DNA of 64,000 nucleotides, from NCBI GenBank assembly GCA_030680295.1, contig JAUXVU010000023.1, forward strand, positions 62,001 through 126,000. The letters run 5' to 3'. The number at the start of each line of letters is the position of its first letter. The stretch's first letter is position 1. The notes below the pieces were generated by a model, which saw only the letters and a list, made by a program, of their open reading frames with translations, had not been told where the DNA came from and did no database searches. Position numbers and translations under genes: made by a program. Shown one piece after another: positions 1 to 64,000 of this stretch. Origin of the DNA: Moraxellaceae bacterium (GTDB taxonomy: Bacteria; Pseudomonadota; Gammaproteobacteria; Pseudomonadales; Moraxellaceae).

Positions 1-342
1 CACAATAGCTTGTTTCATGGCCTCACTGCCCCACTTCACAATCGGTGGCAGAGCAATGTCTAAGGAGCCTAGGCTGGCCGCCAAACCACCCGAGCCTGAA
101 CGCATCAGCTCTTCGGTGGCGGCAATTTTCATAAAGACATCTTCACCCGAGCCACCCAACGCTTCTGGATAACCAATGCCTAATAATCCTGCTGCACCCG
201 CTTTTAGATACAGTTCACGCGGAAACGTGCCGGCTTCTTCCCAGTCATTGATGTATGGGGCAATTTCACGCTCGTTAAATTGACGCGCTGTTAAGCGGAC
301 TTGTTCGTGGGTTTCATTAAAGTACGACGTAAACAAACTCAT
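1..342 (-). CDS. acyl-CoA dehydrogenase, N-terminal part (gene cut by window edge)
   Basis: The first 114 codons are visible, beginning with MSLFTSYFNETHEQVR at 342; the rest lies beyond the window. The segment is the all-helical N-terminal domain of the acyl-CoA dehydrogenase family, with the stretch GAAGLLGIGYPEALGG followed by an ATEELMRSGSGG-like helix. Such enzymes oxidise acyl-CoA thioesters to trans-2-enoyl-CoA using FAD and pass electrons to ETF. The catalytic glutamate and C-terminal domain are outside the window, so chain-length preference cannot be judged. It lies downstream of recR on the same strand with a 91-nt gap, and may have its own promoter there. Confidence 0.85.
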   Translation of the reverse strand, partial: MSLFTSYFNETHEQVRLTARQFNEREIAPYINDWEEAGTFPRELYLKAGAAGLLGIGYPEALGGSGEDVFMKIAATEELMRSGSGGLAASLGSLDIALPPIVKWGSEAMKQAIV

Positions 343-433
343 AAAAACACTCCAAAAAACGCTGAAGGGAAATACAGCGTGACCGGAGAGTTCTATCAGT
401 TAGCTAATAAAGACTCAAGGTGAAACAACGGAA

Positions 434-1039
434 TTATCCGATTGATCGACGACCGCTTAAAGCATGGGTCAAGGTGTTGCCATCAACATACTCAAGTTCA
501 CCACCAATGGGCACGCCATGAGCAATACGGGTCACCGACAAGGGCAAATCACGTGTGGCTTCACGCAGATAATGTGCTGTCGCCTCACCTTCCGCCGTTG
601 GGTTGGTAGCAATGATCAGCTCACGAATTGTTGGATTTTGCCGCAGGCGGTTAATCAATATGGGCAGCCCAAGCTCATCTGGCCCAATACCATCCAGTGG
701 CGAGAGCTTGCCTAACAGAACAAAGTAGCGGCCCTTAAAGCTGCCACTTTGCTCCAGTGCCAAAACATCCATCGGGCTTTCTACCACACACAACAAGCTG
801 TCATCACGACTGGGATCAAGACAAAGTTTGCACACCGGCTGCTCAGTCAAAAATCGACATTGCTGACAATGATCTACCTGGTTAAGTGCCTGCTCTAAGG
901 CTCTGGCCAGTCGTAAACCACCGGCCCGTTGGCGCTCAATGAGCTGCAAGGCCATACGCTGGGCAGATTTTGGCCCCACGCCCGGCAACATGCGTAATGA
1001 TTCCATTAACTCAGCAACCAAAGGGCTCAGCAGGCTCAC
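434..1039 (-). CDS. recR: recombination mediator protein RecR
   Basis: RecR works with RecF and RecO to load RecA on SSB-coated single-stranded DNA. At 201 aa it has the usual family length. The N-terminal helix-hairpin-helix is visible as [19 protein letters not shown], followed by a four-cysteine zinc finger (CQQC...CKLC, about residues 58-73) and a Toprim domain beginning at [15 protein letters not shown]. It follows ybaB with a 14-nt gap, giving the widely conserved dnaX-ybaB-recR order. The start at 1039 is supported by alignment of [22 protein letters not shown] with the family N-terminus. Confidence 0.97.
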
Positions 1040-1053
1040 GGCATAACCTCGTG

Positions 1054-1383
1054 TTAGAACGGCATCTTAAAGCCGGGTGGCAAGCCTAAACCGCTAGCGG
1101 CAGAGCCCATGGCATCTTTATTCGCAACTTCCACCTTACGCACGGCATCATTCATGGCAGCAGCAATTAAGTCTTCTAAGATTTCTTTGTCTTCTGACAG
1201 CAGGCTTTGATCAATGTTCACGCGCTTCACATCGTACTTGCCATTTAGGGTGACTTTTACCAAGCCCGCACCAGACTCACCAATAATTTCCGCTTGCGCC
1301 AATTCAGCCTGGGCTTTTTCCATATTCTTTTGCATCTGCTCTTGCATGCGCTGAGCTTGCTGCATTAATTGCTGCATATTCAT
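1054..1383 (-). CDS. ybaB: YbaB/EbfC family nucleoid-associated protein
   Basis: A 109-aa member of the YbaB/EbfC DNA-binding family. These are small dimeric proteins that bind DNA and are nearly always encoded between dnaX and recR, as here. The N-terminus is a Met/Gln-rich amphipathic helix ([20 protein letters not shown]), the middle has the characteristic [17 protein letters not shown] strand pair, and the C-terminus is Gly/Met rich ([12 protein letters not shown]). The gene starts 26 nt after the dnaX stop and is probably co-transcribed with it. The exact cellular role of the family is not settled. Confidence 0.96.
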
Positions 1384-1409
1384 AAGGTTACTCTCTATAC
1401 TTAAATCAA

Positions 1410-3119
1410 TTAATCATTCATTACTAATGAGTCAGGCACAATCTGTGCGTTAAACGTGGTCATTACTGCCTTCACCACGGGGTCGGCCATCACGGCCGAC
1501 TCTGCCTGCGCCAAACGCTCTGCGCGTAGACGCTGACGGCGGCTCGCAGGTGTTTCACCGTTGGGTTCTTGCATCACCAAATCAAAGCGGTGCTGAGGAT
1601 ATTGTGCCTGAAACTGGGTTTGCAACTGCGTTAATGCTTGTCCAGCCGCCAGCATTTGATGCTTAGGCGACAAACATAACTGCCACTGCCCTTGCGCCCC
1701 CACTTGCATCAAGGCATGTCGTGCCAGATTCAGTGCACCACCCGTTAAGCCCGAAGCATCAACCCACTCAGCCCATGATACGGGAGTCCACTCGCTTGTT
1801 GACTGCACAAACGCTGCTGGTACTGGTGCTGGTGTAGGCTCAGGGGCCAACTCAACTGCAGCAGGCTCCAGCATCGGCTCAATGGCAGGCTCAGGAGTCG
1901 GCTCTGCTACTGGCGCCTGCAGAACTGGCGCCTGCAGAACTGGCGCTTGCGGTGCTGCCACTTGAGGCGCTGGCGCTACGAGCTTTTTTTCGGTGGCATT
2001 AACTCCCGCGGCATGGTTAATGACGTCGGTAGTGACCAAGGGACGAAATAACATCATCCGCAGCAGTGTCATTTCAAAACCAGCGCGGGCATCAACGGCC
2101 AATGGCAAGTCACGGCGACCATGCAGAGCCATTTGATAAAATAATTGCACATCTTCAGGTGATAACTGCTGAGCGAGCTGCAGCAATCGATCACGGTCAC
2201 CTTCGGCATTATCAATGGCATCCGGCACCGCCTGTGCCACCGCCAAACGGTGCAACACACTGATGACTTCAGAAACCGCCCCTGAAAAATCAATGCTTTG
2301 CTCTGCCATGCCTGCAACTAACTGCATTAATGCAGCGACATCTTTAGCCTGCACCGCCTCTAATACGCGAAAGACCAAATCACGATCAATACTGCCCAAC
2401 AGACTACGTACATCTGTCTCACCTAAGCGCCCATGACCAAAAGCAACCGCTTGATCAGTCAAAGACAAGGCATCTCGCATCGAGCCCTGTGCTGCACGCG
2501 CTAACAACCACAAAGCAGCCTCATCAAAACCAACATTTTCTGCCGGCAAGACTGTCTGCAAATGTTGCACGATGCGCTCAGGTGTCATGGGCTTTAACGC
2601 AAACTGCAGACAACGCGACAAAATCGTAATCGGCAGCTTTTGTGGGTCTGTGGTGGCCAGAATGAACTTCACATGCGGTGGTGGCTCTTCCAGCGTCTTT
2701 AGCAAGGCATTAAACGAATGCCCAGACAACATATGCACTTCGTCAATCAAATAGACTTTATAACGACCACTGGTAGGTGCGTATTGCACGTTTTCTAACA
2801 GCTCACGCGTATCTTCAACTTTGGTCCGTGATGCCGCGTCAACCTCGATGAGATCAACAAAACGGCCTTCATCAATGTCACGACAGGTCGAGCACACACC
2901 ACAAGGGTTGGCAGTGATGCCGGTTTCACAATTTAAGCAACGCGCCAAAATGCGCGCAATAGTGGTTTTGCCTACACCACGAGTACCCGTAAACAAATAG
3001 GCGTGATGCAAACGATTTTGTTCCAGCGCATGAGTCAGCGCGCGTGCGACGACATCCTGACCGACAAGCTCCTGAAAGCGCCGTGGCCGATATTTACGCG
3101 CTAAGACTTGGTAACTCAT
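1410..3119 (-). CDS. dnaX: DNA polymerase III subunit tau (and probably gamma)
   Basis: Clamp-loader ATPase of the replisome, 569 aa from the ATG at 3119. That start gives the standard [22 protein letters not shown]-terminus and has a GGGGAAGG Shine-Dalgarno; an upstream in-frame ATG at 3182 would add 21 unrelated residues. Walker A is GTRGVGKTT, a four-Cys zinc module ([19 protein letters not shown]) follows, and Walker B is VYLIDEVHM. After the clamp-loader domains (to about residue 370) comes a Pro/Ala linker with tandem repeats and then the tau-specific C-terminal domain. A candidate A-AAA-AAG slippery site lies at codons 377-379, so a shorter gamma form is likely (see the separate entry). 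Confidence 0.96.
1911..1950 (-). repeat. 15-bp tandem repeat in the dnaX linker
   Basis: Two exact copies of a 15-bp unit (1911-1925 and 1926-1940) and a partial third (1941-1950) encode the QAPVL repeats of the proline-rich linker between the clamp-loader and tau-specific parts. The repeat is also self-complementary in part (GGCGCC), so it could form structure downstream of the frameshift signal. Confidence 0.8.
1983..2008 (-). promoter_or_regulatory. candidate programmed -1 frameshift signal in dnaX
   Basis: In the dnaX reading frame the heptamer A AAA AAG sits across codons 377-379 (codons gaA AAA AAG, positions 1989-1983), the same heptamer and phase as the E. coli dnaX slippery site. 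A Shine-Dalgarno-like CGGGAG (2008-2003) lies 13 nt upstream, similar to the stimulatory element in E. coli. Slippage by -1 would add 30 Ala/Ser-rich codons and stop at TGA 1893-1891, giving a product of about 409 aa that keeps the ATPase and oligomerisation domains. The GC-rich repeats just downstream can pair as GCGCC/GGCGC. Confidence 0.7.
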
Positions 3120-3183
3120 GCCCTTCCCCACCGATAACGTTTTAGCATGGCTTATGCTAACGGATGCCTGACGCTGACCCAAG

Positions 3184-3218
3184 AAAAAAAGCGGCGCACC
3201 ATGGATGCACCGCTTTTA
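3184..3218 (-). terminator. intrinsic terminator after the coiled-coil gene
   Basis: On the minus strand an 8-bp GC-rich stem (GCGGTGCA pairing with TGCGCCGC) flanked by A/T pairs is followed by seven T residues. It lies just downstream of the gene ending at 3233 and upstream of the dnaX start, so dnaX-ybaB-recR is likely transcribed from its own promoter between here and 3119. Confidence 0.8.
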
Positions 3219-3232
3219 TTTTTACAACCGAC

Positions 3233-3523
3233 TTATTTCAAGCGATCAGTCAATGACTTCAGCGCAGCACCAGCTTCTTCCACTAAACCTTCAACTTTGG
3301 CTTTCACTTCACCAAACTTTTCTTCGCCAACTGATTTCAGCTCATCAAACTTAGCTTGTGCTTCAGCTTGCAGCGTTTTCAGCTTTTCTAACTGCTGATG
3401 TGCTTCGGCTTTAGCATCAACACTGGCGCTTTCAGCTTTGGCTTTTAATAACTCTGCTTGCGCTTTCCATTCATTGATCTGAGCTTGCAGCTTCTGTTGC
3501 ATTAAGTCTTTATCAATCATCAT
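3233..3523 (-). CDS. small Lys/Glu/Ala-rich coiled-coil protein
   Basis: A 96-aa protein (or 95 aa from the second ATG at 3520) that is almost wholly alpha-helical and charged: repeated Ala/Lys/Glu/Gln segments such as AQAELLKAKAES and KLKTLQAEAQAKFDEL continue to the C-terminus. There is no signal peptide and no membrane segment. It overlaps the 3' end of the flavoprotein gene upstream by 11 nt, so the two are probably translationally coupled. The composition resembles apolipoprotein- or phasin-like amphipathic helices. I do not recognise a named family and assign no function. Confidence 0.75.
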   Translation of the reverse strand: MMIDKDLMQQKLQAQINEWKAQAELLKAKAESASVDAKAEAHQQLEKLKTLQAEAQAKFDELKSVGEEKFGEVKAKVEGLVEEAGAALKSLTDRLK

Positions 3524-4754
3524 TCGCTCCTTGGTTTGTTGTACAAAATTCGCTGGCCGCCATACCCGCTTGACGGCCCGTCGCCATACAGGCAGTTAGC
3601 AAATAACCGCCTGTGGGTGCATCCCAGTCCAGCATTTCACCAGCACAAAATAATCCGGGGTAACGCTGCACCATAAACTGCGCGGTTATCTCGCAAAAGT
3701 CTACCCCACCTGCGCAACTGATTGCCTCATCAATTGGACGAGCTGCAAGCAGTGTCACCGGCAGTGCCTTAACTAACTCAGCATAGCCCACCTGTACAGT
3801 CTGTGGAGATTGTTTGACAGCTTCGTGAACCAACGCAATTTTTGCGGCATCTAGTCCTAATGCACGTAAGCGCTGACTCATCGTTTTGCCTTTGGGCGCC
3901 TTGGCCAGTGCCATAGCAATCGCTTCTTGCGACTGAGCCGGACACAAGTCCAGCAAAATCGTGGCCTGACCGTGCATGAGTAAATGCTCACGTATAGCGG
4001 CCGATAAGGCATAGACCAAACTGCCCTCAAGACCATGTTGAGTCAGCACCGCCTCGCCGAGTCGACAGCCATTACTTAACCACGGTAGGTTAATAGACAC
4101 ATTTTTTAATGGTGCACCGGCATGTGACATCATATGAGTCGACCACGCCACCTCAAAACCACAATTACTGGCTTGTAGCGGTTGGCAACGAATACCGGCC
4201 TGCTCAAAGTCTGCCAACCAGCGGCCATCAGAGCCTAGTTTGGCCCAACTAGCACCACCAAGCGCCATCACCACACACGTTGCTTCACGCTGCAAAACCC
4301 CCTGGGGCGTGGCAAACGTTAAGGCAAACTGACCATCAGCTAATAGCCTCCAGGCGGTCAAGCGGTGGCGCACATGTGTACGCAGACCTAATTCACGCGA
4401 ACGCTGCAACCAGCGTCGCAACAAAGGCGCAGCTTTCATTTCTCGCGGGAAAACGCGCCCAGAACTACCGACAAAGGTTTCAACACCTAGGTCATGCACC
4501 CAGTCCACAAATTGTACTGAGCTAAATTGATTAAGTGCTGAGACAAGCTGGTTGGGTGCGCGTGGGTAACGGCTTAAAAACGAGGACCAATCTTCGGCAT
4601 GGGTAATGTTTAAACCGCCAATACCCGCCAGCAGAAATTTGCGCCCCAGTGAGGGCATGGCATCGTATAGGTCGACTGAAATTCCGGCTTGTAATAACTG
4701 CTCGGCAGCCATTAAGCCCGCTGGGCCACCACCGATCACGACGGCTGTAGTCAT
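3513..4754 (-). CDS. FAD-dependent flavoprotein, HI0933/YhiN type (PP_4765-like)
   Basis: A 413-aa flavoprotein beginning with a dinucleotide-binding GxGxxG fold (VVIGGGPAGLMAAEQLL) and followed by the family stretch LGRKFLLAGIGGLNITHAE. The C-terminal GGxxFCEIT and CAGEMLDWDAPTGGYLLTAC motifs, which contact FAD in this superfamily, are intact. HI0933/YhiN proteins are cytosolic and of uncertain substrate; the TIGR03862 subgroup fits the motif spelling and length. The gene follows the 4.5S RNA gene on the same strand and overlaps the small coiled-coil gene downstream. Confidence 0.85.
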   Translation of the reverse strand: MTTAVVIGGGPAGLMAAEQLLQAGISVDLYDAMPSLGRKFLLAGIGGLNITHAEDWSSFLSRYPRAPNQLVSALNQFSSVQFVDWVHDLGVETFVGSSGRVFPREMKAAPLLRRWLQRSRELGLRTHVRHRLTAWRLLADGQFALTFATPQGVLQREATCVVMALGGASWAKLGSDGRWLADFEQAGIRCQPLQASNCGFEVAWSTHMMSHAGAPLKNVSINLPWLSNGCRLGEAVLTQHGLEGSLVYALSAAIREHLLMHGQATILLDLCPAQSQEAIAMALAKAPKGKTMSQRLRALGLDAAKIALVHEAVKQSPQTVQVGYAELVKALPVTLLAARPIDEAISCAGGVDFCEITAQFMVQRYPGLFCAGEMLDWDAPTGGYLLTACMATGRQAGMAASEFCTTNQGANDD

Positions 4755-4780
4755 GTCGTTGCTCGTTTAGGCTTGGGATG

Positions 4781-4892
4781 GGTGGCAACCCTGCAAGCCC
4801 GGCCCCGGCACACACTAGGCAGCGACCGTTGCTTCCTTCCGGATCTGGCGGGGTTAACTGCTTTGCATTGCGGGGAGACCAGCAGGGTCACC
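4781..4892 (-). ncRNA. ffs: 4.5S RNA, signal recognition particle RNA
   Basis: Read on the minus strand, this segment has the conserved SRP domain IV loop AGATCCGGAAGGAAGCA and the upstream TCTCCCCGCAATGC element. The ends pair (GGTGACCCTGC at the 5' side with GCAGGGTTGCCACC at the 3' side) to form the long rod expected for bacterial 4.5S RNA of about 112 nt. The RNA binds Ffh and directs membrane proteins to the inner membrane. It fills the gap between the flavoprotein and the hydrolase; no coding gene is supported here. Confidence 0.95.
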
Positions 4893-4944
4893 ATAAACAC
4901 ACCTTAAGGCGTGGCGGGAGTATAGAGAATTAGACCCACGCTGC

Positions 4945-5916
4945 CTATGCCTTATCGCCGTAAAACGCATCAAGTTCGGCGACTAAATGCTGCATCACGG
5001 GTAAAGAAGTCACCATTTCCATATGGCCAATGCCCGGCAATTCAATATTACGTCCATAAAAATCAGCCACCACACTATTATGCTGAGGCGCCACAATGGT
5101 GTCCTGCGGTGACCATAGATTGATAAAGGGAATCGGACATGGTGCCGCTTCAACCTCGGCGGTAAAGGCCACTGCCCACGCATTCGATGGTGTGAGCTGA
5201 CTGATAATTGGCCCCAGTTTTTCCTTGCCAGCCGCCAGCACTGTGCCACGAAACGGCGCGCCAACCGCAATTGCCAAAGCCACATGCTGCAGCCCACCAA
5301 AACGATGCAAATACAGGCGTATGACCTGCCCACCCATGCTATGTCCCATAATCACTACACGTTCAGCACCGGTATCTTGCAATACCTCTTGCACAAAACG
5401 CGCGACATGCTCGGCATTCCGTTCAATGCTCTCAAACACAGGCGTAGGGCTAACGGCATAAACCTGGCCATAACCATGACGTACTAAGTGTCGGCGCCAA
5501 GCCCACAAATAACCACGATTGGTAAAAAAGCCCGGCACTAACACAATCGGTAAGCCTTTATGTGGGGCATCGGGATTAGGGTTATTCGGCATTAGCCAAG
5601 GTTCAAGCGCGAATAAAAATGGATAGGTTTTTAACGCAGCAATCCACTCTCGCCAGATCATGCCCAAGGCGGCAAACACAGAAATTTGCTGCGTCTGAGT
5701 TCTAGGTGACTTCGCTTTTTCAGTGGGAATGACGTTGCCTAAGACCATGAGAAAACGTAAGAACGCGAAGATTGCGATACACACAATGATTGCTTTAAGT
5801 GGGGATGCTCCTTGGCTGATTGCAATCAATGCGCCCACTAGATAAATACCGAACTCAATGAGCATGGCTTTGAAAAAATTACGGCCATGATGAGTGAAGC
5901 CTTGTTCTTGCACCAT
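4945..5916 (-). CDS. membrane-anchored alpha/beta hydrolase (lipase-like)
   Basis: A 323-aa protein from the ATG at 5916 (MVQEQGFTHHGRNFF). A longer reading to 6027 would overlap the divergent alkyltransferase gene and is not favoured. Two hydrophobic segments near the N-terminus (LIEFGIYLVGALIAI and AIIVCIAIFAFLRFLMVL) should anchor it in the inner membrane. The catalytic domain has the PIVLVPGFFTNRGY oxyanion strand, nucleophile elbow GHSMGG, a candidate Asp in LWSPQDTIV and a His in GIGHMEM. This fits an esterase or lipase of the alpha/beta fold. The substrate cannot be told from sequence. Confidence 0.85.
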   Translation of the reverse strand: MVQEQGFTHHGRNFFKAMLIEFGIYLVGALIAISQGASPLKAIIVCIAIFAFLRFLMVLGNVIPTEKAKSPRTQTQQISVFAALGMIWREWIAALKTYPFLFALEPWLMPNNPNPDAPHKGLPIVLVPGFFTNRGYLWAWRRHLVRHGYGQVYAVSPTPVFESIERNAEHVARFVQEVLQDTGAERVVIMGHSMGGQVIRLYLHRFGGLQHVALAIAVGAPFRGTVLAAGKEKLGPIISQLTPSNAWAVAFTAEVEAAPCPIPFINLWSPQDTIVAPQHNSVVADFYGRNIELPGIGHMEMVTSLPVMQHLVAELDAFYGDKA

Positions 5917-5984
5917 TGTTGTTTCGCCTATTATTGTTATTGTGCCTATGATAGTTGAACTTTGAGTAACTGGCAGCAGGCAAA

Positions 5985-6479
5985 ATGACTCAGCTTTTTC
6001 GTTATTGGCAAAGCCCTTTCGGCACACTCAGACTGATTGCCAACGAGCACTATTTTCTGCGCTTGGAGCTACCATTACAGGCACAACGACCACCTACGCT
6101 AGGTAGTATCGAACAGCCGAAGATGCTGCCCAACGTCGCTGAACAACTGAGCGAATACTTTGCCGGTAAACGACAACAGTTTGATTTAGAAAAGTTTGAT
6201 CTGCCATGTTTGTGGCAAGGCACACCCTTTCAACAGTCGGTTTGGCAAGCATTAATACATCTTCCCTATGGCCAAACCTGCAGTTATGGTGCGCTGGCAC
6301 AGCAAATCAACCGGCCACGTGCAGTGCGTGCGGTTGGAGCAGCAAATGGCGCCAACCCCTTCCCCATTATCGCTGCCTGTCATCGCGTCATTGCTAGTAA
6401 CGGCAAACTACATGGTTATGGTGGCGGGCTTGAGCTGAAACGCCAGCTGCTGGCGTTGGAGGCAAAACATTGCGCCTAA
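5985..6479 (+). CDS. ogt: methylated-DNA--protein-cysteine S-methyltransferase
   Basis: A 164-aa suicide enzyme that transfers alkyl groups from O6-alkylguanine to its own cysteine. The DNA-binding helix (PYGQTCSYGALAQQINRPRAVRAVGAANGANP) and the acceptor Cys132 are present. The active-site motif reads ACHRV instead of the usual PCHRV, an Ala-for-Pro change next to the nucleophile. Because Cys is kept, it is not an ATL protein (these have Trp). The length and absence of an Ada regulatory domain fit Ogt. Its 3' end overlaps the next gene by 10 nt, which suggests a two-gene operon. Confidence 0.93.
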   Translation: MTQLFRYWQSPFGTLRLIANEHYFLRLELPLQAQRPPTLGSIEQPKMLPNVAEQLSEYFAGKRQQFDLEKFDLPCLWQGTPFQQSVWQALIHLPYGQTCSYGALAQQINRPRAVRAVGAANGANPFPIIAACHRVIASNGKLHGYGGGLELKRQLLALEAKHCA

Positions 6480-7534
6480 TCTCATACCTGATTGTGGCCT
6501 GCCTGCTTAGTAGTTGCAGTACGAAAAACCCCTATTACGACGCCAGCCAACCACATCACACGCCTGATGGCTTTCAAAATACGGAAGCATTTAGTCTGCC
6601 CAGTGGCGGTGACTTGTTGCGCTGGTATTGGCAACGCCTCACGGGACCTAAGCCATTACATGAGCCCAATGATGTGCCATGGCAAGCTGTTGATCACAGT
6701 GTGATTAATCAGCCAACGCCCGACCTGCAAGTGACTTGGTTGGGTCATGCCACGGTGCTCATTCAAAGCCACGGCATTAATGTGTTAACCGACCCCATGT
6801 TAACAACACGGGCCTCACCCTTTTCTTGGTTAGGCCCTAAGCGTCAAACCCCAGTGCCTATTGCTATTGATGAGCTACCCCATATTGACGTCATCGTGAT
6901 CTCACATAATCACTATGACCACTTGGACTTACCTACCTTAAAAGCCATCGATAAAAAGCAGGCACAACCTCCTTTAGTGGTCGTGCCATTAGGTGACGCC
7001 GCGCGACTAAAGCGTGCCGGCCTACGCAAAGTCAAAGAACTGGACTGGTGGCAGTCGCTTGTTACGGAACATGCCAAGCCAATGACCATCTCGCTGACTC
7101 CAGCGCGACATTGGAGCCTCCGTCAATTTATACCCAGTGATAGAAACCGTAGTTTGTGGGGAAGTTTTGTGGTTTCACATCAGCAGCAGTCTGTATTTTT
7201 TGCGGGCGACACAGGTTATGCACCCGTGTTTAAAGACATTGGCCAGCGTTTTGGGCCTTTTGCCTTGGCAATTTTACCGATTGGTGCATACGAGCCGCGT
7301 GAGTATTTAAAAGCGCAACACGTCAATCCAGCCGAAGCCGTCACCATGCATAAAGATTTGCGTGCACAAGTCAGCCTACCCATTCATTGGGGCACATTTA
7401 TTTTAAGTAGTGAGTTATTACAGCAACCGCCAGAGGAGCTCGCCCAAGCACTAGAAAACACCCGCATTGCAGCAGATGATTTTTCGTCTTGGGCGATAGG
7501 TGAAACGCGAGCTATGACTCCGAGAACACCTTAG
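6470..7534 (+). CDS. MBL-fold metallohydrolase lipoprotein (COG2220 / NAPE-PLD-like)
   Basis: A 354-aa protein starting with TTG at 6470, overlapping the alkyltransferase gene. The N-terminus MRLISYLIVACLLSSC is a signal peptide with a lipobox (Cys16), so the protein is probably membrane-tethered in the periplasm. The catalytic part opens with VTWLGHATVLIQSHGINVLTDPML, carries the zinc motif SHNHYDHLD (HxHxDH type) and later FFAGDTGY and LPIHWGTF, the layout of the UlaG/RomA/NAPE-PLD branch. NAPE-PLD enzymes cleave phosphodiester bonds in N-acyl phospholipids; a lipid substrate is plausible here but only inferred. Confidence 0.87.
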   Translation: MRLISYLIVACLLSSCSTKNPYYDASQPHHTPDGFQNTEAFSLPSGGDLLRWYWQRLTGPKPLHEPNDVPWQAVDHSVINQPTPDLQVTWLGHATVLIQSHGINVLTDPMLTTRASPFSWLGPKRQTPVPIAIDELPHIDVIVISHNHYDHLDLPTLKAIDKKQAQPPLVVVPLGDAARLKRAGLRKVKELDWWQSLVTEHAKPMTISLTPARHWSLRQFIPSDRNRSLWGSFVVSHQQQSVFFAGDTGYAPVFKDIGQRFGPFALAILPIGAYEPREYLKAQHVNPAEAVTMHKDLRAQVSLPIHWGTFILSSELLQQPPEELAQALENTRIAADDFSSWAIGETRAMTPRTP

Positions 7535-8381
7535 GCTTCACCGCACGGTGAAAGGCCTTTTGGGCAGGCATACGGTCATGTTTTTTCAATGGGAACAGTT
7601 TGGTGTTAAGCGCAGAGCCGCCATCAACGCGAATGCAATCACCGGTCACATAGGTGGCTGCTGGCGACAATAAAAACACAATGGCAGAACTGACTTCGTC
7701 TTCGTCACCCATGCGTGCTGAGGGAATCCCATCATTCATGGTTTTAAACCATTCTTTGGCAACTGCAGGGTCGTAATTATCCATACCGCTTGATGCAATA
7801 AAGCCAGGTGCTACGGCATTCACACGCACACCGGAACTAGCCCATTCCACCGCCGCTGTTTCAGTAAAGCTCATCATGCCAGCTCGGGCCGCACCTGAGT
7901 GCCCCATCACCGGCATACCGCCCCACATATCGGCGATAATATTGACAATGCTGCCGCCGTTATCACGCATGTATTGACGGAACACTTCGCGAGCAAACAG
8001 GAAACCGCCGGTGAGGTTGTTGTTAATAACAGCATCCCAGCCATTTTTAGAAATATGTTCCAGCGGCATAGGGAACTGGCCACCGGCATTATTCACTAAA
8101 CCATGAATGGCACCACGCTCTGCCACCACTTCAGCCACTAGGTTTTTAACCAACTCTTCCTGACGAATATCGGCAATTTTGAACGAAGCACTACCACCAT
8201 CGGTGATGATTTCAGCCTGAGTTGCTTCTAGTTTTTCAATTTTGCGACCGACCAACACTACATGTGCGCCTAAGGCGGCTAATTCGTGGGCAGTACAACG
8301 ACCAATACCTGAACCACCGCCGGTTACGATGATGGTTTGGCCAGCAAATAAATCCTGTCGAAATGCGCTCCGGTAAGACAT
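7512..8381 (-). CDS. SDR family oxidoreductase resembling trans-2-enoyl-CoA reductase (PECR)
   Basis: A 289-aa short-chain dehydrogenase with the TGGGSGIG cofactor loop (residues 20-27) and NNAG (97-100). The normal YxxxK catalytic pair is absent: its place is taken by HSGAARAG (161-168), followed by VEWASSGVRVNAVAPG. This same spelling is what I recall for peroxisomal trans-2-enoyl-CoA reductase and related dienoyl-CoA reductases, so a role in fatty acyl-CoA metabolism is the best guess. It is transcribed after the response regulator and converges on, and overlaps by 23 nt, the MBL gene. Confidence 0.85.
   Translation of the reverse strand: MSYRSAFRQDLFAGQTIIVTGGGSGIGRCTAHELAALGAHVVLVGRKIEKLEATQAEIITDGGSASFKIADIRQEELVKNLVAEVVAERGAIHGLVNNAGGQFPMPLEHISKNGWDAVINNNLTGGFLFAREVFRQYMRDNGGSIVNIIADMWGGMPVMGHSGAARAGMMSFTETAAVEWASSGVRVNAVAPGFIASSGMDNYDPAVAKEWFKTMNDGIPSARMGDEDEVSSAIVFLLSPAATYVTGDCIRVDGGSALNTKLFPLKKHDRMPAQKAFHRAVKPKVFSES
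7534..7563 (+). terminator. hairpin with short T-tract after the MBL gene
   Basis: Immediately at the stop codon, TTCACCG-CA-CGGTGAA, extended by GGC/GCC, is followed by TTTT. This could end transcription of the ogt-MBL pair. It lies inside the 3' end of the convergent SDR gene, so the sequence is also coding on the minus strand. Confidence 0.5.
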
Positions 8382-8435
8382 AACCCAATATCCCTAAAAA
8401 AAGAAAACGACGTTATGTCTTAAGTGACTCCGCAG

Positions 8436-8825
8436 TCAAGCCTGTTTGTGCTCCGCCCACAGCGCTTTTACTTGATTCGCCAACTGCATGGGATCAAATG
8501 GTTTAATAATGACGCCAATGGCGCCTAACTCTTTATAACGCGCGAGCTCCTGTGGCTGCACCTTGGCCGTTAAGAACACGATGGGTGTAACCGTAATATC
8601 AATTAAGCCCTTTAATTGCTGTAACGTCGTAGGTCCATCCATACCGGGCATCATGACATCTAGTAGAATCAGATCAGGATTTACTGCCAACACGGAATCT
8701 AGCGCCTCTTGACCACCAGAGCAGGTGTGCACTTCGAGTTTACCAATAGACTGTAATGCCACCTTGGTAACCATCTGAATCGATGGGTCATCTTCAACGT
8801 GCATTATTTTTATTAATTCGGACAT
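8436..8825 (-). CDS. single-domain response regulator (CheY-like receiver)
   Basis: A 129-aa protein made only of a receiver domain. The acidic pocket is EDD (residues 11-13), the phosphoacceptor is Asp56 in LILLDVMMPGMDG, and Thr86 and Lys88 in FLTAK complete the active site. There is no output domain, so it must act by protein-protein contact as in a phosphorelay or chemotaxis-like circuit. No histidine kinase is encoded in this window. The SDR gene follows 54 nt downstream on the same strand. Confidence 0.9.
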   Translation of the reverse strand: MSELIKIMHVEDDPSIQMVTKVALQSIGKLEVHTCSGGQEALDSVLAVNPDLILLDVMMPGMDGPTTLQQLKGLIDITVTPIVFLTAKVQPQELARYKELGAIGVIIKPFDPMQLANQVKALWAEHKQA

Positions 8826-8907
8826 ACACTCTTCTCAGGTCATTTTTCGGCATCATAGCCTATTGTCGAATAGCCACAATCACATCGCAGGCTTTAAGGT
8901 TATTGTT

Positions 8908-9537
8908 ATGCTGCTTTCCATTATTTATGTAATCGCCATCACCGCTGAAGCAATGACCGGCGCACTAGCGGCTGGTCGACGACAAATGGATTTATTCGGC
9001 GTCATTATCATTGCCTGCGTTACCGCTTTGGGCGGTGGCACCATTCGTGACGTCGTGCTGGGTCACTATCCGTTAAGCTGGGTAGAGCATCCAAAATACT
9101 TGGTCTATACCGTCGCGGCCGCAATCCTAACCATTATTCTAGCGCCCATCATGCATTACTTACGCAAGCCCTTTTTAGTGCTTGATGCTTTGGGTTTGGT
9201 AGCATTTACGCTCATCGGCTGCGCCGTTGCGCTGGAAATGAACCATAGCTTCAGCATCGCAGTCATCAGCGGCATGATTACCGGCGTCTTCGGTGGTGTG
9301 CTACGAGACGTACTGTGTAATGAAATTCCGTTGGTGTTTCGCAAAGAGCTGTATGCCGTGGTTTCCCTGCTAACAGGCATAGCCTACGTCAGCTTATTGT
9401 CATTCGACTTTCATGCCGATACCGCCATTCTTAGTTGCTTAATCGGGGGCTTTTTATTACGTCTTTGCGCAATTCATTTTGGTTGGGAGATGCCAAAATT
9501 TGTTTATCGCGACCCAAATACGCCAGATGAGCACTAG
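8908..9537 (+). CDS. TRIC/UPF0126 (YicG-type) membrane protein
   Basis: A 209-aa integral membrane protein with seven hydrophobic segments in the duplicated UPF0126/TRIC layout: repeat one has ITAEAMTGALAAGRR...ALGGGTIRDVVLGHYPLSWV and repeat two has GVFGGVLRDVLCNEIPLVF. Both GGG..RD-type pore motifs are intact. Bacterial TRIC relatives form trimeric cation channels or small-metabolite channels. I prefer ATG 8908, with AAGG eight bases upstream, because the family begins at MLLxIIY; a TTG at 8863 would add 15 residues without a ribosome site. Confidence 0.88.
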   Translation: MLLSIIYVIAITAEAMTGALAAGRRQMDLFGVIIIACVTALGGGTIRDVVLGHYPLSWVEHPKYLVYTVAAAILTIILAPIMHYLRKPFLVLDALGLVAFTLIGCAVALEMNHSFSIAVISGMITGVFGGVLRDVLCNEIPLVFRKELYAVVSLLTGIAYVSLLSFDFHADTAILSCLIGGFLLRLCAIHFGWEMPKFVYRDPNTPDEH

Positions 9538-9895
9538 GCTGACTGTAATAGCTGTAAGTTACTGTCTCGTATTGCATCAATTTTGGCGCCGACGAAAATG
9601 CGGCCAACAGTAGCGCAACCGACAAAACGGTCAGCGGCCAGTATCGACGAAGTAATGTACCCGTACCTTCGGCAGCCTCATGAATTGAACCCATGATTTG
9701 CATCGACTGATACCAAGCGTTTGCCATCATCAGCGCCAATAAGCCCGTCGACAACAAACTCGCAGCTAAAAAGTACAGTGATATACCTTCAAAAACAGTT
9801 ACATCCACCCACACGTACTCACCGCTCAATAACAATACAATTGCCATGATGTAGAGCAGTATTGCCACTCCAACATTAATGACTAAGCCAAGCAT
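9431..9895 (-). CDS. hypothetical three-TM membrane protein
   Basis: A 154-aa protein starting at 9895 with GAGG five bases upstream. Three hydrophobic stretches are seen (about residues 3-25, 38-62 and 88-106), then a polar Tyr/Ser-rich tail. Its 3' end overlaps the convergent TRIC gene by 107 nt; the C-terminal 35 residues are therefore read opposite TRIC coding sequence. I do not recognise the family. The good ribosome site, membrane-protein composition and lack of any other gene in 9538-9895 make it likely real. Confidence 0.6.
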   Translation of the reverse strand: MLGLVINVGVAILLYIMAIVLLLSGEYVWVDVTVFEGISLYFLAASLLSTGLLALMMANAWYQSMQIMGSIHEAAEGTGTLLRRYWPLTVLSVALLLAAFSSAPKLMQYETVTYSYYSQPSAHLAYLGRDKQILASPNQNELRKDVIKSPRLSN

Positions 9896-10008
9896 CCCTA
9901 CCTCACCAGATGAATATTTCTGGGACTATGATGACAATGACCGGTCACTAATTCCGTCTGGCTTTTGTAATGATGTGTTGAGTTTGTTAACGCAGAAAGT
10001 TAAGACAT

Positions 10009-10040
10009 AAAAAAAGCCCGTAACAAGTACGGGCTTTTTC
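10009..10040 (-). terminator. intrinsic terminator after tRNA-Glu
   Basis: AGCCCGTA-ACAAG-TACGGGCT forms an 8-bp stem followed on the minus strand by seven T residues. It directly follows the CCA end of tRNA-Glu. The 110 nt between here and the membrane-protein start at 9895 hold nothing else that I can recognise. Confidence 0.88.
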
Positions 10041-10045
10041 AAAAT

Positions 10046-10121
10046 TGGCGTCCCCACGGGGATTCGAACCCCGGTTACCGCCGTGAAAGGGCGATGTCCT
10101 AGGCCTCTAGACGATGGGGAC
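10046..10121 (-). tRNA. tRNA-Glu (anticodon TTC)
   Basis: The minus strand reads as a 76-nt cloverleaf with encoded CCA: acceptor GTCCCC(A) pairing with (C/T)GGGGAC, anticodon loop CTTTCAC with anticodon TTC, and T-arm GGTTCGAATCC. It is nearly identical in layout to E. coli tRNA-Glu. It reads GAA and GAG codons. Confidence 0.97.
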
Positions 10122-10235
10122 AATCAGTCGTCGTGACCGAGGCGCGCAGTTTATTGAGCGCGCCTATAGCTGTCAACTGGATTCACGCAAAAAACCGGTT
10201 ACACTAGTCACACAACAAAAATAGAGACACTAAAT

Positions 10236-11102
10236 ATGGAACAAACACCGCTGATTGCGATTGGCCTTCCCATTGCATTGTTTATCATTATGATTGGTAT
10301 GGGGCTTACCCTTACACCCGCCGAATTCCAGCATGAAGCTAAACGCCCACGAAGCTTGATTTTAGGTTCAGTTTTGCAAATTGTTGGCATGCCAATATTA
10401 GGCTTTGGACTGGTGTATTTGCTTGATGTCCCCGCAGCACTTGCCGTCGGCCTGATTATTATTGCTGCCTGCCCTGGGGGCACTACGTCTAACTTGGTCG
10501 CATTTATGGCCCGTGGCAATGTTGCCCTGTCCATCATGCTGACTGTTATCTGTAGCTTGGCCACCATCATCACCCTACCCATTTCAGTCAATATTGCCTT
10601 GGACTTGTTTGTTGGCGAGGCCAACCCCGTACGCATGCCTGTGGTTAAAACAGTGGCCATGCTGATGGTACTCATTTTAGTCCCGGTCACTATCGGCATG
10701 TTGTTTAGACGCTGGAAACCAGAACTCGCCATTAAAGCAGACAAGCTGGTCGGCGCCTTTGGTGCGGTGGTGTTATTGGCGCTAATTATCGGCATCTGCA
10801 TTAGTAACGCTGATCAACTTGGCAGCTTACTGGCAAGCTCTGGACCTGCATGTTTAGCACTCAATGTTGGCGGCATCATCTTAGGCATGCTCGGTGGACG
10901 GATTTTTCGCATTAGCGATCGCGACGCCATTACCATTTCGGTAGAACTTGGCATCAAAAATGGCACGCTCGGCATGCTTATTGCCATGACGATGTTGTCC
11001 AACACTGAAATGGCTGTGCCATCTGCGGTCTATGGCATTCTGATGTACTTAGTGGGCTTTGCTGTTATTGCTTGGGCGCGTCGAATACCTGCCACCCGTT
11101 AA
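10236..11102 (+). CDS. bile acid:sodium symporter family transporter
   Basis: A 288-aa inner-membrane carrier of the SBF/BASS superfamily with about nine to ten hydrophobic helices. The family signatures are LTLTPAEF near the N-terminus and the broken-helix segment AACPGGTTSNLVAFMARGNVALSIMLT, which forms the sodium and substrate site in the known structures. The C-terminal VELGIKNGTLGMLIA crossover helix is also present. Substrates in this family are organic anions; none can be assigned here. Its stop overlaps the convergent exonuclease gene by 4 nt. Confidence 0.9.
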   Translation: MEQTPLIAIGLPIALFIIMIGMGLTLTPAEFQHEAKRPRSLILGSVLQIVGMPILGFGLVYLLDVPAALAVGLIIIAACPGGTTSNLVAFMARGNVALSIMLTVICSLATIITLPISVNIALDLFVGEANPVRMPVVKTVAMLMVLILVPVTIGMLFRRWKPELAIKADKLVGAFGAVVLLALIIGICISNADQLGSLLASSGPACLALNVGGIILGMLGGRIFRISDRDAITISVELGIKNGTLGMLIAMTMLSNTEMAVPSAVYGILMYLVGFAVIAWARRIPATR

Positions 11103-11740
11103 TTCCCGTGCATGGCCTGTAATGCCCGCCATTGCTGCAGTCTCGCCAAGAGCTGCAGCAATGTGTTTATTCCCTGCTGCTGCGCTTTAACTAACAAAAT
11201 CAATACTAGTTCTGCCGTTACCCAAGCATCAGCATATGCTTGGTGACGACTTGCAATGCTCAGTCCAAAATGACTTATACAATCATCTAAGCTAGGGCGC
11301 TTATTTAAGTCAGGGCTAAGCATAGCGGCCAACTCAGCAACATCCACGAAGACATTAGTCAGTTTTTGTCGCAGAGCCTGCTTATAGGCGCGCTGCAGAA
11401 ACGCCTGATCAAAGGGGGCATGAAAGGCAAAAATAGGCTGCTCTTTGATAAAAGATTTAAAGCGCATCAACGCCTGCCTTGGCTCTTCGCCAAAACTCAC
11501 CTCAGTCGCCGTGATGCCATGCACTAACGTCGCCTCAGATGGCTTATGCGTTGAGACATACAAAGCAGCTTCAAAACCTGCGGCTACACCTATTTGACGC
11601 CCCTGAATCTGATAAGCAGCAATCGCCAAAATATGATCGTGCTGAGACTTTAAACCTGTTGTTTCCAAGTCCAAAACAATGGCACCTAAGTCCGCTAAGG
11701 GCACATCAATAACAGGGGCATGTTTGGCAAACCACATCAT
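11099..11740 (-). CDS. DnaQ-like DEDDh 3'-5' exonuclease
   Basis: A 213-aa exonuclease of the DnaQ/epsilon superfamily. The four acidic residues and the histidine can be placed: DLETTGL (motif I), HAPFDQAFLQRAY (motif II) and HQAYADAWVTAEL (motif III, DEDDh). It is shorter than PolC-type proteins and has no second domain. Its start overlaps the stop of the upstream DUF294 gene by 4 nt (ATGA), so the two are translationally coupled. It may trim DNA or RNA ends, but its partner and substrate are unknown. Confidence 0.88.
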   Translation of the reverse strand: MMWFAKHAPVIDVPLADLGAIVLDLETTGLKSQHDHILAIAAYQIQGRQIGVAAGFEAALYVSTHKPSEATLVHGITATEVSFGEEPRQALMRFKSFIKEQPIFAFHAPFDQAFLQRAYKQALRQKLTNVFVDVAELAAMLSPDLNKRPSLDDCISHFGLSIASRHQAYADAWVTAELVLILLVKAQQQGINTLLQLLARLQQWRALQAMHGN

Positions 11741-13644
11741 GGGATGTATCGCTGACTGATAGTGGCTTGCAGCCGCTTAGCCTGGCGCAATGATTCGCGC
11801 AAAATACGGCGATCTAAAGGGTTGAGTTGGTCTGGATTGATTATATTTGACCGTGTACGCCCAGCGCTGACCTGCGCTTGGTGTTGCTGCAAGCGTAATA
11901 ACTGAATATAGCCATACGCTTCAACATAGGCTGCCCCATCTGCCGACTCAATCACACTGGATTGAACAAGCTGCTGCAAACGATCCACCGTATTGGTCTG
12001 CACCACACCATGCACCAATGACAATAAACGAGCAGCATCAACAAAGGGGGTTAGTCCCTGCACTTTTAAGTCCAAACCTTTTTCCTGACCTACTTTATGT
12101 TGCAGAACAAAGTCACGAAAACGACCTAATGGTGGACGCTGATTAAGCGCGGCCGAGGCCAAGTGAAATTGAAAGATTGTATTGTGCGCGGCTTGGCGAA
12201 AGAGCTGCGCCATTACGGCATCTAACGCAGAACTATTACCCCAGACAATTCGAGCATCAAAATAAATGCTAGCAGCCAGTAAGTTTTCAGGCGTTGCTAC
12301 GGCAATAATTTTATCAAAATAGTGCTGCCACTCCTGCGCTGAACGACACAGGTCAGGATTGCTGGCCATAACATTGCCTTTACACCACGCAAAACCTAGT
12401 TGATCTAAGTCTTGATTCACCGCATGCGCAAAAGGCAGCAAACGCTGGCGATATTCTTGGCTTTGCCCAGCATCATCGACATGAAACACAATGCCATTAT
12501 CTTGATCAGTTAATAACGTTTGTTCACGTCGCCCTTCACTGCCAAAACATATCCAGCTAAAGCTGATATCAGCCAAATCAAATTGACCAATTTGCAGCTC
12601 AAGCACGCGACACAACACATGATCATTCATTTGGGTAATGAGCGTGGTGACCTGTGTGGCTGATGCCCCATGCGACAACATAGCCGAAATTAGTTCAGCC
12701 AAATCTGCCAAAGCGAGTTTTAGTGCGCCGAGGTGAGTTGCTCGACGGATACGACGGGTCAAATCCACCAGATTAATACGCTGCAGCGCAAATAAGTCAC
12801 GCTCGGCGAGCACCCCCAACAAACGCCCCTGCTCCACCACCAGCAAATGCGCAATATGCCGTTCCGTCATCAGTAGCAGTGCATCAAATGCCGTGGCATC
12901 GTGGCTTAAAGCCACCGGATTGGCCGTCATCCATGTCGCCAATTTATCATTACTATCCAAATTGCCTGACGCCACCGCGCGACGTAAATCACGCAGAGTA
13001 AAAATACCGATTGGCTGCAGCGCCTGATCCACAATAACGACACTGCTGATGTTCTCACGATGCATAAGCTGCACCGCCTGCTGAACGGATGTTGTGCCAT
13101 CACAGCTCACGGGCTCACGTATGATCAGTTTTGATAACGGCACATCTAAGGAATGATTGGAGTCAACATGATGCTTAACTTGTTGCTGCATTTGTTTACT
13201 GACACGTTCAAGCAACAGGCTTACACCACGTACTACAAAGTCACGAAATACTTCAGAGCGTGTTAGTAGCTGAGCAAAATCATCATGATTTAGTACATAA
13301 CAAAAGCAATCAGAGCTGGCTCGATGCAAGGTTCGTGTAGCACGCTGCCCCATCAAAGCCGCCACAGGAAAGCACTCACCAACACCAATATCAAACGTCA
13401 ACTCAACCTCTTGTTTAACCTGACGCTCGCCGTGAATTTGCCCCTGCTTAACAATAAAAAACTCAGTCGCCGGGCCATGCTCAGGGCTAATAACCACTTC
13501 ACCCATAGCGAAATAACGCAGATGCAATTTAGAGACTAAAAACAGTAAGTCATTAGGCAGCAAGGCATCAAACGGTGGGTAGCTGCTCAAAAATGTCATC
13601 ATGGCCTGTTGGCCTTGGACATCGGTGTGATTGATACGCGCCAT
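11737..13644 (-). CDS. cNMP-binding/CBS/DUF294 nucleotidyltransferase-like protein
   Basis: A 635-aa four-part protein. Residues about 15-135 form a cyclic-nucleotide-binding beta-barrel; about 170-300 hold two CBS domains (LIIREPVSCDGTTSVQQAVQLM opens the first); near residue 370 lies the DUF294 nucleotidyltransferase-like motif FGSEGRREQTLLTDQDNG; and the C-terminal 150 residues are the helical DUF294 substrate-binding domain. The GSxGR and DxD residues are intact, so catalysis is possible. It resembles a sensor that couples nucleotide binding to nucleotidyl transfer. The exonuclease gene follows with a 4-nt overlap. Confidence 0.9.
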   Translation of the reverse strand: MARINHTDVQGQQAMMTFLSSYPPFDALLPNDLLFLVSKLHLRYFAMGEVVISPEHGPATEFFIVKQGQIHGERQVKQEVELTFDIGVGECFPVAALMGQRATRTLHRASSDCFCYVLNHDDFAQLLTRSEVFRDFVVRGVSLLLERVSKQMQQQVKHHVDSNHSLDVPLSKLIIREPVSCDGTTSVQQAVQLMHRENISSVVIVDQALQPIGIFTLRDLRRAVASGNLDSNDKLATWMTANPVALSHDATAFDALLLMTERHIAHLLVVEQGRLLGVLAERDLFALQRINLVDLTRRIRRATHLGALKLALADLAELISAMLSHGASATQVTTLITQMNDHVLCRVLELQIGQFDLADISFSWICFGSEGRREQTLLTDQDNGIVFHVDDAGQSQEYRQRLLPFAHAVNQDLDQLGFAWCKGNVMASNPDLCRSAQEWQHYFDKIIAVATPENLLAASIYFDARIVWGNSSALDAVMAQLFRQAAHNTIFQFHLASAALNQRPPLGRFRDFVLQHKVGQEKGLDLKVQGLTPFVDAARLLSLVHGVVQTNTVDRLQQLVQSSVIESADGAAYVEAYGYIQLLRLQQHQAQVSAGRTRSNIINPDQLNPLDRRILRESLRQAKRLQATISQRYIP

Positions 13645-13713
13645 ATCAATTCTCTAAATTGTTAGCCCTTTCAAACTAACACAGCGTCTTAAGCGATGAC
13701 TTACGACTAAGGT

Positions 13714-14184
13714 CTAGAGGTAACCCAACGGCAAAGACGAACTATCCACCACTTTACGCATCACAAAGCTGGAGTGAACACCCGTCACACCTTCAATACG
13801 GGTCAGCTTATCCAGCAAAAAAGACTGGTAATGATCCATATCTGGCACCACCACTTTCAGTAAATAATCCGCACTCTGACCAGTGATGAGGTAACACTGC
13901 TGCACCTCATCAAAGGCTTTAATATGCGACTCAAAATTCTCAAAACGCTCAGGCGTGTGGCGGTCCATACTGATCTGAATCATGACGCTAAGCCCCAAAC
14001 CTAAGGCTTTATTGTCCAGCAGCGCTACTCGCTGACGAATAACTCCAGACTCTTCTAATTTCTGTACACGGCGCAGGCAGGGTGATGGTGACAAACCCAC
14101 CTTTTCAGCAAGCTGAATATTTGACAGACCAGCGTCTTGCTGAAGGCACTGCAAGATATGCCTATCGTACTTATCAAACTTCAC
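13714..14184 (-). CDS. Lrp/AsnC family transcriptional regulator
   Basis: A 156-aa regulator with GTG start (14184) and GAGG seven bases upstream. Residues about 7-60 form the winged helix (LSNIQLAEKVGLSPSPCLRRVQKLEESGVI) and the remainder is the RAM/ligand domain (CYLITGQSADYLLKVVVPDMDHY...KLTRIEGVTGVHSSFVM). It is divergent from leuA across an AT-rich 127-nt region, and so probably regulates itself and leuA. Leucine or another branched-chain amino acid is the natural candidate effector; this is inference from position. Confidence 0.92.
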   Translation of the reverse strand: MKFDKYDRHILQCLQQDAGLSNIQLAEKVGLSPSPCLRRVQKLEESGVIRQRVALLDNKALGLGLSVMIQISMDRHTPERFENFESHIKAFDEVQQCYLITGQSADYLLKVVVPDMDHYQSFLLDKLTRIEGVTGVHSSFVMRKVVDSSSLPLGYL

Positions 14185-14311
14185 AATAAAACCTCAATAT
14201 TTTCTATATATAAGCAATATATAACCACAATGCTTCCAAATTAGCCAATATTTGCAAGCTCATTGCGCAGCCAGATCACTACACTGGCAACATCTGTTTT
14301 GGAGTACGACC

Positions 14312-15991
14312 ATGGCTTTTGATCACCGTAAATATCGCCCCAGCCCGACCATCAACCGACCACAACGCCGCTGGCCAAATCATCAGATTGAAGCCGCACC
14401 GCGTTGGTGTGCCGTGGATCTGCGTGATGGCAATCAGGCCCTGGTCAAACCCATGACGGTGGAGCAAAAAACACGTTTGTTTGCCTTATTGGTAAAAATT
14501 GGCTTTAAAGAAATCGAGGTCGGATTTCCTGCCGCCTCCCAGCCAGACTTTGACTTTGTCCGTCAGCTGATTGAGCGCGACTTGATTCCAGCTGATGTCA
14601 CCATTCAGGTGTTAACACAGGCACGTCCTGAGTTAATAACACGCACCTACGAGTCATTACAGGGTGCTAAGCAAGCCATTGTGCATGTCTATAACTCCAC
14701 CTCACGCACACAGCGCGAACAGGTATTTCGTACCGACGCGGCTGGCGTCAAAGCCATTGCGGTAAATGGCGCACGCTGTGTTGCCGAGCATGCCGCCAAA
14801 CATCCGGAAACCCAATGGACGTTTCAATATTCACCCGAAAGCTTTACCGGCACTGAACTTGAAGTAGCTGCCGAAGTGGTCAATGCGGTGATTGATGTTT
14901 GGCAACCACAACACGGCCAGCCTGTCATCATCAACTTGCCCGCCACGGTAGAAGTCAGCATGCCCAATGTGTTTGCTGATAGCGTGGAATGGATGTTGGA
15001 TCACATGAACCAGCGTGAGCACGTCACCGTGTCATTGCATACGCATAATGACCGCGGCTGCGGTGTTGCCGCCGCAGAGCTCGGCGTTTTAGCTGGAGCT
15101 GACCGTGTCGAAGGCACCTTATTGGGCAACGGTGAGCGCACGGGCAATATGGACTTGGTCACCATGGCGATGAACTTATACAGCCAAGGCATAGACCCTG
15201 AGCTTAATTTTGCTGACATGAAAGAAATTACTGAAGTCGTCGAGGCCGTTACTGAAATCAAGACACACCCGCGCCATGCGTATGCCGGCGAGTTAGTCTT
15301 TACCGCGTTTTCCGGCAGCCACCAAGACGCGATTCGCAAATGCTTAAACAACCAAAGCCACGAAGTTAGTGCTGAGCATCCTTGGGATGTTGCTTATTTG
15401 CCAATTGACCCGCGCGACTTAGGTCGTCGTTATGAGGAAGTTGTTCGCATCAACTCGCAGTCTGGCAAAGGCGGTGTTTTGCATGTGTTAGAACAACAAT
15501 TTGGCATTACCTTGCCACGTTGGTTGCAAATTTCCTTTTCGAAAATTGTTCAGACAGCTGCCGAGTCACAAGGTGGTGAAGTGGATGCTAGCCGTATTCA
15601 TGCCCTCTTCCACCAATACTGCTTAGCTGACAACCAAGACATGCAATTGCAAAGTTATGACATGGCCAATAACGACGATATTGTGAAGGCCAAATTCAAC
15701 CTCACCATTGCTGGCCAACCACACCAATTAAGCGGCCAGGGCAAAGGCGCTGTAGGTGCCATCATCAATGCTGTTCACACCTATACGGGCGTGGCCTTTT
15801 CAGTAGAGCATTTTGATGAGTTTTCTCTGGGCAATCATACTGAAGCCAGCGCTATGGCCTGTGTTCGTGTGCATGCCCAAGACCGAAGCAGCGATGCAGT
15901 TGCTTTGGCGGATGACACCACACGTGCTGCACTGCAGGCCGTGCTGACCGCGGCATCACGCTGGTTAAGGCAAGAAAAAGTCGCCGCTTAA
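14312..15991 (+). CDS. leuA: 2-isopropylmalate synthase
   Basis: Condenses acetyl-CoA with 2-oxoisovalerate, the first step of leucine synthesis. The product is 559 aa from ATG 14312 (GGAG 8 nt upstream), the length of the long Pseudomonas/actinobacterial-type enzyme. The metal site shows as WCAVDLRDGNQALVKPM and SLHTHNDRGCGVAAAE; GNGERTGNMDLVTMAMNLY is the conserved substrate loop. The C-terminal regulatory domain for leucine feedback runs from about residue 430. An in-frame ATG at 14252 adds 20 residues with no family counterpart. No leader peptide with leucine codons is seen upstream. Confidence 0.96.
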   Translation: MAFDHRKYRPSPTINRPQRRWPNHQIEAAPRWCAVDLRDGNQALVKPMTVEQKTRLFALLVKIGFKEIEVGFPAASQPDFDFVRQLIERDLIPADVTIQVLTQARPELITRTYESLQGAKQAIVHVYNSTSRTQREQVFRTDAAGVKAIAVNGARCVAEHAAKHPETQWTFQYSPESFTGTELEVAAEVVNAVIDVWQPQHGQPVIINLPATVEVSMPNVFADSVEWMLDHMNQREHVTVSLHTHNDRGCGVAAAELGVLAGADRVEGTLLGNGERTGNMDLVTMAMNLYSQGIDPELNFADMKEITEVVEAVTEIKTHPRHAYAGELVFTAFSGSHQDAIRKCLNNQSHEVSAEHPWDVAYLPIDPRDLGRRYEEVVRINSQSGKGGVLHVLEQQFGITLPRWLQISFSKIVQTAAESQGGEVDASRIHALFHQYCLADNQDMQLQSYDMANNDDIVKAKFNLTIAGQPHQLSGQGKGAVGAIINAVHTYTGVAFSVEHFDEFSLGNHTEASAMACVRVHAQDRSSDAVALADDTTRAALQAVLTAASRWLRQEKVAA

Positions 15992-16083
15992 GGCATATTT
16001 TGTATTTTTGTTAGACAATTTTAATCATTTAATTTTGAGATTTCGCTGTAATACTTAATACGCCAGTTTTCAGGATATTTAGG

Positions 16084-17187
16084 ATGTTAAGTTCATTACA
16101 GCGATTAGCTACTTCAACACTGCTAGTGCTTGCCATGCCAGTCAACGCCATTGGCATCTCCGGCATCAATGCGAGCTTGCCTGATAGCGCTGCCTTTGCC
16201 GCAGCCACTGGCCTTAAACCTCTGACAAAGCACATCACGGTATCCGCCTGTGTATTTGATCCACTGGGCAGCAACGGCCCAATCAATCAGTTAGTCAAAG
16301 ATGTGGTGTTGGAAGCAACACGATGGAATGTCACACTGAAAGTTCAATCATTTCCTGATGAGCGCGTCGCCAGTGACGAATTCAAAGCAGGTCGCTGCGA
16401 TGCCTTGGCAGTTTCCACTTGGCGTGCCAAGCAGTTTAATAATTTCACCGGCAGCTTTGATGCGATTGGTAACTTCAGCAACTATGAGCAGATGAAAACA
16501 GCTCTCCGTCTATTGCACACCAATCCCGCCATGTCGGCCTTAATGATTTCTGGTGATTACCAAACCTTAGGAGTCATTCCAGTGGGTGCGGCCTACGTGA
16601 TGGTGCGCGATCGTAAAATTTCTAGTTTGGATAAAGCCAGCGGCAAGCGTTTCGCTGTACTGGACTGGGACCGTGTTCAGCGTCATCTAACCGAACAAAT
16701 CGGCGCACAAGCTGTCTCTGTGGATTTAACCAACTTTGGCACCCGCTTTAATAATGGCCAAGTCGACATGATTGCTGCCCCGGCGGTCACTTTTCTTCCA
16801 CTAGAACTACATAAAGGTCTTGGTAGCGACGGTGGTGTTTTAGTCAGCCCGATGACCATGATGACAGCCAGCATTACCGTTCGCCGCTCAGCATTTATTA
16901 AAAACATCCCAGACTATGATGATCGCGTCAGCAAAGTTCGCGAATTTGCACTTAATTATTTGGATATGGGATTTGAGTTGATTGATCGCATGGATCGCAG
17001 TATTCCTAAAAAATACTGGTTAAGCATGACCGCTGCTGAGCAAGAAAAGCATGACCGCACATTACGCCAGGCCCGCTTAGACTTAGCCAAAACAGGTTAT
17101 TACGACGTGCGCATGATGAAGTTACTCAAGCGAGTACGCTGTCATCACGAGCCACGTCATTACGAATGCAGTCTTAACGACGAATAA
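16084..17187 (+). CDS. periplasmic solute-binding protein, AdeT-like
   Basis: A 367-aa protein with a signal peptide (LLVLAMPVNA). The mature part has the periplasmic-binding-protein II look of the family called AdeT in Acinetobacter: VSACVFDPLGSNGPIN, then DERVASDEFKAGRCDALAVSTWRAKQFN and TGSFDAIG. AdeT was once described as an RND pump subunit, but its sequence is that of a soluble binding protein related to TRAP/DctP types. No permease gene is nearby. It sits after leuA with a 92-nt gap and converges on gltX, sharing a hairpin over both stops. Confidence 0.75.
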   Translation: MLSSLQRLATSTLLVLAMPVNAIGISGINASLPDSAAFAAATGLKPLTKHITVSACVFDPLGSNGPINQLVKDVVLEATRWNVTLKVQSFPDERVASDEFKAGRCDALAVSTWRAKQFNNFTGSFDAIGNFSNYEQMKTALRLLHTNPAMSALMISGDYQTLGVIPVGAAYVMVRDRKISSLDKASGKRFAVLDWDRVQRHLTEQIGAQAVSVDLTNFGTRFNNGQVDMIAAPAVTFLPLELHKGLGSDGGVLVSPMTMMTASITVRRSAFIKNIPDYDDRVSKVREFALNYLDMGFELIDRMDRSIPKKYWLSMTAAEQEKHDRTLRQARLDLAKTGYYDVRMMKLLKRVRCHHEPRHYECSLNDE

Positions 17188-17200
17188 TCGTTAAGACTGC
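17168..17200. other. 13-bp perfect inverted repeat spanning two convergent stop codons
   Basis: GCAGTCTTAACGA and its exact complement TCGTTAAGACTGC flank the 7-nt loop CGAATAA. The loop contains the TAA stop of the binding-protein gene, and the second arm contains the TAA stop of gltX on the other strand. There is no T-tract on either side, so it is not a classical intrinsic terminator; it may act as a bidirectional 3'-end stabiliser. Confidence 0.85.
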
Positions 17201-18729
17201 TCTTCAATCTCAGTTAATGAATCACCACGACGAAACGCCGCTAGCTGCTTCTCCAGCAGCTTGGTTTCCTTCTTGCTAACACCGCCCAGTATGGCGATAG
17301 CATCACGCAAACGGGCACGCGTCATATCAGGGCCCATAATTGCCATGGCTTCCATGATCGGTGGTGCAGACGGCGTGCCAGCAATGCTGATAAAAAATGG
17401 CGCCATAAAATCACGCATTTTGATGCCCATCGCCGAATTCAAGCGCTGCAAGACATCATGAATCACGCTGTGATCCCACTGACTTTGCAACTCCAGCTCC
17501 CATAATGCCAACTGCAGAGCTGCCTTAATCTGCTCAGGCGACAACTTCAAACCATCAAAACTATTTTCAGTCAGCTTCACGTTGCCAGCAAAAAAGAAGC
17601 CAGCCCAGTCTACGGCTTCGGACAAGGTGCTAATACGTGTTTGAATTTGACTGGCCACACGTGACAAAAACTCAGGCTGTGCCCAACGCTGGAATGCCGC
17701 CACAAACTCTGGCAATGGCAGAGCCTTCAACCACTGGCCATTTAGCCAAGAAAGTTTCTCAACATCAAAAATCGGCCCACCCAACGACACCCGCGACACA
17801 TCAAAATTGGCAATCATATCCACCAAGGTGAATTGCTCGCGCTCATCTGGCATGGACCAACCCATGCGTCCCAAGTAGTTCAGCACAGCTTCTGGCAAAT
17901 AGCCCATACGCTGGTAATAGGTAATCGACGTTGGATTTTTGCGTTTGGATAACTTGGACTTGTCCGGGTTACGCAACAAAGGCATATGACACAATACTGG
18001 CATTTCCCAGCCAAAATAGTCATATAACAATTTGTGCTTAGGTGCTGAACTAATCCACTCCTCACCACGCAAAACATGGGTAATCGCCATTAAATGGTCA
18101 TCAACCACATTGGCCAAATGATATGTCGGCAGGCCATCAGCCTTCATCAGCACCTGCATGTCGACTTGCTCCCACGGAATTTCAATGGTTCCGCGCAACA
18201 AGTCATTCACCACACATAAACGTTCTTCGGCCGGCGCATCTACCGCTGGACGCGGTACCTTCATACGCACCACTGATGACTCACCCGCAGCTAAACGACG
18301 CGCCACTTCATCGGCACTTAAATGTGTGCAATGACCGTCATAACCCGGCGTTTGTTTATTCGCCATTTGCTCTGCGCGCAGCGTATCTAAGCGCCCAGTT
18401 GAGCAGAAACAATGGAAGGCATGGCCGTTGTCGATCAGCTGTTGTGTGTGCACACGATAGACTTCACTACGCTCACTTTGACGATACGGTGCATAAGGAC
18501 CACCGACATCCGGACCCTCATCCCAATTTAAGCCCAGCCACTTTAGCGAGGCTAAAATTTGTGCCTCAGACTCTGGCGTCGAACGCACTTGATCCGTGTC
18601 CTCAATCCGCAAAATGAATTGACCACCATGTTGGCGAGCAAAACAAAGGTTAAATAAAGCGATGTAGGCAGTGCCTACATGAGGATCACCCGTGGGAGAT
18701 GGTGCAACACGCGTACGAACGACAGTCAT
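17191..18729 (-). CDS. gltX: glutamate--tRNA ligase
   Basis: Class I aminoacyl-tRNA synthetase of 512 aa that charges tRNA-Glu. The HIGH signature appears as [18 protein letters not shown] and the KMSKS signature as [10 protein letters not shown]. The length (longer than the 471 aa of E. coli GltX) and motif spelling fit the Pseudomonadales enzyme. Residues [16 protein letters not shown] correspond to the region that carries a zinc knuckle in E. coli; here the cysteines are mostly lost, as in many GltX proteins. A tRNA-Glu gene lies 7 kb away in the same window. Confidence 0.97.
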
Positions 18730-18771
18730 GGCAACTCTTTTTAAAACAGCATAGAAGTGCCGCAGTATAAG

Positions 18772-18808
18772 AAAATGCCCAAGCAGCGACTAGCTACTTG
18801 GGCATTTT
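18772..18808 (-). terminator. terminator-like 12-bp hairpin
   Basis: AAAATGCCCAAG pairs perfectly with CTTGGGCATTTT across a 13-nt loop, and the TTTT arm gives a short T-tract on either strand. It lies between the end of the beta-helix/cytochrome gene (18817) and the gltX start and should end the former. Confidence 0.75.
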
Positions 18809-18816
18809 GCTTACAA

Positions 18817-21807
18817 TTAACGTGTTTGACTGCGACTGCGGCGTTGATCTGCCGAACTCAAGCCCAATGGACGTGCAATTGTGTTCAGCAAGTCTGTCAC
18901 GGCAGAGATCGGTAGTGCTCCGCCGGTGACTTTTTGCAGTGTTTTTAGCAAGTCATTTAATTCGGCTGGAGCCAACTCATTAATGAGCAGTGGTAACTCA
19001 CCACCACTGCAACCATCCTCATCTTTTACCAAATCATCATCCATGGAGTTCAAAGCTGGCAACGTCGTATTAACCCATTCGTTAATCAACGCAGAAGCCT
19101 CTCCATGAACCTGTGCCTTCGCAATCGGGGGCATGCGAATTCCAGGCTCAGCGGAGGCTACGCGGAAGTTCATAATTGAACCTGCTTGATCACCCAAAAC
19201 AATGTCGAATTGGCGATTACCTGAACCACGACCAGCAGCTACCGGTGTTTTACAAATACCGTATTGGCGGTTCACTGTACGAATGCTGTCTAAGAACAGG
19301 CCCGAATTAGACGCTCCACCATTTGGATTATGGCAATGCGCACAGTTCATTTCTAAGTAGGCACGCACACGCTCATGAATGTCTAGTGCAGAGTTCGCTG
19401 GTGCTTTACTCGGGCCAGAACCCGGCACATCCCACATCGCTACTGGTTTATCAGGCGTAGTAGCAGTACCCGTGAGCAGGCCCTTACTTCGCATTAACGC
19501 CAATTGGTTAGGTCCGGTACCATCTTTATTGTGCGGACGGTCTAGGTAACGCGCCTTAGGACCAATTGGAGCCGAGCCTGGCTCTCGGTTGTCACCACCA
19601 TGGCAGCTGACACAGTTCAAGGCAGCAGGAATGACATAACCATCGCTACTACCTTGATAGACGGCACGAGCACCATTCTTCATGACTGCAGGATTTGGAT
19701 CGCGGTAATTCCAGCTAACTTTAGCCGTACCACCTGCTACTTTAAGTAAAGCGCGAACCGGCTCGCCGTTACTGTCATGCTCCCAAATATAAGGCAGTCC
19801 AACCCAGTTCACACCACTGCCCTGTTGACGCTTAACGAGTAAACGAGTTTCCACAATATGCTGGCTTTGCAGGTCACCATTGCTGGCTTCTTTGCGGAAA
19901 CTAAATGTTTTAGCAATCACAGTACCGACTGGAAAATCCAAGGTATCCATGGCTTTATTCACGCTGCCTTGGCTATCCAAATAACGTGCCGGCAAGACTC
20001 CGCCACCGCCTTGTGGTGGCAAGAAAATCACCCGATCTTTGCTAGAGTAATCCGAGAACAATGCAGTATTAAGCTCATAGGGCATGACACCTTGGCCATT
20101 ACCTGCAGACAATGGATTGTTTGCATCACTAAACAAACCAAATTGGCTCAACTCAGGGCAGTTTACTTTGGCCAAAGCCGACCAGTTCACTTCACCTGGC
20201 TTCACAGCACGACATAAGCGAGCCACTTCAGCAGCCGATGGTGGCAGCTCTTCTTGACGTGGCTTATATGGCAGTGCCAACGGTCGAATAGTCTCGGTGT
20301 ACGACAGACTACAGTTATGCGGAGCCAAGTCAGTTGATGCCGGTGTCAGCAAGTCTTGGACCAGTGCAGGGCCAACTTCTGAGCGCGCAAACTTGGCATT
20401 CAAAAATGGTACAGATAACAGGCTTGATTCATGCGTATTATTTTGAATACACAGGCCGTTTTCTGGCTTTTTCAAACGTTTATTTTCATCAAACTTCCAT
20501 GCGTTATATCGGCAAGATGGCTCGGGATCAGGTCGACTAAAATTAGGTCGGCCACGCTCATCAACACGCGGCTCAAAACGATCTGTGTCATTCGCATTGG
20601 CTTGATTAAGTGGTTTACCGTCTTTGTCTACTGGGAAAGCACAGCTCTCATCAAGCGTATCCTCACCTCCGTCCCAGACAATATCCGCACCACGGCCAAG
20701 TCCTTTCAAACGTAAAATGGCAGGCAATGCAGAGGCAATGCCACGGTTAATATCTGGCAGTTGAGGCTTCTTACCATTTCCACGAAATACGTTATCCCGA
20801 ATCATGATGCCTTCTGGGTAAAAATCGTATTTGAAGTCTGGGTTCTTACTATCCACTAGTCCGTAATTAACCATGGCAATGCCGAGTGTGTCATTGTCAT
20901 AAATTTCGTTATCGTAAATTTCAACTTCGTCAGCGGCGAGAATCAACATACCCGTTCCGCGTGGAACAAGACCCACAATATTGCCTACGGGTGCAAAGTT
21001 TGCCGTGTTATTAGCAAAAGACTTATTGCGGCGGACAATGTTGCCTGCGCCGTACTGACGAAGGTCCGGCAAGTCAAAAATCAAGAAGCCGCCAGTATTT
21101 TTGGTGGCAATATTGTCCTCAAACACTGCGCGATAGGTATTTTCGAATTCATAACCTGCCACGTTGTAAGTTGCCAAACAACGACGCACTAAAACATCAT
21201 TGGACTGACCAACATAAATACCAGCATCAGATGCACCATGAGCTTCACAGTCTTCCATGAGTACATGGCGTGTTTCTACTGGATACAACGCATAGGCACC
21301 AACATCACTACGTGGGGTGTAACCTGGGTCTTTTTCATTACGGCCAGCCAAGTCATGCCAGCGCACCAACACATGACGCACGGTAATAAATTCGGAACGA
21401 TAAATTCGAATGCCATTGCCGGGGGTATCTTCGACACTAAACCCTTCCAAAATTAAACCATCGGAGTGCGAGGCATTAATGCCTTCAGCACTATCACTGT
21501 CTTTGAAGTTCAGGATGGTTTTATTCATGCCGGCACCCTTTAACGTGATGCCCGGTTTGCTATTAATTAATAAGCCAGTTGGCATATTAAAAGTGCCTGC
21601 GCACAACTCCACCACATCGCCAGCTTGCGCCTCAAATAAGCGAGTCAAGATTTCATCACGAGCTTGTGCATCAGCCTTAATACAAGGCAGAGTGACGCGT
21701 GGCGAATCAGGATTAGGTGACGAAGAGTTATTCTTGGACTCAAATTTACAGCCAACAAGTAGCGTCGAAGCAACAAGTAGAGTCACAGCAGGCAGGGTAA
21801 TTTTCAT
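18817..21807 (-). CDS. fused beta-helix / diheme-cytochrome-like lipoprotein (TIGR03805 + TIGR03806 type)
   Basis: A 996-aa lipoprotein; the signal peptide ends in LLVGC (Cys20). Residues about 45-460 are a right-handed parallel beta-helix (repeats such as GLILEGFSVEDTPGNGIRIY, HVLMEDCEAHGASDAGIYV and VEIYDNEIYDNDTLGIAMV). From about residue 530 comes a second module with two c-type heme sites, CVSCH (732-736) and CAHCH (822-826), followed by candidate axial Met residues (IRMPPIAKAQ). From memory, these are the TIGR03805 and TIGR03806 (HNE_0200/SO_2930) families, usually separate neighbouring genes of unknown function; here they are one polypeptide. Two heme sites imply c-type maturation and redox activity outside the cytoplasm. 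Confidence 0.87.
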   Translation of the reverse strand: MKITLPAVTLLVASTLLVGCKFESKNNSSSPNPDSPRVTLPCIKADAQARDEILTRLFEAQAGDVVELCAGTFNMPTGLLINSKPGITLKGAGMNKTILNFKDSDSAEGINASHSDGLILEGFSVEDTPGNGIRIYRSEFITVRHVLVRWHDLAGRNEKDPGYTPRSDVGAYALYPVETRHVLMEDCEAHGASDAGIYVGQSNDVLVRRCLATYNVAGYEFENTYRAVFEDNIATKNTGGFLIFDLPDLRQYGAGNIVRRNKSFANNTANFAPVGNIVGLVPRGTGMLILAADEVEIYDNEIYDNDTLGIAMVNYGLVDSKNPDFKYDFYPEGIMIRDNVFRGNGKKPQLPDINRGIASALPAILRLKGLGRGADIVWDGGEDTLDESCAFPVDKDGKPLNQANANDTDRFEPRVDERGRPNFSRPDPEPSCRYNAWKFDENKRLKKPENGLCIQNNTHESSLLSVPFLNAKFARSEVGPALVQDLLTPASTDLAPHNCSLSYTETIRPLALPYKPRQEELPPSAAEVARLCRAVKPGEVNWSALAKVNCPELSQFGLFSDANNPLSAGNGQGVMPYELNTALFSDYSSKDRVIFLPPQGGGGVLPARYLDSQGSVNKAMDTLDFPVGTVIAKTFSFRKEASNGDLQSQHIVETRLLVKRQQGSGVNWVGLPYIWEHDSNGEPVRALLKVAGGTAKVSWNYRDPNPAVMKNGARAVYQGSSDGYVIPAALNCVSCHGGDNREPGSAPIGPKARYLDRPHNKDGTGPNQLALMRSKGLLTGTATTPDKPVAMWDVPGSGPSKAPANSALDIHERVRAYLEMNCAHCHNPNGGASNSGLFLDSIRTVNRQYGICKTPVAAGRGSGNRQFDIVLGDQAGSIMNFRVASAEPGIRMPPIAKAQVHGEASALINEWVNTTLPALNSMDDDLVKDEDGCSGGELPLLINELAPAELNDLLKTLQKVTGGALPISAVTDLLNTIARPLGLSSADQRRSRSQTR

Positions 21808-21986
21808 GATTATGAGCCCAACACGGGTTGATGAGGTTGTTATTCTTTTTTCAACGACTTAATTTAGCACAAACCCTATACAAAAAGATACAAGTGTTTC
21901 TTTTTAAAAAAGCCCAACTTTTAGGCTGTCAACCAATGTTATGTGGCAAGCATTTATGTCTGTACCAACAACGCAGGAGACATTAA

Positions 21987-22439
21987 ATGTCTACACTTAA
22001 GGTCTTATTAATTAGCAGCATCGCTTTTACGGGCATGATGGGAACGGCTCAAGCCTCTGACCGTGTCGCCGGCACTGTGATTGGCGCAGGCATTGGCGCC
22101 GTTATTGGTCATCAAATCGACAGTCGCAACGGTGCTTTAGTTGGTGGTGCGATTGGCGCACTAGCTGGCAGCCAAATTGCAGTCAACTCGAGCTATCAAC
22201 AACCACGTCATCAGCCACATCAGCAATACCAACAAGTGGTGTATCAGCCAGTGCATTACCAGCCTGTCTACACCAAAGTTAAGCCTAAAAAAGTGAAATA
22301 CCAAACAGTTCGTTATCAACCTGTGCACTACCAACCCATACATTACAAACATGCACCAAAGCATCAAGTAGTTCAGTATGTGCCGGTGCGTACACCTGCT
22401 CATAACAAACGCCCTAATCATCCACACGGCTGGCGCTAA
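21987..22439 (+). CDS. glycine-zipper envelope protein with YQPVHY repeats
   Basis: A 150-aa secreted protein. The signal peptide ends at AQA(S), then comes a glycine zipper (AGTVIGAGIGAVIGHQI...GALVGGAIGALAGSQIA) like that of the SmpA/17-kDa antigen/Rick_17kDa family. The C-terminal half is a low-complexity tail with repeated YQPVHYQPV units and basic His/Lys residues (about residues 72-140). Glycine zippers pack in membranes; the tail could contact peptidoglycan, nucleic acid or metal. No lipobox is seen. It is divergent from the beta-helix gene and converges on the ceramidase gene. Confidence 0.8.
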   Translation: MSTLKVLLISSIAFTGMMGTAQASDRVAGTVIGAGIGAVIGHQIDSRNGALVGGAIGALAGSQIAVNSSYQQPRHQPHQQYQQVVYQPVHYQPVYTKVKPKKVKYQTVRYQPVHYQPIHYKHAPKHQVVQYVPVRTPAHNKRPNHPHGWR

Positions 22440-22458
22440 ACTTTATAGCGGCCAATAA

Positions 22459-24180
22459 CTAACTTCTAGGTGGCAGACTGCTTCTTAACATGAGCTCTGC
22501 CACTGGTGCAGGTTTAGGCTGAGTTACTCGATCGTGCATGCGCTCACTCTCTGGCTTTAGTAACTCCTCCGCCAGCGACACGAAGCCAGTCTGGAAGGCT
22601 GCTAGTGTCCATTGCCCGAACATTGTGTGACCACCTTCATAGGCCTGCTCTTGGTACTCTTCGTTAGTAGTGACATAACCCATATAGTCATTGCAGTAAG
22701 TGCAAATTAGCACTTGCTCAATACCGCGTGGCCGTAAGCGCTCTGCCACAACTTTTAACAGGCGGCGGCCTGCAATGGTGGTGAACTCACCTGGACAGCT
22801 GACTAGCGCGATTTGTCCAAGAATGACAATTTGTAGTGGCAGCACAGTCGGCACCATCGCACTTTCATTGATCGCACCAGCTTTAGCCTGACGTTTCATC
22901 TCAGCCATCAATGGATCGGCAGCATCGGGCAATCCAAGGCGATCAAAGGTACGGCCAAGTACAAGTTTTCGACCCGTTTCCATGAGGATGTCTTTAGGAC
23001 CTTGCGCGCTATAAAGCCGTTGGTAATATTGGCGATCCTCTGGCGACAGCCCTGACAATGGACCAAGACGATAGTTACGCACAACACGTGCACCGATACG
23101 CATAGCGGCCGCCAGCGGTGGCGGCACACCATGGCCATCAACCGGGGTGCCGGCGAAAAATGACACGCCGTGACAAGGATCTGTGGTCCATGCCTCAGGC
23201 TCACCATTGGCCATGGCCGGATCAGCATGCACGGCAGTGAAATCCACATAAGTGAAAATAGCATCGATACCACCATTGACCGGCGTCTGCTGTGGATCAG
23301 CGGCGATATTCAGTGCCATATCACTTTGATAACGGCCATTTTCGGCGGCATAAACATACTCTGCACGACCTTTAATGGCATTGCGTCGTGCTGTCTGACG
23401 AGGACCATGATAGTGCGGTGAAACATCACCAGCCGTCCCTTGGGCGAAGATGGCAACTGCATCTACATCTACATCTGATAATTGCTGCTCTACTTGGGCA
23501 GAAGCATAGCCCTTGTTATCACCATCGTGACGATCCAGTGAATTACCCAGACAGGTAGCATGCACACCAAATAGCGACAGCAACGAGTGCATTTGGCCGT
23601 CACGACTGAAGCTTAGAACTTGCATGGTGCGCTCTAACGCCTTGTGGTTTTCACCTTCCTGATAGCGAGTCACATCTAGGTTACGGTTCCAAGCCTTTAG
23701 TGACCGATTCCAAGCCACCGGCACAGCCTCATCAAAACGACCAGAGGCCAAATTCAGATCAGTCGGTGCAGCGCTCTGCCAGGCCGCCACAACAGCATCG
23801 ACAGTGGCATTTATGACAGCTTCTAGATGCTCTGGTACGAATCCGGGAGTGACTAGGTTATACATCACATCATGGCTGCATCCGCCGGGACCCGAGTGAG
23901 TATGCGTACAAGTCAACACAAAAGCAGCATCGTTAAAGACTGCTCCCATGCGTTCGCGCAGACGCTCAATAGCACCGCTGCGCATGGCATAAGAGACATA
24001 ACCAAGGTCTAGACAGCAGAAGGTCAATGCCTGACCTGCAGCATTCTGTACAAAGAATGCACGGGCATACAGCGGCGTTTCTTGGCCAAGAGCGCGATGC
24101 CCGGGCTGTCCATAGCCGTACATAGCATAACCACGTGGGCTAACTCCGATTTCCTGCCTACTCCACCCTGCCTGATACAT
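22459..24180 (-). CDS. neutral/alkaline ceramidase-like amidohydrolase
   Basis: A 573-aa protein from ATG 24180, which has a strong GAGGGAG site eight bases upstream; an upstream ATG at 24207 is less likely. The N-terminal domain has the ceramidase signatures CTHTHSGPGG (zinc histidines), a nucleophile region near NKGYASAQVEQ, and AQGTAGDVSPHYHGP. Neutral ceramidases hydrolyse the amide of ceramide to sphingosine and fatty acid. Unlike secreted CerN-type enzymes, this one has no signal peptide and is about 70-100 residues shorter at the C-terminus, so it may act on an intracellular N-acyl substrate. It is the last gene of a three-gene cluster. Confidence 0.85.
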   Translation of the reverse strand: MYQAGWSRQEIGVSPRGYAMYGYGQPGHRALGQETPLYARAFFVQNAAGQALTFCCLDLGYVSYAMRSGAIERLRERMGAVFNDAAFVLTCTHTHSGPGGCSHDVMYNLVTPGFVPEHLEAVINATVDAVVAAWQSAAPTDLNLASGRFDEAVPVAWNRSLKAWNRNLDVTRYQEGENHKALERTMQVLSFSRDGQMHSLLSLFGVHATCLGNSLDRHDGDNKGYASAQVEQQLSDVDVDAVAIFAQGTAGDVSPHYHGPRQTARRNAIKGRAEYVYAAENGRYQSDMALNIAADPQQTPVNGGIDAIFTYVDFTAVHADPAMANGEPEAWTTDPCHGVSFFAGTPVDGHGVPPPLAAAMRIGARVVRNYRLGPLSGLSPEDRQYYQRLYSAQGPKDILMETGRKLVLGRTFDRLGLPDAADPLMAEMKRQAKAGAINESAMVPTVLPLQIVILGQIALVSCPGEFTTIAGRRLLKVVAERLRPRGIEQVLICTYCNDYMGYVTTNEEYQEQAYEGGHTMFGQWTLAAFQTGFVSLAEELLKPESERMHDRVTQPKPAPVAELMLRSSLPPRS

Positions 24181-24221
24181 AAAATTTGCTCCCTCAATCA
24201 ACAACAAAATTCAGCTACAGC

Positions 24222-25589
24222 CTATGAACGAACTTCATCAAAAAAGCCCGGCACTAATTCGGGCCAACCCATTTGGCTACGCAATTTTTCGATATGCTTT
24301 TTGTAGGCATTAATTTCGATATAACCCTTGCTGCGATCAGAGTCGACAAACTTGATACCACCAGATAAGTCCGGGCGATCCTCACGCAGACGCTGCTCAA
24401 ACACCTTAGCTTTTTCAGGGTGATGATCTTGATCATGCAGATAGTTCGCCACCATCTGCGACACTCGATCGAAAAGTGTATAAGCACTAGAGTTGGTTTC
24501 CAGATATCCCACACCAAACAAATTGCTATGTTTAGGGTTAAAGGCAGTCAAAATCAGCTTTGGCCTGCCTCCATCCCAATCAAAATAAGTTTCCGGAACA
24601 TAGGGAATGCTCATGTTGTAGCCCGTGGCGTATAACACCAGATCAATCTGCTCACGTGAGCCATCGGTAAACACCACATCATCGCCATCAAAATATTTAA
24701 CGTCTTTTTTGGCTTTGATGTCGCCATGCTGCAAGTAGTGCAACAACTGAGAGTTAAGTAACGGATGAGACTCAAAAATTCGGTGATCTGGCTTGGGCAT
24801 ACCCGTACGCGAGGTATCCCCAACAACCATACGTAGCAGCATGGTCATTGCAGGTCGTTGCAGCCACATCGGTAGTCGAGGACCTTTGGCAGCAAACTCA
24901 TCTACCGGAATGCCAAACACGTGCTTGGGCAGAAAATAATAACCACGGCGCACACTAATAAAAGCAGCATCCGCATTGGCGGCAGCATCACAAGCAATAT
25001 CAGCACCTGAATTACCCAAACCAATAATCAACACTCGCTTATTACGAAACTCGTCAGCATGCTTGAAAGTCACAGAGTGACGAATTTCACCATTAAACTG
25101 ACCCTCATGACGTGGTAGACGTGGATGCCAGTTAGTACCAGTGGCACACACAACAGCGCGATAACGCCGCACTTCTCCACCCGAAAACCTAACCAACCAA
25201 GCCTTACCATCCTTTTCGACATGTTCAATGGCAGTCTGGAATTGAATCGCGTCATACAGACCAAAAGCACGAGCAAAACTGCGTGTATAGGCGAGAATCT
25301 GGCGATTAGACGGATAATCCGGGTAATCATCAGGCATAGGGAAGCCGTAGAAACCCGACGTATTGCGTGAGGAGATGAAATGAGCGGAATGATACATCGG
25401 TGTACCTGGATTGTTCAGATCCCAGATGCCACCAACATCGCTGTGGCGCTCAAACTGCTCATATGCAATACCAAGCCGCTTGAAGGCGCGGGCTACACTA
25501 AGGCCAGCCGGGCCAGCACCTATAATACAAACGGCATTTGAACTATCAGTGACCTGTAAATGTTGGTCAGACATTAATGTAGAGGACAT
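24222..25589 (-). CDS. flavin-containing monooxygenase (FMO-type)
   Basis: A 455-aa class B flavoprotein monooxygenase. The FAD site is CIIGAGPAGLSVARAFKRLG, the NADPH site is VLIIGLGNSGADIACDAAA, and between them is the FMO fingerprint FNGEIRHSVTFK (FxGxxxHxxx type). The YATGYNMSIPYVPE segment near the C-terminus is also typical. These enzymes oxygenate nitrogen or sulfur atoms, or insert oxygen into ketones. It ends 42 nt before the ceramidase start and is likely in the same transcript. The substrate is unknown. Confidence 0.88.
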   Translation of the reverse strand: MSSTLMSDQHLQVTDSSNAVCIIGAGPAGLSVARAFKRLGIAYEQFERHSDVGGIWDLNNPGTPMYHSAHFISSRNTSGFYGFPMPDDYPDYPSNRQILAYTRSFARAFGLYDAIQFQTAIEHVEKDGKAWLVRFSGGEVRRYRAVVCATGTNWHPRLPRHEGQFNGEIRHSVTFKHADEFRNKRVLIIGLGNSGADIACDAAANADAAFISVRRGYYFLPKHVFGIPVDEFAAKGPRLPMWLQRPAMTMLLRMVVGDTSRTGMPKPDHRIFESHPLLNSQLLHYLQHGDIKAKKDVKYFDGDDVVFTDGSREQIDLVLYATGYNMSIPYVPETYFDWDGGRPKLILTAFNPKHSNLFGVGYLETNSSAYTLFDRVSQMVANYLHDQDHHPEKAKVFEQRLREDRPDLSGGIKFVDSDRSKGYIEINAYKKHIEKLRSQMGWPELVPGFFDEVRS

Positions 25590-25637
25590 AACAACTTGCT
25601 CCGAAGCAGTGCATTACTAAAATAAGATTTCTGGTTA

Positions 25638-25775
25638 TCAAGTCCGAACATCTGCATTTCGAACCAAAACTCGCTGCAATAGCTCCTGCATGTCCTGCAA
25701 CTACTGTTCTTTTTCCGCAATTTCAATCTCTTCCTGTAGGCGCGCTATACTTTCATTGGCCAGCTTAAGCACCAT
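25638..25775 (-). pseudogene. possible gene remnant: interrupted coiled-coil C-terminus
   Basis: Between the FMO and reductase genes, the minus strand encodes MVLKLANESIARLQEEIEIA... ending in KEQ, then an in-frame TAG (25703-25701), then LQDMQELLQRVLVRNADVRT and TGA (25640-25638). Both sides of the TAG read as one continuous leucine-heptad helix. This looks like the tail of a lost gene, now cut by a nonsense codon. Short inverted repeats GTAGGCGC/GCGCCTAC flank its 5' part. A 24-codon functional peptide is the less likely reading. Confidence 0.45.
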
Positions 25776-25788
25776 CGGAAGCGCCTAC

Positions 25789-26751
25789 TTACGCGGCTGC
25801 CGTATCAGTCAATTTATTGCGCAGCGTTGCAAGAGCCGGCGTAGGCAGTCCATGTTGAGACCCAAGACGAATATAAGAGTCAAGCAACATCAAGCTTTGT
25901 GTCTTGACCTTGCCGTAGTGATAGCGCAGAAGACTCTCCAAATGGAATGGCAAAATCTGTCGAACCAAGGGTAAAAGCAGTCTCCAGACCCACGGGTTTA
26001 ACAGGGGCTTAAATTGGCCAATATCTGCTCCGGCATGTTTCTCAGCCACCGCCAATGCCTCACGAGAAGCCGCTAGGCCCACTCCAAATGTTGTGCTGCC
26101 GATAAAACCGTTCAAGTGCCAATCATTTACCTCCAGCGCCGCAATCAGTGGTTGCAACATAGCCGGAGCGCCTATTGCCGCCTTGGCAAAATCAGGTACT
26201 TCTTTCACTGACATTCCGCCAGTCTTAAGTGCAAAAACTACAGCACCCACACGAAGTTTCTCTCCGCCAAATAGACCAGGGGCCAGTGGCGGCAAAAAAT
26301 AGGCCATGCCCTCAGGCCCCGAGCGGTCCGGCAGTGGTGACTGATAACTAATAAAAGTAATCAAGCCCTGCACCACCTGCTCGGCAGGCACGTAACGGCG
26401 CACATAATCGACATCTTCAATATCCGGCTGCAAACTAATCACCGTGGCCCGCCCTACTGACTTCAGAATTTGAACTGCAAGTTCTCCGCGCATGGCATCA
26501 GAAGGCAGTGCTAGCCAGACTTGGTCCCAGTTTTGGGCAGCCATCACCGCAGGCTCAGTGACGATGCTGAAGTCACGAAAAATCTGCTGCTTGGTACGCA
26601 AACGACCAAGACGATACAAAGTTGTGCCACTTCGTAGCGCCTCAGCGTACTTGGCCTTCACAAAAAAACTCACATCATGACCAGCCTGCGCCAGATGCCA
26701 TGCATAAACCTGTCCAACTGCACCTGCACCGACTACTAAAATTTTCATCAT
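25789..26751 (-). CDS. ketopantoate reductase-like (ApbA/PanE family) oxidoreductase
   Basis: A 320-aa protein with an N-terminal Rossmann fold (MKILVVGAGAVGQVYAWHLAQAGHDVSFF) and a helical C-terminal domain of the 6-phosphogluconate-dehydrogenase type. The Lys/Asn catalytic residues of true PanE are hard to place, and the C-terminal half diverges, so a role in pantothenate synthesis is unlikely; reduction of another 2-oxo acid or ketone is more plausible. SD AAGGA lies before ATGATG at 26751/26748. It is the first gene of the cluster with the FMO and ceramidase genes and is divergent from the AraC regulator. Confidence 0.8.
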   Translation of the reverse strand: MMKILVVGAGAVGQVYAWHLAQAGHDVSFFVKAKYAEALRSGTTLYRLGRLRTKQQIFRDFSIVTEPAVMAAQNWDQVWLALPSDAMRGELAVQILKSVGRATVISLQPDIEDVDYVRRYVPAEQVVQGLITFISYQSPLPDRSGPEGMAYFLPPLAPGLFGGEKLRVGAVVFALKTGGMSVKEVPDFAKAAIGAPAMLQPLIAALEVNDWHLNGFIGSTTFGVGLAASREALAVAEKHAGADIGQFKPLLNPWVWRLLLPLVRQILPFHLESLLRYHYGKVKTQSLMLLDSYIRLGSQHGLPTPALATLRNKLTDTAAA

Positions 26752-26762
26752 TTATGTCCTTT

Positions 26763-26778
26763 TTAATACATGTATTAA
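26763..26778. promoter_or_regulatory. 16-bp perfect palindrome, candidate operator
   Basis: TTAATACATGTATTAA is fully self-complementary and lies 11 nt upstream of the reductase start codon, next to its Shine-Dalgarno sequence, in the 179-nt divergent region shared with the AraC-type regulator. Its position suits a repressor or activator site controlling the reductase-FMO-ceramidase genes. AraC proteins normally bind direct repeats, so another dimeric factor is also possible. Confidence 0.5.
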
Positions 26779-26930
26779 GTGGCACTACTATCAGCGAGGG
26801 CGTACCGAAATACACAAGCGATCAGTTACTTTTCAATCGAAGGTGTCGGAGATTAAAACAAAGCACCCAGCTTGCTAATAAGGGTCATGCAGGCCAGAAT
26901 GGGGGCAAAACCGGACACGATAATTGACCT

Positions 26931-27962
26931 ATGCTCCAGGATGATCCCCGTTTTACCGAGGCTGTCATTCCCACTTTTGTCATTGCGGGGCTGGTCGATC
27001 ACGCTTATTCCAGAGGGCTTGAGCCAGAAGCTTGGTTTGCGGGCCAAGGGTTGGCCGTCGCACAGATCCAGCAATCAGAGGCACTGATTTCCTTCCGACA
27101 GGCAACTACCATTATTCGGCGAGCCTTACGTACACTGCCAACTGAGCCACTAGGTCTACATGTGGGGTCGCGTGAAGCACTCACCTCATTTGGTATGCTT
27201 GGTTTCGCCATACTGTCCAGCCAGAACGTGCGTGAAGCCTTTGCTACAGGACTTGAATTCCATCTCGCCTCTGGCAGCTTGGTAGACGTCGAGGCCGAAA
27301 TTACTGCCACAGAAGTTACGCTGCAACTACATGAGCGCTTCCCTGACACAGAGCTATTGCCCTTTCTTTGTGAAGAAGTTTTTGCCAGTTCGGTTGCCAT
27401 CATGAGGATGATGCTGGGCAATAACACGTCACCACTGCGTATCGAGCTAAGCTATCCACAACCCGCTTATGGCGCTGCGTACCAGCGACTATTCAAGTGT
27501 CCAGTACGCTTCAATAGCAGCGCTAATCGCATGGTATTTTCTTCGGCACTAATGGACTTCCCACTGACTACCCGCAGCGCAGCAAGTCATGCTGCAGCAC
27601 TAGCCGCCTGTCGCAAATTGATTACACCAAGTGTAACCACTCAAGACGTCATCAATTCAGTAGAAAACCTGTTACGCAACCATTTGCGCCAGCGTCCGAC
27701 CATGACTGATATCGCCGACTGGCTCAACACGACCGAGCGAACACTTCGCCGTCAACTAACCGACGTGGGACAAAGCTTTAGCAACATCCGAGACCGCGTT
27801 TTAGAACAACAGGCGCGGCTATTATTAAGCAACTCAAGGTTGTCAATTTCTAATATTGCAGAGGAGCTTGGTTTTAGTGATCCTCGCGATTTTCGCCGCG
27901 CATTTCGGCGCTGGACGGGCATCTCACCCTCACGGCTACGACAAAACGCTCCTAATGAATAA
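26931..27962 (+). CDS. AraC family transcriptional regulator (Arabinose_bd N-domain type)
   Basis: A 343-aa regulator. The N-terminal two thirds match the OruR/ArgR-like sensor domain (EPLGLHVGSREALTSFGMLGFAILSSQNVREAF), and the C-terminal about 85 residues carry two helix-turn-helix units: MTDIADWLNTTERTLRRQL and ISNIAEELGFSDPRDFRRAFRRWTGISPS. It is divergent from the ketopantoate-reductase-like/FMO/ceramidase genes and is probably their regulator. P. aeruginosa SphR, an AraC-family protein that activates its ceramidase gene in response to sphingosine, is a suggestive parallel, but orthology is not shown here. Confidence 0.88.
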   Translation: MLQDDPRFTEAVIPTFVIAGLVDHAYSRGLEPEAWFAGQGLAVAQIQQSEALISFRQATTIIRRALRTLPTEPLGLHVGSREALTSFGMLGFAILSSQNVREAFATGLEFHLASGSLVDVEAEITATEVTLQLHERFPDTELLPFLCEEVFASSVAIMRMMLGNNTSPLRIELSYPQPAYGAAYQRLFKCPVRFNSSANRMVFSSALMDFPLTTRSAASHAAALAACRKLITPSVTTQDVINSVENLLRNHLRQRPTMTDIADWLNTTERTLRRQLTDVGQSFSNIRDRVLEQQARLLLSNSRLSISNIAEELGFSDPRDFRRAFRRWTGISPSRLRQNAPNE

Positions 27963-27999
27963 AAAAGCTTTACCCACTTTATAATGTCAACAGCTGGCG

Positions 28000-28260
28000 C
28001 TAACGCGACAACTTGTACTGGCTAGCGCAGTAGGCTCGTTGCACATCAGGATGGCGTAAAGCAGCGTGTTTGGTGGTCCGTCCACCAACACGCTGACGCC
28101 ACAACCTAAAAGACGAAGGTTTAAGCTGCTGTCGCATCAACTTAATAACATCTGACTCTGCTAAACCGTATAGCTGCTCAATCGCTTCAAACGGCGTACG
28201 ATCCTCCCATGCCATTTCAATCACACGTGACAGATCTGCTTCACTTAGTTGTTCAGTCAA
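28000..28260 (-). CDS. TIGR03643/DUF2805 family protein
   Basis: An 86-aa protein starting with TTG at 28260 (GAGG ten bases upstream). The signature is LSRVIEMAWEDRTPFEAIEQLYGLAESDVIKLMRQQLKPSSFRLWRQRVGGR-like, with HP and the C-terminal YKLSR tail; this is the small conserved TIGR03643 (DUF2805) family. The middle looks like a helix-turn-helix (FEAIEQLYGLAESDVIKLMR), so nucleic-acid binding is possible, but the function is unknown. It is divergent from the DUF6435 gene. Confidence 0.85.
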   Translation of the reverse strand: MTEQLSEADLSRVIEMAWEDRTPFEAIEQLYGLAESDVIKLMRQQLKPSSFRLWRQRVGGRTTKHAALRHPDVQRAYCASQYKLSR

Positions 28261-28322
28261 TGGCGTAGTGCCTCTTATTAATCCTTGATAAATACTGATC
28301 TAACACCTGCCGAGGAAAGACG

Positions 28323-28505
28323 ATGTTTGGACTATTTAAGAAAGATCCATTAATTGAATTGCGTAAGCAATATAACAAGACGCTGGAGGCGGCCATGTTG
28401 GCACAGCGTAATGGCAATATACGTGGCTATGCCGAATTAACAGAGCAGGCCGAAGCGCTGGGCAAGCAACTGGATGAATTAACAGAAACAAAAAAGCCCT
28501 TATAA
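28323..28505 (+). CDS. DUF6435 family small protein
   Basis: A 60-aa protein with a good GAGGAAAG ribosome site. The sequence MFGLFKKDPLIELRKQYNK followed by AMLAQRNGNIRGYAELTEQAEAL matches, as far as I can judge by memory, the DUF6435 family found in many gammaproteobacteria. It is highly charged and helical with no signal peptide. The function is unknown. The gene is monocistronic: its stop codon lies within the intrinsic terminator. Confidence 0.82.
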   Translation: MFGLFKKDPLIELRKQYNKTLEAAMLAQRNGNIRGYAELTEQAEALGKQLDELTETKKPL

Positions 28506-28519
28506 CTTAAGGGCTTTTT
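28491..28519 (+). terminator. bidirectional intrinsic terminator
   Basis: AAAGCCCTTA-TAACT-TAAGGGCTTT with T-runs on both strands. It ends the DUF6435 gene on the plus strand and also lies just downstream of tRNA-Ser on the minus strand. Confidence 0.88.
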
Positions 28520-28530
28520 GCGTAACAATT

Positions 28531-28622
28531 TGGCGGAGAGAGAGGGATTTGAACCCTCGATACGGGAGGACCCGTATGCCGAATTTCGAGTCCGGTGCAT
28601 TCAACCACTCTGCCACCTCTCC
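28531..28622 (-). tRNA. tRNA-Ser (anticodon CGA)
   Basis: The minus strand folds as a 92-nt class II tRNA with encoded CCA: acceptor GGAGAGG/TCTCTCC, anticodon loop CTCGAAA (anticodon CGA), a long variable arm (ATACGGG...CCCGTAT) and T-arm GGGTTCAAATCC. It reads UCG serine codons. Confidence 0.96.
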
Positions 28623-28682
28623 GAAGGACGCGGAATTTACCGGATGCCGGAACTAAACTCAATACCGCCAACTGAGATAGCG

Positions 28683-28919
28683 CTAAATAGGCACGTCATC
28701 AATACGGTCAGCAAGCAAATCCAAGGATGTATCTGCTGTTTCAAGCGCCTCATCAATTGAATTACCTACCACTGGCACTACTGAAATGACAGCGCCAGTA
28801 ACCGATAACAAAGAGCCTGTGACTCGCAAAGGCATGCTGACTAGTTTTGTTAAGAAACAGCCACTCAACACCAAAGACATGGCACAAACTGCACCAAGCT
28901 TCAATGTTGCCGCAAACAT
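28683..28919 (-). CDS. small lipoprotein (DUF6726-like)
   Basis: A 78-aa protein with signal peptide and lipobox LVLSGC (Cys21). The mature part has a short hydrophobic stretch, TGAVISVVPVVGN, then an acidic tail (EALETADTSLDLLADRIDDV). It resembles the small lipoprotein family DUF6726 by its CxxTKLVSMPLRVTG and VVPVVG spelling, but I am not certain. Its ATG overlaps the purC stop (TAATG), so it is translationally coupled to purC. Function unknown. Confidence 0.7.
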   Translation of the reverse strand: MFAATLKLGAVCAMSLVLSGCFLTKLVSMPLRVTGSLLSVTGAVISVVPVVGNSIDEALETADTSLDLLADRIDDVPI

Positions 28920-29629
28920 TACAGGCTAACACCCAAACGTTGAGCCACTTCTTCATAGGCCTCAACCACGCCACCTAAGCCTTGGCGAAAGCGGTCCTTA
29001 TCGAGCTTACGGCGTGTTTCACGATCCCACAGACGGCAACCATCTGGCGAGAACTCATCACCCAGCACAATTTGGCCCTTAAACACACCAAACTCCAGCT
29101 TGAAATCAACCAGCAGCATGTCACCAGCTAAAAACAGCGCAGACAATACTTCATTGACGCGGAAGGTGAGTTCACGCATTTGTGCAATTTGCTCAGTTGT
29201 AGCCCAGCCAAACGAAACAGCATGCGACTCATTAACCATGGGGTCGCCCAAAGCGTCGTTTTTCAGAAACAATTCAAAGGTTGGCGGCGTTAACGACATA
29301 CCCTCTTCCACGCCTAATCGTCGCACCAAGCTGCCAGCAGCAAAGTTACGGACAACACACTCCAGTGGGATCATCTGCAAATGCTTCACCAGTGAATCGG
29401 TGTCATTCAGCAGACGTTCGTGATGTGTAGGAATACCGGCGGCAGCGAGCTTGTCCATAATGAAGGCATTGAACTTATTGTTCACCATGCCTTTGCGATC
29501 AAGCTGCTCCACTTTCTTGCCATCAAAAGCTGATGTGTCATTGCGATAAGCAATAATGACGAAGTCGGCTGAGTCAGTGGCATAAACAGACTTTGCTTTT
29601 CCGGTGTAGAGCAACTCACCTTTTTGCAT
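28919..29629 (-). CDS. purC: phosphoribosylaminoimidazole-succinocarboxamide synthase
   Basis: SAICAR synthetase of purine synthesis, joining CAIR and aspartate with ATP. The product is 236 aa from ATG 29629, which has GAGGAAG seven bases upstream; E. coli PurC has 237 aa. The N-terminal [15 protein letters not shown] loop and [11 protein letters not shown] substrate site are intact, as is [17 protein letters not shown]. It is transcribed after dapA and bamC, the common gammaproteobacterial order. Confidence 0.97.
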
Positions 29630-29646
29630 GAACACTTCCTCTAAAC

Positions 29647-30225
29647 TCAAGGCCAACGGGCTTGCAGTGTGGTTAATAAAGTACGAGATAAATTGACCGG
29701 TGCTAATACGTCATCACTGCGCTGCACGGTAATCATGAAGGCTTCAGTGGCACGAACCATACGCACCTGAAAGTCTTGCTCAGAGATCACTACATCAACC
29801 AAGCCAAGCGACTGATTACGATCTTTAATGGTGACATTGGCATTGGCCAAGGCTCTTGCCAGTTCATCCCACACACGCTCGCGTGGACCAACAACGCGCA
29901 GCTCAGGGATACCATTACCATCGGTACCCAACTTTACTGGTAAGCGACCGGGGGTGTCTGGCAGTGCCATTTGTTGCTCAACCACCACACCTTGCATAGC
30001 AGGCGGAAATGGAATTGAGGCTTTATCAAGCTCAATTTTAGTGGTTGATTCAGCAATTTCAGGAATCGGCCATAAAGGGCGAATTGGACGTGTGTCCACC
30101 CCTTCAGGCATCTGCAACACAGGGCCAGGCTGTGCTTGGGTATAGTCCAAGGTGCGGTCACGAAAAAAACCGCTACAGCCAGGCAATAAGGTCAACGACA
30201 ACGCTACACATAACACACGATGCAT
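29647..30225 (-). CDS. bamC: outer membrane assembly lipoprotein BamC, short form
   Basis: A 192-aa lipoprotein (lipobox LLPGC) of the BAM complex that inserts outer-membrane proteins. The unstructured N-terminal lasso that binds BamD is visible ([22 protein letters not shown]-like), followed by one helix-grip domain ([20 protein letters not shown]...). E. coli BamC is 344 aa with two helix-grip domains; the second is absent here with no frameshift evident, so this is a natural short form. Its ATG overlaps the dapA stop (TGATG). Confidence 0.88.
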
Positions 30226-31100
30226 CAGATTACTCCACTTGCTTGCAAGGCAGCACGCACACGCGGCTGGGCAGCCTCTGACAATACCGTTAACGGCAGG
30301 CGAATACCAAGACCAATGCGCCCCATTTCAGTCAAAGCCCACTTAACAGGGATTGGATTGGACTCAATAAACAATACTTGATTAAGCTCGGCCAACTGAT
30401 TGCTTAAGCCATGAGCACGCTCTGCATCACCAGCCAAGGCTGCTTCACAAGCCTGCGCCATAACCTCTGGAGCAACGTTTGCTGTGACTGAAATGTTGCC
30501 CTTGGCACCATTTAAAATCAGATCAATAGCGGTGGCATCATCACCTGAATACACCGCCATATGGTCACCCAGCAAACCGATCAGCTCGATACCTCGTGCG
30601 ACATCTCCTGTGGCATCTTTAATACCAACAATATTGGGCACACCAATCAAACGCGCAACAGTCGCATTTTGCATATCAACGCCGGTACGGCCAGGCACGT
30701 TATACAAAATCTGTGGTAGTGACACTGCTTCGGCAATCGCTTTATAGTGCTGATATAAACCTTCTTGAGTGGGCTTGTTGTAATACGGCGTCACCAGCAA
30801 AGCTGCATCCACGCCAATTTGTGCCGCAGCTGCTGTCAGCTCAATGGCTTCGCGTGTGGAGTTCGCTCCCGTTCCAGCAATTACCGCTAAACGGCCTGCA
30901 GCCACTTCGACCACCGTACGAATAACGGCCAAATGCTCATCAACGGCTAAAGTAGGTGACTCGCCGGTTGTACCGACGGCCACGATGCCATGTGTGCCCG
31001 CGGCCACATGCCACTCAACCAACTGCGTCAACGCCAGCCAATCGACTTGACCATCGTCTTGCATAGGGGTTACTAGGGCCACCAAACTGCCAATGATCAT
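30225..31100 (-). CDS. dapA: 4-hydroxy-tetrahydrodipicolinate synthase
   Basis: Condenses pyruvate with aspartate semialdehyde in lysine/diaminopimelate synthesis. The product is 291 aa from ATG 31100 (GGAG six bases upstream); a GTG at 31112 would add four residues. The Schiff-base Lys lies in NIVGIKDATGDV, the tyrosine in LVTPYYNKPTQEGLYQHY and the arginine in YNVPGRTGVDM. It heads the dapA-bamC-purC operon. Confidence 0.97.
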   Translation of the reverse strand: MIIGSLVALVTPMQDDGQVDWLALTQLVEWHVAAGTHGIVAVGTTGESPTLAVDEHLAVIRTVVEVAAGRLAVIAGTGANSTREAIELTAAAAQIGVDAALLVTPYYNKPTQEGLYQHYKAIAEAVSLPQILYNVPGRTGVDMQNATVARLIGVPNIVGIKDATGDVARGIELIGLLGDHMAVYSGDDATAIDLILNGAKGNISVTANVAPEVMAQACEAALAGDAERAHGLSNQLAELNQVLFIESNPIPVKWALTEMGRIGLGIRLPLTVLSEAAQPRVRAALQASGVI

Positions 31101-31196
31101 GCCGCGCTCCACACGTCAAAAAATACAAAATTAAGGTTGCCAATGGTATAGGTGAGCCACTATCTGAAACAAGAGCTGCTAATCGCTAAAAAACGC

Positions 31197-31222
31197 AAAA
31201 GCCGGCTTGCAGGCCGGCTTTG
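31197..31222. other. GC-rich hairpin in the dapA/acyltransferase intergenic region
   Basis: AAAGCCGGC-TTGCAG-GCCGGCTTT is a 9-bp perfect stem. On the minus strand it is followed by TTTTG, weakly terminator-like, about 97 nt upstream of dapA. On the plus strand it lies 67 nt before the acyltransferase start. In a divergent promoter region this could be an attenuator or a barrier between the two transcription units. The 5' region is too short for a lysine riboswitch. Confidence 0.55.
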
Positions 31223-31288
31223 AACAAGTAACATGTACTACTTATAAGATAGTGCGCGAATATAGTAAGCACCACTATTGCTGTCAAC

Positions 31289-32125
31289 ATGGAATTGTCA
31301 ATGTCACGCATTCAAAAAATAATTCAAAAAGCGCTATTAAAGCCAGATTTGGTCACATTGCTTGATCAAGCACCCAATGTGGTTGGCAGCATGTCTTACG
31401 ACCGATGGGGGCTTAATCCAAACACTCAACGCACTGGTTTAGCCTTAGGCAAAATCCTCTACGACTACTATTTCCGTACGCAGGCTTATGGTTTGGAAAA
31501 CATTCCAGCTTCAGGACGTGTACTCATTATTGGCAATCACTCCGGTCACACCCCGATTGATGGCATTTTGATTGGTGTTGCCATGTCGACCAATCCACAC
31601 GGTCCGCGTATTCCGCGTGCCATGGTAGAGCGCTTATTTCCACGCCTACCCTATCTAGGCAACCTAGTCACTGCTGTCGGTGGCGTAGTAGGTGAGGTAA
31701 AAAACTGTCACGACATGTTGTTAAATGAAGAAGCCGTAATGGTCTTCCCAGAGGGTGCGCGAGGTACCGGCAAGGGTTATGCCAAACGCTATCAATTACA
31801 GCGTTTTGGTCAGGGGTTTATGCATTTAGCCATGGAAACCAACACACCCATTATTCCCGTTGGTGTTGTTGGCTGCGAAGAAGCACTGCCGATGTACGGC
31901 AACCTTAGCGGTCTAGCGCGAATGTTATCAGTGCCATACATTCCTGTTACCACACCCTTACCCCTGCCCTACAAGGTACACATCCATTTTGGTGAACCCA
32001 TGACCTTTGATGGACCTATCACGAGTGAGTCTCAAGTTTCTAGCAACGTAGAGTTGGTGCGCCAACGCATTGAAAGCTTGCTTGATAAAGGACAACTCAT
32101 GCGCCAAGCAGGAAAATCAGCATGA
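31289..32125 (+). CDS. lysophospholipid acyltransferase family protein (PlsC-like)
   Basis: A 278-aa acyltransferase. The block I motif appears as GNHSGHTPIDG, block III as VFPEGARGTGKG, and the final PVGVVGCEEALP block is present, the pattern of the PlsC superfamily branch with HSGxxPxD. There is no clear transmembrane helix, so it probably binds the inner face of the membrane. It may acylate lysophosphatidate or a storage lipid intermediate. Its stop overlaps the following epimerase start by 4 nt, making an operon. Confidence 0.86.
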   Translation: MELSMSRIQKIIQKALLKPDLVTLLDQAPNVVGSMSYDRWGLNPNTQRTGLALGKILYDYYFRTQAYGLENIPASGRVLIIGNHSGHTPIDGILIGVAMSTNPHGPRIPRAMVERLFPRLPYLGNLVTAVGGVVGEVKNCHDMLLNEEAVMVFPEGARGTGKGYAKRYQLQRFGQGFMHLAMETNTPIIPVGVVGCEEALPMYGNLSGLARMLSVPYIPVTTPLPLPYKVHIHFGEPMTFDGPITSESQVSSNVELVRQRIESLLDKGQLMRQAGKSA

Positions 32126-33051
32126 AACAACGCATTTTAATTACAGGTGCAGCTGGCGCGCTGGCACAACAGGTCATCCGCAGGCTTCGTCATCACTACG
32201 AATTAGTTGTCGTAGACTCTCGTACTGAGGTCACTACACCACCTGATATCCCAAGTTTTCGTTGTGAGTTCTTGCACCGCTCTTTTGAGGAGCTGTTTCG
32301 GAAATACCAGTTTGATGGTGTTATCCACCTAGGTCGTATTTCATCACGAGAGTCCACCCGAGAAAGACGTTACAACGCTAATGTCTTAGGCACCCAGCGC
32401 TTGTTAGAACACTGCGTTAAATACGAAGTGAAGCAGCTGGTCGTATTATCAACACATTTTGTTTACGGCGCTCACCCGTATAACCCGGCATTTATTACTG
32501 AAGATGCGCCGCTAAAGGCGGCAGGATTTACCCAAGACTTAGTTGACACGGTTGAGTTAGAAAACTTGGTGATGATCCATTTGTGGAAATATCCACAATT
32601 GCGCACTACGTTACTGCGCCCCTGCCATATTGTAGGCCCCGGCATTAATAACAGCATGAGCCAGCTATTAAGCCAACCACGCTCACCAGCACTAATGGGC
32701 TTTTCACCATTGATGCAATTTATTCACGTCAGTGATGCTGCAAAAGCGATAGTTTTGGCTTATCAAGGTGACCAGCCCGGTATCTACAACCTAGCAAGTG
32801 ATGACTGTGTGGCGTTTCAGGATGCGTTACGTTTGAGTGGTTGCAAAATTCTGCCCATTCCCTCAATCCCTGAATCACTCTGCCGCGCTGTGGTCAAGAA
32901 ACTAGATAAACGCTATTTCCAGCTATTTTTACTGGATTACTTTAAGTATGCGACCACCATCGATGGCCGCTTATTTAAGAATACGTTTAACTATGAACCT
33001 GATATTAGTTTGACTGAGATTTTTCAGCACTACGCCAACTTAAAGAGTTAG
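32122..33051 (+). CDS. NAD-dependent epimerase/dehydratase-like extended SDR
   Basis: A 309-aa extended short-chain dehydrogenase with TGAAGALAQQVIRRL (cofactor loop) and a SxxxVYG segment (LSTHFVYGAHP) in place of the typical active-site serine and tyrosine. Downstream, TTLLRPCHIVGPG and FIHVSDAAKAIVLAY are typical. It belongs with sugar-nucleotide epimerases or lipid-modifying SDRs. Coupling to a PlsC-like gene by a 4-nt overlap suggests a lipid-related substrate; this is inference. Confidence 0.85.
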   Translation: MKQRILITGAAGALAQQVIRRLRHHYELVVVDSRTEVTTPPDIPSFRCEFLHRSFEELFRKYQFDGVIHLGRISSRESTRERRYNANVLGTQRLLEHCVKYEVKQLVVLSTHFVYGAHPYNPAFITEDAPLKAAGFTQDLVDTVELENLVMIHLWKYPQLRTTLLRPCHIVGPGINNSMSQLLSQPRSPALMGFSPLMQFIHVSDAAKAIVLAYQGDQPGIYNLASDDCVAFQDALRLSGCKILPIPSIPESLCRAVVKKLDKRYFQLFLLDYFKYATTIDGRLFKNTFNYEPDISLTEIFQHYANLKS

Positions 33052-33452
33052 CGTTTTTTCAGCTGTTCAGCTAATTGCTCAATGACCTTAGTGAGCTGAT
33101 CCATACGCTCACTGAGTGATTCAAAGTCTTTTTGTGATGGAATGCCTAAGCGCCCCAAAGTACTGTGTAGGCGCTCATCAATGGCGCGTTCAACTTTCTC
33201 GCGAGTATCAGATGCCTTTTCGATAACCTTATCTTTTAAGTCATGTGCGGTAACGTCAGCAATTTCACGGGTTTTATTTTCCAACTCTTCGCCAACTTTG
33301 ACCAAGTTGTCAAATAATTTGCCGCCCTCTTCTTCTGCACGCGAAAACGCACCTAAGCCAGCCAACCATATTTGCTGTGTGTATTTACGCAAATCCTTCG
33401 TCGGAGCAGACTTAACGCGTCCACGTGCATCAAATTTTGATTGGTCTGACAT
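33048..33452 (-). CDS. phasin family protein (PhaF/PhaI type)
   Basis: A 134-aa helical protein. The segment LRKYTQQIWLAGLGAFSRAEEEGGKLFDNLVKVGEELE is the hallmark of the PhaI/PhaF poly(hydroxyalkanoate) granule-associated family; the rest is an amphipathic coiled coil ending in a Leu/Glu/Lys helix. Phasins coat PHA granules or act as chaperone-like proteins. No PHA synthase is in the window, so granule binding is not certain. Its 3' end overlaps the convergent epimerase by 4 nt. Confidence 0.88.
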   Translation of the reverse strand: MSDQSKFDARGRVKSAPTKDLRKYTQQIWLAGLGAFSRAEEEGGKLFDNLVKVGEELENKTREIADVTAHDLKDKVIEKASDTREKVERAIDERLHSTLGRLGIPSQKDFESLSERMDQLTKVIEQLAEQLKKR

Positions 33453-33479
33453 ACACCCTCACCCTAAAAACAGTTCAAA

Positions 33480-34709
33480 TTACAAATTTAAAATTACCGC
33501 TAATTGCCCGAAGCCCGCCATAGCGCCCAAGACTGCACCGAGCATAATCAAAATCCACTCATCTTCTTTAAATGCAGGACGAAGCAACTCTTGGAACTCT
33601 TCGTTACTCATTGCCATCATACGTCGACTAAAAATGCGATGAATAATAGTCGAGCGCTCACGACTAAAGCCCTGCTCCGACATGGAACCTAAAGACATAT
33701 CGACGGCACGATCAGCCACCAAGTTTTTTAGGTCAGCAAAACCCTCGGCGCCAATACTAATTTGTATCGCAGTACGCACCACGCCTGAGTCTAATAGCGG
33801 ACGTAAATGCTTTTTAATGATGGCCTTGGTGCGATAAGAACGCGGTCCTGTCATCACCTCTATCATCATATTTTTTAGATTAACAATTTCAACCGTACTA
33901 ATTTCCGAAAACTTCTCTGCGACTTCCGCTTTACGCTTCATGAACAAGCCATGAAGTACAAATGGCCCTATTTTTATCGGATCAATAGGGCGAAAAATAA
34001 CGTTAAGCGCTAACCAGTTGGTTGCCCAACCGACCATAAAGCCAAAAAATGGCAACACCCAGTTTGCTGGATAAACCGAATAAACGGCCAACTGAATTAG
34101 GCCAAACAAAAAGCCAAAATAAGCGCCGGAGTTCACTACAAAGCGCAACTCTTTATCACCCACTTCTTTAAAGATGCGCACAACAAGACTTTTGTCAGCG
34201 ACCATCATCCGCACGACCATGGTTTTTAGGTCAATCAGATCTTCAATGTTCTGCGCCATGTCATCGACAACATTGTCCATGATCGCTGGAATTTGACGGC
34301 GTGCCCGAGCATAAATACGGTTTTTCACCATCAGCGGCAAATTTTCCCATAGCACGGCATTGCGTTCCGTCATGATTTCATCGACGTACTCTTCAATACG
34401 TGAGGTAATCGAATAGGAAATTTGCTCAGCGATTTTTTCAGGCTCCATTTCCTGAAAAAGCTCACTTAACGATGCTAGTTTAGACAGTGAATTATCCACC
34501 ACAATGGCGGCCATTTTACCGGCTTTACTGGGAATAATGCCTTGCCAGCCCAATAGAAGGGGTTTGTAGCCAATAAACTCCAAAGGCCAAAACGTCATTT
34601 TGATGGCAATCCAGTTGGTGAACCAACCAACAAATGAAGCCACAAAAGGAATAGCGGCTAAAAACCAGAAATCAGGACGTTCATAAAAGGCCTGCAAAAA
34701 TTCAATCAT
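33480..34709 (-). CDS. DUF445 family membrane protein
   Basis: A 409-aa protein with hydrophobic segments at both ends and in the middle. The duplicated motif GWFTNWIAIKMTFWPLEFIG near the N-terminus and GWATNWLALNVIFRPIDPIKIG near residue 240 is characteristic of DUF445. The long soluble parts between are helical and charged. Function unknown. It precedes the phasin gene on the same strand with a 27-nt gap and may be co-transcribed with it. Confidence 0.87.
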   Translation of the reverse strand: MIEFLQAFYERPDFWFLAAIPFVASFVGWFTNWIAIKMTFWPLEFIGYKPLLLGWQGIIPSKAGKMAAIVVDNSLSKLASLSELFQEMEPEKIAEQISYSITSRIEEYVDEIMTERNAVLWENLPLMVKNRIYARARRQIPAIMDNVVDDMAQNIEDLIDLKTMVVRMMVADKSLVVRIFKEVGDKELRFVVNSGAYFGFLFGLIQLAVYSVYPANWVLPFFGFMVGWATNWLALNVIFRPIDPIKIGPFVLHGLFMKRKAEVAEKFSEISTVEIVNLKNMMIEVMTGPRSYRTKAIIKKHLRPLLDSGVVRTAIQISIGAEGFADLKNLVADRAVDMSLGSMSEQGFSRERSTIIHRIFSRRMMAMSNEEFQELLRPAFKEDEWILIMLGAVLGAMAGFGQLAVILNL

Positions 34710-34856
34710 CGTGAGCCCTTACGAGATCTGCACATGAAAAACATGACAAACAGACTATAAACAGGTTAAAAAGAGCATCGAGTATACACTGAAAGATTGA
34801 CAAACTTTATATTCCCCCCCAATTTGCAAAGCGCTAAAACTGCTGGCTAAACAACT

Positions 34857-35627
34857 ATGCAAGAGCCATTACAAGAAGAAGAACTCAATGAGTCGGATCC
34901 GAAGCCAGTACTTGTCCAAGATCTTTGGCTGGGGCTTCTTGAAAGCATCGTCAATAATTTCATTGACTTAGATGCCGACACTAAACGTGCTCTTAGCGAG
35001 CGTCAAGGCTTAGTCATTCGTGTTAAGACCGTTGACCCGTATGCTGTTTTTTATGCGCATATCACCTCGACCGGCATTGAACTCTCCAGTGAAAGCCTAG
35101 GTGTTGCCCGTGTTCGTATTTCTGGCTCCTTCTTGGGGCTGATGGGCGCATTAGTTGGTGGGCACGGTGTTGGGCCCAGAGGACGCTTGCAAATTTGGGG
35201 TGAGCGCGAACAAGCTGACTGGATTCGCAGCACATTGCGTAAGTTTAATTTGCGTACTTCTGCTCAACGTTGGCTAAGGTCTCACGTCAATATCACTGAA
35301 CTCTGGCAAAAAGTTCGCCATAACGATCCATCTTGGATTAGCGACTTAATGCCCATGCCCGCCATGCTTAAGGAAGCGTTGCTAGAAATTCGCGCTCTAC
35401 AAAGCCAATTAGCAGAGCAGCAAGTGGCATGGCTGGCACAGCAGGCCGCATGGCAAAGTCAACGGCGCTGGGACATCGTGATTATTTTGACAGTATTGAC
35501 TGCACTAGTGCTTAGTTTATTGCCAGGTGTCGATATCCGTGAACGACTGCATGGCTTAAGTAGCGAGCATATCTTATGGGTGGTAATGGCCTTTACGGTT
35601 ATCAGCACTCGTTTTTGGCGGCGCTAG
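34857..35627 (+). CDS. SCP2/UbiJ-like domain protein with C-terminal TM segments
   Basis: A 256-aa protein I cannot assign to a named family. Residues about 25-125 resemble the sterol-carrier/UbiJ lipid-binding fold (RVRISGSFLGLMGALVGG...GRLQIWGEREQADWIRSTLRKF). Then comes a helical Gln/Ala-rich segment (LRALQSQLAEQQVAWLAQQ) and two hydrophobic helices (IVIILTVLTALVLSLLPGV and ILWVVMAFTVIST). It therefore looks like a lipid-binding domain held at the inner membrane. UbiJ itself has no membrane segment. It is divergent from DUF445 and the phasin. Confidence 0.7.
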   Translation: MQEPLQEEELNESDPKPVLVQDLWLGLLESIVNNFIDLDADTKRALSERQGLVIRVKTVDPYAVFYAHITSTGIELSSESLGVARVRISGSFLGLMGALVGGHGVGPRGRLQIWGEREQADWIRSTLRKFNLRTSAQRWLRSHVNITELWQKVRHNDPSWISDLMPMPAMLKEALLEIRALQSQLAEQQVAWLAQQAAWQSQRRWDIVIILTVLTALVLSLLPGVDIRERLHGLSSEHILWVVMAFTVISTRFWRR

Positions 35628-35651
35628 AGCACGCTAGACCGCCACATTATA

Positions 35652-35927
35652 TTAACGTTTGCGATTAAACACGGCTTGCAGACTATCGGTAATGACACTA
35701 GGCGCACGTCGTGAGGCAAGACCAATATCGTTTTGCTGTACTTCCGACATCGCCTCAATGATTGCACGCTTGACGCGAACATCAACCGTCCGAGCAATTG
35801 ACTCATGCAAGTCGTCGAGTTGCTTTTCCCATAGTGGAGCACCCTGACGCTTTAACCACCAACGGACCAAAATCAACGTAAACAAACTTGATAACATTGC
35901 TGTTAACAATAACTGCAGTAAAAACAT
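35652..35927 (-). CDS. hypothetical single-TM protein
   Basis: A 91-aa protein from ATG 35927, which has AGGA six bases upstream and avoids overlap with sixA; a longer reading to 35978 would overlap it. One N-terminal membrane helix (FLLQLLLTAMLSSLFTLILVRWW) is followed by a charged cytosolic helix (LDDLHESIARTVDVRVKRAIIEAM). It is downstream of sixA by 23 nt and probably in the gpsA-sixA transcript. Family not recognised. Confidence 0.7.
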   Translation of the reverse strand: MFLLQLLLTAMLSSLFTLILVRWWLKRQGAPLWEKQLDDLHESIARTVDVRVKRAIIEAMSEVQQNDIGLASRRAPSVITDSLQAVFNRKR

Positions 35928-35950
35928 AAGAATTCCTGACTCTGCCAACC

Positions 35951-36469
35951 TTATAAACGTGGCAATAATGAACGCCACTCCGAGCCTTGACGGCCTTCCT
36001 CCGCAACAAAACTTGCACCAATACGCCCCAAGCCTGGCGCCAATACCTCAGCTTCAATAATTCTTACTTCAGCCAAGGAGAAGGCATCACCCACCGACAT
36101 AACACCTTCTTGCAACCAACAGCTTAGTGATGCGATCAATGGCATATGAGTTACCACAATTAACTCATCAATATTGTCACGAAAAGCCATAGCAATAGCC
36201 TGCTCGGCACGAACAATATCGGCATCTGGCAAGAAAGCCGAATCAATTGTTGCCTCAGGCAAGTTTAACGATTGCTGGACAACTAAAGCAGTTTGCCTTG
36301 CTCGCAACAAAGGACTGGTAATAATGCGTGCAGGTGCTGCTACCTGACCACACAACCAGTCTGCGGAGGCAAGCGCCTGCTCCCAACCAAGTTCAGTTAA
36401 ATTGCGCAAACTATCATCCGCTGCCTCTACCTCAGCTTCGGCATGTCGTAGCAAATATAAACGTATCAA
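35951..36469 (-). CDS. sixA: phosphohistidine phosphatase SixA
   Basis: A 172-aa histidine phosphatase. The catalytic RHG motif is YLLRHAEAE near residue 8, with RxxQTA (LLRARQTALVVQQ) and a second His in VVTHMPL. SixA removes phosphate from His of phosphotransfer (HPt) domains and is often encoded next to gpsA. Its start overlaps the gpsA stop by 4 nt. The E. coli protein is 161 aa, so the length fits. Confidence 0.9.
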   Translation of the reverse strand: MIRLYLLRHAEAEVEAADDSLRNLTELGWEQALASADWLCGQVAAPARIITSPLLRARQTALVVQQSLNLPEATIDSAFLPDADIVRAEQAIAMAFRDNIDELIVVTHMPLIASLSCWLQEGVMSVGDAFSLAEVRIIEAEVLAPGLGRIGASFVAEEGRQGSEWRSLLPRL

Positions 36470-37497
36470 GAGGCATCACCTGGTTTTGGCAATACAAACT
36501 CCACATCACTGCTCTGACTGGCCAACATCATCGCCAACACCACATCATACAAGCTTCGGCCATTGAAAATAATCTCATACAAACCACTCACCAACGGCAT
36601 ACGAATACCTAACTCATCGGCTTTATGCTTCACCATTTGGATGGTATTAATACCTTCAGCAGTTTGTTCTAAATCTTCTACGACATCTTCTAAAGACTGG
36701 CCTTGGCCAATCGCAAAACCAACTTGATAGTTGCGACTTAAAGACGACGAGCAAGTAGCAATCAAATCACCCACACCCGCCAAGCCTAAAAAGGTCAATG
36801 GATTAGCGCCTAGGTGTACAGCAAACCGACTCATCTCAGCCAGTGAACGCGTCAACAACATGGCCCGAGTATTTTCACCAAGGTTGTGTGCCGCCGCCAT
36901 GCCCGAGGCCACAGCATAAATGTTCTTTAATGCACCACTAAGCTCTACACCGTAGACATCGGTATTAGAAAACACCCGAAAAAACGTACATGACAACACC
37001 GCATGAACAGTATCGCGCAAGGCTTCATCAGGGCTGGCAATAACGGTACCAGCAATTTGTTTAGCCATGATTTCACGTGCCAAATTAGGACCACTTAACA
37101 CGCCAATGCGATCAATACCGGACTCTTCTCGCAGAATTTCACTCATTAAAGCAAAGTTAGCACGCTCAATGCCTTTGGTGGTGCTCACTAGCATTTGTTC
37201 AGGGCGCAGAGCAGGTTTTGCAGCCTGTAACACACTACGAAATGCCTTACTGGGAATAGAAACAAAAATAATATCCGCCTGTCCCACCACCGCTTGTAAA
37301 TCATCGCTAAATTGCAGCGATGGATCCAATGGAAAGCCAGGCAGATAACGGGTGTTTTCTTGTTTTTCGCGCATATCAGCAAGTTGCTGCGGATCACGCA
37401 ACCACAACGTAGTGGGGTGACCATTTGATGCGGCTAAGTTTGCGATGACCGTGCCAAAACTACCACCGCCTAACACCGCAACATTGAATGACAACAT
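36466..37497 (-). CDS. gpsA: glycerol-3-phosphate dehydrogenase [NAD(P)+]
   Basis: Makes sn-glycerol 3-phosphate for phospholipid synthesis. The product is 343 aa from ATG 37497, with AAAGGA eight bases upstream; the in-frame ATG at 37518 adds only MRLKDSF. The NAD(P) loop is AVLGGGSFGTVIANLAAS, and the catalytic lysine lies in VELSGALKNIYAVASG. The GVGDLIATCSSSLSRNYQVG signature is complete. It is coupled to sixA. Confidence 0.96.
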   Translation of the reverse strand: MLSFNVAVLGGGSFGTVIANLAASNGHPTTLWLRDPQQLADMREKQENTRYLPGFPLDPSLQFSDDLQAVVGQADIIFVSIPSKAFRSVLQAAKPALRPEQMLVSTTKGIERANFALMSEILREESGIDRIGVLSGPNLAREIMAKQIAGTVIASPDEALRDTVHAVLSCTFFRVFSNTDVYGVELSGALKNIYAVASGMAAAHNLGENTRAMLLTRSLAEMSRFAVHLGANPLTFLGLAGVGDLIATCSSSLSRNYQVGFAIGQGQSLEDVVEDLEQTAEGINTIQMVKHKADELGIRMPLVSGLYEIIFNGRSLYDVVLAMMLASQSSDVEFVLPKPGDAS

Positions 37498-37584
37498 GAA
37501 AGAGTCCTTTAGACGCACTTGGCTAGAGCAGCCAAAACCTGATTATACCGACGACGCTGAACTGACCAACACTTTCTGTCGGAC

Positions 37585-37615
37585 AAAAAAGCCGAGACAA
37601 TGCTCGGCTTTTTTA
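37585..37615 (-). terminator. intrinsic terminator between htpG and gpsA
   Basis: AAAAGCCGAG-ACAATG-CTCGGCTTTT with T-runs on both strands. It ends htpG and separates it from the gpsA-sixA unit. Confidence 0.9.
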
Positions 37616-37628
37616 TTCTGGCGAGAAA

Positions 37629-39527
37629 TTAAGCTTGCAACAGTCGCTGAATACGGCGCACATAGGCTGCTGGATCTTCCAATTGTCCACCTTCCGCCAG
37701 TGCGGCTTGATCTAGCAATACTGCTGCCAAGTCTGCAAATCGAGCCTCATCACCTTCATTCGCCAATTGATTAATCAACGAATGTGTTGGGTTGATTTCC
37801 AAAATTGGCTTCACATCTGGCAGCTTTTGCCCTGCGGCCTCCATCAGTTGTCGCATCTGTAGACCAGGATCAAAGGCATCAAGAACTAAACAGGTTGGTG
37901 ACTCACTCAGACGATTGGTCACACGTACTTCTTTCACCCGCTCGCCCAAGGATTGCTTCAAGCGCTCAACCAGAGCCGTGGCTTGCTGGGTTTGTTCCTC
38001 ACTGACCGCTGGCTCGGTGTCTTCAGCACCGTTAATAGCAGACAGATCAACTTCACCCTTACCAATGTGTTGGAACGACTTGCCATCAAACTCACGCAGA
38101 TAACTCATCATCCATTCATCAATACGATCCACCAGCAACAGCACTTCAACGCCCTTCTTGCGGAACAACTCTAAATGAGGGCTCTGGCTGGCTGTGGTGT
38201 AGTTATCAGCTGTCAGGAAATAAATGGTGTTCTGCCCTTCTTTCATACGGGCAACATAATCGGCCAACGCAACAGAAGCCGATTGGTCATCACTGGCTGT
38301 TGACGCAAAACGCAGCAGCTTGGCAATTTTTTCCTGATTGCTGCTGTCTTCCGCCAAACCTTCTTTTAACACCTGACCAAACATGGCATAGAACTTGGCA
38401 TACGCTTCCTTGTCATCCGCCAACTTGGTAATCATATCTAGGGCCCGCTTGGTTAACGCTGACTTCATCGAATCAATCACATCCGATGACTGCAACAGCT
38501 CACGCGATACGTTTAATGGCAAGTCATTGGAGTCAATTACGCCCTTGATAAAGCGCAGGTATAGCGGCATAAACTGCTCAGCATCATCCATGATGAAAAC
38601 ACGCTGAACATACAGCTTTAATCCACGCACACCCTCACGCTGATATAAATCAAACGGCGCACGACCCGGCACATACAACAGTGAGGTGTACTCTAACTTG
38701 CCCTCAACTTTATTATGGCTCCAAGTCAGTGGATCCTCAAAGTCATGGGCAATATGTTTGTAAAACGCTTTATATTCGTCATCTTTAATTTCAGTACGTG
38801 GGCGCGACCACAGTGCTTTAGCTTGGTTAACCACTTCATACGCCGCTACTTCATCTTCTTTTTCAGCAGGCGCTTTCAAATGCACTGGCAAGGCAATGTG
38901 TTCGGCATATTTATGAATGATATTGCGAACCCGCCAGCTGTCAGCAAACTCACGCGAGGCCTCACGCAGATGTAAGGTAATAGTAGTGCCACGAGCTACT
39001 TGCTCAATGGTTTCAACACTAAACTCACCTGTGCCTTCTGATTCCCAACGCACACCTTCAGCTGCGGTGGTATCAGCACGACGAGTAGTCAGCACTACCT
39101 TATCTGCCACCACAAACGCTGAATAAAAGCCCACACCAAACTGGCCAATTAACTGAGAGTCTTTTTTCTCGTCACCGGTCAGGTTTTTCATAAACTCGGA
39201 AGTACCAGAACGTGCAATGGTGCCCAAGTTTTGAATCACTTCATCACGGCTCATGCCAATGCCATTGTCACGCAGTGTCAACGTACCGGCATCCTGATCA
39301 ACATCAATCCAAATGCCTAACTCGGCATCATCAGCCAGCAGCTCTTGCCTTGATAAAGCCTCAAAGCGCAGTTTGTCGGCGGCATCTGAAGCGTTAGAAA
39401 TTAGCTCACGTAAAAAGATTTCTGGGTTGCTATACAGCGAATGAATCATTAAGTGCAGTAACTTCGAGACTTCAGTTTGAAAGCCCATGGTTTCTTTTTG
39501 TGGGGCTAGCGATTCTTGCATGGTCAT
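37629..39527 (-). CDS. htpG: molecular chaperone HtpG (Hsp90)
   Basis: Hsp90-family chaperone of 632 aa. The GHKL ATP site is complete: [22 protein letters not shown] and [13 protein letters not shown]. The middle domain has [35 protein letters not shown], and the C-terminal dimer domain ends in RIQRLLQA. It is a monocistronic unit flanked by an intrinsic terminator downstream and a sigma-32-like promoter upstream. Confidence 0.98.
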
Positions 39528-39565
39528 AAGTATTCCTCATCGTCATTCATCAACACCAGTTGGTG

Positions 39566-39594
39566 ATATGGGTACGCCAAGACAGAATCTCAAG
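39566..39594 (-). promoter_or_regulatory. sigma-32 (heat-shock) promoter for htpG
   Basis: On the minus strand, CTTGAG (39594-39589) and ACCCATAT (39573-39566) are separated by 15 nt. This matches the RpoH consensus CTTGAA / CCCCATNT in 5 of 6 and 6 of 7 fixed positions. The implied start site is about 30 nt before the htpG ATG. It fits the known heat-shock control of htpG. Confidence 0.75.
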
Positions 39595-39709
39595 ACCTGC
39601 CGTTGGTCGTTTTTTTTATTCATGCGCTGTTGCGTTCCAATCTGTTCAGCATAGACTGGGAAAGCCCGGCACATTGGTGCGGGACATAATAATGAAAGAG
39701 GACTCCTTC

Positions 39710-40195
39710 ATGACAATGAAAAAATTACTTGTTGCCGCCGTCATTGCTAGCACCAGCACATTTGCCATGGCCGACCAAGATGTAGGTTGCGGCGTTGGTA
39801 CCATTATTTGGGCAGGCCAATCAGGCTTGGTACCTAAAGTTTTAGCAGCTACTACTAACGGTACTTTTGGTAACCAAACCTTTGGCATATCCACAGGCAC
39901 CTTGGGCTGCCAACAAGGTGGCGTCATTACTTCTCGCGTTCGTTTGTCCATGTACACGGGCTCTAACATTGAGCGCTTAGCGCGTGACATGTCAGTTGGC
40001 CAAGGTGAAAGCCTAAATGTGCTGGCTGACTTAATGGGCATTGCTGAGCAAGACCGCCCGGTTTTCTTCCAAGCCACACGTGACAACTTTGGACAAATTT
40101 TTGCCCCAAGCAACACCACAGCAGGCCAAGTGCTCGATTCATTGCAAGCAGTGATGAGCGATAATGAACAGCTAGCTGTCTACGTAAAAGCCTAA
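39710..40195 (+). CDS. DUF3015 family secreted protein
   Basis: A 161-aa protein from ATG 39710 with AGAGGA upstream. The signal peptide is MTMKKLLVAAVIASTSTFAMA; the mature start DQDVGCGVGTIIWAGQSGL and GCQQGGVI are the DUF3015 hallmarks, including the conserved cysteines. Periplasmic; function unknown. The longer reading from 39560 lacks a signal peptide at its start and is rejected. DUF4105 follows downstream, a pairing I recall from other Pseudomonadales, but an intrinsic terminator stands between them. Confidence 0.9.
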   Translation: MTMKKLLVAAVIASTSTFAMADQDVGCGVGTIIWAGQSGLVPKVLAATTNGTFGNQTFGISTGTLGCQQGGVITSRVRLSMYTGSNIERLARDMSVGQGESLNVLADLMGIAEQDRPVFFQATRDNFGQIFAPSNTTAGQVLDSLQAVMSDNEQLAVYVKA

Positions 40196-40214
40196 GCGTC
40201 ATTGCTCTCTACTT

Positions 40215-40241
40215 AAAAAGCCCTGTTCGCAGGGCTTTTTT
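40215..40241 (+). terminator. intrinsic terminator after the DUF3015 gene
   Basis: AAAAAGCCCT-GTTCGC-AGGGCTTTTTT. It lies 20 nt after the DUF3015 stop and only about 25 nt before the DUF4105 start. Confidence 0.9.
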
Positions 40242-40265
40242 CTGTTTATGGATGTAGTTTGCTCT

Positions 40266-42029
40266 ATGCGACCCTATTTTACCCTAGCCACTTTCTTGCT
40301 GAGCCTGTCTCTCACTGCTCCCGTTCAGGCAGATGACCTATATTGGCAAAAGCTCATTCGTAATGACCAGTCTGCTAACACACAAGTCGACATATTATTG
40401 GCGGCGGCACAACAGCAAGACTTAACAACACCCGATACACATCTTCGCTGTCGCTTCCCTGCCCGTTATGCTTGGCTACAGACGAAATATCCAGAACAAA
40501 CACAAAATTGGCCAGAGCAGCCCTGCCCAGCATTAAACCAATGGTTAAAAGACCTTGATACCAACCAAATCACCTTGGTTTTTGCTAGTGATTACCTAAA
40601 TAACCCATCATCAATGTTTGGCCATACTTTGTTACGGTTAGATTCACGTCAACACAGTGACGATGTTCGTCTACTGTCTTATGCCATTAATTACTCAGCG
40701 CAAACCAACACTACTAACGGCCTTGAGTTTGCTTGGAAAGGTCTGACTGGTGGCTACCCTGGTGCATTTTCACTCCTGCCCTATTATGAAAAAGTTAAAG
40801 AGTACAATGACTGGGAAAGTCGCGACTTATGGGAGTACGAACTTAGTTTTGAGCAAGAAGAAGTTAATAGGCTGCAACTGGTGTATTGGGAATGGCGCGA
40901 ATTCACCTCACCTTATTATTTCTTTACTCGTAACTGCTCCTATGAACTGCTAGGCCTACTTGAGATGGCCCAGCCTAGCTTGGATTTACAGTCACGCTTT
41001 AACTGGCACGCTATGCCTACAGATACATTACGCGCGGTATTGGATCAACCAAACCTACTAAAGCGCATCACTTATCGTGCCGCGAGTGGCACAAAATTAG
41101 AGGCCGCAGCAAGACGCAATAGTCGACAAGTTAATCGGCAGGCGTTGGCACTTAGCCAACAGGGTGCATTCACTCAAGATTTAACACCTACAGAACAAGC
41201 ACAAGCGCTTGAGGCTGCCTATGACGATTTATATACACGTCATGTAAATCACAAAGCCGATGCCGAGGCTCCGACAAGGCTTCGCCAGTTGCTAACACAA
41301 CGCAGCATGCTTGATGTACAAGACCAACGCATTGAGCCTGTCGCACCGACTGTGGAACCTTCACAAGGCCATGGCACAGGACGTTGGTCAGTCGGTGTGG
41401 GCCATGATCACGAGACCTTCGCCACATTACGCTTTCGTCCCGCTTACCATGACTGGTTAGACCCCAGTGGTGGCTATCGCACTGGCGCCGGTATTAGCTT
41501 TTTAGATGTTGCACTACGTGCGGGACCCAGTGGGCTAAAAGTGGAAGAAGCCACCATCGTTGGCATTGACTCCTTAGCGCCGGCCAACAGCCTTCATATG
41601 CCAACATCATGGTCAGTACGCTTAGGTGTGGACCGCGCGCTCACTGACCGTGATGACGACACACGCCACAGCATGACTGTCTTAGAAGGTGGTGCTGGCT
41701 TAGCCGCTTGGGTATTTGGCGCACTTTGTTACGGCCAAAACCATGGCGACCTCCGCGGCAGCCAAAGCCTAGACAAAGGATATGAGGTTGGCATTGGTGC
41801 TCGGTTCGGTTGTATCGGCCAAATCGGTCAGAGTATGCCGGAGACTTGGCGCTGGAGTGTGGAAACACGCCCAATGTACCGCCTGCCCGATAACGGCTGG
41901 AGCCATGAACTTCGTATGGGCCTGCAACGCAACTTGAATGCTGAAAACGCATTACGGGTTGAGGGTCGTCAGTATTGGCGAGAACAGAGCCAAAGCGTAC
42001 TTAGCTTAAGTTGGCTGCACTATTTCTAG
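40266..42029 (+). CDS. DUF4105 (Lnb N-terminal periplasmic) domain protein
   Basis: A 587-aa exported protein from ATG 40266 (MRPYFTLATFLLSLSLTAPVQA signal peptide); an ATG six codons earlier is also possible. The N-terminal half has the DUF4105/Lnb signatures DYLNNPSSMFGHTLLRLDS, YAINYSAQTN and TRNCSYELLGLLE (a Cys/His-rich papain-like arrangement). The C-terminal 230 residues are beta-rich (RWSVGVGHDHETFATLRFRPAYHDWLDPSGG...) and end in SWLHYF with a terminal Phe, as in an outer-membrane barrel. Probably an outer-membrane-associated hydrolase; substrate unknown. Confidence 0.87.
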   Translation: MRPYFTLATFLLSLSLTAPVQADDLYWQKLIRNDQSANTQVDILLAAAQQQDLTTPDTHLRCRFPARYAWLQTKYPEQTQNWPEQPCPALNQWLKDLDTNQITLVFASDYLNNPSSMFGHTLLRLDSRQHSDDVRLLSYAINYSAQTNTTNGLEFAWKGLTGGYPGAFSLLPYYEKVKEYNDWESRDLWEYELSFEQEEVNRLQLVYWEWREFTSPYYFFTRNCSYELLGLLEMAQPSLDLQSRFNWHAMPTDTLRAVLDQPNLLKRITYRAASGTKLEAAARRNSRQVNRQALALSQQGAFTQDLTPTEQAQALEAAYDDLYTRHVNHKADAEAPTRLRQLLTQRSMLDVQDQRIEPVAPTVEPSQGHGTGRWSVGVGHDHETFATLRFRPAYHDWLDPSGGYRTGAGISFLDVALRAGPSGLKVEEATIVGIDSLAPANSLHMPTSWSVRLGVDRALTDRDDDTRHSMTVLEGGAGLAAWVFGALCYGQNHGDLRGSQSLDKGYEVGIGARFGCIGQIGQSMPETWRWSVETRPMYRLPDNGWSHELRMGLQRNLNAENALRVEGRQYWREQSQSVLSLSWLHYF

Positions 42030-42115
42030 ATGGGTTCTAGACTGGTTTTAGATTAAGCAGAGATCGGCTACCATTACCTACCGGCACCGTTGCCATTTAT
42101 TAGAAGGTTATAAAC

Positions 42116-42598
42116 ATGCAGATTGCTCAAGACAGCGTTGCGCTGATCGATTACACCCTCACCAACGACAATGGCGATGTTATCGACAGCTCCGCTGGTG
42201 GCGAACCATTGGCTTACCTCCATGGTCACCACAATATCATTCCTGGCTTGGAAAAGGCGCTGCTGGGCAAAGCCGTTGGTGATAGCTTAAAAGTAAGTAT
42301 TGAACCAGCCGAAGGCTATGGTGAGTTCAACCCCGAGCTGATGGAAGTAGTTCCGCGCCACTTATTTGCCGGTGTTGACGACATTCAAGCGGGCATGCAG
42401 TTCCAAGCACAAACCGCACAAGGCATGCAGGTTATTACGGTAGCCGCTGTTGAAGGCGACAACATCACCGTTAATGGCAACCATCCTTTAGCCGGTCAAA
42501 CATTACATTTTGATGTGACTGTGAAAGAAGTCCGTGCTGCTTCAGAAGAAGAATTGGCCCATGGCCATGTGCATGGCATTGGTGGACATCACCACTAA
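42116..42598 (+). CDS. FKBP-type peptidyl-prolyl isomerase, SlyD-like
   Basis: A 160-aa protein with an FKBP domain carrying the insert-in-flap chaperone domain, as in SlyD: VALIDYTLTNDNGDVIDSS, LAYLHGHHNIIPGLEKALLGKAVGD, then the IF domain, then HPLAGQTLHFDVTVKEV. The C-terminus is His-rich (HGHVHGIGGHHH), likely binding Ni or other divalent metal. Cytosolic. The E. coli tail is longer and also Cys-rich. The gene is monocistronic and ends in a strong terminator. Confidence 0.93.
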   Translation: MQIAQDSVALIDYTLTNDNGDVIDSSAGGEPLAYLHGHHNIIPGLEKALLGKAVGDSLKVSIEPAEGYGEFNPELMEVVPRHLFAGVDDIQAGMQFQAQTAQGMQVITVAAVEGDNITVNGNHPLAGQTLHFDVTVKEVRAASEEELAHGHVHGIGGHHH

Positions 42599-42611
42599 GC
42601 GTTATTGCTAT

Positions 42612-42643
42612 AAAAAAGCCGGCTTTAAACGCCGGCTTTTTTA
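42612..42643 (+). terminator. bidirectional intrinsic terminator
   Basis: AAAAAAGCCGGC-TTTAAAC-GCCGGCTTTTTT with T-runs on both strands. It ends the SlyD-like gene; the convergent GNAT gene stop (42625) lies within the hairpin. Confidence 0.9.
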
Positions 42644-43755
42644 TATGGGCATGCCGCCTGTGCCGCCAACTGATAACGTTTCACCCCAACACGCTCACGC
42701 TGCAAAAAGTCTGCGACTGCTTGCTGCAAGCCAATGTGCTGAAAACGATGCCATGAGCTAGTCAGCACCGGCTCAAATCCACGAATAAGCTTATGCTCAC
42801 CCTGCGCGCCCGGATCAAAGCAGCTCAGACCCTGCTCAATGGCGTACTCAATGCCACGATAAAAGCACACCTCAAAATGCAATAGCGGTACATCTTCTAA
42901 TGCACCCCAATAGCGGCCATACAAGGTGTCATCAGCCACAATAAACAGCGCCATCGCAATCAGTTTCTGCTGTCTTTTCACCAATAAAACACGAACAAAC
43001 TGCCCCATGTTTTGGCACATCAGTGTAAAGAATTTAGGTGTCAAATACGGTCGTTGCCCACGCACAGCATAGGTATTGCTGTAGCAGCCATATACTTGGC
43101 TTAACAGCTCAGGGCTTAAATTATTACCGTCACACCATTCATAAGTTAAATCTAACAACGCCACTTTGCGCCGCTCTTGGCGAATTTTCTTACGCCTATC
43201 GGCAGTTAATACCGCCAGAAAATCATCAAAACTTTGGTAGTTTTGGTTGCGCCAATGAAACTGACAGTCATGCCGCATAAGCCAGCTAGCGTCTTTTGAC
43301 AGCAACGCATTATTGTCAGCACTGGTAAAGTTTATATGCCAACTGGATAGGCCTGCCAAAATAGGCAGGCTAGTTAACTGTGTCAGTAATAATTGCATGG
43401 CCACTGGCTGACCAAACACACGCGGCCCAGTAATAGGGCTAAAAGGCACCGCTGACAGCCACTTAGGGTAATAGGCTATGCCTGCGTTATAAGCCCCTTC
43501 AGCCCATGCTTGATCAAACACATACTCACCACGGGAGTGCTGCTTTAACCAGCCGGGCATGGCCGCACGCAGCGTATCATCATCAGCTAAAACCACGACA
43601 TGCGCAGGCATCCAACCGGTATTAGCTCCCACACAACCCGTTTGCTCCAAACCATACAAAAAAGCATGGCTCAAAAAGGGTTGTGTCACTGGCAACAAAC
43701 CATCCCATTGCTCGGGTGTGATATCGGCCAAGCTGTGAACTAACTCTACCCTCAT
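42625..43755 (-). CDS. GNAT/FemAB-like N-acetyltransferase (PF04339 type)
   Basis: A 376-aa protein of the family once named DUF482. Typical segments are PFLSHAFLYGLEQTGCVG, FSPITGPRVFG, YQSFDDFLAVLTADRRKKIRQERRKV and FDPGAQGEHKLIRGFEPV. It has two GNAT-like lobes as in FemAB ligases. The family is suggested to act in peptidoglycan or cell-envelope metabolism, but a substrate is not proven. It is transcribed after the alpha/beta hydrolase with a 4-nt overlap. Confidence 0.87.
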   Translation of the reverse strand: MRVELVHSLADITPEQWDGLLPVTQPFLSHAFLYGLEQTGCVGANTGWMPAHVVVLADDDTLRAAMPGWLKQHSRGEYVFDQAWAEGAYNAGIAYYPKWLSAVPFSPITGPRVFGQPVAMQLLLTQLTSLPILAGLSSWHINFTSADNNALLSKDASWLMRHDCQFHWRNQNYQSFDDFLAVLTADRRKKIRQERRKVALLDLTYEWCDGNNLSPELLSQVYGCYSNTYAVRGQRPYLTPKFFTLMCQNMGQFVRVLLVKRQQKLIAMALFIVADDTLYGRYWGALEDVPLLHFEVCFYRGIEYAIEQGLSCFDPGAQGEHKLIRGFEPVLTSSWHRFQHIGLQQAVADFLQRERVGVKRYQLAAQAACPYKKAGV

Positions 43756-44702
43756 TGTTTAGCCAATACACGCTGATAAAAGTCATCGACTGCGGTCACA
43801 ACGGCATCCGTATGGGTATGGTGCGGCGCATGACCTGCATTATCTAACAACAAGGTTTCAATGGATGGCACCACCCTAAGCAAACGGCGACCATGGTTCC
43901 AATAAGGCACAAGCACATCCTGCTCGCCGTGAATAATTAATAAGGGCTTTTCAATACGGTCATAATGCACACTGAGCAACTGCAAATACTCATTACTATT
44001 GTTCATATCACGAACATTATGCTGATAACTTTTTGGCCTTAACGCTAACGCTACGGCTGCCCTTTCCACTTGCTGCTCGGGCACTGGATTGGGTGCAAAC
44101 ACATCATTTAAGCCGGCATGCAGCATAAACTGCCCCAAAGGATAGACCAGCGTCCATGCAAACAGCGGTCCTATCACTGGCAGGTCGCCAATACGATAGG
44201 TCCAGTTCAGTGGGCCGGCCCAATGCCCTGCCACCCCGGCCAGCGACACTCCTGCACTAATCTGTTCGTCGTAATGAACCAGCGCTGCCGCCACTATACT
44301 GCCTGCCCATGAGTGGCCAATCACTAACGGTTTGGTCATGCCCAGCTGCGCTGCTGCTTTTAACATCAGCTCAACCTGCCGGCCTGGATCCATCCATTCA
44401 GATGTTGGTCTAGCGCTATGGCCAAAGCCGGGGCGATCAAAAGCAATTACCTGATACTTGCTGGCTAAGCGAGGCAATAAGCTAGAGGTAAATTCATTTA
44501 AATTTGAGCTGGCGCCATGCACTAACATGACAGCAGGGCCTTCACCCGCTTGCACATAATGTAGGCGGACACCATCAACGGTAATAAACTGGCCAACCGG
44601 TGGGTACTGCTGATTAATGCGCCATTGACCGTATGCGGTCCAGACCACGAGCACCAGTAAAAGTGTGACTAAGCTTGAAATAACCATTTGAGTTGCATTC
44701 AT
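43752..44702 (-). CDS. alpha/beta hydrolase with N-terminal membrane anchor
   Basis: A 316-aa protein. One N-terminal hydrophobic helix (VISSLVTLLLVLVVWTAYG) precedes a classical alpha/beta-hydrolase domain: VMLVHGASSNLNEF oxyanion strand, nucleophile VIGHSWAGS, Asp in IHGEQDVLVPY and His in NAGHAPHH. It resembles epoxide-hydrolase and haloperoxidase-like enzymes. The catalytic triad is complete; the substrate is unknown. Overlap of 4 nt with the GNAT gene makes a two-gene operon. Confidence 0.88.
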   Translation of the reverse strand: MNATQMVISSLVTLLLVLVVWTAYGQWRINQQYPPVGQFITVDGVRLHYVQAGEGPAVMLVHGASSNLNEFTSSLLPRLASKYQVIAFDRPGFGHSARPTSEWMDPGRQVELMLKAAAQLGMTKPLVIGHSWAGSIVAAALVHYDEQISAGVSLAGVAGHWAGPLNWTYRIGDLPVIGPLFAWTLVYPLGQFMLHAGLNDVFAPNPVPEQQVERAAVALALRPKSYQHNVRDMNNSNEYLQLLSVHYDRIEKPLLIIHGEQDVLVPYWNHGRRLLRVVPSIETLLLDNAGHAPHHTHTDAVVTAVDDFYQRVLAKQ

Positions 44703-44757
44703 AGCGTTAATGTCGCTGATTGTGCTCTAAAAACAAGGCTACAAGATTTAGTTTGCT

Positions 44758-44790
44758 AAAAAAAAGCCCGCTAATAATGCGGGCTTTTTT
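44758..44790 (-). terminator. intrinsic terminator at the end of the sucCD unit
   Basis: AAAAGCCCGC-TAATAAT-GCGGGCTTTT followed on the minus strand by T residues. It lies 13 nt after the sucD stop. Confidence 0.9.
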
Positions 44791-44802
44791 CAACGGACTG
44801 GT

Positions 44803-45681
44803 TTATTTCCAGCCAGTCAGCTCAGCAATACCAGCACCCAACATTGCTGGGTTAGATACTGTTTTCACACCAGCAGCTTCAAGTGCAGCAAACTTCTCAT
44901 CTGCTGTACCCTTACCACCAGAGATAATGGCACCCGCATGGCCCATGCGCTTACCAGCAGGCGCAGTCACACCAGCGATATACGACACCACAGGTTTTGT
45001 CACATTGGCTTTAATGAACTCAGCAGCTTCTTCTTCTGCTGAACCACCAATCTCACCAACCATAATAATGGCTTCGGTTTGAGGATCGTTCTGGAACAAT
45101 TCCAGCGCATCGATAAAGGTCATACCAGGAATAGGGTCGCCACCAATACCGATACAGGTTGATTGGCCAAAGCCAAGGTCCGTCGTTTGTTTAACGGCTT
45201 CATAGGTCAATGTGCCTGAACGCGACACAATACCAACCTTGCCCGGCAAGTGAATGTGGCCTGGCATGATGCCAATTTTACATTCGCCCGGTGTGATAAT
45301 GCCTGGGCAGTTTGGACCGATCAGACGCACACCACCTTTACGCAGAATGTATTCTTTAACAAACAGCATATCGATGGCAGGCACGCCTTCCGTAATACAA
45401 ACTACTAACTCAATGCCGGCATCAACCGCTTCCAGAATAGAGTCTTTAGCAAACGCAGCAGGTACGTAAATAACCGAAGCATTTGCACCGGTTTTTTCAA
45501 CGGCTTCACGCACGGTGTCAAATACGGGCAGACCTAGGTGGGTTGTGCCGCCCTTACCCGGTGTTACACCACCAACCATATTGGTACCATAAGCAATCGC
45601 TTGTTCGGTATGCATCGAGCCTTGCGAACCGGTGATGCCTTGGCAAATCACTTTGGTAGATTTATTAATCAAGACACTCAT
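44803..45681 (-). CDS. sucD: succinate--CoA ligase, alpha subunit
   Basis: A 292-aa subunit of succinyl-CoA synthetase, which makes ATP (or GTP) from succinyl-CoA. The CoA-binding fold opens with [23 protein letters not shown], the ligase signature is [17 protein letters not shown], and the phosphorylated histidine lies in [17 protein letters not shown]. It starts 2 nt after the sucC stop. The length matches E. coli SucD (289 aa). Confidence 0.98.
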
Positions 45682-45683
45682 GT

Positions 45684-46847
45684 TCAGACTCCCACAGCTT
45701 TAACAACCAGCTCACCGGCTTCGTTTAACGAGGCGGCTGGCGTGATATTCAGTCCACTTTCACGCAGTCTTTGCGCACCTAAATCCGCGTTATTGCCCTC
45801 TAAACGGACAACAACTGGCACTTTAACGCCAACATCTTGAACAGCGCCGATAATGCCTTCAGCAATCATGTCGCAACGCACGATGCCACCGAAGATATTG
45901 ACCAAAACGGCCTTTACCGAGCTGTCTGACAAAATGATTTTGAACGCTTCAGTGACACGCTCTTTAGTAGCACCGCCGCCAACGTCTAGGAAGTTAGCAG
46001 GCTGACCGCCTTTCAACTTAATTAAGTCCATGGTTGCCATAGCCAAACCAGCACCATTGACCATGCAACCAATATTGCCTTCCAGCGCTACGTAGTTCAG
46101 TTCCCATTCAGCCGCACGACGCTCACGCTCATCTTCTTGTGAAGGGTCATACATGCCTTTCAATTTAGGGTGACGATACAAAGCATTGGAGTCGATAACA
46201 ATTTTGGCGTCCAAGCAATGCAGGTTACCTTCATTGGTAATAACCAATGGGTTGATTTCCAACAGCGCCAAATCAAGATCGGTAAACATCTTTCCTAAGC
46301 CCATGAAAATTTTCACGAACTGCTTAACCTGATCTGGATTCAAGCCCAGTTTGTAAGCCAGCTCACGGCCTTGGAAAGGCTGTGGGCCAACGAGTGGATC
46401 AATGGCTGCTTTGTAGATTTTTTCTGGGGTTTCGTGCGCTACTTTTTCGATCTCCACACCACCTTCAGTAGATGCCATGAATACAATGCGGCGCGTAGCA
46501 CGATCAACAACGGCACCCAGATAGAGCTCATTGGCAATATCAGTGCAGCTTTCAACCAAAATTTTAGTCACTGGCTGGCCGCTAGCATCTGTTTGATACG
46601 TCACCAGACGTGTGCCTAATTTCTCGCGAGCAAATGCTTCGACTTCATCAAGTGATTTAACCAGCTTTACACCACCGGCTTTACCACGACCACCAGCATG
46701 CACCTGAGCCTTAACAACCCAGAGATCACCACCAATTCGCTCAGCCGCAGCACGTGCCTCTTCAGGCGTGGACACTGCGAAACCCTTAGAGACCGGAAGG
46801 CCATATTCGGCAAACAGCTGTTTGCCCTGATACTCGTGCAGATTCAT
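45684..46847 (-). CDS. sucC: succinate--CoA ligase, beta subunit
   Basis: A 387-aa ATP-grasp subunit of succinyl-CoA synthetase. [20 protein letters not shown] is the family N-terminus; [20 protein letters not shown] binds nucleotide, and [17 protein letters not shown] is the C-terminal signature. A GAGTGG-type ribosome site precedes ATG 46847. A hairpin with T8 lies between lpdA and this gene, so sucCD may be under separate or read-through control. Confidence 0.98.
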
Positions 46848-46870
46848 TGTTTAATCACCACTCGTTGTTG

Positions 46871-46902
46871 AAAAAAAACCAAGGGGCTTTTAGCCCCTTA
46901 AG
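46871..46902 (-). terminator. intrinsic terminator between lpdA and sucC
   Basis: On the minus strand AAGGGGCT-AAA-AGCCCCTT is followed by GG and eight T residues. It lies 8-39 nt downstream of the lpdA stop and about 24 nt upstream of the sucC start, inside what is otherwise a continuous TCA-cycle gene block. Confidence 0.85.
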
Positions 46903-46909
46903 TTAACAA

Positions 46910-48358
<1,449 letters not shown>

Positions 48359-48363
48359 CTAAC

Positions 48364-49569
48364 TTAGATTTCCAGCAACAAACGTGCAGGATCTTCGACT
48401 AACTCTTTAATAGCGACCAAGAAGCTTACTGCTTCTTTACCATCAATTAAGCGATGGTCATAAGACAATGCCAAGTACATCATTGGCAAAATCACAACCT
48501 GACCGTCAACGGCCATTGGACGCTCTTGGATTTTGTGCATACCCAAAATAGCGGTTTGTGGGAGGTTCAAAATCGGTGTTGATAACAAGGAACCAAACAC
48601 ACCGCCATTGGAAATGGTGAATGTGCCGCCCGTCATGTCTTCAATCGACAACTTACCATCGCGTGCTTTTTTGCCATAGGCCATCACGCCTTTTTCAATT
48701 TCTGCCAAGCTCATTTGCTCAGCATCGCGCAGCACAGGCACCACTAAACCACGGTCAGAAGACACGGCGACACCAATATCAGAGTAGCCGTGATACACAA
48801 TGTCATTGCCATCAATTGAGGCATTTACTGCAGGGAAGCGCTTCAGTGCTTCGGTCGCCGCTTTCACAAAAAACGACATAAAACCTAAACGTACACCATG
48901 CACTTTTTCAAATTTATCGACGTATTGCTTACGCAGGTCCATGACCGGCTTCATATTGACTTCGTTAAACGTAGTCAGCATGGCGGTAGACTGCTTGGCT
49001 TCTAATAAGCGCTCAGCAACTTTCGCACGCAAACGTGTCATCGGCACACGCTTTTCAATGCGCTCACCAGCAGCTAACGGTGCAGGTGCAGGCGCTGCAG
49101 CTGGAGCGGAGGCCGCTGGTGCTGCAGCTTTTGGTGCTGCTAACACATCAGCTTTGGTCACACGACCACCAACACCAGAACCGGTTAAGTTCGCAACATT
49201 CACACCCGCTTCTGCTGCTGCTTTACGTGCGGCTGGACCCGCTGCTGCAGGAGCATCAGCCTTGGCAGCAGGCGCTTCTGCTTTCGCTGGCTCAGCGGCT
49301 GGTGCACTAGCTGCTGGCGGCGCAGCAGCTGCACCTTCAGCCACATGCGCTAATAATTCTTGTGATAACACGGTGTCGCCTTCTTGCTTCAACACATCCT
49401 GCAAGACGCCATCAGCAGGAGACACAACTTCCAGCACAACTTTGTCTGTTTCGATGTCAACTAGAAGCTCATCGCGCTTGACTGCATCACCTGGCTTCTT
49501 ATGCCATGTAGCCACCGTACCATCTGCCACTGACTCAGGGAAAACCGGTGCTTTAATTTCCAGACTCAT
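48364..49569 (-). CDS. sucB: 2-oxoglutarate dehydrogenase E2, dihydrolipoyl succinyltransferase
   Basis: A 401-aa E2 subunit. One lipoyl domain (lysine in [15 protein letters not shown], about residue 43), an Ala/Pro linker with AAAPAAS-like repeats, a peripheral-subunit-binding domain ([19 protein letters not shown]), a second Ala/Pro linker and the catalytic domain with [17 protein letters not shown]. The alanine-rich linkers make long false open frames on the opposite strand. It lies 27 nt after sucA. Confidence 0.98.
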
Positions 49570-49596
49570 GATTAGAGTTCCTTTTAACTGGATTGT

Positions 49597-52422
49597 TTAG
49601 GCGTTAGTCACGCCAAGGGCATCAGCGACTAGGGCCGCTTGTTCTTTAGTATGTAAATAAACCGAGCCACATGCAGGCGCTGCCGATAGTGGGCGCCCGG
49701 TATAACCAATTCTCAACAATGGTTGCCACTTAGCAACCACTCGCTCAAGGTTATGACGGGTGTTATACCAAGCACCTTGGTTCATCGGTTCTTCTTGGCA
49801 CCACACCACTTCTTCCGCTTTGGTATAGGGTTTGATTGCAGCCATTAAGTTTGCATCCGGGAATGGATACAGTTGCTCAACACGAACAATAGCCACATGG
49901 TTTAAGCCTAGCTCACGACGCTTTTCTAATAAATCGTAATAAACCTTACCACCGCAAATGACGACACGTTTTACCGCTTTGGCATCAATTGCATCAATTT
50001 CTGGAATCACGGTACGGAAGCCACCTTGACTCAGCTCTTCAATTGGCGACACCGCCAACTTATGACGCAACAAACTCTTTGGCGACATAATAATTAATGG
50101 TTTGCGCAACGGACGCACCGCTTGACGACGCAACAGGTGGAAAATCTGTGCCGGTGTTGATGGCGTACAAACTTGCATATTGTGCTCAGCACACAGCTGC
50201 AGGAAGCGCTCTAAACGTGCAGAGGAGTGCTCAGGGCCTTGACCTTCGTAACCATGCGGCAACAGCATGGTTAAACCACACACACGCTCCCACTTGGTTT
50301 CGCCACTGGAAATGAACTGATCAATAACTACTTGAGCGCCGTTAGCAAAGTCACCAAATTGCGCTTCCCAAACAATCAAAGAGTTAGGTGTAGTGGTGGC
50401 ATAACCATACTCAAACGCCAATACCGCTTCTTCAGACAGCAAGGAGTCATATAACTCTAACTGCTTTTCTCTCAGCACTAATTGCTGCAGCGGAATATGC
50501 GGCGCATTGTCATTTTGGTTATACAAAACCGCGTGGCGATGCGAGAACGTACCGCGACCAATATCTTGACCGGTAATACGTACAAAGAAGTCTTCTTGCA
50601 GCAAGGTGGCGTAAGCCATCACTTCAGCAGCACCCCAATTCAACTCGAGGTTGCCCGCCCACATGCGCTCACGATCTTCCAACACTTTTTTAACTTGTCG
50701 CTGGACCACAAATTGCTCAGGCATGGTCGACATGATTTTGCCAAGTCGAGCAAGCTCAGCTAATGGCACACCGGTGTCCCACTCATCCACTACCGAATGG
50801 TTTAAATACGGCGCCCAGTCCACAAACAACGCTTTGTTTGGGTTCGGCATCAACTCAGGCACTACACTTTCGCCAGCCTCTAACTTTTGACGATAGGCGT
50901 TGACCATTTCGTCGCCTTGACCAGCCTTCATTGAGCCTTCTTTCTCTAATCGCTCAGCATAAATAGCACGTGTTGTTGGCAGGTTATTAATTACCTTGTA
51001 CATCAACGGCTGTGTTGCTGATGGCTCATCGGCCTCGTTGTGACCACGACGGCGATAACAATACATGTCAATAACAACGTCTTTTTTGAACTCCATACGG
51101 AAGTCCAACGCCATTTGCGTCACAAACAATACTGCTTCTGGGTCATCACCGTTTACATGGAAAATGGGCGGCTGCACCATTTTTGAAACACCGGTGCAGT
51201 ACTCAGTTGAACGTGCATCATCAATACGGCTAGTAGTAAAGCCAACTTGGTTGTTCACCACAATATGCACAGTACCGCCCGTTTTATAACCACGGGTCTG
51301 CGACATCTGGAAGGTTTCCATGACCACACCTTGGCCAGCAAACGCCGCATCACCATGAATGCTAATTGGCAATACGGTGCGCCCTATTGAGTCTAGGCGA
51401 CGATCTTGACGGGCGCGCACTGAGCCCTCAACTACTGGCGATACAATTTCCAAATGCGATGGGTTAAAAGCCATCGCCAAATGCACCTCACCACCGGGCG
51501 TCATCAGGTTGGATGAAAAACCTTGGTGATACTTCACATCACCCGAACCTTTTTGTGTAAAGGACTTGCCTTCAAACTCACCAAACAAACTGCTGGGCTG
51601 CTTACCTAAAATATTAACCAGCACATTAAGGCGGCCACGGTGAGCCATGCCAATCACCACTTCTTTGGTGCCCGCTTGGCCAGCACGGTAAATACATTCC
51701 TTTACCATTGGAATAAGTGATTCACCACCTTCTAGTCCAAACCGCTTGGCACCGGCAAAGCGCGTGCCTAAATAACGCTCCAAGCCTTCTGCGGCGGTAA
51801 TCGACTCTAATAACAAACGCTTGGTATCAGCCGAGAAACCAAAATTTCCACGCGCACCCTCAAGACGCTGCTGAATCCAGCGCTTTTGTGCAGTATCAAC
51901 AATATGCATGTATTCAATGCCAATGCTTTGGCAATAAATGGCATCTAAACTTTTAACAATTTCACGCAAGGTGGCTTCGGTTTTGCCAATCGACAAATTA
52001 CCAACATTAAATACGGTATCTAAATCTGCTGGTGTTAAACCATGACTTGAAAGCTCAATATCGGGAACATCATGACGTACGGCCAAGCCCAACGGGTCAA
52101 TTTTTGCGCGCTGATGACCTCGGTTACGGTAACCGGCAATAAGCTGCAACACCGCGACCTGACGCTGATCATGTGCACTTGATACTTCGCTGGGTGTTAA
52201 GGGCTGTGCACGGCTGCGATTACGCGCCAACAATAAAAACTGTTCGCGGATAACATTGTGTGGAGTATCTTGACTTACATCTGCCACTCGCGGCAAAAGC
52301 TCAAAATAGGTGCGCCATTCATCAGGCACACTAGCAGGGGAGACTAAAAATTCTTCATAAAGTGCTTCAACATAGGCGGCGTTATCAGCAGAAAGTTGTG
52401 ATGTTTTCCACTGATTCAGCAT
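49597..52422 (-). CDS. sucA: 2-oxoglutarate dehydrogenase E1
   Basis: Thiamine-diphosphate E1 subunit, 941 aa from ATG 52422 (AGAAGG just upstream); an ATG at 52437 would add MQEGQ. Conserved parts: the N-terminal helix AYVEALYEEFLVSPASVPDEW that binds E2, VVIGMAHRGRLNVLVNILGK, HGDAAFAGQGVVMETFQMSQ, and RRGHNEADEPSATQPLMY. A 244-nt gap with an intrinsic terminator separates it from sdhB, so sucAB-lpdA probably has its own promoter. Confidence 0.97.
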   Translation of the reverse strand: MLNQWKTSQLSADNAAYVEALYEEFLVSPASVPDEWRTYFELLPRVADVSQDTPHNVIREQFLLLARNRSRAQPLTPSEVSSAHDQRQVAVLQLIAGYRNRGHQRAKIDPLGLAVRHDVPDIELSSHGLTPADLDTVFNVGNLSIGKTEATLREIVKSLDAIYCQSIGIEYMHIVDTAQKRWIQQRLEGARGNFGFSADTKRLLLESITAAEGLERYLGTRFAGAKRFGLEGGESLIPMVKECIYRAGQAGTKEVVIGMAHRGRLNVLVNILGKQPSSLFGEFEGKSFTQKGSGDVKYHQGFSSNLMTPGGEVHLAMAFNPSHLEIVSPVVEGSVRARQDRRLDSIGRTVLPISIHGDAAFAGQGVVMETFQMSQTRGYKTGGTVHIVVNNQVGFTTSRIDDARSTEYCTGVSKMVQPPIFHVNGDDPEAVLFVTQMALDFRMEFKKDVVIDMYCYRRRGHNEADEPSATQPLMYKVINNLPTTRAIYAERLEKEGSMKAGQGDEMVNAYRQKLEAGESVVPELMPNPNKALFVDWAPYLNHSVVDEWDTGVPLAELARLGKIMSTMPEQFVVQRQVKKVLEDRERMWAGNLELNWGAAEVMAYATLLQEDFFVRITGQDIGRGTFSHRHAVLYNQNDNAPHIPLQQLVLREKQLELYDSLLSEEAVLAFEYGYATTTPNSLIVWEAQFGDFANGAQVVIDQFISSGETKWERVCGLTMLLPHGYEGQGPEHSSARLERFLQLCAEHNMQVCTPSTPAQIFHLLRRQAVRPLRKPLIIMSPKSLLRHKLAVSPIEELSQGGFRTVIPEIDAIDAKAVKRVVICGGKVYYDLLEKRRELGLNHVAIVRVEQLYPFPDANLMAAIKPYTKAEEVVWCQEEPMNQGAWYNTRHNLERVVAKWQPLLRIGYTGRPLSAAPACGSVYLHTKEQAALVADALGVTNA

Positions 52423-52474
52423 TTGGCCTTCTTGCATGATGATTATCCCAAACAGAATATTGCCTGACCCAAGT

Positions 52475-52495
52475 CTTATCGGTTACAAGACTCAG
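52475..52495 (-). other. stem-loop in the sucA leader
   Basis: On the minus strand AGTCTTGT-AACCG-ATAAGACT forms an 8-bp stem (one G-T pair), 53-73 nt upstream of the sucA ATG. It has no T-tract. Its position suits a 5'-UTR regulatory element. The rest of 52496-52614 shows nothing I can name. Confidence 0.4.
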
Positions 52496-52614
52496 ATTTT
52501 TACAACGGCTTAGGGTGTCTAGGCCGCGAAAGTAGACTGGATACTAACGCGAATCAGCCTACTGAGGAACCACTACCAAAGTGTGACTAGACAAATTATT
52601 CGACGAGTGGAAAC

Positions 52615-52648
52615 AAAAACGGCCGCATCTAAGCGGCCGTTTTTGTTT
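52615..52648 (-). terminator. intrinsic terminator after sdhB
   Basis: AAAAACGGCCGC-ATCTAA-GCGGCCGTTTTTGTTTT, T-rich on both strands, 18 nt after the sdhB stop. It separates sdhCDAB from sucAB-lpdA. Confidence 0.9.
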
Positions 52649-52665
52649 TGCTGAAAAAGCCTGTG

Positions 52666-53373
52666 TTAAGAGGCTTGGGTCAACAACATATTGCGAATGT
52701 GACCAATCGCCTTTGTCGGGTTCAAACCTTTAGGGCAAGAGCTGACACAATTCATGATGCCACGGCAGCGGAACAAGCTGAACGGGTCATCAAGTTTCGC
52801 TAAACGATCAGCGGTGGCAGTATCACGGCTATCTGCCAAGAAACGGTATGCCTGCAGCAATGCAGATGGGCCCAAGAACTTCTCTGGGTTCCACCAAAAT
52901 GATGGGCAGCTGGTTGAACAGCATGCACACAGAATGCATTCATAGAGACCGTCGAGCTTTTCACGCTCTTCCGGAGTCTGCAGACGTTCGATTGCCGGCG
53001 CAGGTGTGTCGTTGATGACATAGGGCTGCACTTTCTCGTACTGGTTAAAGAACATGGTCATGTCGACAACCAAATCACGCAGTACTGGCAGGCCTGGCAA
53101 AGGCTTAACAATCAGATGATTGCCACCCTTTGTCGCCACCGATACTGGCGTAATACATGCCAAACCATTCTTGCCGTTCATGTTAACGCCGTCTGAACCA
53201 CAGACACCTTCACGGCATGAGCGACGATAGACCAAGGAATCATCTTGCTCTTTCACCAGATTAAGCACATCCAACACCATCAAATCACGGCCTTGGGTGT
53301 CAACTTGGAACTCTTTCATAAAGGGTTCGCGGTCGGTATCTGGGTTATAACGATAGATGCTGACTTTAAGCAT
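52666..53373 (-). CDS. sdhB: succinate dehydrogenase iron-sulfur subunit
   Basis: A 235-aa subunit with three Fe-S clusters: the [2Fe-2S] ligands in SCREGVCGSDGVNMNG...C, the [4Fe-4S] ligands in CILCACCSTSCPS and the [3Fe-4S] ligands in CRGIMNCVSSCPKGLNP. It passes electrons from SdhA flavin to the membrane quinone site. Length equals that of E. coli SdhB (238 aa). It follows sdhA by 12 nt. Confidence 0.98.
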   Translation of the reverse strand: MLKVSIYRYNPDTDREPFMKEFQVDTQGRDLMVLDVLNLVKEQDDSLVYRRSCREGVCGSDGVNMNGKNGLACITPVSVATKGGNHLIVKPLPGLPVLRDLVVDMTMFFNQYEKVQPYVINDTPAPAIERLQTPEEREKLDGLYECILCACCSTSCPSFWWNPEKFLGPSALLQAYRFLADSRDTATADRLAKLDDPFSLFRCRGIMNCVSSCPKGLNPTKAIGHIRNMLLTQAS

Positions 53374-53385
53374 GATGAACCCCTA

Positions 53386-55158
53386 TCAATAAGTACGTGC
53401 TTTAGGTTGGAACGCCTTCACTTGCTTAGGCGCAAAGTTCACGGCACGTTTGCCAACCACCTTGGTATCGGTGTGGTAGAGCGAGTGAGCCAACCAGTTT
53501 TCATCATCACGATTTGGATAATCTTCGCGGCTATGCGCACCACGAGACTCAGTACGAACTTGAGCAGACAATGCTGTCGCTTCAGCAGTTTCCAACAAGT
53601 TATCCAACTCTAATGCTTCTACACGTGCAGTGTTGAATGACTGAGTTTTGTCGCCTAGGTGAGCACGGCCAATACGTTCACGCAGCTCATTTACGTGCGC
53701 GACACCTTTGTCCATGTCTTCACCACGACGGAAAATACCGAAGTTCAACTGCATGCTACGTTGCAATTCTTTACGCAGTTCTGGCACAGACTCGCCACTG
53801 ACTGAGCTATTCCAACGATTCATGCGGGCTTGTGCACGCTCAACATCAGATGCTGATGGCTCACGCTGTTCCAAACCTTGACGCAATGCATCTTCAATAT
53901 GCAGACCAGCCGCACGACCGAATACCACCAAGTCGAGCAATGAGTTACCACCCAAACGGTTGGCACCATGCACAGACACACAGGCAATCTCACCTACGGC
54001 ATACAAGCCATTAACGATACTGTCTTTGCCGTTGGCATCTACTGCGATCGCTTGACCATGCACGTTAGTTGGAATACCACCCATCATATAGTGACAGGTT
54101 GGAATAACAGGGATTGGCTCTTTCACTGGGTCAACGTGAGCAAACGTTTGCGCCAGCTCACAAATGCCAGGCAGACGGCTGTGCAACACTTCTTTGCCCA
54201 AGTGATCCAGCTTCAGATAAACGTATTCGCCATCTGGACCAGCACCGCGACCTTCACGGATCTCAGTAGCCATTGCACGTGCAACCACGTCACGACCAGC
54301 CAAGTCTTTGGCGTTCGGGGCATAACGCTCCATGAAGCGCTCGCCATCTTTATTCAACAAGTAACCGCCTTCACCGCGGCAACCTTCAGTCACTAACGTA
54401 CCTGCACCGGCAATACCGGTTGGGTGGAACTGCCACATTTCCATGTCTTGCAGTGGAATGCCTGCACGAGCAGCCATGCCCACGCCATCACCCGTATTAA
54501 TGTGGGCGTTAGTGGTTGAAGCATAAATACGACCAGCACCGCCGGTAGCAAATACCGTGGCTTTGGACTTAAAGAACACCACTTCACCACTAGCGATATC
54601 CATAGCAATCACGCCACAAACATCACCATCTTGGTTACGCACGATGTCGATTGCTAACCATTCAATATAAAACTTGGTCTTAAATTGCAGGTTTTGCTGA
54701 TACAGCGTATGTAACAGCGCATGGCCAGTACGGTCAGCAGCAGCGCAGGTACGTGCAGCCTGTGTCGGGTTATCTGGACCCTTGGACTGACCACCGAATG
54801 GACGCTGATAAATACGGCCTTCGTCAGTACGCGAAAATGGCAGGCCCATGTGCTCCAACTCAAACACGACTTGTGGACCAACCGATGTCATGTACTCAAT
54901 CGCGTCTTGGTCACCGATGTAATCGGAACCTTTAACGGTGTCATACATGTGCCAGCGCCAATCATCATTAGGATCCGCAGAAGCGATTGCACAGGTAATG
55001 CCGCCTTGTGCTGACACAGTGTGTGAACGCGTTGGGAATACTTTCGAGATCAATGCTGTTTTAAAACCGGATTGCGCTAACTGCAGCGAGGCACGCATGC
55101 CCGCACCACCACCACCGACAATGACAGCGTCAAAATTGACTGTACGCATTGTTGTCAT
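53386..55158 (-). CDS. sdhA: succinate dehydrogenase flavoprotein subunit
   Basis: A 590-aa catalytic subunit. FAD fold [20 protein letters not shown], the covalent-flavin histidine in [12 protein letters not shown], active-site segment [18 protein letters not shown] and the [18 protein letters not shown] signature. It oxidises succinate to fumarate, linking the TCA cycle to the respiratory chain. It begins one base after the sdhD stop. Confidence 0.98.
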
Positions 55159-55159
55159 A

Positions 55160-55525
55160 TCAATTGCCCCAAATGATCTGAATGCCCCAGACGATGACTA
55201 CAAACAGTGCAATCGCCATAACAATCTGTGCCACCAAACGCACCACATTGGCCGATCGGCCCATTTGACTTGTGGTTAAGTAGTCGGTGAAAACAGTCCA
55301 CATACCAATCCAAGCGTGCGCAACAAATGACAGCAATGCCATGAGCGTAAAAATACGCATGCAGGTGCCACTCATAAAAGCATGCCAAGTTGCGTAATCT
55401 ACGTTTGAGTTGATGATGAAAAAACCAAACAACCAAACAGTGTACGCAGCGAGAATAATGGCGCTAACGCGTTGGATCAGCCAATCGGACAAACCAGAAC
55501 GGCTAAAGCTTGTTGCACTCTTCAT
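55160..55525 (-). CDS. sdhD: succinate dehydrogenase membrane anchor subunit D
   Basis: A 121-aa three-helix membrane subunit from ATG 55525, which overlaps the sdhC stop by 4 nt (ATGA). [30 protein letters not shown] is the family start; the heme ligand histidine is expected in [15 protein letters not shown], and the final helix is [19 protein letters not shown]. An ATG five codons earlier is less likely. It anchors SdhAB and helps form the quinone site. Confidence 0.95.
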
Positions 55526-55914
55526 GACAGCACCACCCAAACAAATAATGCAGCAATTGCAAACGCTGACACCACCAAGGTGGCCTTCGCGAACGTACGT
55601 CCGCCTTCTAAGGACTCGCCAACACCCCAGTCAGCAATTAAATGCTTAACACCGGCTAGGAAGTGATAAACCAGACCGGCCAAAGCAACAAACAAGACCA
55701 GTTTAGCCACCAAACCTGATAACAGCGCTTGCACTTGCGCGAAGCCTTCTGGTGAAGACAACGAGCACTGCAAGAGCCATAACAGCCCGGGAATGACAAA
55801 AAATAATAAAATGCCTGAAAGGCGGTGCAAGATTGATGCAATAGCGACCGGCGACTTCAAATTGAGTTCGATAACGGTTGCCATTGAAAGATTGACAGGT
55901 CTATTGCTTTTCAC
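55522..55914 (-). CDS. sdhC: succinate dehydrogenase cytochrome b556 subunit
   Basis: A 130-aa membrane subunit. I start it at GTG 55914, giving MKSNRPVNLS..., with AGGA eight bases upstream; this aligns with the RPVNLxL N-terminus of the family. The open frame extends upstream to 56085 without ribosome site or homology. The quinone-site residues lie in SPVAIASILHRLSG, and the heme ligand histidine in FLAGVKHLIADWG. It heads sdhCDAB. Confidence 0.93.
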   Translation of the reverse strand: MKSNRPVNLSMATVIELNLKSPVAIASILHRLSGILLFFVIPGLLWLLQCSLSSPEGFAQVQALLSGLVAKLVLFVALAGLVYHFLAGVKHLIADWGVGESLEGGRTFAKATLVVSAFAIAALFVWVVLS

Positions 55915-55989
55915 GAGAGCGTCCTGTTGATCTGGCCTAAAGGCACATGATTGGGAAAGTTTAGACGCTAAGCCACTGATAATAATAAA

Positions 55990-56019
55990 ATTATATTTTA
56001 TTACGGCCAGATGACTCAA
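55990..56019 (-). promoter_or_regulatory. candidate sigma-70 promoter for sdhCDAB
   Basis: On the minus strand TTGAGT (56019-56014) and a perfect TATAAT (55995-55990) are separated by 18 nt. The implied start lies about 70 nt before sdhC. Its -35 box overlaps that of the divergent gltA promoter candidate. Confidence 0.5.
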
Positions 56020-56038
56020 CGATGGCGGCAAGTATAAT
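56011..56038 (+). promoter_or_regulatory. candidate distal promoter for gltA
   Basis: ATGACT (56011-56016) and a perfect TATAAT (56033-56038), spacing 16. It would give a gltA leader of about 200 nt. Together with the minus-strand promoter and the proximal gltA candidate, it accounts for much of the 332-nt gene-free stretch between sdhC and gltA; the remainder (56039-56144) shows no feature I can name. Confidence 0.45.
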
Positions 56039-56144
56039 CCCGCACAATCTGTAATACAAACCACCTTAGACGACAAACACGCCACAATCGTCTGAATTTA
56101 TATGCGACTTAAGTCGATGGACGGTGCTGCTTACCGCTAATTCG

Positions 56145-56172
56145 TTGACAATTTTGCCTTGTGATTTAAGCT
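56145..56172 (+). promoter_or_regulatory. candidate proximal promoter for gltA
   Basis: A perfect TTGACA (56145-56150) with a weak -10 element TAAGCT (56167-56172) at 16-nt spacing, about 70 nt upstream of the gltA start. Confidence 0.4.
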
Positions 56173-56246
56173 AGGCGCGCATTTGCACAGTAGACGTGCA
56201 TTTCTCTCTTGCTAATAAAGCACGCAGAACCCACCAGGAGACCGTG

Positions 56247-57524
56247 ATGACGGCCAAAAACGCGACACTGACTATCGGTGATGAATCCCTTTCCCTTCCA
56301 ATTTCATCCGGCACACTGGGTCCCGATGTTATTGATGTCAAAGATGTTTTAGCAAAAGGCTACTTCACGTTTGACCCAGGCTTTATGGCAACATCCGCCT
56401 GCGAGTCCAAAATCACCTTCATCGATGGCGACAAAGGTATTTTGCTACATCGTGGCTACCCCATTGATCAGTTGGCTGAAAAAGCTGAATACCTTGAGGT
56501 TTGCTACTTACTTCTAAACGGCGAATTACCTAACGCTGAACAAAAAGCAGAATTTGAACAACTCGTCACCAACCACACCATGGTGCACGAACAACTGCGT
56601 AAGTTTTTTGATGGCTTCCGTCGTGACGCTCATCCGATGGCCATTATGTGTGGCGTCGTTGGTGCTCTGTCTGCCTTCTATCATGATGGCTTAGATGTAA
56701 ATGATACTAAGCATCGCGAAATCACCGCGATTCGTCTGATTGCCAAGATCCCAACTATTGCTGCCATGAGCTACAAGTACTCATCTGGCCAGCCATTTGT
56801 GTATCCACGCAATGATTTGAACTACGCTGAAAACTTCCTGCACATGATGTTCTCCGTACCAGCAGATCCAGACTACAAAGTGAATCCTGTTCTGGCTAAG
56901 GCCATGGATCGCATCTTCACGCTGCATGCTGACCACGAGCAAAACGCATCAACATCAACCGTACGTTTAGCTGGCTCAACAGGCGCCAACCCATACGCCT
57001 GTATTGCTGCCGGCATCGCTGCACTTTGGGGCCCTGCTCATGGTGGCGCCAACGAGGCCGTTCTAAACATGCTAGATGAAATCGGTAGCGTTGAAAACGT
57101 TGCTGACTTCATGGAAAAAGTAAAAACCAAAGAAGTAAAACTGATGGGCTTTGGTCACCGTGTTTACAAAAACTTTGACCCACGTGCCAAAGTCATGAAG
57201 CAAACCTGTGATGAAGTACTGGCTGCATTAGGCATCAATGATCCACAGCTAGCACTGGCCATGGAACTTGAGCGTATTGCCTTAAGTGACCCGTACTTTG
57301 TAGAGCGCAAACTCTATCCAAACGTCGACTTCTATTCAGGCATCATCCTGAAAGCCATTGGCATTCCAACATCAATGTTCACGGTAATTTTTGCCCTAGC
57401 ACGCACTGTTGGCTGGATTTCACATTGGTTAGAAATGCACAGTGCTCCCTACAAAATTGGTCGTCCTCGCCAGCTTTATACGGGCCACACTAAGCGCGAT
57501 ATCGTGCCAGTGGAAAAACGTTAA
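56247..57524 (+). CDS. gltA: citrate synthase (type II)
   Basis: First enzyme of the TCA cycle, 425 aa from ATG 56247, which has AGGAG seven bases upstream; the in-frame ATG at 56196 adds 17 residues of no known family. [30 protein letters not shown] and [17 protein letters not shown] include the catalytic histidines, and the Asp is in [12 protein letters not shown]. The N-terminal domain indicates the hexameric, NADH-sensitive gram-negative type. It is divergent from sdhCDAB. Confidence 0.98.
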
Positions 57525-57544
57525 TTCGTATTGATGTGTGACAT

Positions 57545-57575
57545 AAAAACGGCCGCTTAATGCGGCCGTTTTTTA
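57545..57575 (+). terminator. intrinsic terminator after gltA
   Basis: AAAACGGCCGC-TTAAT-GCGGCCGTTTTTT, 21 nt after the gltA stop. The convergent MBL-like gene ends at the 3' foot of the hairpin. Confidence 0.9.
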
Positions 57576-58577
57576 TTGCGGCTCGCCCACATCATCAGGC
57601 CCACGTAAAAAACTCACGGTAAAGCCCGGCATTAACCAATAAGGTGTCGCCTCACCAGAGTAGGCACAATTTGGGAAGTCCGGATGATGCGACGATCCTG
57701 CCAATGCTTTTTCCATCACCATGGAAACATAATGTGTATCGCTAGCCGTTTTTTTGCAGCCTTTAACAATGACCTCTAGATCATGCTGCCGCGCATAACG
57801 ACGAACCGCCCTGACACGAGAGTGCTCTGGTGCATAAGCATCAGCACCCACACCATTACCGGTAATAACACAAACACTTTCAGCGACTCTAGCAGCTAGA
57901 ACATGATGCCCTACCGATATACCCGGGCTATGAATTAAAGCCAATCCATCACCTAAGTAAACACTGCCACTAAATGTCTTCAGTCGAGTTGCTGGAATTT
58001 GCTCAGCACAATTACTGAGCTCTTGTTCGTGTACTAATAACTTAGCTGCTGGGAAAAACTCCAACCAATGCGCAATGTGCTGTCCCTGCAAATGGTTATA
58101 GCTAATGTAGTCAACTTGCTCAGGGCGCAACCCTATATCACCAAGCGCAGAGGCAACAGACTGATACTTCGGCGCAATAACCGCCTTACTCAGACGACGT
58201 AAATAACGCGGCAAGTCGGCGTTAAAGCGCTGAAACAACGCGATTTGTAGCGGGTCGTGGTCATCACTAGGTGAAAACAACAAGGTCTTGAGCGTGCCAT
58301 TAAAATCCGTAAATTGAATAATCCAAAGTCGTTTAAGCAAATGTATATAAGGCACAGTCAACAAAGCGCCGTGATAAACACCACTATAGGCTTGGCGTAT
58401 TGGATACAGATCACAATAGAGGTCAGCACTTTTGAAGCAAGAAACCGGGGGTTGTTGCAACAATTGCTGCCGCAGCAAGATGGCTTGACCACGTATGGCA
58501 GATAAACAGAGTGAAGAAGAAGGCAGCTGCCAAGCCGCAGCGAAATCATTCAGCGGCTTGAACACCTGATCTGTCAT
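57573..58577 (-). CDS. degenerate metallo-beta-lactamase-fold protein
   Basis: A 334-aa protein. The overall order (a THxHxDH-like place, then a long helix, then HSPGISVGHH near 216-224, then VITGNGVGADAY) follows the MBL fold, but the first motif reads SYNHLQGQH (159-167), so the usual His-x-His-x-Asp-His zinc ligands are mostly lost. A conserved later part (VIVKGCKKTASDTHYVSMVMEKALA) is not typical of MBL enzymes. No signal peptide. It may be a non-catalytic or differently liganded member. It lies next to bfr on the same strand with a 6-nt gap. Confidence 0.65.
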   Translation of the reverse strand: MTDQVFKPLNDFAAAWQLPSSSLCLSAIRGQAILLRQQLLQQPPVSCFKSADLYCDLYPIRQAYSGVYHGALLTVPYIHLLKRLWIIQFTDFNGTLKTLLFSPSDDHDPLQIALFQRFNADLPRYLRRLSKAVIAPKYQSVASALGDIGLRPEQVDYISYNHLQGQHIAHWLEFFPAAKLLVHEQELSNCAEQIPATRLKTFSGSVYLGDGLALIHSPGISVGHHVLAARVAESVCVITGNGVGADAYAPEHSRVRAVRRYARQHDLEVIVKGCKKTASDTHYVSMVMEKALAGSSHHPDFPNCAYSGEATPYWLMPGFTVSFLRGPDDVGEPQ

Positions 58578-58583
58578 TAGTAT

Positions 58584-59057
58584 TTAGGACTCAAGGGTCT
58601 GTGATTGAATATAGTTTGGCAGACCCATTTTCTCAATTAAGTCCAGCTGGGTTTCCAACCAATCAATATGCTCTTCGGTGTCATCTAAAATTGATAACAG
58701 TAAATCACGACTGACGTAATCACGAGCCAATTCGGCAGCGGCAATACCTTCTTTAATGGTCGCCTGAGCACCTTGCTCTAACTTGAGGTCTGCACCCAGC
58801 ATTTCAGGCACAGTTTCACCGATCAGCAACTTGTGTAGGTCTTGCAGATTAGGCAGGCCATCAAGCATTAACACACGATCAATTAACTTGTCAGCGTGCT
58901 TCATCTCACCAATCGATTCATCATATTCTTTTTTCGCCAGACGCTCTAAGCCCCAATGACGATACATGCGCGCATGAAGAAAGTACTGATTAATGGCTGT
59001 GAGTTCATTTTTTAACTGTTGATTCAGCTGTGCGATAACCGCTTTATCACCCTTCAT
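58584..59057 (-). CDS. bfr: bacterioferritin
   Basis: A 157-aa iron-storage subunit from ATG 59057 (GGAG eight bases upstream); a GTG at 59066 is an alternative. Heme ligand Met52 is present. Ferroxidase ligands Glu18, Glu51, His54, Glu94 and His130 can be counted directly, but position 127, normally Glu, is Thr (DDTEEH, 125-130). Such subunits could have an impaired diiron site and may need a second Bfr subunit to form active shells. bfd lies just upstream. Confidence 0.93.
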
Positions 59058-59091
59058 GCCACCCACTCCAAACGTTATAAATTTGAAGTTT

Positions 59092-59310
59092 TTATATCAC
59101 AGAAGTGGCGAGACGGGCAGCAGCAAGTTGATAACTAGGGGAATGAGTAGCAAGTGCGGCTTGCCACGCTTGCTCAGCAAAGTCGATGCAAGCACCGCAG
59201 CACGTTGCTACACCAGTAGATGCTTGCAAGTCCTGAAACGACGACGTACCTTGCGCAACAGCTTGCTGAATTTTACGCTCTGTCACGGCATGACATAAAC
59301 AAACATACAT
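59092..59310 (-). CDS. bfd: bacterioferritin-associated ferredoxin
   Basis: A 72-aa [2Fe-2S] protein with ligands Cys4, Cys6, Cys38 and Cys41 ([10 protein letters not shown] ... CCGAC). Bfd reduces the bacterioferritin heme to release stored iron. Its gene precedes bfr on the same strand by 34 nt. An 8-bp inverted repeat lies about 35 nt upstream and could be its operator. Confidence 0.93.
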
Positions 59311-59344
59311 AGGGTTAGCCCTCGCTCATTCGTGATGCGAGTAT

Positions 59345-59365
59345 AAATGCGATCTATTCGCATTT
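59345..59365. promoter_or_regulatory. inverted repeat upstream of bfd, candidate operator
   Basis: AAATGCGA-TCTAT-TCGCATTT, two perfect 8-bp arms with a 5-bp centre, in the 88-nt divergent region between bfd and the HIBADH-family gene. The position and AT-rich palindromic form suggest an iron-responsive (Fur-like) site, though the match to the 19-bp Fur consensus is only partial. Confidence 0.45.
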
Positions 59366-59398
59366 GCAATAGGGCCATCCATATTTAAGGAAAATTTG

Positions 59399-60268
59399 AT
59401 GACTAATCTCGCTTTTATAGGGTTAGGCACCATGGGATACCCCATGGCAGGTCACTTGTTGCGCGCAGGGTTTGCAGTGACGGTATGGAATCGTACGTCG
59501 CTAAAGTCCAGTCAATGGCAACAAGAATACGGTGGTGAAATAGCAAGCTCCCCCGCCAATGCTGCTGCAAATGCTGACATTATTTTAACTTGCGTTGGCC
59601 GTGATGAAGACTTGCGTGAAGTATTACTAGGCGATCACGGTGTGATACAGAGCATTAAAAATAAATCCTTAGTGATTGATCATTCAACAGTTTCTGCAAA
59701 TATTTCGCGTGAATTAGCGGGAGCTTTTAGCGCTCTAGACTGTGGATTTATTGATGCCCCTGTCTCCGGCGGACAACAAGGCGCAATTAACGGCCAACTC
59801 AGTATTTTCTGTGGTGGCAACGCCGACGACATTGCTAAAGCACAACCTGTTTTAGCTAGCTATGCAAAAGCACAAGCGCACTTAGGCCCCGTGGGGCATG
59901 GTCAATTAGCCAAAATGGTCAACCAGATTTGTGTCGCTGGCGTCATTCAAGGGCTTGCAGAAGGTATGCGCTTCGCTGAGCTCGCCGGTTTAGATGTCGA
60001 TCAGGTAATGCAACTAGTCGGTCAAGGTGCTGGTAGCTCATGGCAATTGCTCAATCGGCACAAAACTATGCAACAAGATCACTATGAACATGGATTTGCT
60101 GTTGACTGGATGCGTAAGGATCTTGATATAGTGCTGGCTGAGTCTGCGCAGCTTGGTCTTAATCTGCCGATTACCACCGTAATTAATGATTTTTACCGCG
60201 AGGTGCAAGTCATGGGGGGTGGCCGTTGGGACACTTCTAGCTTACTCAAGCGACTACAAAACCAGTAG
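59399..60268 (+). CDS. NAD(P)-dependent beta-hydroxyacid dehydrogenase (HIBADH family)
   Basis: A 289-aa enzyme starting at ATG 59399 (AAGG upstream); a TTG one codon before is also open. The Rossmann fold is LAFIGLGTMGYPMAGHLLRAGF; FIDAPVSGGQQGA is the substrate loop and the catalytic lysine is in GQLAKMVNQIC. The family includes 3-hydroxyisobutyrate, tartronate-semialdehyde and succinic-semialdehyde reductases. There are no valine-degradation genes nearby, so the substrate is open. Confidence 0.9.
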   Translation: MTNLAFIGLGTMGYPMAGHLLRAGFAVTVWNRTSLKSSQWQQEYGGEIASSPANAAANADIILTCVGRDEDLREVLLGDHGVIQSIKNKSLVIDHSTVSANISRELAGAFSALDCGFIDAPVSGGQQGAINGQLSIFCGGNADDIAKAQPVLASYAKAQAHLGPVGHGQLAKMVNQICVAGVIQGLAEGMRFAELAGLDVDQVMQLVGQGAGSSWQLLNRHKTMQQDHYEHGFAVDWMRKDLDIVLAESAQLGLNLPITTVINDFYREVQVMGGGRWDTSSLLKRLQNQ

Positions 60269-60302
60269 TCGCCGCTGATAACCACAACAACAGGATTTTT
60301 AT

Positions 60303-61001
60303 ATGAATCGCCCTTCTCGTCTTCTTGCAATCTCCGCTGGTATTTTATTAATGGCCGGCTGTGGTGCAGAAAAATCAAAACTGAAAACAGATACCGAACA
60401 ATTTAGTTATGCCATTGGTGTTGAAATTGGTCGTTCATTAGACCCGATTAGTACTGATTTGGACTATAAAGCGCTAAAACACGGCATGAATGACGTACAA
60501 GCCAAGAAAGAATTGGCATTTACCGATGAAGAGCTGGAAAAAATTAAAATGACTGTGGCGCAAACGTTGATGGAAAAACAGCAACAAAAGCGCACATCAG
60601 ATGGCGAAGCAGCTTTAAAGAAAGGTGAAGAGTTTCTTGCCAAGAATGGTAAAAAAGACAATGTTGTAACTACAGAAAGTGGTCTGCAATATGAAGTATT
60701 AACTGAAGGTGAAGGTGCTAATCCAGCAGCTACCGATATTGTGACCGTTCATTACAAAGGCACATTAATCAACGGCGACACCTTTGATAGCTCTTATGAC
60801 CGCGGCCAACCGATTCAGTTCCCATTAGATCGCGTTATTCCTGGCTGGACTGAAGGCGTTCAGCTGATGAAAGCTGGCGCTAAGCATCGCTTATTCATTC
60901 CTGCTAGCCTAGGCTATGGCGAAATGGGTTCAGGCGAAAAAATTGGCCCTAACGAAACGCTGATTTTTGAAGTTGAACTACTGGATATAACCAAACCATA
61001 A
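60303..61001 (+). CDS. FKBP-type peptidyl-prolyl isomerase lipoprotein (FkpA/Mip-like)
   Basis: A 232-aa exported protein with lipobox LMAGC (Cys20). The N-terminal domain (FSYAIGVEIGRSLDPI) forms the dimerisation helices of the Mip/FkpA group, followed by a long charged helix, and the C-terminal FKBP domain is complete (VTVHYKGTLINGDTFDSSYDR ... PGWTEGVQLMKAGAKHRLFIP). It assists folding of envelope proteins in the periplasm. It starts 34 nt after the HIBADH-family gene and ends in an intrinsic terminator. Confidence 0.92.
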   Translation: MNRPSRLLAISAGILLMAGCGAEKSKLKTDTEQFSYAIGVEIGRSLDPISTDLDYKALKHGMNDVQAKKELAFTDEELEKIKMTVAQTLMEKQQQKRTSDGEAALKKGEEFLAKNGKKDNVVTTESGLQYEVLTEGEGANPAATDIVTVHYKGTLINGDTFDSSYDRGQPIQFPLDRVIPGWTEGVQLMKAGAKHRLFIPASLGYGEMGSGEKIGPNETLIFEVELLDITKP

Positions 61002-61018
61002 GTCATTTTTGTTGTCAT

Positions 61019-61047
61019 AAAAAAGCCCGCAAATGCGGGCTTTTTTA
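61019..61047 (+). terminator. bidirectional intrinsic terminator
   Basis: AAAAGCCCGC-AAAT-GCGGGCTTTTTT. It ends the FkpA-like gene and, read on the minus strand, the convergent thiolase gene. Confidence 0.9.
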
Positions 61048-61070
61048 TTGCTTTAACCAGTGCTTAACGA

Positions 61071-62348
61071 TTAACGCTCAATAATCGCTACAACACCTTG
61101 GCCACCAGCAGCACAGACTGAAATCAAACCACGACCTGAGCCCTTTTCTGACAAGATTTTAGCCAAAGTACCGACAATACGACCACCTGTTGCTGCAAAA
61201 GGATGGCCTGCCGCCAGCGACGAGCCGTTAACGTTGAGTTTGCTGCGATCGATTGAACCTAAAGGCGCATCTAAACCCAAACGCTCTTTGCAGAAAGTTG
61301 GGTCTTCCCATGCCTTTAAAGTTGATAGAACTTGTGAAGCAAAAGCCTCGTGGATTTCGTAGTAGTCGAAGTCCTGCAAAGTCAAACCACGACGAGCCAA
61401 TAAACGTGGAACCGCATAAGCAGGCGCCATCAGCAAACCTTCTTTCTTATGCACAAAATCTACTGAAGCTACTTCACCATCAATAAAGTAAGCCAGAATT
61501 GGCAAGCCACGTGCTTTTGCCCAGTCTTCAGACGCCAACAGCACCACTGACGCACCATCAGTCAGCGGCGTGGAGTTAGCCGCAGTCATGGTGCCCGTTT
61601 CGCGGTCACCAAAGCACGGCTTGAGTGTGGCTAACTTTTCGATATTGGAATCAGGACGAAGGTTCTGATCACGCTTCAAGCCTAAGTAAGGCGAAATCAG
61701 ATCATCAAAGAAACCACGCTCGTAAGCAGCGGCTAATTTGTGGTGGCTAGCAACGGCCAAAGCGTCCTGCTCAGCACGAGGAATTTGCCACTCAGCAGCA
61801 GTAATGGCCGCGTGATCGCCCATGGCCAGACCCGTACGTGGCTCACCATTGCGTGGAATCGCTGGAATTAGGTGCTTAGGACGGATTTTTGCCAATGTTT
61901 TTAATTTGGCACCCGTAGTTTTGCCACGATTTACTTCCAACAAAATGGAGCGCAGGCCTTCACTCAGTGCAATCGGGGCATCGGAAGTCGTGTCCACACC
62001 ACCAGCAATGCCTGACTCAATTTGACCAACAGCAATTTTGTTGGCAACCAAAATGGCAGCCTCTAAGCCAGTACCACAAGCTTGCTGAATATCATAAGCT
62101 GTTGTCTCTGGTGAAAGCTTAGTGCTTAACACGCACTCACGCGTTAAGTTAAAGTCACGGCTGTGCTTGAGCACAGCACCGGCTACAACTTCACCTACAC
62201 GCTCACCTTCTAACTTATAACGACTAACCAAGCCATCGAGTGCTGCCGTCAGCATGTCTTCGTTAGACGCTGTAGCGTAAACACTGTTTGAACGCGCGAA
62301 AGGGATACGATTAGCACCAACAATGGCGACACGACGTAGACTGGACAT
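61071..62348 (-). CDS. acetyl-CoA C-acyltransferase (thiolase, FadI/FadA2-like)
   Basis: A 425-aa thiolase. The nucleophile Cys91 lies in DIQQACGTGLEAA; EIHEAFASQVL, NVNGSSLAAGHPFAATGGR and CAAGGQGV supply the remaining catalytic residues. The length fits the FadI type rather than the shorter FadA type. Thiolases cleave 3-ketoacyl-CoA in beta-oxidation, or run in reverse to start PHA-type synthesis. It is divergent from the two-domain FabG gene, the arrangement I recall for fadA2 and fabG4 in mycobacteria. Confidence 0.94.
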   Translation of the reverse strand: MSSLRRVAIVGANRIPFARSNSVYATASNEDMLTAALDGLVSRYKLEGERVGEVVAGAVLKHSRDFNLTRECVLSTKLSPETTAYDIQQACGTGLEAAILVANKIAVGQIESGIAGGVDTTSDAPIALSEGLRSILLEVNRGKTTGAKLKTLAKIRPKHLIPAIPRNGEPRTGLAMGDHAAITAAEWQIPRAEQDALAVASHHKLAAAYERGFFDDLISPYLGLKRDQNLRPDSNIEKLATLKPCFGDRETGTMTAANSTPLTDGASVVLLASEDWAKARGLPILAYFIDGEVASVDFVHKKEGLLMAPAYAVPRLLARRGLTLQDFDYYEIHEAFASQVLSTLKAWEDPTFCKERLGLDAPLGSIDRSKLNVNGSSLAAGHPFAATGGRIVGTLAKILSEKGSGRGLISVCAAGGQGVVAIIER

Positions 62349-62584
62349 GACATACTCCTTGAAATTGACCCTGCCACGCTAGCACAGTCATTAGACAAAG
62401 CATTGGCCGAAATGCGAACCAATGCCACTTATACGGCAAATTGAGCAGGCTTCAGTATTTGATAGGCTTAAAGCCAGTGCTAATTTTAACCAAATTCATG
62501 TGCCTAGACTCGCATTCATGCATCAAATTGACTAGTCTGCGCACATATTTAAGCAACCTCTATGGACTGAAATAGGTAAATATC

Positions 62585-63991
62585 ATGAGCGACCGTTATA
62601 TTGATTTCATCAACTCATCCGTTGGCCAAATGTTAGCAAAGAATTTAGGCCTACCTGCACCAACTCCTTTGGATCGCTTTGTTGATGACCAGCCCGTGGT
62701 ATCAGGCGCCGTATTAGTCGGTGCTGCACGTAATGGTACGCTAGTTGATGATATCGCAAAATTTCTCAACAACATTAATGCCGACACTTACGCCTTATTT
62801 GACAGTGAGGTTCATGCCGCTGCTGCTGGTGCTGGTTTAAACATTCAAGCATATGCACCAAGTGCTGAAGACTCACAAAAATTCAAGGCTGTTGTATTTG
62901 ATGCATCTGGTATTACTGAAAGTGAGCAATTGCAAGAGCTTCACAGCTTTTTCAGCCCCATTATGCGCAAACTAGCATCTTGCAACCGTGTTATTGTTTT
63001 GGGCCGCACGCCAGAACTTTGCGACAATCCATTACATGCCACTGCCCAACGTGCGCTTGAAGGCTTTACACGTGCCCTAGCTAAAGAAGTCAAAAAAGGC
63101 GGCACGGCTCAAACTATTTATGTTGCACCAGATGCTGATCACTTAGTGGTGTCTTCATTACGCTTCTTCATTTCACCAAAGTCTGCTTATGTTTCGGGCC
63201 AAGTTGTTCGTGTCAGCGCAACTGGCATTGAAGCAGGGGAAGTTGACTGGAGCCGTCCGTTAGCGGGCAAAGTAGCCTTAGTAACTGGTGCATCACGTGG
63301 TATTGGTGAAGCCATTGCTGACGTATTAGCACGCGACGGCGCACACGTTATTTGCTTGGATATTCCACAGCAAGAAGAAGACCTCCAACGTGTTGCCAGT
63401 CGTATTCAAGGTTCTGTGCTAGCAGTAGACATTACTGCGCATGAAGCTCCAGCGCGCATTGCTGAACATTGCAAAAATGCACATGGCGGCTTAGACATCA
63501 TCGTGCATAACGCTGGTGTGACCCGTGACAAAATGCTGGCCAATATGAAAGATCCGCTATGGAATATGGTCATCAACATCAACTTATCCTCTGAAGAGCG
63601 CATCAACGAAGCCCTGCTCAATGATGATGTTATTCGTGCTAATGGCCGCATCATCTGCGTATCGTCGATTTCAGGCATTGCTGGCAACGCGGGTCAAACC
63701 AACTACGCCACCTCCAAAGCCGGTGTCATTGGCATGGTGCAAAGCATGAAGCAGCCACTGCAAGCTCGCGGCATCACCATCAATGCTGTTGCACCTGGCT
63801 TTATTGAAACGCAAATGACTGCCGCCATTCCTTTCGCTATTCGCGAAGCAGGCCGTCGCATGAACTCAATGTCTCAAGGTGGCCAGCCTGTTGACGTCGC
63901 TGAGACCATCGCTTGGTACGCCAGCCCAGCGTCCAATGGCTTAACCGGCAACGTTGTACGCGTTTGCGGCCAAAGCTTAATTGGCGCTTAA
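62585..63991 (+). CDS. fabG: two-domain 3-oxoacyl-ACP/CoA reductase (high-MW FabG, FabG4-like)
   Basis: A 468-aa reductase. The C-terminal 260 residues are a standard SDR: GKVALVTGASRGIGEAIA, HNAGVTRDKML, SSISGIAGNAGQTNYATSKAG (Ser, Tyr and Lys intact) and NAVAPGFIETQMT. The N-terminal 200 residues form an extra flavodoxin-like domain as in mycobacterial FabG4. These enzymes reduce long 3-ketoacyl chains with NADH. The 236-nt region between it and the thiolase should hold both promoters, but no clear -35/-10 pair stands out to me. Only nine bases follow its stop in the window. Confidence 0.93.
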   Translation: MSDRYIDFINSSVGQMLAKNLGLPAPTPLDRFVDDQPVVSGAVLVGAARNGTLVDDIAKFLNNINADTYALFDSEVHAAAAGAGLNIQAYAPSAEDSQKFKAVVFDASGITESEQLQELHSFFSPIMRKLASCNRVIVLGRTPELCDNPLHATAQRALEGFTRALAKEVKKGGTAQTIYVAPDADHLVVSSLRFFISPKSAYVSGQVVRVSATGIEAGEVDWSRPLAGKVALVTGASRGIGEAIADVLARDGAHVICLDIPQQEEDLQRVASRIQGSVLAVDITAHEAPARIAEHCKNAHGGLDIIVHNAGVTRDKMLANMKDPLWNMVININLSSEERINEALLNDDVIRANGRIICVSSISGIAGNAGQTNYATSKAGVIGMVQSMKQPLQARGITINAVAPGFIETQMTAAIPFAIREAGRRMNSMSQGGQPVDVAETIAWYASPASNGLTGNVVRVCGQSLIGA

Positions 63992-64000
63992 GTCGGAGAC

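Follow-up and report, generated by a model that had tools for sequence, protein, structure and literature searches.

The closest described relatives of the protein studied here are the products of the TIGR03805/TIGR03806 gene pair (SO2930/HNE_0200), whose second member is named in NCBIfam solely as a diheme c-type cytochrome. Both halves of this pair are present at our locus, and an 883-aa Shewanella fusion, which has a second diheme gene after it, passes both curated cut-offs; the present protein differs in that its TIGR03806 score is under the cut-off and in being of a form of about 1000 aa. A C-terminal module with identical conserved residues is found also in fusions to glucose/sorbosone dehydrogenase (GSDH), which, however, have a GSDH enzyme domain where our protein has a beta-helix. 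A more remote relation may be the alpha subunit of hydrazine synthase (PF18582), in which a propeller, a reactive c-heme and a second heme resemble the GSDH fusions (PMC12758564, in part). A weak profile match to it near CxxCH (E 9e-4 over 55 columns, uncontrolled) is a lead only; there is no Pfam PF18582 match, and no hydrazine synthase chain was among the structural matches listed, which excludes nothing.

The family of main interest is cytochrome P460/c'-beta (PF16694). With it the domain of the first heme (heme 1) shares an aligned order of an Arg-bearing strand, a Pro-x-Gly-x4-Lys strand, a charged strand and the CxxCH helix, but the module here adds strands ahead of CxxCH and a further heme domain and is fused to a beta-helix or GSDH domain; Pfam gives no match, and the distal acid is not aligned. 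Literature searches on the family names, on P460 with diheme or fused, and on P460 with beta-helix returned no paper linking TIGR03806 modules with P460. What is new is the likeness between cytochrome P460/c'-beta and the heme-1 half of TIGR03806; the fusion itself is not special to this genome.

The fusion protein and its domains

A single uninterrupted frame of 996 codons encodes the fusion in the window, by which we mean the whole 64,000-nucleotide stretch that was analysed (Table 1). The first-pass annotation had read it as a beta-helix lipoprotein and a diheme protein in one chain, with CxxCH motifs at residues 732-736 and 822-826, and this holds: both motifs are at these places, and both families are matched by NCBIfam profiles, TIGR03805 (beta_helix_1) over residues 55-380 (E 2.5e-87, 292.9 bits, above the cut-off of 141.5) and TIGR03806 over residues 549-913 (E 7.8e-77, 258.5 bits, below the cut-off of 313.3, the match being near full-length). 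By its score, then, the diheme half is a TIGR03806 relative outside the curated bound. The protein is predicted to be an exported lipoprotein, as annotated, and 51 of 55 aligned rows retain its lipobox Cys20. The residue at +2 after this Cys is Lys, which under the +2 rule of lipoprotein sorting favours the outer membrane, so this is probably where the protein is located. Two c-type heme motifs behind an export signal speak for the extracytoplasmic redox role that had been proposed. The source genome has one copy of the gene, and a gene for CcmF (c-heme assembly) is present.

Table 1. Features of the fusion gene, its product and nearby genes, in window coordinates
Feature	Position	Strand	Basis
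Fusion gene, 996 aa (beta-helix + diheme)	18817..21807	-	Frame and profile matches
Lipoprotein signal, residues 1-20, lipobox LVGC	21748..21807	-	Sequence
Right-handed beta-helix and C-terminal cap, residues 36-500 (TIGR03805 core 55-380)	20308..21702	-	Profile and model
P460/c'-beta-like beta-sheet heme domain (heme 1), residues 547-758, boundaries approximate	19534..20169	-	Model and structural/profile alignment
Arg592, placed by alignment on Arg50, the distal-cap residue of M. capsulatus P460	20032..20034	-	hhalign
FPVGTVIAK, residues 625-633; Lys633 aligned with the heme-cross-linking Lys of P460	19909..19935	-	hhalign, weak alignment
Glu653-Thr-Arg655, at the place of the strand with the distal carboxylate in P460	19843..19851	-	hhalign
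Heme 1 motif CVSCH, residues 732-736	19600..19614	-	Sequence
Heme 2 motif CAHCH, residues 822-826	19330..19344	-	Sequence
Met892, predicted distal ligand of heme 2	19132..19134	-	Conservation
Neutral/alkaline ceramidase-like; neighbour not shown to belong	22459..24207	-	PF04734, E 1.1e-89
Flavin monooxygenase-like (FMO); neighbour not shown to belong	24222..25589	-	PF00743, E 1.3e-48
AraC regulator (PF12625 + HTH_18); neighbour not shown to belong	26931..27962	+	Pfam; cluster adjoins pair in some relatives

The model of the full-length protein has pLDDT 87.1 and pTM 0.87. Its beta-helix (residues 36-500) is matched best by an alginate epimerase/lyase (8jaz, Z 32.2) and by the mannuronan C5-epimerase AlgE4 (2pyg, Z 30.5), and further by the RbmB lyase (Z 29.2) and NosD (7osf, Z 26.9). 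The two alginate enzymes share the fold at Z 30-32 and 19-20% identity, but there is no sequence-family match; the likeness is one of fold, and it says nothing on function. Polysaccharide binding, put forward in the first-pass annotation, would be a candidate role. Sequence searches of the PDB gave weak matches for the beta-helix half and no solved homologue for the diheme half. Strongly conserved residues of the beta-helix include Tyr172, Tyr175, Asp194, Tyr198, Gln201, Glu220, Glu222 and Asn223.

Fused and paired forms

The full-length frame is kept in six of the seven genomes of the source genus (its own genome included); the seventh, G005, has no match. Since the five other copies, at 63-69% identity, have no inner stops, a sequencing error hiding a stop between the halves, which the first-pass annotation had raised, is unlikely. 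Within 38 nearby genomes, none of the 18 others of the same family had a match, while in the order's remaining families the two halves are for the most part encoded in separate frames. At least 560 relatives occur in species genomes with named records; the best 80 were taken, and the nearest among these 80 belongs to Paraperlucidibaca (Moraxellaceae).

These 80, together with 22 loci from further genomes and the window, make up 103 loci, which a six-frame search classed as 46 fused, 48 adjacent pairs and 9 with the beta-helix only; the sample favours fused proteins by its ranking and has two contigs twice (the probable duplicates L058/L095 and L093/L113, the members of each pair having contigs of equal length, all four counted), so that it is no census. 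None of the nine beta-helix-only loci has a CxxCH in the genes shown within three of it (L144 lies at a contig edge). A class sample of 369 genomes is less biased; in it, all six TIGR03806 matches over the cut-off are adjacent pairs, and among the weaker matches inspected those of G061, G074, G148, G265 and the source genome are fused. Quick trees of 92 rows, 44 of them fused, with SH-aLRT support and no bootstrap (L058 was dropped, as also from the flanking-gene counts, and L093 and L113 were left out for their short N pieces), put the window inside an all-fused clade of 29 rows for both halves (SH-aLRT 99); the form of about 1000 aa falls in this clade. Fused and paired states require three changes in the beta-helix tree and four in the diheme tree. 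On the locus classes and these repeated changes, the fusion is a recurrent and ordinary arrangement, common in bacteria. The expectation that the two families usually occur as adjacent genes is thus correct in general, fusion being also common among the loci classed, and the notion that fusion is rare finds no support.

The two halves behave as partners. The diheme gene follows the beta-helix gene in the adjacent pairs that were mapped. Distances in the two trees agree, with r 0.86 for fused rows and r 0.77 for separate pairs (no permutation of 1000 was as high for either), a correlation that includes shared species history.

A probable P460-like domain around heme 1

A model of the diheme half (residues 505-996; pLDDT 86.4, pTM 0.82) consists, in order, of a beta-sheet domain, the helix of the first CxxCH and a helical second heme domain. 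Foldseek with this model gave no match under E 0.001, and its top two rows were cytochrome P460 (E 0.12 and 0.27). When 998 chains were re-aligned with VIA, the top 12 entries, representing six distinct proteins, were all cytochrome P460/c'-beta (Z 6.9-5.0: the c'-beta 7s5o, the best, at 6.9, 7ead and 6hiu at 6.0, and 6w6n at 5.0), and the next, unrelated row had Z 4.3; the aligned range includes the first CxxCH. Taken alone, a structural Z of 5-7 can result from chance arrangement, as the tool's own note says, so we put weight on the agreement of the top rows and not on Z.

Profile alignment with hhalign does not depend on the structural alignment, save that the latter led to P460 as the target; PF16694 proteins were collected for the profile. 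The Pfam model PF16694 itself does not match the protein at E 0.1. Here FPVGTVIAK (625-633) falls on PWPDGAILAK of P460 (E 0.0057), and a second alignment gives the same register. Position 50 of the P460 profile is residue 78 of 6hiu_B, and Lys78 is the heme-cross-linking Lys of M. capsulatus P460 (PMC6427953, in part). The spacing is equal, Pro71-x-Gly73-x4-Lys78 in P460 against Pro626-x-Gly628-x4-Lys633. In M. capsulatus P460, Arg50 is the distal cap and Asp102 the distal carboxylate (PMC11928373, in the part available). Asp102, the carboxylate linked with NH2OH oxidation, aligns in this weak register with Arg655, which is not an acid, and Glu653 lies two residues earlier.

For controls and conservation, we used 122 rows with the complete module, chosen by profile match and with exact duplicates removed, of which 101 are beta-helix-linked and 21 other. 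The 101 rows align with P460 at E 7.5e-4 over 62 columns outside CxxCH; column shuffles reached their score in none of 60 and none of 150 cases, one of the 60 coming near (27.05 vs 27.64), and a reversed P460 gave E 0.4. As long as CxxCH stays in, a single family out of 45 unrelated neighbour families scores above the beta-helix-linked rows against P460 (29.4 vs 27.6). With CxxCH cut from both sides, these rows gave E 0.0052 and score 21.5, above all 69 decoys (best 20.0) and equalled by 1 of 200 shuffles; all 122 rows gave E 0.0091 and 19.97, just under the best decoy, and here too a single shuffle of 200 was as high; for the 21 other rows, E was 0.047 and the score 16.1, which 11 of 200 shuffles reached. 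What aligns in each of the three sets is the region FPVGT...K / WPDGA...K.

Against a divergent PF16694 group (21 sequences) the alignments extend over 82-88 columns with CxxCH in (E 5e-5 for beta-helix-linked, 1.1e-5 for all and 5e-7 for other rows, uncontrolled). With CxxCH out, the values are 0.0056, 0.0022 and 0.0023; for the beta-helix-linked rows no shuffle of 100 was as high, and 2 of 69 decoys were above them by raw score (24.8 and 23.4 vs 22.8), none by E-value (best 0.0071). The best raw hhalign score against core P460, which came from the GSDH-type rows (E 4.1e-5), is not counted, because that alignment covers only 12 columns round CxxCH.

Single matches to P460 are each weak and some controls are near, and in view of the close decoys and shuffles the sequence evidence for kinship is by itself marginal. 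Structure, register and residue conservation taken together make common descent of the heme-1 domain and P460 probable in our judgement.

Conserved residues and heme ligands

Several residues of the module are nearly invariant: among the 122 rows, Pro626, Glu653, Trp668 and both CxxCH are kept in all, Arg592, Gly628, Lys633 and Arg655 in 121, and Lys590 in 120. The other 21 rows, which are GSDH fusions in the four scanned, have the same conserved residues. Met892 is kept in 118 rows (98 of 101 beta-helix-linked, 20 of 21 other), the remainder being gaps. Across the 101 beta-helix-linked rows, no His outside CxxCH and no Met except Met892 is conserved at 90% or more. This survey provides a ligand for heme 2 and none of the usual kind for heme 1, for which Lys590 is a possible ligand. 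Heme 2, with CxxCH followed by Met892, looks like an ordinary class I His/Met cytochrome c, its ligation being predicted.

Gene neighbourhood

Gene maps were made with a crude longest-frame caller and later with one scored by residue make-up, so that they may lack small genes or show false ones. Beyond a divergent glycine-zipper gene upstream of the window's fusion lie ceramidase-like, FMO, ApbA-like and AraC regulator genes. In G001a, G002 and G003 of the source genus, the fusion adjoins a homologue of window gene 17191-18729, which we take to be GltX.

Of 192 flanking genes over 102 loci, 13 are AraC regulators and 13 are TonB receptors, against 4 (p 2e-7) and 8 (p 9e-6), respectively, among 855 genes at a distance of 3-8 genes, with search models built from the same loci (for TonB, from cluster 3 alone) and with related loci that are not independent. 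Two AraC-type regulators were scanned; the best named relative is QhpR, under its cut-off. Another cluster of flanking genes, cluster 15, is Peptidase_M19-like by Pfam. Where present, the recurring unit has the look of an inducible cassette for uptake and redox functions; the fusion in the window, unlike some relatives, has no adjoining AraC regulator or TonB receptor.

Proposed function and alternatives

The P460-like look of the heme-1 domain was overlooked in the first-pass annotation; it means that the diheme half may be catalytic. We propose a one-chain oxidoreductase with a beta-helix dock, a reactive P460-like heme 1 and an electron-exit heme 2, and give this proposal an even chance. 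The chain is predicted to be exported and lipid-anchored, probably in the outer membrane, and its N-terminal beta-helix, to judge from the fold, would dock a surface ligand or substrate. Heme 1, held in a P460/c'-beta-type beta-sheet domain with no conserved His/Met distal ligand, would have open coordination and may be cross-linked to Lys; the pocket lined by Arg592, Lys633, Glu653 and Arg655 is the likely site of a reaction that would take place at this heme. From there electrons would leave by heme 2 (His826/Met892) to a periplasmic carrier, an exit and a direction suggested by the class-I motif. Small N-oxides, NO or peroxide are suggested as substrates, hinted at solely by the likeness to P460.

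A rather unlikely alternative is that the diheme half is an electron relay only, with heme 1 six-coordinate (e.g. through Lys590, nearly invariant as noted above) and catalysis in the beta-helix or in a separate dehydrogenase. In the four proteins of the GSDH kind that were scanned, this module comes after a GSDH domain, where relay is the natural role, and the same residues are kept there, so a relay role fits too; moreover, a paralogue in G001 (46%) lies in a run with genes for a Gluconate_2-dh3 protein, a GMC oxidoreductase and ThuA. However, heme 2 alone could serve as a relay, and the conserved heme-1 residues follow the P460 pocket in order; were the pocket reactive in this way, the protein would be an enzyme and not a simple electron wire. 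That the best VIA match is a c'-beta would also agree with heme 1 being a sensor or scavenger of NO or peroxide, tethered at the surface by the beta-helix. We regard this as improbable: the aligned positions hold charged residues and the Lys is retained, while the c'-beta structures described in the accessible part of PMC11928373 have Phe or Met there, and a second, electron-exit heme suggests turnover.

The genes upstream in the window raise the question of a ceramide/sphingosine pathway, comparable to the SphR regulon of P. aeruginosa, where, in the parts available of PMC3900636 and PMC11893366, a ceramidase is co-regulated with a cytochrome c and an oxidoreductase. The G001 paralogue is also near a ceramidase, at 1.3 kb. 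The comparative loci weaken this reading to the point where we consider it very improbable. A ceramidase is found within two genes at 2 of the 103 loci, both of them sources of the search model, and upstream of the fusion in G001a, G002, G004 and G006 no ceramidase or FMO homologue was found over the 8.7-17 kb inspected, two of these four contigs ending just past the fusion gene. The glycine-zipper gene, moreover, stands divergently between ceramidase and fusion in the window, and SphB, SphC and SphD are, in the same partial sources, a mono-heme cytochrome, an oxidoreductase and an aldolase-like protein.

Implications for the family

The one-chain oxidoreductase proposed above may be extended to the family. 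All TIGR03806-type modules, whether in beta-helix pairs, beta-helix fusions or GSDH fusions, would then hide a heme of the P460 fold that is cross-linked from Lys to the porphyrin and wired to an in-chain cytochrome c, and the fusion would be a P460 enzyme anchored at the surface, its substrate a hydroxylamine-like or another small redox compound held by the beta-helix; we offer this generalization tentatively and consider it doubtful. If heme 1 is P460-like, diheme modules of Gammaproteobacteria, Bacteroidota and Planctomycetota would also carry a chemistry whose study has centred on nitrifiers and methanotrophs.

Gene neighbourhoods of the fusion

In two of the loci from other genomes compared with the fusion locus of the window (L068 and L072), lipase-like, fatty-acid-desaturase and FAD-reductase genes precede the fusion gene on the same strand; these identities come from a scan of L068, and the L072 genes are homologues. 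A penicillin-amidase-family gene, assigned by a scan of L096 and represented in L108 by a homologue, adjoins the fusion in Sinimarinibacterium and Stagnimonas. The scanned CBS/DUF294 nucleotidyltransferase-like gene of the window lies about 5 kb from the fusion, and in three loci of Marinobacter (L100, L102 and L110) the gene that directly follows the fusion is a homologue of it.

Genome G001 carries a second fusion paralogue (L057), 46% identical, which forms a run together with a small gene and Gluconate_2-dh3, GMC oxidoreductase, ThuA and ApbA-like genes; a two-domain ceramidase is encoded 1.3 kb from the paralogue, on the opposite strand. The overlapping frames of L113, apparently a duplicate of the L093 contig, look as if a single fusion gene had been split by a frameshift.

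Positions of the features, in coordinates of each locus or of the window
Locus	Positions	Feature
Window	11737-13644	CBS/DUF294 gene
L057	3513-15662	second fusion paralogue with its run and the ceramidase
L068	9486-16398	fusion and genes preceding it
L072	22-6644	fusion and genes preceding it
L085	76-4278	tandem diheme genes
L089	11176-14032	distant β-helix protein and two-CxxCH protein
L090	9108-12052	distant β-helix protein and two-CxxCH protein
L091	202-2915	distant β-helix protein and two-CxxCH protein
L096	7236-9656	penicillin-amidase-family gene
L108	7157-9715	penicillin-amidase-family gene
L113	5172-8286	β-helix frame overlapping β-helix/diheme frame
L164	9800-13738	Shewanella fused protein and following genes
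L172	9800-13739	Shewanella fused protein and following genes

Other arrangements of β-helix and heme proteins

In Shewanella (L164 and L172), where the fused protein has 883 aa, another diheme gene, separate from the fusion, comes after it, as does an AraC gene. Stand-alone diheme genes occur three in tandem in L085, a 6.9-kb contig that has no β-helix gene. TIGR03805-like proteins of L117, L121, L122, L144, L151, L155 and L166, and those of L128 and L163, have no diheme partner in the locus, and most share a conserved neighbourhood of their own. Hydrazine synthase alpha-like (PF18582) proteins of Pseudomonadota (L205-L214), most with two CxxCH motifs, show weak profile likeness to the heme-1 region of TIGR03806.

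The distant β-helix proteins of L089, L090 and L091, about 500 aa long, contain a CxxCH motif of their own close to the C-terminus; beside each lies a two-CxxCH protein, which in L090, the one of the three that was scanned, matches Pfam CCP_MauG. This arrangement is a second kind of β-helix/heme pairing.
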